Source: a virus. Taken from it: a stretch of DNA of 20,224 nucleotides. Under the pieces are notes generated by a model. The model was not told the origin of the DNA. It saw only the letters and a program-made list of their open reading frames with translations, and did not search any database. Both the position numbers and the translations under genes were made by a program. Position 1 is the stretch's first letter. Every line of letters starts with the position of its first letter. Positions 1 to 20,224 of the stretch are shown piece after piece. The stretch is taken from positions 1-20,224 of the IMG/VR virus record IMGVR_UViG_3300010397_000100. One strand, given 5' to 3'.

Positions 1-660
1 CGCGTTGGCGCCGGCGTTCGCAGCGTCGTTCGCAGCGCCAGCCGCCGTGACGCCCGCACCCTTGTTGGCCAAGGCCTGCTGCTGGAAGCCTGACAGAATC
101 CCGGCATTTGTATTGCCTCCCTGGTAGAGGTTGCCGGCGGCGCCCTGCTGGTTCTGGACGTTCTGATTGTATTGCGCTGCAATGGTCGGGGCTATGCCCT
201 GCATGATGCCGCGGCCGAGCGCCATGGAGTTGGCACCGGAGAAGTCCCGCCCCGCCGCCGCGAACTGCCCGTTCGTCCCGCTGGTGATGTCGGCAATCTT
301 GGCGTCTAGTGCGTCGCTGAACCCCGGCGTGCTGCGCGGGTCATAGTTCGTGTTGCTCGCCAGCGGGTTGGTCTGGTCGACATAGCGCTGATAGTTCGCG
401 TTGACCGCGCCGCTCTGATCGGTCGCGCCCCCGCCGCCGAGAAGATCGCCAGCATACTGCTTGATCTGCGGCGCGAACTGGCTGGCCTGGCCAGCGTTCT
501 GCTCGAGCGTGTTGATCGCGCCAGTTTCCTGCCCAGTCAGGCCGGTATTGTTCAGATTGCCGCTGAGCTGCCCTAAGATGCCCTGCAAGGCCGGCTGCGC
601 GGCATCCCATGGCTTGGTCGTGCTGCTCTGCGTCTGTGACGTGCTGCTGGTTCCGCCCAT
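1..660 (-). CDS. Putative internal virion/ejection-type structural protein (3' end beyond window)
   Basis: The frame is open from an ATG at 660 to the window edge (220 codons, no stop), so the protein is truncated by the window and not by mutation. It starts MGGTSSTSQTQSSTTKPWDA and is rich in Gln, Asn, Ala and Gly, with few charged residues and no membrane segment. A Ser/Thr-rich head is followed by a helical, Q/N-rich stretch (about residues 20-70) and, near the visible end, an Ala/Asn-rich segment. Its ATG shares one base with the stop of the upstream gene (TGATG), so it is the next gene of the tail operon. Low-complexity Q/A-rich proteins at this place in podovirus tail modules are often internal or ejected virion proteins; that role is inferred from position and composition. 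A tail-tip or fibre-associated role is the alternative. Confidence 0.75.
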   Translation of the reverse strand, partial: MGGTSSTSQTQSSTTKPWDAAQPALQGILGQLSGNLNNTGLTGQETGAINTLEQNAGQASQFAPQIKQYAGDLLGGGGATDQSGAVNANYQRYVDQTNPLASNTNYDPRSTPGFSDALDAKIADITSGTNGQFAAAGRDFSGANSMALGRGIMQGIAPTIAAQYNQNVQNQQGAAGNLYQGGNTNAGILSGFQQQALANKGAGVTAAGAANDAANAGANA

Positions 661-1073
661 CAGATCAATCCTTTCTCCAAGACGACATGCTCGACGTGGT
701 AGCCGTCCAAAACTCGATGCCAGCCGCGGCGGCCGAAGATCCTCATGACCGAGCAGCCTTCAGCCTTCGCGAAGGCCTCCAACCGTCCCAGCAACGCCAA
801 CCAGCGATCGCGCTCATGTCCTGCGCATGCGGTCAGCACGCAGACCTTGCGGCCGCCGATCATTTCCAGCCGTGTCGCGGCCGCGGCATCGATCACCTTT
901 TCTGCGATCGCCAGCCACAGCAGTTGCTTGCCAGCGAGGATTTCCGCCTCGGTGTCGGCGAACTCGCTCAATCCCGTCCGCTCGATCGCCGATTTGATCA
1001 GCCCGCGCGCCAGTGGCCATATCTCACTAATCCGGTCCGGCGGCACGCAAATCAACTCAGCCGAGGATGGCAT
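660..1073 (-). CDS. GNAT/gp13-like small phage protein
   Basis: A 137-residue protein starting MPSSAELICVPPDRISEIWP. The layout resembles phage proteins annotated as GNAT-like acyltransferases or T7 gp13-like internal-virion proteins: an N-terminal helix pair (about 12-35), a strand pair around the LLWLAI and AAAATRL segments (51-70), a V-C-V-L-T-A-C strand (77-83), a helix with the RWLALLGRLEAFAKAEGC pattern (90-107), and a C-terminal GRRGWHR...LEK ending. I do not see a clear acetyl-CoA P-loop (Q/R-x-x-G-x-G/A), so enzyme activity is doubtful. The start was chosen because the frame further upstream is Arg-rich antisense-like sequence; ATG at 1073 overlaps the previous gene by 17 bases and lacks a strong ribosome site. 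A structural or assembly role next to the ejection-like protein is inferred. Confidence 0.72.
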   Translation of the reverse strand: MPSSAELICVPPDRISEIWPLARGLIKSAIERTGLSEFADTEAEILAGKQLLWLAIAEKVIDAAAATRLEMIGGRKVCVLTACAGHERDRWLALLGRLEAFAKAEGCSVMRIFGRRGWHRVLDGYHVEHVVLEKGLI

Positions 1074-1380
1074 ACAGGAACGTTCGAAGCGTCGTCGCGC
1101 TGTTGGCGTGCGTGATCGTGAATGACCCGTTCGCAACCGTGCTGACATACATCGTGCCGTTCCCGACCTCGGCCGCGGCATTGGCCGTAGTCGGTGTCAG
1201 GATGACTGTTGAACCGGCCGCAATCGAGCCTGTCTGCGTCGGCGTGACCGTAGTTGTCGCCACATTGATCGTCAGCGTCACCGTTCCAGTCGCGTTCGAG
1301 CGCCCCGCCGCGAGCTGCTGGATGGCGAGAATGATCTTTTTCAGATCGGTCTCAGCTATACCAGGAACGTAGACTGTCAC
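1057..1380 (-). CDS. Small virion protein, adhesin-like, hypothetical
   Basis: A 107-residue protein with a GTG start whose GTGA overlaps the TGA of the upstream hub-like gene. Residues 1-25 (VYVPGIAETDLKKIILAIQQ and following) form an amphipathic helix. The rest is Thr/Ala/Val-rich beta sequence ending in a F-T-I-T-H-A-N...T-F-L-Y-A-I-L-G strand pair. This arrangement, a short helix followed by a small all-beta domain with an aromatic ILG ending, recurs in small phage proteins encoded beside tail genes and suits a trimeric decoration, fibre tip or adaptor. No catalytic residues are seen. The family is one I recognise only as a conserved phage hypothetical, so the virion role is inferred from composition and place. 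Confidence 0.75.
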   Translation of the reverse strand: MTVYVPGIAETDLKKIILAIQQLAAGRSNATGTVTLTINVATTTVTPTQTGSIAAGSTVILTPTTANAAAEVGNGTMYVSTVANGSFTITHANSATTLRTFLYAILG

Positions 1381-3086
1381 AGCTTGCCACCACCTGCGAT
1401 GTCAGGAACAACGCCCGCGATGAAGCTCCATGTCGTACCTGCCGGAATGCGCATCTTGAATCTGACATAACGGGTGTCACGCGTCATATCGCAACGGCCC
1501 GTGCGCGAGCTCATCAGCGTTTCGGTCCCAAGCGTCGGCGACAATGCCTGCGTATCCCGATAGGTGATCGAGCCGTAGACCGTGGCGGAATCCGTGATCG
1601 GGCGGAAGCCCTTGACCGTCACCCTGATTTCATCATCGCCCTGCTCTGCACTCTCCACCATCGCTTCAAGATTTGTGCCAGAGAAGAACCCGAGCACATG
1701 CGACGAATTGAACTGCGCGATTTGCGGTTGAACCGCGGTCGCGTAGGAGTCGAGAGATAGGGTCAAGGCATCAAGCGACGACGAAATGCTGTCCAGATTT
1801 TCGAGCGTCAGGCCGGTTTGTGAGACGCCGAGTAGGTACTCGCCTGTGGCCGAGACTGGGAAGAAGCGTTCCAGCAAATAGTCATAGCCAAGTATCTTGT
1901 CGTAGGTCCCGACCGCGCCAGACACTGATTTATAGGCCCAGTAGACCCGCGTTGTTCTCGGATCTGCCGCGCCCATGAATAGCTGAAGATTACCCTTGTC
2001 GAGGTCGGCCAGAAAGGTCCGGTCGACCTTTTCACGTCCGATCTGCTCGGGGATTCCGCCGGGCGCGATCTTGTGCAATCCCTGTCCCGCGTAGAAAAAG
2101 ATGATCTCACCAGCCCGGATAATCGAGTAGGGCGCGAACAGTCCCTTGTCCTGCGTGATGCGATCGATCTGGAAGATGATCGGAGAACCGGGCACGTAGG
2201 ACATGCGCCGGATGGCCTGGTCCTGGAAGATGATCCCGGCTTCACCACCTGCCACGCCGCGCACAATGCCGCCGTCAGGGAAATCCTGAAAGTCGGAGCT
2301 ATTGGTTCCTGAAGTCCATGACGCCGAAGCGTTGAAGCTGTTGAGGCCAGACCATTGAATGCGATAGGGCTGTGATAGCAGCCCAGAAAGCACGAGAAAC
2401 CGCCCTACCACACTGATATATGCGGCCTGCGGCGGCGAACCTAACGCATTCGTGAAGGTGCTGGACGTATCGAGGTCAAAGACCTGCAAAACGGTATTCG
2501 CATGAGTAGCAAACACCAGCTTTCCGGTTTGAGCGAATTGCCACTGCGCGGAGACCCCGACATCCAGATAATGCGACGTAACAGAGTGTGTACCTGACCC
2601 AGCCGTCGTCGTGTTGATCCGCGCGCCTCCCGGCGTCGCCGAAACACTGAATACAGATCCGGAAAGTCCGGTCCCGCTGACGTAGTAGGTTGTCCCGGCA
2701 ACCAGAGGAGACGGCAATGCCCCGGTTGTCGAGAATGCAACCGGCTCGTTGGCGACGAACTCGTTCGTATATGTGATGACGGCTGGGCTGGCATTTGAGA
2801 TCGACGCCACGGCAGCGGGAATGCCAACATTCTTCCAACCGAACGTAGTGTTGTCGAGCATATAGAGCCCGTGGCTCGTCGCGGCGAACGTGATGACCGA
2901 GCCATCAGATTTCAGGGCATAGGACGCACCGCGGCAAACTGCTGGCAACGCTCCAGTGTAGGCCGAGAATGACGGAAACGGCCCGTACCCATCGCCGCGC
3001 GGCGCTACATTGAGGATGGCATGAACGCTGGTCCCTTCATAATCGGAAGTATCTGGGCGCCAGTCGCCATACACAAGCAGAGGCAT
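1377..3086 (-). CDS. Tail hub / DNA-stabilisation-like structural protein
   Basis: A 569-residue, strand-rich protein beginning MPLLVYGDWRPDTSDYEGTS. The middle (about 200-420) has repeated blade-like segments, such as ISVVGRFLVLSG, GIIFQDQAIRRM, EIIFFYAGQGLHKIAPGG and GYDYLLERFFPVSATGEYL. These resemble the beta-propeller hub proteins that close short phage tails (P22 gp10-like role). That comparison rests on pattern and position, not on an alignment. Residues about 97-169 form a distinct inserted module (ITYTNEFVANEPVAFSTTGA ... TYYVSGTG ... GSGTHSV), typical of small Ig-like surface domains in phage tail proteins. The C-terminus (about 480-565) is another beta domain (DEIRVTVKGFRP...RYVRFKMRIPAG). 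The start is ATG with only a weak GGCGG upstream; the next gene downstream begins inside its stop codon. Confidence 0.7.
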   Translation of the reverse strand: MPLLVYGDWRPDTSDYEGTSVHAILNVAPRGDGYGPFPSFSAYTGALPAVCRGASYALKSDGSVITFAATSHGLYMLDNTTFGWKNVGIPAAVASISNASPAVITYTNEFVANEPVAFSTTGALPSPLVAGTTYYVSGTGLSGSVFSVSATPGGARINTTTAGSGTHSVTSHYLDVGVSAQWQFAQTGKLVFATHANTVLQVFDLDTSSTFTNALGSPPQAAYISVVGRFLVLSGLLSQPYRIQWSGLNSFNASASWTSGTNSSDFQDFPDGGIVRGVAGGEAGIIFQDQAIRRMSYVPGSPIIFQIDRITQDKGLFAPYSIIRAGEIIFFYAGQGLHKIAPGGIPEQIGREKVDRTFLADLDKGNLQLFMGAADPRTTRVYWAYKSVSGAVGTYDKILGYDYLLERFFPVSATGEYLLGVSQTGLTLENLDSISSSLDALTLSLDSYATAVQPQIAQFNSSHVLGFFSGTNLEAMVESAEQGDDEIRVTVKGFRPITDSATVYGSITYRDTQALSPTLGTETLMSSRTGRCDMTRDTRYVRFKMRIPAGTTWSFIAGVVPDIAGGGKL

Positions 3087-3144
3087 CAGTTGATTAACCG
3101 CCGGTTTGCTGGCAGGCTGCGACGCTCATAGCGAGGACCAGACC

Positions 3145-3327
3145 ATGCCGTTTGAAGAATGGATTTCCGCGTGCGAAGTGGCTATTTCCAAGGCCCTCGG
3201 CTTTGACAAAGCCATGGCCAGACGCATGATCGACGGGGTCGGAATCGATATATTCCGCGACAAGTTCGACCGCGGGATGACTCCAGAACAATGCATCGAC
3301 GATGAACTGATGCTGTGGAACGAATGA
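3145..3327 (+). CDS. Small acidic phage protein on the opposite strand (moron candidate)
   Basis: This is the only gene on the plus strand. It encodes 60 residues starting MPFEEWISACEVAISKALGF, acidic and mostly helical. ATG at 3145 is preceded by GAGGA with an 8-base spacer, a good ribosome site, and codon choice looks ordinary for the window. The pattern of an E-E-W start, a G-F-D helix, an F-R-D-K-F-D-R-G-M-T-P-E-Q turn and an acidic end resembles small conserved phage hypotheticals with F-x-x-G-x-x-P-x-E motifs. It diverges from the hub gene (starting at 3086) and converges with the spike gene (ending at 3340), so it needs its own promoter, which I could not identify with confidence. The function is unknown. 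Frames on the other strand here are His/Ser-rich and look like antisense shadows. Confidence 0.68.
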   Translation: MPFEEWISACEVAISKALGFDKAMARRMIDGVGIDIFRDKFDRGMTPEQCIDDELMLWNE

Positions 3328-3339
3328 GATGCTCTCATC

Positions 3340-4173
3340 CTACGAGTATCTCGTCCCGTTGATCAGAACATCGCTAGACCCAAAAATATTGAGCACCGCG
3401 TTGACGGCCTCGCCGTACATGTGCACGGCGCCGGCAATCAGGACCGTGTTCGCGTAGGGACCGATTCCGGTATACGCTCCGACGTTGTTCAGTGTCCATT
3501 GCACGGTGGTTTTGAGATAGAATGGCGCGTTTCTCGTATTGAAGACCTGGACGTTATTGAGCGTTGCGACACGAACTCCTAACGGGGATGTCCTGGCCAC
3601 GCCATCAGCGTGGAAGCCGTCCCACCAATACGACGATCCACCCCAAGCACTGATATAGAGATCATTCCACTCGGTTTGGTCCTGCTGATGGACGGAATCG
3701 CCATTCAGTATGATGGCATATGAATTGGTGTTCCCAAGACCGCTTTCGAGAAGGATAGCGAGGCCGCGCATTCCGCCGCCCGTCGCCCCGCCTGAGCCGT
3801 TGAAGGAAAACGCCGCATTCCCAGGATTGTTGAAAACGATGATCGATGCCTGTGAATGTAGCCCCCTGATAATCGACCCAGACAACAGGTTTGCGGGAAT
3901 TGGCGTGTTCAAAAGCCAAACGCCGGGAGGGATGTCGATAATCCCGCCGTAGAAGTTTGCTCGGAGCGCTGTCAGCCCGTCGCAGATCGCCGGTCCGATA
4001 TCAGTTCCTACACCGATGCCAGTTCGGCCCGTCCACCCTCCAACTCCATAGCGAGCGTTCATCAGGTCCCGCAGATCGAGCACGTATGGCGGGACCTGTG
4101 CTAACGATCGAACCGGAATGATCGCTGTTGCTGCTATTCCTGAACATATTGCGCGCCTGCTAATCGTTTTCAT
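3340..4173 (-). CDS. Beta-helix (pectate-lyase-like) tailspike with Tat-like signal peptide
   Basis: A 277-residue protein. Residues 1-25 look like an export signal: K2, twin arginines R6-R7 in the context S-R-R-A-I-C, a hydrophobic stretch 8-21, R22 near the end, and an S-L-A cleavage site before Q26. From about 33 to 90 it has the N-terminal pattern of pectate-lyase-3/right-handed beta-helix proteins (N-A-R-Y-G...G-T-D...I-I-D-I-P-P-G-V-W-L-L). Asn/Gly-rich repeated strands follow (V-A-T-L-N-N-V-Q-V-F-N, V-Q-W-T-L-N-N-V-G-A). The C-terminus is short, with no obvious trimerisation or chaperone domain. ATG at 4173 has GAGAG just upstream and lies six bases after the tail-fibre gene. Such folds usually bind or cut surface polysaccharide; no catalytic residues can be assigned by eye. 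A host-derived secreted protein is the alternative. Confidence 0.75.
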   Translation of the reverse strand: MKTISRRAICSGIAATAIIPVRSLAQVPPYVLDLRDLMNARYGVGGWTGRTGIGVGTDIGPAICDGLTALRANFYGGIIDIPPGVWLLNTPIPANLLSGSIIRGLHSQASIIVFNNPGNAAFSFNGSGGATGGGMRGLAILLESGLGNTNSYAIILNGDSVHQQDQTEWNDLYISAWGGSSYWWDGFHADGVARTSPLGVRVATLNNVQVFNTRNAPFYLKTTVQWTLNNVGAYTGIGPYANTVLIAGAVHMYGEAVNAVLNIFGSSDVLINGTRYS

Positions 4174-4179
4174 AATCTC

Positions 4180-6138
4180 TCAATTCATGAGACAGAGTGA
4201 AAGTGTATCCTTCGAATTATTGTCGAACACTTGCGCATTGGTTCCGTCACTGGCTTGGTTGCCAGATATGAAATGGACTCCCAGGGCCGGGATGGTGCGA
4301 TAAACGGCGACACCGCCAAGAACCATATTTGCTGTTGCACTCACATTATAAACGAGCGAGCGCGGCGACGAGTAAGCCGTCGTCGTATCTAGACCGATGC
4401 CAGAATTTGCGAACCCATTGGCGGCGTTGATCAGCGAGTTTTCTGTCGCATATGCCGCGTCAATCGCATCGTCTCCGAAAGAAATGAAGGTGATCTGATT
4501 GCCGGCACTCGCTCGCGCCTGGCGAATTGTTGTTACCGTATAGGTGTAGGTTGCGCCGCTATCGACCACATTGAGCGTGGTCAGCACCCTGTTGTAATAG
4601 TTTCGTACTCCGAGGAAACCGGCCGTCCCACCCGATGCCGACCCACCTAGAATATAGTCGATCGTTGACGAACCGTTCGACCTGACCGTACCGACCCACG
4701 TCCCTCGTGATGCAGCCGGACCGTTGGTGATCGACGAGGTGTTCAACAATATCCCCTGCACCATCGTCAGCGTGTAACCGCGTGTAGTATCATTGGTCCA
4801 TGCCGGGCCGCGCGTGGCGCGAATGGTCCCGGCATCGTTCCAGACAAAGATGTCATAGACCTTGGATGCTGCGACGGCTGCGGGTGATTTGGTGGTGTCA
4901 GACGTAGCTTGGCTCAATTCGGTGAAGACGGTCGGGACCATTGTCGTCCCATCGTAGATTGGGACGACCTGTCCAATAAATGGAGTGTACCAAACGCTGG
5001 TTGCGCCGGTAACCGTTGATGCCATCACCGGGACTGCGGACGCGATCGTCAGCCTGCCTTGCGGCGTGACAGTGAGCGAAATCCCGGCAATGTCGGTGCC
5101 TGATGTAAACCGCGGAATCTGTCCTGTGACAGGCGAACCGCTCGACGTAACCGTTCCACCGCCGGCGGGAGTCGACCAGGTCCCGTCACCCCGCCAGAAC
5201 GTCGAAGATGATGCCGACGTGCCGGAATTGAGATTGTTGACCGACAGATTCCCGGTAACTCCAGTGGAGAGCGGAAGCCCCGTGCAGCTCGTCAGCGTTC
5301 CCGATGTCGGCGTACCCAAGGCGGGAGTAATCAATGTCGGAGAAGTTTGCCTTACCGCAACGGAGCCAGTTCCGGTTGTACTGATAACCGGGAAGCCGGC
5401 TATCATGAAGGAATTGCCGGTGCCTGCTGTATCGAACGTTTTGTTGGTGAACGTATCAGTGGTTGCCTTACCGACGAGGGTATCGGCTGCCGCGGGAACA
5501 AGAACGGTGACGGTGCCCAGCGCGCCTGTCACCGGCTGAAGCGTCAAGAGGCCACTTGTCGCATTGCCGAACGTGACGGAGCCGAGCGTGCCGGATGCGC
5601 CGAGCGTCGGGGTCGCGCTGCCGCTCAGGTTACCCGCGTTCCAGATCGCGACCTGACCCGCAACGCCAGCGCTAATAGCTGTGGCGCTATTAATCGTCAG
5701 GTTTGCTGTGAGGGTTAGAGTGGATGAACCGGCGGTTATGATGTTGCCGTTGATCGAGGTCGCCGTTGCCGCGCCAAGAGTTGGCGTGACGAAGGTCGGC
5801 GACGTAGCGCGGGCGAAATTGCCGGTACCGGTCGTCCCGGTGAACGTGGCGACGCCGGTCGCAAATAGCGGCACGCCGCTTGACGCGCTGACATCGGCAC
5901 CAAATCCGCCGCGCGTGGCCGCGAGCGTGCTGCCCCACGAAAAGGTCAGCGTTTGGGCAGCAATAGAGCCCTGGATATTCGTATCGTTGGCGACGGCCTG
6001 GACGACATTTGTGTTGAGCTGAGAGGCGTCAACAGTCCCCGTCAAGGTGTGGTTGGCATCCCAATCCGGTCCGCCAACGATAGCCTCCGGGCTGGCCGCA
6101 GCGCCAGTGACGGTGGTGTGCGTGACAACCAGGGTCAT
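4180..6138 (-). CDS. Tail fibre, receptor-binding type, with collagen-like linker repeats
   Basis: A 652-residue Gly/Thr/Ser-rich fibre. Residues 1-50 form the likely virion-attachment end (MTLVVTHTTV...P-D-W-D-A-N-H-T-L-T-G). The shaft carries repeats well known in phage fibres: S-P-T-F-V-T-P-T-L-G-A at about 113-123 and its copy S-P-T-L-I-T-P-A-L-G-T-P at about 266-277, D-T-L-V-G-K-A-T-T-D-T-F-T-N-K-T at about 219-234, and S-T-F-W-R-G-D-G-T-W-S-T-P at about 312-324. The C-terminal third (about 370-652) is a more complex domain with many aromatic and Asn residues, probably the receptor-binding part. Its ATG overlaps the stop of the preceding 59-residue gene (ATGA). The shaft composition fits a trimeric beta fibre. 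Which sugar or protein it binds cannot be told from the sequence. Confidence 0.88.
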   Translation of the reverse strand: MTLVVTHTTVTGAAASPEAIVGGPDWDANHTLTGTVDASQLNTNVVQAVANDTNIQGSIAAQTLTFSWGSTLAATRGGFGADVSASSGVPLFATGVATFTGTTGTGNFARATSPTFVTPTLGAATATSINGNIITAGSSTLTLTANLTINSATAISAGVAGQVAIWNAGNLSGSATPTLGASGTLGSVTFGNATSGLLTLQPVTGALGTVTVLVPAAADTLVGKATTDTFTNKTFDTAGTGNSFMIAGFPVISTTGTGSVAVRQTSPTLITPALGTPTSGTLTSCTGLPLSTGVTGNLSVNNLNSGTSASSSTFWRGDGTWSTPAGGGTVTSSGSPVTGQIPRFTSGTDIAGISLTVTPQGRLTIASAVPVMASTVTGATSVWYTPFIGQVVPIYDGTTMVPTVFTELSQATSDTTKSPAAVAASKVYDIFVWNDAGTIRATRGPAWTNDTTRGYTLTMVQGILLNTSSITNGPAASRGTWVGTVRSNGSSTIDYILGGSASGGTAGFLGVRNYYNRVLTTLNVVDSGATYTYTVTTIRQARASAGNQITFISFGDDAIDAAYATENSLINAANGFANSGIGLDTTTAYSSPRSLVYNVSATANMVLGGVAVYRTIPALGVHFISGNQASDGTNAQVFDNNSKDTLSLCLMN

Positions 6139-6314
6139 TCGTTAGTCCATATTTCCGGCTGCTTGATCTGGTCGTCCCAGATCCCGGCTGACGGTCCCGT
6201 ATCGAAGACAGGGCGCCGCGCGAACACCAACGGGTCAAATACGCGAATGAGGCGGGTGCCACGCTCGGCAGTCCACGTCTCGTCCTGCGGCGTCGCCGGG
6301 GTCCATGTCGTCAT
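6135..6314 (-). CDS. Small Trp-motif protein between adaptor and tail fibre
   Basis: A 59-residue protein starting MTTWTPATPQDETWTAERGT. It is joined at both ends by 4-base ATGA overlaps, to the adaptor upstream and the fibre downstream, which fixes the start at 6314. The notable feature is a duplicated motif: residues 4-15 and 46-57 both fit W-x5-Q-x-E-x-W-T, one at each end of the protein. The middle (V-F-D-P-L-V-F...P-V-F-D) is short and extended. No signal or membrane segment is visible. Proteins with W...E-x-W-T repeats do occur in phage tail modules, where a binding or bridging role between the adaptor ring and fibre is plausible; that is inference. Confidence 0.78.
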   Translation of the reverse strand: MTTWTPATPQDETWTAERGTRLIRVFDPLVFARRPVFDTGPSAGIWDDQIKQPEIWTNE

Positions 6315-6964
6315 GGTGTCTGGCTCGAGGTGCGGACGACCATGGGGCCGGCATTGAATGTTGAGGTGAGGCCGAGCATATTGAGATCGTCCAGCACGGC
6401 CTTGAAGCCCTGCGCCCAAGTCGTGATGCGCTCGTCTTCCTTCATGTACGGGGCAGATTCCAGCAGCGCACCATAGAGGTAGATGTCGGGCGAAAGCGTC
6501 AGCAGCCAGTTCGTCGAATTGCTTGCCAGCGCTGGGATGTTCTGGCGATAGACCATCTCGATCGTGTAGTTGGCGTCCGGTGTCGGCGCCAATTCCATCT
6601 CGGTTCCGAAGATCGTAAAGTAGCGCGGCTGGCCCGGGACATTGGCAATCTGGAAGCGGTATTCGTCCATCTGCGTGCCGGACTTGAACTCAAGGCATGG
6701 CTTCCCGGTCACACTCGATAGCCGCACGCGTCGCATCGACTGGAAGTCGGTCGGCAATGAGATGAACTCGGGTTCGTTATCGCTCGTATCGGCGATCGTC
6801 GTCGAGCGCTGCTCCATCTCCCGTCGGAACAGCGTCCGGTTGAGTTTCGCTTCGGTCAACTGGATGAAGCCTGGAACGGCCGAGGTGAGTTGCGTATCCT
6901 GGTCGCGCTTAAGGTAATCGACAATGGCTGTCTGCAGCGACGTGTAGTCCGTGATGACCGTCAC
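6311..6964 (-). CDS. Head-tail adaptor protein (SU10 adaptor / gp4-like)
   Basis: A 217-residue protein: N-terminal helices (Y-T-S-L-Q-T-A-I-V-D-Y-L-K-R, about 7-20; P-G-F-I-Q-L-T-E-A-K-L-N-R, about 31-43), a beta core (L-P-T-D-F-Q-S-M-R-R-V...P-G-Q-P-R-Y-F-T-I-F-G-T-E-M-E-L-A-P, about 70-130) with an I-E-M-V-Y-R-Q-N-I-P strand, and C-terminal helices (S-P-D-I-Y-L-Y-G-A-L-L-E-S-A-P-Y). This order is characteristic of phage adaptor proteins that form the ring below the portal in short-tailed phages. The GTG start overlaps the previous stop (GTGA). Its place between the head genes and the tail genes agrees with a connector role. Confidence 0.8.
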   Translation of the reverse strand: MTVITDYTSLQTAIVDYLKRDQDTQLTSAVPGFIQLTEAKLNRTLFRREMEQRSTTIADTSDNEPEFISLPTDFQSMRRVRLSSVTGKPCLEFKSGTQMDEYRFQIANVPGQPRYFTIFGTEMELAPTPDANYTIEMVYRQNIPALASNSTNWLLTLSPDIYLYGALLESAPYMKEDERITTWAQGFKAVLDDLNMLGLTSTFNAGPMVVRTSSQTP

Positions 6965-7293
6965 AGGAGGCCAGCGCTCCAGCCGGCTTGAAGTGCCGGA
7001 CGATCAACCCGGAGATGCTTCCATTCCGGGTCTTGGAGCTTTCTCTGCACGATATCGTCAAACTCCTTGCTGAATGGCTTGATGTTCACGTTGCCCTTGG
7101 CATGTTCCTCGTCGAGCCAGCGGATGTAGATCACATTCGGGATGCGCGCGACGTGCCGCCCCCAGTCGCTGTGCTGCTCCTCGCGCCGCGCCTCACGATT
7201 CCAGTTCAGAATAGGCTCAACATCCTGAACATGCTCGATTGCGAGGTCCTGGCCGTTGGGGTCAAGGTGGACATTGACGGAGAGGTCCGACAT
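6961..7293 (-). CDS. Conserved phage protein, probable head/connector-associated
   Basis: A 110-residue, charged protein starting MSDLSVNVHLDPNGQDLAIE. Visible motifs are Q-D-V-E-P-I-L-N-W-N (about 23-32), S-D-W-G-R-H-V-A-R-I-P-N-V-I (about 42-55), and an E-F-D-D-I-V-Q-R-K-L-Q-D-P-E-W-K-H-L-R segment near the C-terminus. I recognise this as a conserved phage hypothetical that sits next to adaptor genes, but know of no assigned function. Its ATG shares one base with the previous stop (TGATG) and its own stop overlaps the adaptor start, so expression is coupled. A connector or completion role is inferred from neighbours only. Confidence 0.82.
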   Translation of the reverse strand: MSDLSVNVHLDPNGQDLAIEHVQDVEPILNWNREARREEQHSDWGRHVARIPNVIYIRWLDEEHAKGNVNIKPFSKEFDDIVQRKLQDPEWKHLRVDRPALQAGWSAGLL

Positions 7294-7604
7294 CAGGAGA
7301 GCTCCGTGACCCAGAGCGTGCCGGCGGTCGTGGTCACGAGACCGTTGGTTGCGGCCTTGAGGGCCGATATTTTCTGGCCTGGCGAAACCGTGATGACGGT
7401 CTCCCAGTTCGCAGGCAGGAACGGGTCTGCCGTGGTCGCTGTCGCCGTCCCTGTCGAGTCATAGATCCGGAAATTGCAGGCCGAATTGGCGACGAGGCGG
7501 ACCGCATAGGTCCCTGGCGCGAACGCATTCGTGACCGGGGTGGTGGCGTCGAAGGCTACCGTTTGAGTGACGCCGAGGCGCCCGATCGCTGCTTGAATCG
7601 TCAT
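7293..7604 (-). CDS. Small beta-rich virion protein
   Basis: A 103-residue protein starting MTIQAAIGRLGVTQTVAFDA. It has alternating strands and turns (Y-A-V-R-L-V-A-N-S-A-C-N-F-R-I-Y-D-S; D-P-F-L-P-A-N-W-E-T-V-I-T-V-S-P-G-Q-K-I) and ends L-W-V-T-E-L-S. The fold looks like a small beta sandwich. A strong ribosome site, AGGTGA with a proper spacer before ATG, lies partly inside the stop codon of the previous gene, so it probably has good independent initiation. It belongs to the run of small structural genes between capsid and adaptor. Head decoration or head-completion is a reasonable guess; no motif proves it. Confidence 0.8.
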   Translation of the reverse strand: MTIQAAIGRLGVTQTVAFDATTPVTNAFAPGTYAVRLVANSACNFRIYDSTGTATATTADPFLPANWETVITVSPGQKISALKAATNGLVTTTAGTLWVTELS

Positions 7605-7613
7605 GAGATCACC

Positions 7614-8015
7614 TCACGCCGGCATCAGAACGACACCAAACGTGCCGCCGATCGTGGTTCCGGTTGAGCCCGAAGGCGTGAACGAAATCAGGTCGCCCTC
7701 GTTCACGACATTCGCCGCAGTCGGAACCATCGTGTTGCTCGTACCCGCCGCGCTGTTCGAGGCAGTCAGGACGAGCGGCGAGCCGGTGACGGCCGTGCCA
7801 GCGCCAGGAGCCGAGCCGCCCGCGACCACCGGAATGATGGCCACCGCCACCGAGCAATCCGTGGTGAAGGCGCCGTGGGAGACACCGGTTACCAGCGTGA
7901 TCTTGGCCCGAAAGGGGGCGCGGATGACCGCGGCAAGCGGCGTGGAAGCGATCGAGTTCGTCGATGTGTGCAGGTATCGCTCCTGCAGCATCGGATGCGA
8001 GCCGGGATAGGCCAT
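7614..8015 (-). CDS. Small Ala/Thr/Gly-rich virion protein, candidate head decoration
   Basis: A 133-residue protein starting MAYPGSHPMLQERYLHTSTN, mostly beta with Val/Ala/Gly/Thr repeats (A-K-I-T-L-V-T-G-V-S-H-G-A-F; C-S-V-A-V-A-I-I-P-V-V-A-G-G-S-A) and a compact end (G-T-F-G-V-V-L-M-P-A). It has no signal peptide, and the hydrophobic strands are too interrupted to be membrane helices. ATG is preceded by AGGAG about eight bases upstream, a strong ribosome site. Together with the 209- and 103-residue neighbours it forms a block of small beta proteins directly after the capsid gene, a common place for capsid cement proteins. The function is inferred. Confidence 0.78.
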   Translation of the reverse strand: MAYPGSHPMLQERYLHTSTNSIASTPLAAVIRAPFRAKITLVTGVSHGAFTTDCSVAVAIIPVVAGGSAPGAGTAVTGSPLVLTASNSAAGTSNTMVPTAANVVNEGDLISFTPSGSTGTTIGGTFGVVLMPA

Positions 8016-8027
8016 GAATTTGGCTCC

Positions 8028-8657
8028 TTATGCCGTGTAGAGGTAGGAAATGATGCCAAGCGACGCGGTGAACGTCGTGGTCGGCGTGATGCTAGGGGTA
8101 GCCGTGGCGGCGACGCCGGCGACAGTTCCAGTGTTGGTGTCGACCCAAGTTGCGGCCTGGATGGTCCGCCACGTGTCGGTCGTGCTGTCTGGCATGACGC
8201 CAATCCAGTACTGGCCGGGCTTGGCCGTATAGGCCGAGACGAAAGCCCGCTGCTGGAAGGCCGAGGCGCCCGCCGTCACCGCGCCGCCGCCCGTCACAGA
8301 CGAGTTGGCGACCAGCGTTCCGGCCGAGTTGTAGAGCGAAACGATCGCCTTCGTCGTGCCGACCGTGGTTCCGTTCAGCACGCCAATGCCGAGCAGGACG
8401 CACGGATAAGGCACGAACACGTCGCTGAACCACATCGTGTTGGCGACGCCGGCGCGGCCGTTGGTGTCGATCGCGGTCAGGGCGCCGAGGTTTCCGGGCC
8501 CTACATTGTAGAGCCGGGTCTTGCCGCTCAGCGCCGCGTATTGGTCTGCCGTCTTCTGCGCACCGCGGGCTGTGGCGCCGCTCATGATCAGGATCTTGTC
8601 GGTAGCAAGCGCAATCGTGGATTCAACCGGGGTGTCCGGGGTGTCTGTCGTTCCCAT
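8028..8657 (-). CDS. Virion structural protein, possible head fibre or decoration
   Basis: A 209-residue protein starting MGTTDTPDTPVESTIALATD. After a helical N-terminus (about 15-45) it becomes a Thr/Val/Ala-rich beta domain (about 70-205) of jelly-roll appearance, with segments such as L-L-G-I-G-V-L-N-G-T-T-V-G, A-I-V-S-L-Y-N-S-A-G-T-L-V-A-N-S, K-P-G-Q-Y-W-I-G-V-M-P-D-S and F-T-A-S-L-G-I-I-S-Y-L-Y-T-A. That beta part resembles carbohydrate-binding or fibre-type domains, which can be displayed on capsids. AAAGGA with an 8-base spacer precedes ATG, and the gene follows a terminator-like hairpin after the capsid gene. The helix-plus-beta order suggests an anchor and a displayed domain; both are inferences. 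Confidence 0.78.
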   Translation of the reverse strand: MGTTDTPDTPVESTIALATDKILIMSGATARGAQKTADQYAALSGKTRLYNVGPGNLGALTAIDTNGRAGVANTMWFSDVFVPYPCVLLGIGVLNGTTVGTTKAIVSLYNSAGTLVANSSVTGGGAVTAGASAFQQRAFVSAYTAKPGQYWIGVMPDSTTDTWRTIQAATWVDTNTGTVAGVAATATPSITPTTTFTASLGIISYLYTA

Positions 8658-8682
8658 GGGGGTTATCCTTTCAAAGGTGAAA

Positions 8683-8704
8683 GGGCCCGGATTGCTCCGG
8701 GCCC
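8683..8704 (-). terminator. Terminator-like hairpin after the capsid gene
   Basis: GGGCCCGG and CCGGGCCC pair perfectly (8 bp) around a six-base loop; on the minus strand the stem is followed by TTTCACCTTT. The stem is strong but the T-run is broken, so it may act as a leaky terminator or an RNA-end stabiliser between the coat gene and the next gene. Confidence 0.6.
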
Positions 8705-8711
8705 CGATGGG

Positions 8712-9656
8712 TTACGACGTGGTCAGATCATAGACCGCGCCGCTCGCTTTTTCGTTGCGAGAAACCAGCGCGTATTCGCTGAGCACCTGACGCCGATCCG
8801 AATCGCCAGTCTTGGCGAGCGGGATCGAGATCATATTGCGGCCGTTCAGGAAGGCCAGCGCCCACTTGTCCAGCTCAAGCACGAGGACATCGCGAGACCG
8901 GCTGAACCGGTTGGCGACGACCTTGAGCTTGCCGAAGTCGGATTCGTAGGCATCGACCGAAGCGGTGATCTTCTTGGTCGTCGCCTGCTCGATCGGCGAG
9001 GCGCGGCCGGTAAAGGTCGAGAAGATCTGCTTGTTGAAGGCGCCGGCCATGATGGTGTTCGGATCGCCGCCCTGGGTCCAGACTGCGGAAAGCACGGTCT
9101 TCAACTGGGCCTCCGTAAAGGCCCGCTGCGTCCCGTCCACCCGCGTCACCGTTCCGGACGTGGTCGGATCGGTGCCGGTCGTCGAGGTGTTGGTCTTGAT
9201 CCAGGACAGGACCGAGGCCGTGGTGCGGGCCGTGGTGGTATCGCCGGCAACCTGCGTCTGGTTGGTGCCGCAGACCACGACCTCCATGTCGCGCTTGAGC
9301 TCCAGGCCCTTCAGCATGGCCTGGTAGGCCAGTTCGTTCGACCGGCCGGCGTGCTGGACAGCCTGCTGGGTGCCGGACACGCGAGCGACCTTGTAGCTGA
9401 TCTGGGTGATATTCGCGAGACGGACGGTCACCGTGGTGGCGTTCGTGGTCGGGTCGTCACCTTCGAGCTGGGCATTCGCGGCCGCGGTCGCGAGGTCCTG
9501 GGTCTGCCACTCGTGCTTGGTTGCGGTGGCCTTTTCGCGTTCTATACCGGAAATGAACGGCGTTGCCGTCGGCGCGATCCGGTAGATCATGTCCGTGAGG
9601 TCTTCACGGTTGCCGATCGCCTGATAGGTGGCGAGGGTTGAGGCTGGGAGAGACAT
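8712..9656 (-). CDS. Major capsid protein (DUF5309 / SU10-type)
   Basis: A 314-residue protein starting MSLPASTLATYQAIGNREDL. The order matches the DUF5309/SU10 coat family: an N-terminal arm with N-R-E-D-L-T-D-M-I-Y-R-I-A-P-T-A-T-P-F, a W-Q-T-Q-D-L segment near residue 50, a long helix with E-L-A-Y-Q-A-M-L-K-G-L-E-L-K-R-D-M-E, and a C-terminal half with G-G-D-P-N-T-I-M-A-G-A-F-N-K-Q-I and V-V-A-N-R-F-S-R-S-R-D-V-L-V-L-E. The fold is expected to be HK97-like; there is no maturation protease gene in the window. It lies directly after the scaffold-like gene, has its own AGGA/AGAAAG region before ATG, and is followed by a strong hairpin, which fits high expression. Confidence 0.88.
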   Translation of the reverse strand: MSLPASTLATYQAIGNREDLTDMIYRIAPTATPFISGIEREKATATKHEWQTQDLATAAANAQLEGDDPTTNATTVTVRLANITQISYKVARVSGTQQAVQHAGRSNELAYQAMLKGLELKRDMEVVVCGTNQTQVAGDTTTARTTASVLSWIKTNTSTTGTDPTTSGTVTRVDGTQRAFTEAQLKTVLSAVWTQGGDPNTIMAGAFNKQIFSTFTGRASPIEQATTKKITASVDAYESDFGKLKVVANRFSRSRDVLVLELDKWALAFLNGRNMISIPLAKTGDSDRRQVLSEYALVSRNEKASGAVYDLTTS

Positions 9657-9668
9657 TGCTTTCTGTTC

Positions 9669-10769
9669 CTATGATGCCCGGCGAGAGGCCGCTTTCATTT
9701 GCGCTTCATAGAGCGCCCATGCGTCCTTCTCGGAACCGGTCTTGTTGAGACGATCTTCGAGGGCCTTGATGTTTTCGGCGTCCTGCTGACCTGCGGGACG
9801 CGCAACACCTGGCCGCTGGACCTGCGGAAGCTTGGCAAGCTTGGCCTGTATCTGGTCCTTGCTCTGCTGCAGCTCGGCGAGCTTGAGGCTGTCGTTGATC
9901 AAGACCTGAATGCGGTGATCATAGACGCCAAGCTTCTGCTTGCCGGCTGCGAGTGCGTTCAGTTCTTCATCCTTGAAGCCGATTTCGATCAATCGGGCTG
10001 CCGCGCGGCGCTCGAGTTCGGGGCCTTTCTTCGGATCGGAAAGTTCAGGGATCAGTTCACGCGCCTTGGCGTTTTCCTGACCGATGAAATCTTGCCAGTC
10101 CGTCTGCTCCTTCGTCGCCTTGCGCTGGTTGGACTGATCAAGCTCAGCCTTTACCGCCGCCATCTTGTGCTGGTGGACCTGCCAGGCGTTGAGATAGGCC
10201 TGGATTTGTCCCGCAGCGACCGGATCGGTGGTCGATAGCCGGAGAGCTTCATTCGCCAGCGTTTCGAGGTCCGCCATCGATTTGATGTCGGCGAATTGCC
10301 GGTTGTTCTGATCAGTCAACCCCTGCATGACTTCGGGGAGCTTGGCCTCGTACTTCTGCCTTGCCTCTTCCGCCTTCTGCTCCTTGGCCGTGAGGCCCTT
10401 GAGCTTTTCAGCGGCTTCATTTTGGGCTTGGCGAACTGCCGCACTGGCCTTGCTGTCCTGCGCGATCAGATATTCCTGAGTTGCGCGGGGTAGAGCTTCC
10501 CAATGTTCGGACTGTTCCTTTGCCCAAGACCTCGGAAGCGGGATTGGCGGCTGTTCAGCCGGGTCCTGTTCCTGCGTCTCGCCGGTAGCCTTTTCAGGGG
10601 CGGCGTTGCCCTCGACGGACAATTCGGGGTCTGCGGTCGCGTCATCCGCGCCTTCTGCAGGAGTTTCATTCAGGGCCGCGTCAAGCATGCGGCGGCCTTC
10701 TTCGATCGTTAGCTCTGACGTGTCGGCAATAGCCGGCGCTTCCTGAGAAGCGACAGGTTGGTCAGTCAT
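9669..10769 (-). CDS. Scaffolding-like protein
   Basis: A 366-residue, highly charged and helical protein starting MTDQPVASQEAPAIADTSEL. The first 80 residues are acidic and disordered in character (E/D/A/P-rich). A P-R-S-W-A-K-E-Q-S-E-H-W-E-A-L-P segment (about 79-93) is followed by long coiled-coil stretches (about 100-155 and 190-330). The C-terminus is basic (L-Y-E-A-Q-M-K-A-A-S-R-R-A-S), as expected for a part that touches the coat protein. Its place directly upstream of the capsid gene, the size and the composition are typical of phage scaffolds. An AAGGA site eight bases before ATG allows independent initiation. No protease motif was found, so the scaffold is probably not self-cleaving. 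Confidence 0.82.
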   Translation of the reverse strand: MTDQPVASQEAPAIADTSELTIEEGRRMLDAALNETPAEGADDATADPELSVEGNAAPEKATGETQEQDPAEQPPIPLPRSWAKEQSEHWEALPRATQEYLIAQDSKASAAVRQAQNEAAEKLKGLTAKEQKAEEARQKYEAKLPEVMQGLTDQNNRQFADIKSMADLETLANEALRLSTTDPVAAGQIQAYLNAWQVHQHKMAAVKAELDQSNQRKATKEQTDWQDFIGQENAKARELIPELSDPKKGPELERRAAARLIEIGFKDEELNALAAGKQKLGVYDHRIQVLINDSLKLAELQQSKDQIQAKLAKLPQVQRPGVARPAGQQDAENIKALEDRLNKTGSEKDAWALYEAQMKAASRRAS

Positions 10770-10785
10770 GGATTATCCTTGTGGT

Positions 10786-11001
10786 TTAGCCCACCTTAGC
10801 GGGCCATCTTCCTTCTTGAAGCAGGATATCGCGGGCTAGTTCCTTGCCTCGCATCATCCATGCATATTCAATTGCCTTGATCTCGCCGTTCTCGGGAGTC
10901 ACGGCTTTCACGGCTCCCTCGAGATATGTTTTGACCGATTTGGTCGCGATCACTTTGCCATCTTTGATGATTGCCATCGTATAAATGACAGGACCAGCCA
11001 T
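10786..11001 (-). CDS. Small conserved phage hypothetical
   Basis: A 71-residue protein starting MAGPVIYTMAIIKDGKVIAT, with two strands, a helix and a C-terminal helix pair (E-Y-A-W-M-M-R-G-K-E-L-A-R-D-I-L). The ATG shares one base with the preceding stop (TGATG); a GTG three bases earlier is an alternative. Residue spacing such as D-G-K-V-I-A-T-K-S-V looks like a small structured domain. I do not recognise the family. It lies between head-associated genes and the scaffold, so a minor assembly or regulatory function is possible. Confidence 0.7.
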   Translation of the reverse strand: MAGPVIYTMAIIKDGKVIATKSVKTYLEGAVKAVTPENGEIKAIEYAWMMRGKELARDILLQEGRWPAKVG

Positions 11002-11300
11002 CACAAAATGCCGAATTTTTTCTTGCGTTCGGCGGTTTCAGCGAGCTCGCGCAGCTGCGCCGCGGCCAGCTTGCCGTCGTTCAGCACGGCGCCGATATGG
11101 TCCTTGATCTTCCCGATGATCTGGACGGCCTGCCAGACCCGTTCCCGGCCGTCGCTGTCACGCAGGGGCGTCGCCTTCCATGCCGCGATGTATTCGGCCT
11201 CGAGCGTCGCCAGGGCGTCGTTGAACAGCGAATTGTCGAGCAGGGATTGCGCCTCAACAGCCCGGCTGTTTTCCCTGAGCAGCTTGTGTTCGTCGATCAC
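11001..11300 (-). CDS. Conserved phage head-module protein
   Basis: A 99-residue, all-helical protein that begins M-I-D-E-H-K-L-L-R-E. The core pattern (F-N-D-A-L-A-T-L-E-A-E-Y-I-A-A-W-K-A-T, then R-D-S-D-G-R-E-R-V-W-Q-A-V and I-I-G-K-I-K-D-H-I) is one I know from small proteins encoded near portal and scaffold genes of many phages, where it has no agreed function. A GTG start in a GTGA overlap with the glycosyltransferase-like gene indicates translational coupling. Basic residues at the end (E-R-K-K-K-F) could contact DNA or the capsid. Confidence 0.82.
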   Translation of the reverse strand: MIDEHKLLRENSRAVEAQSLLDNSLFNDALATLEAEYIAAWKATPLRDSDGRERVWQAVQIIGKIKDHIGAVLNDGKLAAAQLRELAETAERKKKFGIL

Positions 11301-12583
11301 GCGGCAAGCCTTCGCTGTCCGAGCATGGTTTCAAGCTCCCTGCGCACCGCTTCAATCGGCCACTCATCAACCGTGGTTTGTCTAAATATCCGGTGGCCAC
11401 GGTACCATTGCGTTCTGGCGCCCTTCATCCAGCGCCAGCACGGGGCCTTCCCGAGCATCAGCATCACGGGCTTGCCAAGCGCGCCGGCCATGTGGGCATT
11501 CGCCGAGTCCGTCGCCACGACCACGTCCATGGCGGCAATGGCGGCCGCGGTCGAGCGCCAGTCCGTGAAGGTTGAGCCCAGATCTGCAATGAATCCATCC
11601 AGCCCGAGGTTCGTGATTTCCTCCGGGCCCGGCTTGACCTGGAGGGAGTAGAATGCCGCTCCCGGCAAGTCGAACAATGGGCAAAAGGCGCGGAGGTCGG
11701 CCGATCGCAACGCATCATTCGCATAGCCGGGAGAGCCTTTCCATGAGAGGCCTACCTTCAACCGTCCCCTTTCAGGGAGATTGACAGGCGCACTCGTCAT
11801 GTAAGCCAAATCATTGACACCAGCATATTCGATCCCCATCAGCGCACATGCAGCCATCGGGGAGGTCACAAAATCTGCCTTGAACGGGCCGGCCTCGTTG
11901 ATCACGTCGTCGAAACAGTCGAACTGCTCGGCGATCAGAGGGGCTAGGCTTTCCGGGCCAGAAAACACCAGTTTTGCGCACTCATCCCGCAGGATCGGAG
12001 CGAACCGGATGAACTGGATCGTGTCTCCAAATCCCTGCTCATGGGTGAGAATGACGGATTTTCCCGTCAGATCCTCGCCGTTCCACCATTTTATCTTGCT
12101 CGTACTGATCGGCTTGCGCGGCTTGATGTGGTGCTTGACCTCAAATTCATAAAGTCCTTCCTTCAGCTTGCCCATCGCTAGTTTCGCGATGGCGATCGAC
12201 TGATGGATCTTCGGCTCGTTGATATCGGCCTCAAGGCTCAACTTGTACCAGTTCAAAGCCTCCTGGTATTCGTAGCGATCATGATGCGCCAGGCCGATAT
12301 GGTGCAGGACCAGCGAGCGGCGGTCCCGTGGTGCGATCTCAAGCGCGGCCCGGAACGTTCCGATGCTATCCAAACCGCTCCGCATCAGCGCGGAGGCGTA
12401 ATTGAATACCGCGATGAACTCGTTCGGCGCCACATTCGCGCAGCGCTTGGCAATGGCCAGTTGGGCCGGGCTGCGCGGCGTGGTTGACAGCAGCGTATAC
12501 TGATTGGCGAGGTATTCCGGGTTGTCCGGATCGTCGAGCAGATGCGCTGCCGTCTTTTTGTAGGCGTCGATGATCTCGGTCAC
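11297..12583 (-). CDS. TPR-repeat glycosyltransferase-like protein (GT9/GT41-type C-terminus)
   Basis: A 428-residue protein in two parts. Residues about 55-150 carry TPR-like helix pairs (F-N-Y-A-S-A-L, S-L-V-L-H-H-I-G-L-A-H-H, Y-Q-E-A-L-N-W-Y-K-L-S-L-E-A, M-G-K-L-K-E-G-L-Y-E-F-E). From about 165 it looks like a GT-B glycosyltransferase: W-N-G-E-D-L-T-G-K, E-Q-G-F-G-D-T-I-Q-F-I-R-F (182-194), V-G-L-S-W-K-G-S-P (277-285), A-M-D-V-V-V-A-T-D-S-A-N-A-H-M-A-G-A-L-G-K (351-371), C-W-R-W-M, and a final helix. These match bacterial TPR proteins with a heptosyltransferase-type C-terminal domain. The GTG start overlaps the previous stop (GTGA). It could glycosylate virion or host surface components; the acceptor is unknown. 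In this genome it is embedded in the head operon, which is not its usual setting. Confidence 0.82.
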   Translation of the reverse strand: MTEIIDAYKKTAAHLLDDPDNPEYLANQYTLLSTTPRSPAQLAIAKRCANVAPNEFIAVFNYASALMRSGLDSIGTFRAALEIAPRDRRSLVLHHIGLAHHDRYEYQEALNWYKLSLEADINEPKIHQSIAIAKLAMGKLKEGLYEFEVKHHIKPRKPISTSKIKWWNGEDLTGKSVILTHEQGFGDTIQFIRFAPILRDECAKLVFSGPESLAPLIAEQFDCFDDVINEAGPFKADFVTSPMAACALMGIEYAGVNDLAYMTSAPVNLPERGRLKVGLSWKGSPGYANDALRSADLRAFCPLFDLPGAAFYSLQVKPGPEEITNLGLDGFIADLGSTFTDWRSTAAAIAAMDVVVATDSANAHMAGALGKPVMLMLGKAPCWRWMKGARTQWYRGHRIFRQTTVDEWPIEAVRRELETMLGQRRLAA

Positions 12584-12993
12584 GGTTTGGGCGCGACCTC
12601 TGTGGGCTTCTCCGGCGCCGGAAACGGCTCGTGAACGAACGGGTGATGATCTGGCGCAATGGGGTCGACTCTCTTGACTGGAATCCCATCATCTTTGGGA
12701 TATCCCGCACTTTTCACATACTCAGATAGGGGAGGATCAGGCTCGCGCGGGGGAATGATGGACTTGGCCGTCGGTGGCGTCTGCGCGGCCAGCTTCTCCC
12801 GCTCCGCCGCAGCCTTCTCATCCTCGGCCTTCTTCATGTCGGCTTCGAGCTTCGCGTTAGTGAAGACCCAGCCGGCCTTTTCCATCTTGCGGATCATCAC
12901 GATGGCCTCGGTGATCGAGACCCGGGATTGCGTGGCCTCGGCGATCACGTGCGCCAGTTCCTCGTCGAGCTTCGCCTGTGCGATCTTATCCAT
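12580..12993 (-). CDS. Helical, proline-rich tail hypothetical after portal
   Basis: A 137-residue protein. The N-terminal 75 residues are helical and highly charged (E-E-L-A-H-V-I-A-E-A-T-Q-S-R-V-S-I-T; a K/E/A-rich coiled coil around 45-70), and the second half is proline-rich and probably disordered (I-I-P-P-R-E-P-D-P-P-L-S; F-P-A-P-E-K-P-T-E-V-A-P-K-P). The ATG overlaps the end of the portal gene by eight bases, and GGAGAAA a few bases upstream is a good ribosome site. I do not recognise a family. Its position suggests a portal- or head-associated assembly protein, but a small regulatory role cannot be excluded. Confidence 0.72.
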   Translation of the reverse strand: MDKIAQAKLDEELAHVIAEATQSRVSITEAIVMIRKMEKAGWVFTNAKLEADMKKAEDEKAAAEREKLAAQTPPTAKSIIPPREPDPPLSEYVKSAGYPKDDGIPVKRVDPIAPDHHPFVHEPFPAPEKPTEVAPKP

Positions 12994-14713
12994 CTGTTTT
13001 CTCCGGTTTTGCCCTCATCTGCTCCAGCTTGGCCGCGTGTGATGCGTCGTTGTGTTCCATTTTCTGGTCGTGTGCTGCGGCTGTCGCGGCCATGCCGACG
13101 ATGGTCTCTGCCACCTTGGCGCGGTGCTGCTGATGGTCTGCAGCCGCCTTATGCTCCATTTCCAGTGCTTTCAGATGCAATTCCAGTACCTTGAGTTTGG
13201 CGTCGAACTCCGCCTTGACCTGAGCAAGCGCGGCCGCATCCTTGGCCTTCTGCTGGTCGAGCTGGGCTTTCATCGCGAGCTCGGCTTGGTCGCTCTTGGC
13301 CTGCTCCTGAATCGCCAGCACCTTCGGATCTGGTGTCGGTGCCGGGGGCGGATGCATCGGCTGGCCGGTCTTCGGATCCTTGGCCTGCGGGTCGTTAAAG
13401 AACCGATCCGCGTTCTTGTGGCCCATAATCTTGCAGATTTCGGAGGCCAGATTGAAGATGTTGTTGTCATCGACGAGGTTGGTCTTCCCCGCGGTGAGGA
13501 TCTTCTCCTGAAGGCCGGCGATCGCCATGTTCTGGGCAAACTGCTGCGCCTTGCCACCGGTTCCAAGCCCGACGCTGATGGTCATATCGTCCCGGGTCGT
13601 CCACTGCCGCGGATCGACGCTCACCCATTTGTTCCGCAAACGAACGGTCTCGGCCTGCTGGCCATGCTTCCTGATTGTGCCGTGCAGCAGCGAGAAGATG
13701 TCCCGCACGCCCTCGGACATGATGCGCGCGATCAGCTTCATTCGCATCTGCGAGGCAGAGAACACCTGCGCAACCGCGGTCGCCGTCTGGTTCTGCAGGG
13801 CGTTGGCGTCGATGCCCTGCCCCTGCTTGGTCACGCCGGTACGGGTTTCGAGCTCGGCGTCGAGGTACTGCAGCATCGGATAGATCGACGAGGTGATGTC
13901 GGGAACCACCTGCCAGTTCAATCCGCCCGCCGTCTTTGTGCGAACCACGCCACCAGGGCGGCTAACCAGAAGATCATCGAGAGTATTCGGTCCAGCATTC
14001 TGTTCTGCAACTTCAACCCGGGGGTTGTTGTGCAAATACAGATTGTCCAGCGCGCCCCGCTTCAGCGCCGTCTTCTCACGCTGCAGTGGCATCACGAGAT
14101 CGGCCATCGACCGGCCGAAGAAACGATGCGTCATCGGAACCGGCGTGGTCGCCGCGATCGGGATGGCGTCAATGGGTTCGATCGCCTCCTTTCCGTCCTT
14201 GCGCAGGATCTCGCCCTGATCCCCAGCCGTGGTCACCATGTAGAGGCAGGGACGGCCGTTGCCCTCGTAATCCATGCGGATGTAATGCTCAGTGATCTTG
14301 ACCGGGCGCGCCGCAGCGTTCGTGCTCGCTCCTCCTGGAACTGCCAAATGCTCGGAAACCGTGTCGCGGGCGATCGTTTCGATTTCGGTCAGGCCGGTGT
14401 ATTCGGTCAGGCTCTCGATCTGGGCCTTGTCGAATCCCTCTGCGGCCAGCTGCGCCGGCGTCTTCGTCACGACCTCGTGGAAGGCGTAATTGCAGGTCTT
14501 GATGTCCCGCGCGGCGCGCTCGATGCCGAATTCCTCGGGCGGAATGCCGAGAACCCGGGCCTGAGCCATCTTCCTGGTGGTGACGATCGTAACGTCATGC
14601 GTGGCCGGCTTGGGCGGAGCCTGCATTGGCGCAGGATTGGCCATCTGCTGGCCTAGGCCTTGATTTGGCAGAGGATTGAGCTGGCCCTGCGGCGGCGGAT
14701 AGGGTGCGTTCAA
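12986..14713 (-). CDS. Portal protein, main (C-terminal) part of a split portal
   Basis: A 575-residue protein starting at TTG 14713, which overlaps the TGA of the preceding frame (TTGA). After a Pro/Gln-rich leader (about 1-35), motifs of the P22/p19-type portal family appear: V-P-P-E-E-F-like I-P-P-E-E-F-G-I, I-T-E-H-Y-I-R-M-D-Y-E-G-N-G-R-P, P-M-T-H-R-F-F-G-R-S-M-A-D-L, K-R-G-A-L-D-N-L-Y-L-H-N-N-P-R, E-T-R-T-G-V-T-K-Q-G-Q-G-I-D-A and K-W-V-S-V-D-P-R-Q-W. The C-terminus (about 440-575) is a long charged coiled coil with A/Q/K repeats, probably the barrel. The N-terminal portion of a normal portal is missing here and is found in the upstream frame, so the two chains together make the full portal. 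Confidence 0.85.
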   Translation of the reverse strand: MNAPYPPPQGQLNPLPNQGLGQQMANPAPMQAPPKPATHDVTIVTTRKMAQARVLGIPPEEFGIERAARDIKTCNYAFHEVVTKTPAQLAAEGFDKAQIESLTEYTGLTEIETIARDTVSEHLAVPGGASTNAAARPVKITEHYIRMDYEGNGRPCLYMVTTAGDQGEILRKDGKEAIEPIDAIPIAATTPVPMTHRFFGRSMADLVMPLQREKTALKRGALDNLYLHNNPRVEVAEQNAGPNTLDDLLVSRPGGVVRTKTAGGLNWQVVPDITSSIYPMLQYLDAELETRTGVTKQGQGIDANALQNQTATAVAQVFSASQMRMKLIARIMSEGVRDIFSLLHGTIRKHGQQAETVRLRNKWVSVDPRQWTTRDDMTISVGLGTGGKAQQFAQNMAIAGLQEKILTAGKTNLVDDNNIFNLASEICKIMGHKNADRFFNDPQAKDPKTGQPMHPPPAPTPDPKVLAIQEQAKSDQAELAMKAQLDQQKAKDAAALAQVKAEFDAKLKVLELHLKALEMEHKAAADHQQHRAKVAETIVGMAATAAAHDQKMEHNDASHAAKLEQMRAKPEKTDG

Positions 14714-15303
14714 GACGCGCTCTCGCTCTCTTCAACCAGCTCGGAGACTTCCTCAGCCTCGTTATTGACCGTGTGCTCGACGATCTTCATGGTTCCTTCC
14801 GAGGCCTCAACCGCTTGAACGAGCAACGCAAACTGGTCTTCAGTCAGGTCGTAATACGTCTCGCGGCTCTCTTGCTCGCGTTCTTCCCAGAAGACCTTGA
14901 CCAGGCCTGTCTTGCTCAGCAGCGCATCCTTGATAAAGCCGTACAGGATCATGAAGCCCGGATTGCGCTGCATGAACACGTGGTTCACGTAATCGGTTTC
15001 CTGTTGCGCCGCGTCTTCGTCCTCGGGACCGACCGGATCGAACCGCACAACCTCGTCAGACCCGGCAAAGATGTCCATTAGCGATGGCATCAGGCCTTCA
15101 ATGGTGTCCTGCACATCCATCGAAACAGCGCGGGAGCGCCCGTCCTGCGCCGGCATGTCCTTGGCCATGTGGCCCTGGTAATAGTCCATCGCATCCGCGC
15201 GCTCGCCCATCAGGTTGGCGGCCTGCGTCGCAGCCATAGCGCTCGATTTCTCAGCGTTGACCATGGCGCGCAGGTCGGAGATGGACATTTTAGCCAAGCT
15301 CAT
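14710..15303 (-). CDS. Portal protein, N-terminal part of a split portal
   Basis: A 197-residue protein starting MSLAKMSISDLRAMVNAEKS. It has the portal N-terminal pattern: helix, then E-R-A-D-A-M-D-Y-Y-Q-G-H-M-A, G-R-S-R-A-V-S-M-D-V-Q-D-T-I-E-G-L-M-P-S-L-M-D-I-F, and Q-E-T-D-Y-V-N-H-V-F-M-Q-R-N-P-G-F-M-I-L-Y-G-F-I-K-D-A-L-L-S-K-T-G. The C-terminal 35 residues are very acidic (E-E-V-S-E-L-V-E-E-S-E-S-A-S). The start at 15303 is supported by GGAGG three bases before ATG; this spacer is short. It ends in a TGA that overlaps the TTG start of the second portal frame, one register back. No slippery heptamer is evident at the junction, so coupled initiation is more likely than programmed frameshifting. 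An indel in the sequence remains possible. Confidence 0.82.
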   Translation of the reverse strand: MSLAKMSISDLRAMVNAEKSSAMAATQAANLMGERADAMDYYQGHMAKDMPAQDGRSRAVSMDVQDTIEGLMPSLMDIFAGSDEVVRFDPVGPEDEDAAQQETDYVNHVFMQRNPGFMILYGFIKDALLSKTGLVKVFWEEREQESRETYYDLTEDQFALLVQAVEASEGTMKIVEHTVNNEAEEVSELVEESESAS

Positions 15304-15457
15304 AGTCCTCCGGGGCAGCCCCATCCTTGCGCAGTTTCTCAACCAGCCGCAGCACGCGGAGGAAGCCTGCTCGCTCCTCAAACCAGCCTTCACTTCGGAG
15401 ATGTTCGCGAATCCTCAATTCTACCTCTGCAAGGATTTTCGCGTCATTCTTAGCCAC
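15290..15457 (-). CDS. Small conserved helical protein upstream of portal
   Basis: A 55-residue protein read from GTG at 15457, followed by A-K-N-D-A-K-I-L-A-E-V-E. It is all helical with amphipathic spacing (R-I-R-E-H-L-R-S-E-G-W-F-E-E-R-A-G-F-L-R-V-L, then L-V-E-K-L-R-K-D-G) and ends E-D-Y-E-L-G before TAA. An in-frame TGA lies four codons upstream, so GTG is the only likely start; GAGAG about ten bases before it is a weak ribosome site. The gene overlaps the portal start by 14 bases. Residue choice looks coding and unlike the adjacent frames. Function unknown; it could be a terminase or portal partner. The 120 bases between it and the terminase gene show no gene and no clear promoter. Confidence 0.72.
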   Translation of the reverse strand: MAKNDAKILAEVELRIREHLRSEGWFEERAGFLRVLRLVEKLRKDGAAPEDYELG

Positions 15458-15577
15458 GTCGCGTCACTCTCGTTCGTAGGCAAAATCGAATTCTCCAACC
15501 CACAAGCCAATCAATCGCAACTAGTGGACACCCTCTGAAGATCAGCCAAAGTCCGCCGTTGGGGCGATATAGGAAAA

Positions 15578-16864
15578 TCATCGCCATCCCGCATTGCCGT
15601 AGTTCAGCGACCGGTTGAAATTCGCCTCGTTCGCCGGCGGCGTATAGCAGATCGCCATCAGACCAAGTCCATCTGCCGCGTGTGAAGACCAGTCGTGATC
15701 CGGACCGAGACCGACGTTTCGTATGTCATCTTTACGTTCATGGTAGAAGCCGAGCGCGTCCCTTCCAGCTTCTGTAGTGTCCTCATTGAACCAAAGTTGA
15801 GGGCCCAGCCGGCGAAGCGCTTCAATACGCTGCATTGCGGCGCCGCGGCCTTGGTTTGGTACGGTTGGGTCAACCCTGAAACCTGCATCGCGGAAGTGAT
15901 CCTCGTACCTTTTCCCAGTGACATCGTTTTCTTTAACCCCGTCATGAGGAAAGCGCAGAATGACGTTCTCATAGCCCCTCGAGCGCAGCCAGTTGACATG
16001 GAACGCTAGGACCTGGCCTTGGGACTCGTAGTAGTCGAGGACACGGATTTCTTGTCCGACGAACTGGACGATCCAGATCGTGAAGGCGTCTGCTGTAGCC
16101 CCCGAACCCCCGATATCGATGAAGGCCCGAAGTGGGAGGAGCGGATCGGCAGCCACGCGACCGATTCGCCCACCTTGACGAGCTTGAGCCAGCAGCCCCG
16201 CGAAGTAAGCTCCCTCGAAGGCTTTGGCATATCCGCCCTCATACGTGTGGTCATACCGATCGGGGTAGAGCTGCAGCTCGAGCAGCCGTTCCGCCTCGAG
16301 CGTCTTGGTCCACCACGGGTTATCCCGCCAGTTCGCCTGGACGACGACCGAACCATCGGGCTTGCGGCCTCTCAGGAAATCATCGACCGCGTCAGACTTC
16401 CGGCGCGGGTTCCACGAGAACCACAGCTCAGATCCCTCATCACGGATCGTCGGCCGCAGCAGCGACAGGCTTCGCGCTGACATGGTCTGCGCTTCGTCCG
16501 TCCAAGCGATCCGAAACCCCTCCAAGGACTTAATCGACTCCGCAGTGTGGTCCTGCATGCCCGTGAACATGATCAGGCCGTCACCAGGTGTCGCTATCCG
16601 ATCGTGGAAGACCTTGAACCCCTGCCCGACCCCGAGCGCACTGATCTTGTCCTCGATCAGCCGTTTAGAGCTCTGGGACAAGGTGCGCTGCACCTCACGG
16701 ATGCAGACCGCTCTTGTTCCCTTGACCGCTTGGCATTCCTCGACGACCATTTCGCCGAAAAAATGCGATTTTCCGGAGCCGCGACCACCGTGGGCTCCCT
16801 TGTATCGAGCCGGCACCAATAGCGGCTGGAAGATCCTAGCTGTCGGTATGCGGAGCGTCGACAA
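15578..16864 (-). CDS. terL: Terminase large subunit (PBSX/Terminase_3 type)
   Basis: A 428-residue packaging motor with ATPase and nuclease parts. Visible motifs: Walker A G-G-R-G-S-G-K-S (26-33), Walker B with the catalytic pair D123-E124 in I-A-W-T-D-E-A-Q, a coupling motif S-W-N-P-R (150-154), and RNase-H-like nuclease acidic residues D250 (F-I-D-I-G-G-S-G), D308 (F-P-H-D-G) and D398 (H-A-A-D-G-L). All expected active-site positions seem intact. The start is TTG at 16864, overlapping the small-subunit gene by 29 bases; no ATG lies near, and GAG precedes it at a fair distance. The protein pumps DNA through the portal and cuts concatemers. No frameshift is visible. Confidence 0.95.
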   Translation of the reverse strand: MSTLRIPTARIFQPLLVPARYKGAHGGRGSGKSHFFGEMVVEECQAVKGTRAVCIREVQRTLSQSSKRLIEDKISALGVGQGFKVFHDRIATPGDGLIMFTGMQDHTAESIKSLEGFRIAWTDEAQTMSARSLSLLRPTIRDEGSELWFSWNPRRKSDAVDDFLRGRKPDGSVVVQANWRDNPWWTKTLEAERLLELQLYPDRYDHTYEGGYAKAFEGAYFAGLLAQARQGGRIGRVAADPLLPLRAFIDIGGSGATADAFTIWIVQFVGQEIRVLDYYESQGQVLAFHVNWLRSRGYENVILRFPHDGVKENDVTGKRYEDHFRDAGFRVDPTVPNQGRGAAMQRIEALRRLGPQLWFNEDTTEAGRDALGFYHERKDDIRNVGLGPDHDWSSHAADGLGLMAICYTPPANEANFNRSLNYGNAGWR

Positions 16865-17294
16865 TTACGCGCTCAATGCGATCGATAACGATGGGATTGT
16901 CTGGATCTCCAGACAAAATGGTCTTGTCCCCGTATTTCTTGGGACGGAGCTTTCCAGCCATCCATTTACGCGCATCGACCCGAAGAACCGAGCGTCGGAT
17001 AGCCTCCCCGTTCTCAACCCAGCTTTCGCTTTCGCCGTGCTTGCGGATCATCCAATCATTGGAGCCGTCATCAGCTATCGACAGAATTTCATCAAAGATC
17101 GTATCAGCTTGCGTCTCGCGCGCGCGTGCGTACTGGTCCGCAAAGTTCGCATGCAGCGACAGCCATTTGAACACCGTAGACTTTGCAGGCATATCGTCAT
17201 CATCGCAGATGGTTCGCAGGCTCTCGCCGTCCGCTATCCTCTCGCAAATGCGCTCGACGAGTTCCTGATTGAAATCGGATGGACGGCCAGTCAT
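16836..17294 (-). CDS. terS: Terminase small subunit
   Basis: A 152-residue DNA-recognition subunit. The N-terminal helix-turn-helix lies at about 10-48 (F-N-Q-E-L-V-E-R-I-C-E-R-I-A-D-G, then S-L-R-T-I-C-D-D-D-D-M-P-A-K-S-T-V-F-K-W-L). A helical oligomerisation stretch follows (A-R-A-R-E-T-Q-A-D-T-I-F-D-E-I-L) and then R-V-D-A-R-K-W-M-A-G-K-L-R-P-K-K-Y-G-D-K, a signature of Sf6/terminase_6-like small subunits. ATG overlaps the stop of the previous gene (ATGA), and the gene overlaps the large subunit by 29 bases. It should bind the packaging site, not located in this window. Confidence 0.92.
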   Translation of the reverse strand: MTGRPSDFNQELVERICERIADGESLRTICDDDDMPAKSTVFKWLSLHANFADQYARARETQADTIFDEILSIADDGSNDWMIRKHGESESWVENGEAIRRSVLRVDARKWMAGKLRPKKYGDKTILSGDPDNPIVIDRIERVIVDAPHTDS

Positions 17295-17473
17295 TTCTTC
17301 AGCTCAGCGTCAAACGCAGCCCTGATCTCCGCCGGCGTTGATCCGCTTGGAACCCTCACCGATAGCTTGCCCATCTGGTAAACCTCGACGCGGCCGCCCT
17401 CCTCATACCGCATGGTGGCACGGTCAAAATCTGGATGCCCACTCATTGCATCTTGGACAGATTGAATGCTCAT
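17291..17473 (-). CDS. Small conserved hypothetical before the terminase
   Basis: A 60-residue protein starting MSIQSVQDAMSGHPDFDRAT. It has a short beta-turn centre (M-R-Y-E-E-G-G-R-V-E-V-Y-Q-M-G-K-L-S-V) and a C-terminal helix (P-A-E-I-R-A-A-F-D-A-E-L-K-K). ATG at 17473 has GGAA about eight bases upstream; a longer frame from 17518 would place the start inside the terminator hairpin and is less likely. It is coupled to the small terminase by ATGA. It is the first gene after the terminator, so it opens the late operon. Function not recognised. Confidence 0.7.
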   Translation of the reverse strand: MSIQSVQDAMSGHPDFDRATMRYEEGGRVEVYQMGKLSVRVPSGSTPAEIRAAFDAELKK

Positions 17474-17491
17474 TCCGGTTCCAAACGCAGA

Positions 17492-17512
17492 AAGCCCGCG
17501 CGAGGCGGGCTT
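17492..17512 (-). terminator. Rho-independent terminator between early and packaging modules
   Basis: An 8-bp perfect stem, AAGCCCGC with GCGGGCTT, around a five-base loop; on the minus strand the stem is followed by TTTCTGCGTTT. It begins eight bases after the stop of the 72-residue gene and stands just before the start of the next gene. Confidence 0.68.
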
Positions 17513-17519
17513 GTGCAAA

Positions 17520-17738
17520 TCACTGCGACGATGGCGAAATTACAGGTTCCACCGGACCTGTCAAGCGACCATCGGATATTCTGAACCGCTGAGTCCTACC
17601 GCATCTCGTGAGTTCCAAGATACCGTCGCAAGGAAATCCTTCGGAATCGAAATTCAGCGTCTCCAGCCGAATATCGTGATCCTGGCTATCCTGTAACCAG
17701 CGCCGAAACGCCTGGAATTTTCTCCACAAACCACTCAT
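17520..17738 (-). CDS. Small hypothetical, last gene of the early cassette
   Basis: A 72-residue protein starting MSGLWRKFQAFRRWLQDSQD. The N-terminal helix is basic and Trp-rich (W5, W16), and the rest looks like a small beta domain (I-R-L-E-T-L-N-F-D; G-I-L-E-L-T-R-C-G-R-T-Q-R-F-R-I-S-D-G). ATG is fixed by the ATGA overlap with the DUF6456-type gene. A longer frame upstream is open but lacks support. It sits just before the terminator. I do not recognise a family; small size and location suggest an accessory or regulatory protein. Confidence 0.7.
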   Translation of the reverse strand: MSGLWRKFQAFRRWLQDSQDHDIRLETLNFDSEGFPCDGILELTRCGRTQRFRISDGRLTGPVEPVISPSSQ

Positions 17739-18283
17739 GTCTGCCCCTTCATTGCAAATCCATACACAACAGCCAAGGTATTCAGGCACTCATTGAACCT
17801 GCGCCCGAAGTATTTCCGCCAGTGCTCGCCCTGATATCCTCTGCGGCTCACGAGCTGCGAAATTCCGATGCCGTGGATCAAAACGTCTGAGACGATCGCT
17901 GATCCGTCCAAGCCGAGGGCGTTGTGAACTTCCGCCAGCTTGAGGGTCGCCCGCTGCTGGCGCTCCGTAATCGGTTCTGGGAGCCTTCCACCGTCAACCC
18001 ATTCCTTGCCGGGGTCGATTGCCTGGGGGCCGCGTTCCGCTGTCTCGAAATCATATTGGAAAGCCCGGCCGGCTTGGTATTGGGCCTCGTTGATGAATTT
18101 ACGGGAATGCATGCCGGCGAGCGGGTCATTCCGGGTATTGCGTAGCACCATGAGCTTTGCGCCGATCTCGACCGGGTCGTCTACCTCGATTGCGCTGAGG
18201 TGGGAGGCGATGCCGCGGTTGAACTCGCGGGCGCGGCGATCGTGAATAGGGGTGGCGGGGTTGTAGGGCTGGCGGCGGCTCAT
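17735..18283 (-). CDS. DUF6456-like phage protein
   Basis: A 182-residue protein. The N-terminus (to about 50) is helical and variable. The core carries R-N-D-P-L-A-G-M-H-S-R-K-F-I-N-E-A-Q-Y-Q-A-G (about 51-72), A-I-D-P-G-K-E-W-V-D-G-G-R-L-P-E-P-I-T-E-R-Q (about 88-109) and a helix pair near the end with G-I-G-I-S-Q-L-V-S-R-R-G then F-G-R-R-F-N-E-C-L-N-T-L-A. These are the recognisable features of DUF6456, an alphaproteobacterial phage/prophage family with a helix-turn-helix-like C-terminus. It may bind DNA and regulate late genes or replication, but this is not settled. Coupled on both sides by ATGA overlaps. Confidence 0.82.
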   Translation of the reverse strand: MSRRQPYNPATPIHDRRAREFNRGIASHLSAIEVDDPVEIGAKLMVLRNTRNDPLAGMHSRKFINEAQYQAGRAFQYDFETAERGPQAIDPGKEWVDGGRLPEPITERQQRATLKLAEVHNALGLDGSAIVSDVLIHGIGISQLVSRRGYQGEHWRKYFGRRFNECLNTLAVVYGFAMKGQT

Positions 18284-18513
18284 GCTCCAGCCCTTTCGAT
18301 CAATTTATAGGTTCCATCACGGATAGCGAGGAAGGCCCGAGCCATCGCCATATTCTGCGGATCGTTCTTGCTTACAGCCACTTGGGAAATGCGCTCCCAG
18401 TCGATGGAGACCTCACCATCGGAAGTCACAATTGCCATCACTCGCATTGAGTCCATTACCGGCTGGCCAGTTAAAATCTGGCCAGTTCCCGTCGTTGCAA
18501 TTATTTCGCTCAT
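18280..18513 (-). CDS. Small hypothetical protein
   Basis: A 77-residue protein starting MSEIIATTGTGQILTGQPVM. The first third looks flexible, then comes a strand pair (M-R-V-M-A-I-V-T-S-D-G-E-V-S-I-D-W-E) and a helix (D-P-Q-N-M-A-M-A-R-A-F-L-A-I-R-D-G). Both the start and the stop are fixed by ATGA overlaps with neighbours. No Cys pairs, metal motifs or membrane segment. The family is not recognised; in such cassettes small proteins of this kind are often accessory modulators. Confidence 0.68.
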   Translation of the reverse strand: MSEIIATTGTGQILTGQPVMDSMRVMAIVTSDGEVSIDWERISQVAVSKNDPQNMAMARAFLAIRDGTYKLIERAGA

Positions 18514-18716
18514 TGCATTGCTCCATGATCGTGCCAGGTGCACAGCCGAATCCCGAGCTTGCGCTGGTACATGTAGACGGTAAGGGCAGAGAGCCCGAGG
18601 GCATCAGCGAGTATGAACGGATCTACGCTTGGGTTGGCGCGGAGGTAGGCGTCACGCTCTGCGGTGAACATGCGAGCGCGGCGGAGTGGGAAGAGATCGG
18701 GGGCGCGGACGCTCAT
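18510..18716 (-). CDS. Small helix-turn-helix-like protein
   Basis: A 68-residue protein starting MSVRAPDLFPLRRARMFTAE. Residues about 20-58 read as a helix-turn-helix: A-E-R-D-A-Y-L-R-A-N, P-F-I-L-A-D-A-L-G-L-S-A-L-T-V-Y-M-Y-Q-R-K-L-G-I-R, with the A-D-A-L-G-L-S-x-x-T-V-Y turn-and-recognition pattern. This suits a DNA-binding regulator of phage or neighbouring genes. ATGA overlaps fix both ends. It has no dimerisation or sensor domain, so it may be a partner or a small regulator and not a full repressor. Confidence 0.72.
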   Translation of the reverse strand: MSVRAPDLFPLRRARMFTAERDAYLRANPSVDPFILADALGLSALTVYMYQRKLGIRLCTWHDHGAMQ

Positions 18717-18967
18717 TTAAGGGCCTCGTCCAGCATGCGTATCCAGACAGCCCTCGCCTGCTGGAAACTGTTTGCTCCAGCGGCAATCATCATTGCCTCC
18801 GTCGGCTCGCGCATGGCCCCGATAGCGGCGCGGGCCGATCCCATTGCTTTTTCGTACAGGGGATGGTCAATAACCGATTTGCAGTAGTCAAAATCAGCGT
18901 CGGGTACCTCGGCTTTTAAAATCGCCCGCGCCACTCGTTCCACTACCTCGTTCTCGGGCTCGGTCAT
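18713..18967 (-). CDS. Small conserved phage hypothetical
   Basis: An 84-residue, helical protein starting MTEPENEVVERVARAILKAE. A central segment with H-P-L-Y-E-K-A-M-G-S-A-R-A-A-I-G-A-M-R-E-P-T-E-A-M-M-I-A-A-G is typical of phage proteins of the A-R-A-A-I-x-A-M-R-E-P-T kind, common in alphaproteobacterial phages and never assigned. The start is set by the ATGA overlap with the 223-residue gene; a longer frame upstream is Arg/Gly-rich antisense-like. Function not recognised. Confidence 0.75.
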   Translation of the reverse strand: MTEPENEVVERVARAILKAEVPDADFDYCKSVIDHPLYEKAMGSARAAIGAMREPTEAMMIAAGANSFQQARAVWIRMLDEALK

Positions 18968-19635
18968 TCGGCGGCCCTTCCCTCGCTCCACGATCGCGCC
19001 TCGTCGATGTCCTGCATGACCTTGCGCGCGGCATCGCTGAGCACGAACGAGCGATCCTTGGCCTCGACTGCGGCCTTCTTGACTGCAGCTTGACCGTCCT
19101 GCCAAACGTTCAGCGGAATCCAGATCCCATCCCGGCCGTCGCTCGAGGTGCCAAACTTCCACATGCGCGGCTCTGCCGTCTTCGACCATTCAACCAGCGC
19201 GGCGTAGCGGGGATGGCCGGCGTAGATGTGGACGTTTGCCAAGTGGCCCGGGGGCTGCTCCGGTGGTTCAAGACGCCGCTCCGGCGCGACCGGAACACGT
19301 CGCTCACCGAGCCGCTTCAGCCGCTCCCTGCGCGCCGCTTGGGCCTCGCAATAGACCTTCAGCTCGCCGGCGTTCGGCATAAACGTCATAAATTTTTCGG
19401 TCGTGCAGATCCCGGTTCGGGGGTCCGTGACCTCCTTCATCAGTTCGAAATCGTAGTCCGAAAGCACCGCGGCAATCGCAGCGACGTACCGTTCCGGGTC
19501 GTTCGCATCACCGCGCCGGTAGCAGCCGAAGAGGACTTCTGCCCTCTGGCTCGCATAGGCCAGGCGCTGGTTCGTTGAGGGCTTGGAGTTCTCTGGATAG
19601 GTTCCGCGCTGCGTCGTGAACCGTTCGTCGCCCAT
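18964..19635 (-). CDS. Conserved phage protein of the replication cassette
   Basis: A 223-residue protein starting MGDERFTTQRGTYPENSKPS. It has a distinctive segment, A-E-V-L-F-G-C-Y-R-R-G-D-A-N-D-P-E-R-Y-V-A-A-I-A-A-V-L-S-D-Y (about 33-62), then V-T-D-P-R-T-G-I-C-T-T-E-K-F-M-T-F-M-P-N-A-G-E-L-K-V-Y-C-E, a basic linker, and a C-terminal helical part with H-P-R-Y-A-A-L-V-E-W. I recall this as a conserved protein in alphaproteobacterial prophages beside replication genes; no catalytic motif is visible. ATG at 19635 has GGAG nine bases before it. The first 128 bases overlap the end of the upstream gene in another frame, unusual for this compact genome. A primosome-loader role is a guess from position. 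Confidence 0.78.
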   Translation of the reverse strand: MGDERFTTQRGTYPENSKPSTNQRLAYASQRAEVLFGCYRRGDANDPERYVAAIAAVLSDYDFELMKEVTDPRTGICTTEKFMTFMPNAGELKVYCEAQAARRERLKRLGERRVPVAPERRLEPPEQPPGHLANVHIYAGHPRYAALVEWSKTAEPRMWKFGTSSDGRDGIWIPLNVWQDGQAAVKKAAVEAKDRSFVLSDAARKVMQDIDEARSWSEGRAAE

Positions 19636-20224
19636 TCGAAATCTCCACGGGTTTCAGTCTTGAAACGATCCATGCTGATGGATCAACAGCTTGATTGCGT
19701 TCAGCTTCTTCGATCAATCCGAGAACGGTGATTGCGTCGTCTCCAGCGGCTTTCAGGCATTTGCCGACAAACGACCTGCAGGCGTCGGGACCCTTCCCGG
19801 TCAGCCTTGCGAGCTTCGGTAGACCTTCGTCGAAAAGCCGCTTCCGATGGTCGGTCGGCGCTTCAGCGCCCGAACCGATAGGTTCGGAATTTTCTCTTTC
19901 TGGATTCTGGTCTCTGGCTTCTGGCTTCTGGGCTTTATCCGGGGGGTTAACCCCCCCCTTATCCTCACCCTTCAATTTTGGATTACCGCCACCTTTACCG
20001 TTTCTGCGGTCTTGGTCGGCCTTGGCCTTATCCCTAACCATGCGGCGCGAGTACGGCGTGCCCTGCAGCGCATCGGTGCTATAGACCTGCCGATGGTCGA
20101 GCTCAGCCATAGCTTTGCGCACCTCGCCGAGCGGCCTCCCGACCAGGGCGGCGATGTCCTCGATCGACGGAGCAACCCCGTTGATGGTCAGATGGCCGTA
20201 TGGCTCGCCCTCGTGCATGTAGCC
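19508..20224 (-). CDS. Replication/primosome-like protein, 5' end beyond window
   Basis: The frame is open to the window edge (G-Y before the first Met), so the true start probably lies outside. Residues visible: H-E-G-E-P-Y-G-H-L-T-I-N-G-V-A-P-S-I-E-D-I-A-A-L-V-G (winged-helix-like, about 1-26 from the Met), Y-S-R-R-M-V-R-D (57-64), a Lys/Gly/Pro-rich disordered linker about 68-115, and a helical C-terminal domain (L-P-K-L-A-R-L-T-G ... C-R-S-F-V-G-K-C-L-K-A-A-G-D-D ... P-S-A-W-I-V). This two-domain architecture is that of phage replication-initiation or DnaT/DnaD-like proteins. The tail (R-T-V-H-D-A-A-R-N-L) resembles family members, so the frame is probably real through its stop despite the 128-base overlap with the next gene. 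Confidence 0.78.
   Translation of the reverse strand, partial: GYMHEGEPYGHLTINGVAPSIEDIAALVGRPLGEVRKAMAELDHRQVYSTDALQGTPYSRRMVRDKAKADQDRRNGKGGGNPKLKGEDKGGVNPPDKAQKPEARDQNPERENSEPIGSGAEAPTDHRKRLFDEGLPKLARLTGKGPDACRSFVGKCLKAAGDDAITVLGLIEEAERNQAVDPSAWIVSRLKPVEISNGRRTVHDAARNLSRELQALNEPAPGLCEPEGRSPLRLLPAR
19941..19956. repeat. Perfect G6TTAAC6 palindrome next to a C8/G8 run
   Basis: GGGGGGTTAACCCCCC is a perfect 16-base palindrome inside the replication-like gene. It is extended on one side to eight C (eight G on the coding strand) and encodes part of the disordered linker. Confidence 0.8.

Follow-up and report, generated by a model that had tools for sequence, protein, structure and literature searches.

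The head operon of the soil-bacterium phage studied here contains a gene for a protein with a tetratricopeptide repeat (TPR) half and a glycosyltransferase (GT) half. Its best explanation, to which we give a probability of about 0.55, is a soluble cytoplasmic protein glycosyltransferase of the FlmG type that decorates a virion protein. This reading suggests a phage that coats its own virion with sugar, using an enzyme from the broad family of a bacterial enzyme that glycosylates flagella. It is preferred because the gene is linked to an FkbM methyltransferase, because such genes were placed independently in head operons of unrelated phages, and because of the FlmG-type relationship of the protein. 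The first-pass annotation had proposed sugar modification of the capsid or a decoration protein; glycosylation of the virion is now the best reading, but the co-expression with head genes on which that proposal was built is no evidence of the acceptor.

In the window, a virus record of 20,224 bases, the head genes are encoded by the minus strand, to which all window coordinates below refer, in the order split SU10-type portal, GT, 99-residue protein, scaffold and SU10-type capsid. The head module is of the SU10 type, with a portal matching PF23899 in two open reading frames (ORFs) and a major capsid protein matching PF17236 (SU10_MCP; 8712..9656, E 7e-93). The N-terminal portal piece (14710..15393) covers SU10_portal positions 2-167 and the C-terminal piece (12986..14713) positions 167-590, while the scaffold lies at 9669..10769 (phrog_3927, E 3e-17) and the terminase large subunit at 15578..16864 (PF04466). 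These assignments bear out the head-operon setting that had been read from the letters alone. The GT gene itself (11297..12583; 428 residues, GTG start) shows the expected GTGA stop/start overlaps on both sides, at 12580..12583 with the gene of a charged 137-residue protein of no assigned function (12580..12993) and at 11297..11300 with that of a conserved 99-residue head-operon protein (11001..11300, phrog_8161), the right-side marker of the junction. Downstream of the capsid gene, three small proteins with 24% Ser and Thr (7293..8657; ORFs at 8028-8657, 7614-8015 and 7293-7604) matched no Pfam or PHROG family.

The portal (12986-15393) is encoded by two ORFs of 227 and 575 residues with a stop/start overlap. 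This split is kept in the relatives checked and in the active phage ppBeUSDA76-2; Pelagibacter phage HTVC106P and a Microcystis phage have one main portal ORF. In 35 of 84 loci the two pieces are more than 500 bases apart, with a maximum of 5.6 kb, and at locus L006 a small ORF of ~70 codons is inserted between them (about 5640-5840). A programmed frameshift or sequencing error as the origin of the split was ruled out by the stop/start overlaps in relatives and by the inserts between the halves.

TPR-like repeats followed by GT-B motifs had been noticed in the gene; the repeats were confirmed by phmmer, and both parts by an AlphaFold2 model built with 86 homologues (pLDDT 96, pTM 0.92), which superseded a poor model obtained with 12 close relatives only (pLDDT 48). 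The model places nine TPR-type helices before two Rossmann-like halves. The predicted TPR-type half (residues 2-150, 12134..12580; about four helix pairs) presumably binds the acceptor; consensus TPR proteins match residues 51-155 (E 5e-17), and the matches to Pfam TPR models are sub-threshold only. The GT-B domain (residues 167-428, 11300..12085) is GT9/heptosyltransferase-like according to Pfam, relatives, the model and an alignment with WaaC. PF01075 matches residues 344-375 at E 0.0011, with 18.7 bits against a cut-off of 22 bits; two close relatives passed this cut-off in a six-frame search, and 76 of the 86 homologues match at E 0.001. Across these homologues, E182, Q183, G184, G186, D187, R193, H364, W393 and Y394 are invariant, the first six within the motif EQGFGD..QF.R (E182-R193, 12005..12040) and the last two at 11402..11407. 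Judging from the G-x-G-D motif, D187 may be the counterpart of the catalytic Asp13 of WaaC. The putative donor-pocket motif D359-SANAHMAGA (11480..11509) aligns with WaaC 245-278, a stretch containing D261, the heptose-binding residue of WaaC. The dN/dS of the gene against the two closest relatives is 0.033 (L003) and 0.028 (L002); the large portal piece gives 0.05 and the scaffold 0.33-0.37. Purifying selection on the GT is strong, with a ratio near that of the portal and far below that of the scaffold. With its motifs and predicted fold intact, the enzyme looks active.

FlmG of Caulobacter crescentus is a flagellin glycosyltransferase of 596 residues with TPR and GT-B halves, of which the TPR half alone binds flagellin, whereas the GT half alone fails to do so (PMC7591256). 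The phage protein likewise joins an N-terminal TPR half to a C-terminal GT-B half, and by analogy it may also glycosylate protein in the cytoplasm; it differs in its length of 428 residues and in the setting of its gene, which is a head operon and not a flagellin cluster. TPR-GT genes were found in flagellin clusters in nine of 20 alphaproteobacterial flbT regions examined, at least five of them adjoining flbT, and from place, length and architecture we infer that these neighbours are FlmG. A flbT-adjacent TPR-GT of 596 residues is 24% identical to the window protein over 397 residues across both halves (E 2e-15), and a GT-domain profile matched the flagellin-cluster TPR-GTs at E 3e-19 to 2e-39 for ten in one clade. 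H364 is kept in the phage GT but missing from the compared flagellin-cluster protein. In the tree, phage TPR-GTs form one clade (SH-aLRT 99) and fall outside the flagellin-cluster clade; since the two clades are separate, the phage enzyme should be said to work like FlmG, not to be FlmG, and an FlmG-like use of its acceptor is suggested by analogy.

Bacterial homologues at about 27-34% identity are widespread. Those named "tetratricopeptide repeat-containing glycosyltransferase family protein" in Azospirillum, Bradyrhizobium and cyanobacteria match over nearly the full length and share the motifs of the phage GT; they are mostly uncharacterised, and the phage clade is distinct from them and well supported on the tree. 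A structural check against GT9 and GT41 had been proposed. On the GT9 side, the donor motif aligns with WaaC, but WaaC and WaaF have no TPR half and use the LPS core as acceptor, and the window protein stays under the PF01075 cut-off. O-GlcNAc transferases and SPINDLY of GT41 share the TPR plus GT-B architecture, and the top PDB fold matches of the model are TPR protein-O-glycosyltransferases; the TM is low, however (~0.3), so the domain arrangement of the phage GT differs from that of OGT. The GT-domain profile search matched no OGT or SPY chain, and the phage TPR half is shorter. A parallel in function is proposed with GTs encoded by mycobacteriophages, whose hosts differ: Che8 gp110, Corndog gp38 and a Myrna enzyme glycosylate capsid and tail-tube proteins, as cited in PMC12363180. 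Given these enzymes, the earlier premise of a location outside the head operon for phage GTs should not serve as a rule.

Searching for the same gene between portal and scaffold elsewhere, as had been suggested, was productive. The gene is present in 14 IMG/VR contigs at 62-98% identity, between the portal and 99-residue protein genes in every clade contig covering both flanks; because so many contigs keep it in the same place at this identity, its presence in the window is not due to chance. Within the clade the GT remains conserved (71-77% in more distant members) while the terminase falls to 29%. Among 99 junctions scored, 14 carry the GT and 85 do not; the gap in the latter is at most 130 bases in 51, 131-1000 bases in 10 and more than 1 kb in 24. 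Once loci already recruited by the GT search are excluded, the gene is found at 3 of 88 junctions, and it accompanies about seven of the 80 best portal matches, re-found loci included. Of 392 genomes searched from the family to which G007 belongs (the genome with Bradyrhizobium oropedii locus L102), 22 have the wider head module. The Bradyrhizobium phage ppBeUSDA76-2, a podophage that is produced spontaneously (PMC10127595), has the module as well (capsid 62%, portal 73%), with the GT absent. HTVC106P has the order portal, small gene, scaffold and capsid, again with the GT absent. Since relatives share the head module without the GT and HTVC106P shows the GT-free order, the GT is cargo added to a gene order older than itself; heads assemble without it, and it is therefore not an assembly gene. 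A 43.5-kb relative (G002) has integrase, repressor-like, Erf and RecE-like genes, which indicates a temperate phage group. Six genomes of homologue-bearing bacteria yielded no prophage with this capsid, and a scan of genome contigs with clade-specific peptides gave no matches.

Other contents of the junction were also observed. In Bradyrhizobium-family prophages it is filled by 2-6 kb of ORFs that share a repeated N-terminus of the form LVPVDHQPDF...LVPVDHDPF and vary in their C-termini. At L199 (6684-8146) the ORF ends in a WHH nuclease (PF14414) and an SMI1/KNR4 immunity gene comes next, and ORFs with similar N-termini occur at L202, L243, L251, L257, L264, L270, L271, L278 and L284. ORFs of the L199 type look like polymorphic antibacterial toxin cargo in a phage head operon. 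At L191, L204, L202 and L271, the interval from the portal to the 99-residue protein gene contains duplicated 3' fragments of the large portal gene, as if the cargo arrays had grown by recombination through portal ends.

An FkbM methyltransferase gene (PF05050, E 4e-19) lies immediately upstream of the GT in L002, L209, L225 and L247, that is, at four of 14 GT-positive loci and at none of the 85 GT-negative loci (Fisher p 2.7e-4, a value that ignores shared ancestry). It is found in both GT subclades, with 38% identity between them. The GTs of L003 and L002 are both 98% identical to the window GT, and FkbM is present in L002 only. At L219 the junction is occupied by another putative GT (phrog_1574, DAD motif), for which the PHROG glycosyltransferase match is weak, together with a 115-residue protein that is 45% identical to a 110-residue protein upstream of FkbM-GT in L002. 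A literature search on phage FkbM/GT head cassettes found no relevant report. Tentatively, the junction may serve temperate Bradyrhizobium-type podophages as a cargo site for the exchange of glycan-modifying cassettes, so that otherwise near-identical virions would get different sugar coats. The cassettes exchanged would perhaps be the TPR-GT, FkbM with the TPR-GT, and a GT-A-like enzyme paired with a small surface protein.

Beyond this lineage, TPR-GTs (29-33%) occur in unrelated HK97-type phages with a different portal family, in the orders TerL-240aa-GT-portal-protease (L033), portal-228aa-GT-protease (L032) and portal-227aa-GT-protease (L031). Despite the differing gene order, the GT is preceded in all three by homologous proteins of 227-240 residues (37-49%) with 21-25% Ser/Thr. 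This Ser/Thr-rich protein has no assigned family (L031:6845-7528, L032:7109-7795, L033:7197-7919) and is a candidate head glycoprotein. In L040 the GT follows the capsid gene and is itself followed by a second GT. In a separate viral clade, the GT overlaps RCC1-repeat genes, often by 4 bases, or follows tail-fibre genes. Such an overlap of an RCC1-repeat gene with the downstream GT gene was seen in L035, L058, L061 and L077, possibly a tail or adhesin protein with a dedicated glycosyltransferase. In most viral contigs examined the TPR-GT family therefore sits with virion-protein genes; the exceptions are L034, L037, L038 and L067, where the GT neighbours are on the opposite strand. The marine virus AG-345-E08 (L014) carries, by reading, a TPR-GT in an island with 2OG-Fe(II) oxygenase-like, nucleotide-sugar and RCC1-repeat genes.

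If the enzyme decorates the virion, the GT would be made late in infection along with the head proteins. Its TPR half would bind a virion protein, and this would most likely be an exposed one such as a capsid, decoration or other surface protein. The GT-B half would then move a host-made, nucleotide-activated sugar onto Ser/Thr before or during assembly, and in some relatives the neighbouring FkbM methyltransferase probably methylates the glycan. We infer the activity, the acceptor, the donor, the Ser/Thr linkage and the benefit. By composition, the three Ser/Thr-rich proteins encoded downstream of the capsid gene are candidate decoration proteins and acceptors, and the capsid protein is likewise a candidate. 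No virion or structural gene was found that is present in GT-positive and absent from GT-negative relatives, so co-occurrence gave no acceptor. The 137-residue neighbour was ruled out as acceptor by several GT-positive relatives that have no such gene.

The cargo status of the gene bears on two further explanations. That the protein is a non-catalytic GT derivative, with the TPR half chaperoning the assembly of portal or capsid, is unlikely: TPR proteins are common chaperones and the gene lies between portal and scaffold, but the catalytic-type residues are invariant under strong purifying selection, the gene is linked to FkbM, and close relatives assemble without it. It is also quite improbable that the GT merely hitch-hikes at an insertion-tolerant junction with no functional link to the head. 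Although unrelated cargo occupies the junction in 24 relatives (more than 1 kb, including the toxin-immunity pair of L199) and small ORFs occur there in others, the long-term fixation at one site across a clade of 62-98% identity argues against it, as do the TPR-GTs that were placed independently in head operons elsewhere.

The main contender, still rather doubtful, was also offered by the first-pass annotation as a change of the host surface: the GT would modify a host target such as LPS, capsule or flagellin, so that superinfection is blocked or the receptor altered, and would be in the late operon for timing only. The operon position also fits such a gene. GT9 enzymes classically act on the LPS core, host surface conversion is common among temperate phages, the phage group has an integrase and a repressor-like gene, the GT is dispensable cargo, and by analogy with FlmG the flagellin-cluster homologues would act on host flagellin. 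However, a coupled late head-operon gene is expected to be little expressed in a quiescent lysogen, a scan of 20 ORFs of G002 recognised no membrane or export partner genes, and TPR-GTs lie among virion genes in unrelated phages. Glycosylation of phage DNA at a modified base is very improbable. Some phage glycosyltransferases do modify DNA and relatives encode DNA methyltransferases, yet no hydroxymethylase or base-hypermodification gene was found among the same 20 ORFs, TPR halves typically bind proteins, and neither the place nor the timing of a late head operon suits a modification tied to replication.

Protein glycosylation of phage particles is known from few systems. As glycosylation of virions is already described for mycobacteriophages (cited in PMC12363180), the phenomenon itself is familiar, and what is new here is the variant. 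Under the preferred reading of virion glycosylation, the variant is a head-operon enzyme whose architecture has a worked-out substrate logic, in which the TPR half picks the protein and the GT half adds the sugar. GT-positive and GT-negative relatives with the same head make virion glycosylation in proteobacterial phages directly testable, and the pattern suggests that one spot in the head operon is used for swapping particle-modifying cargo.
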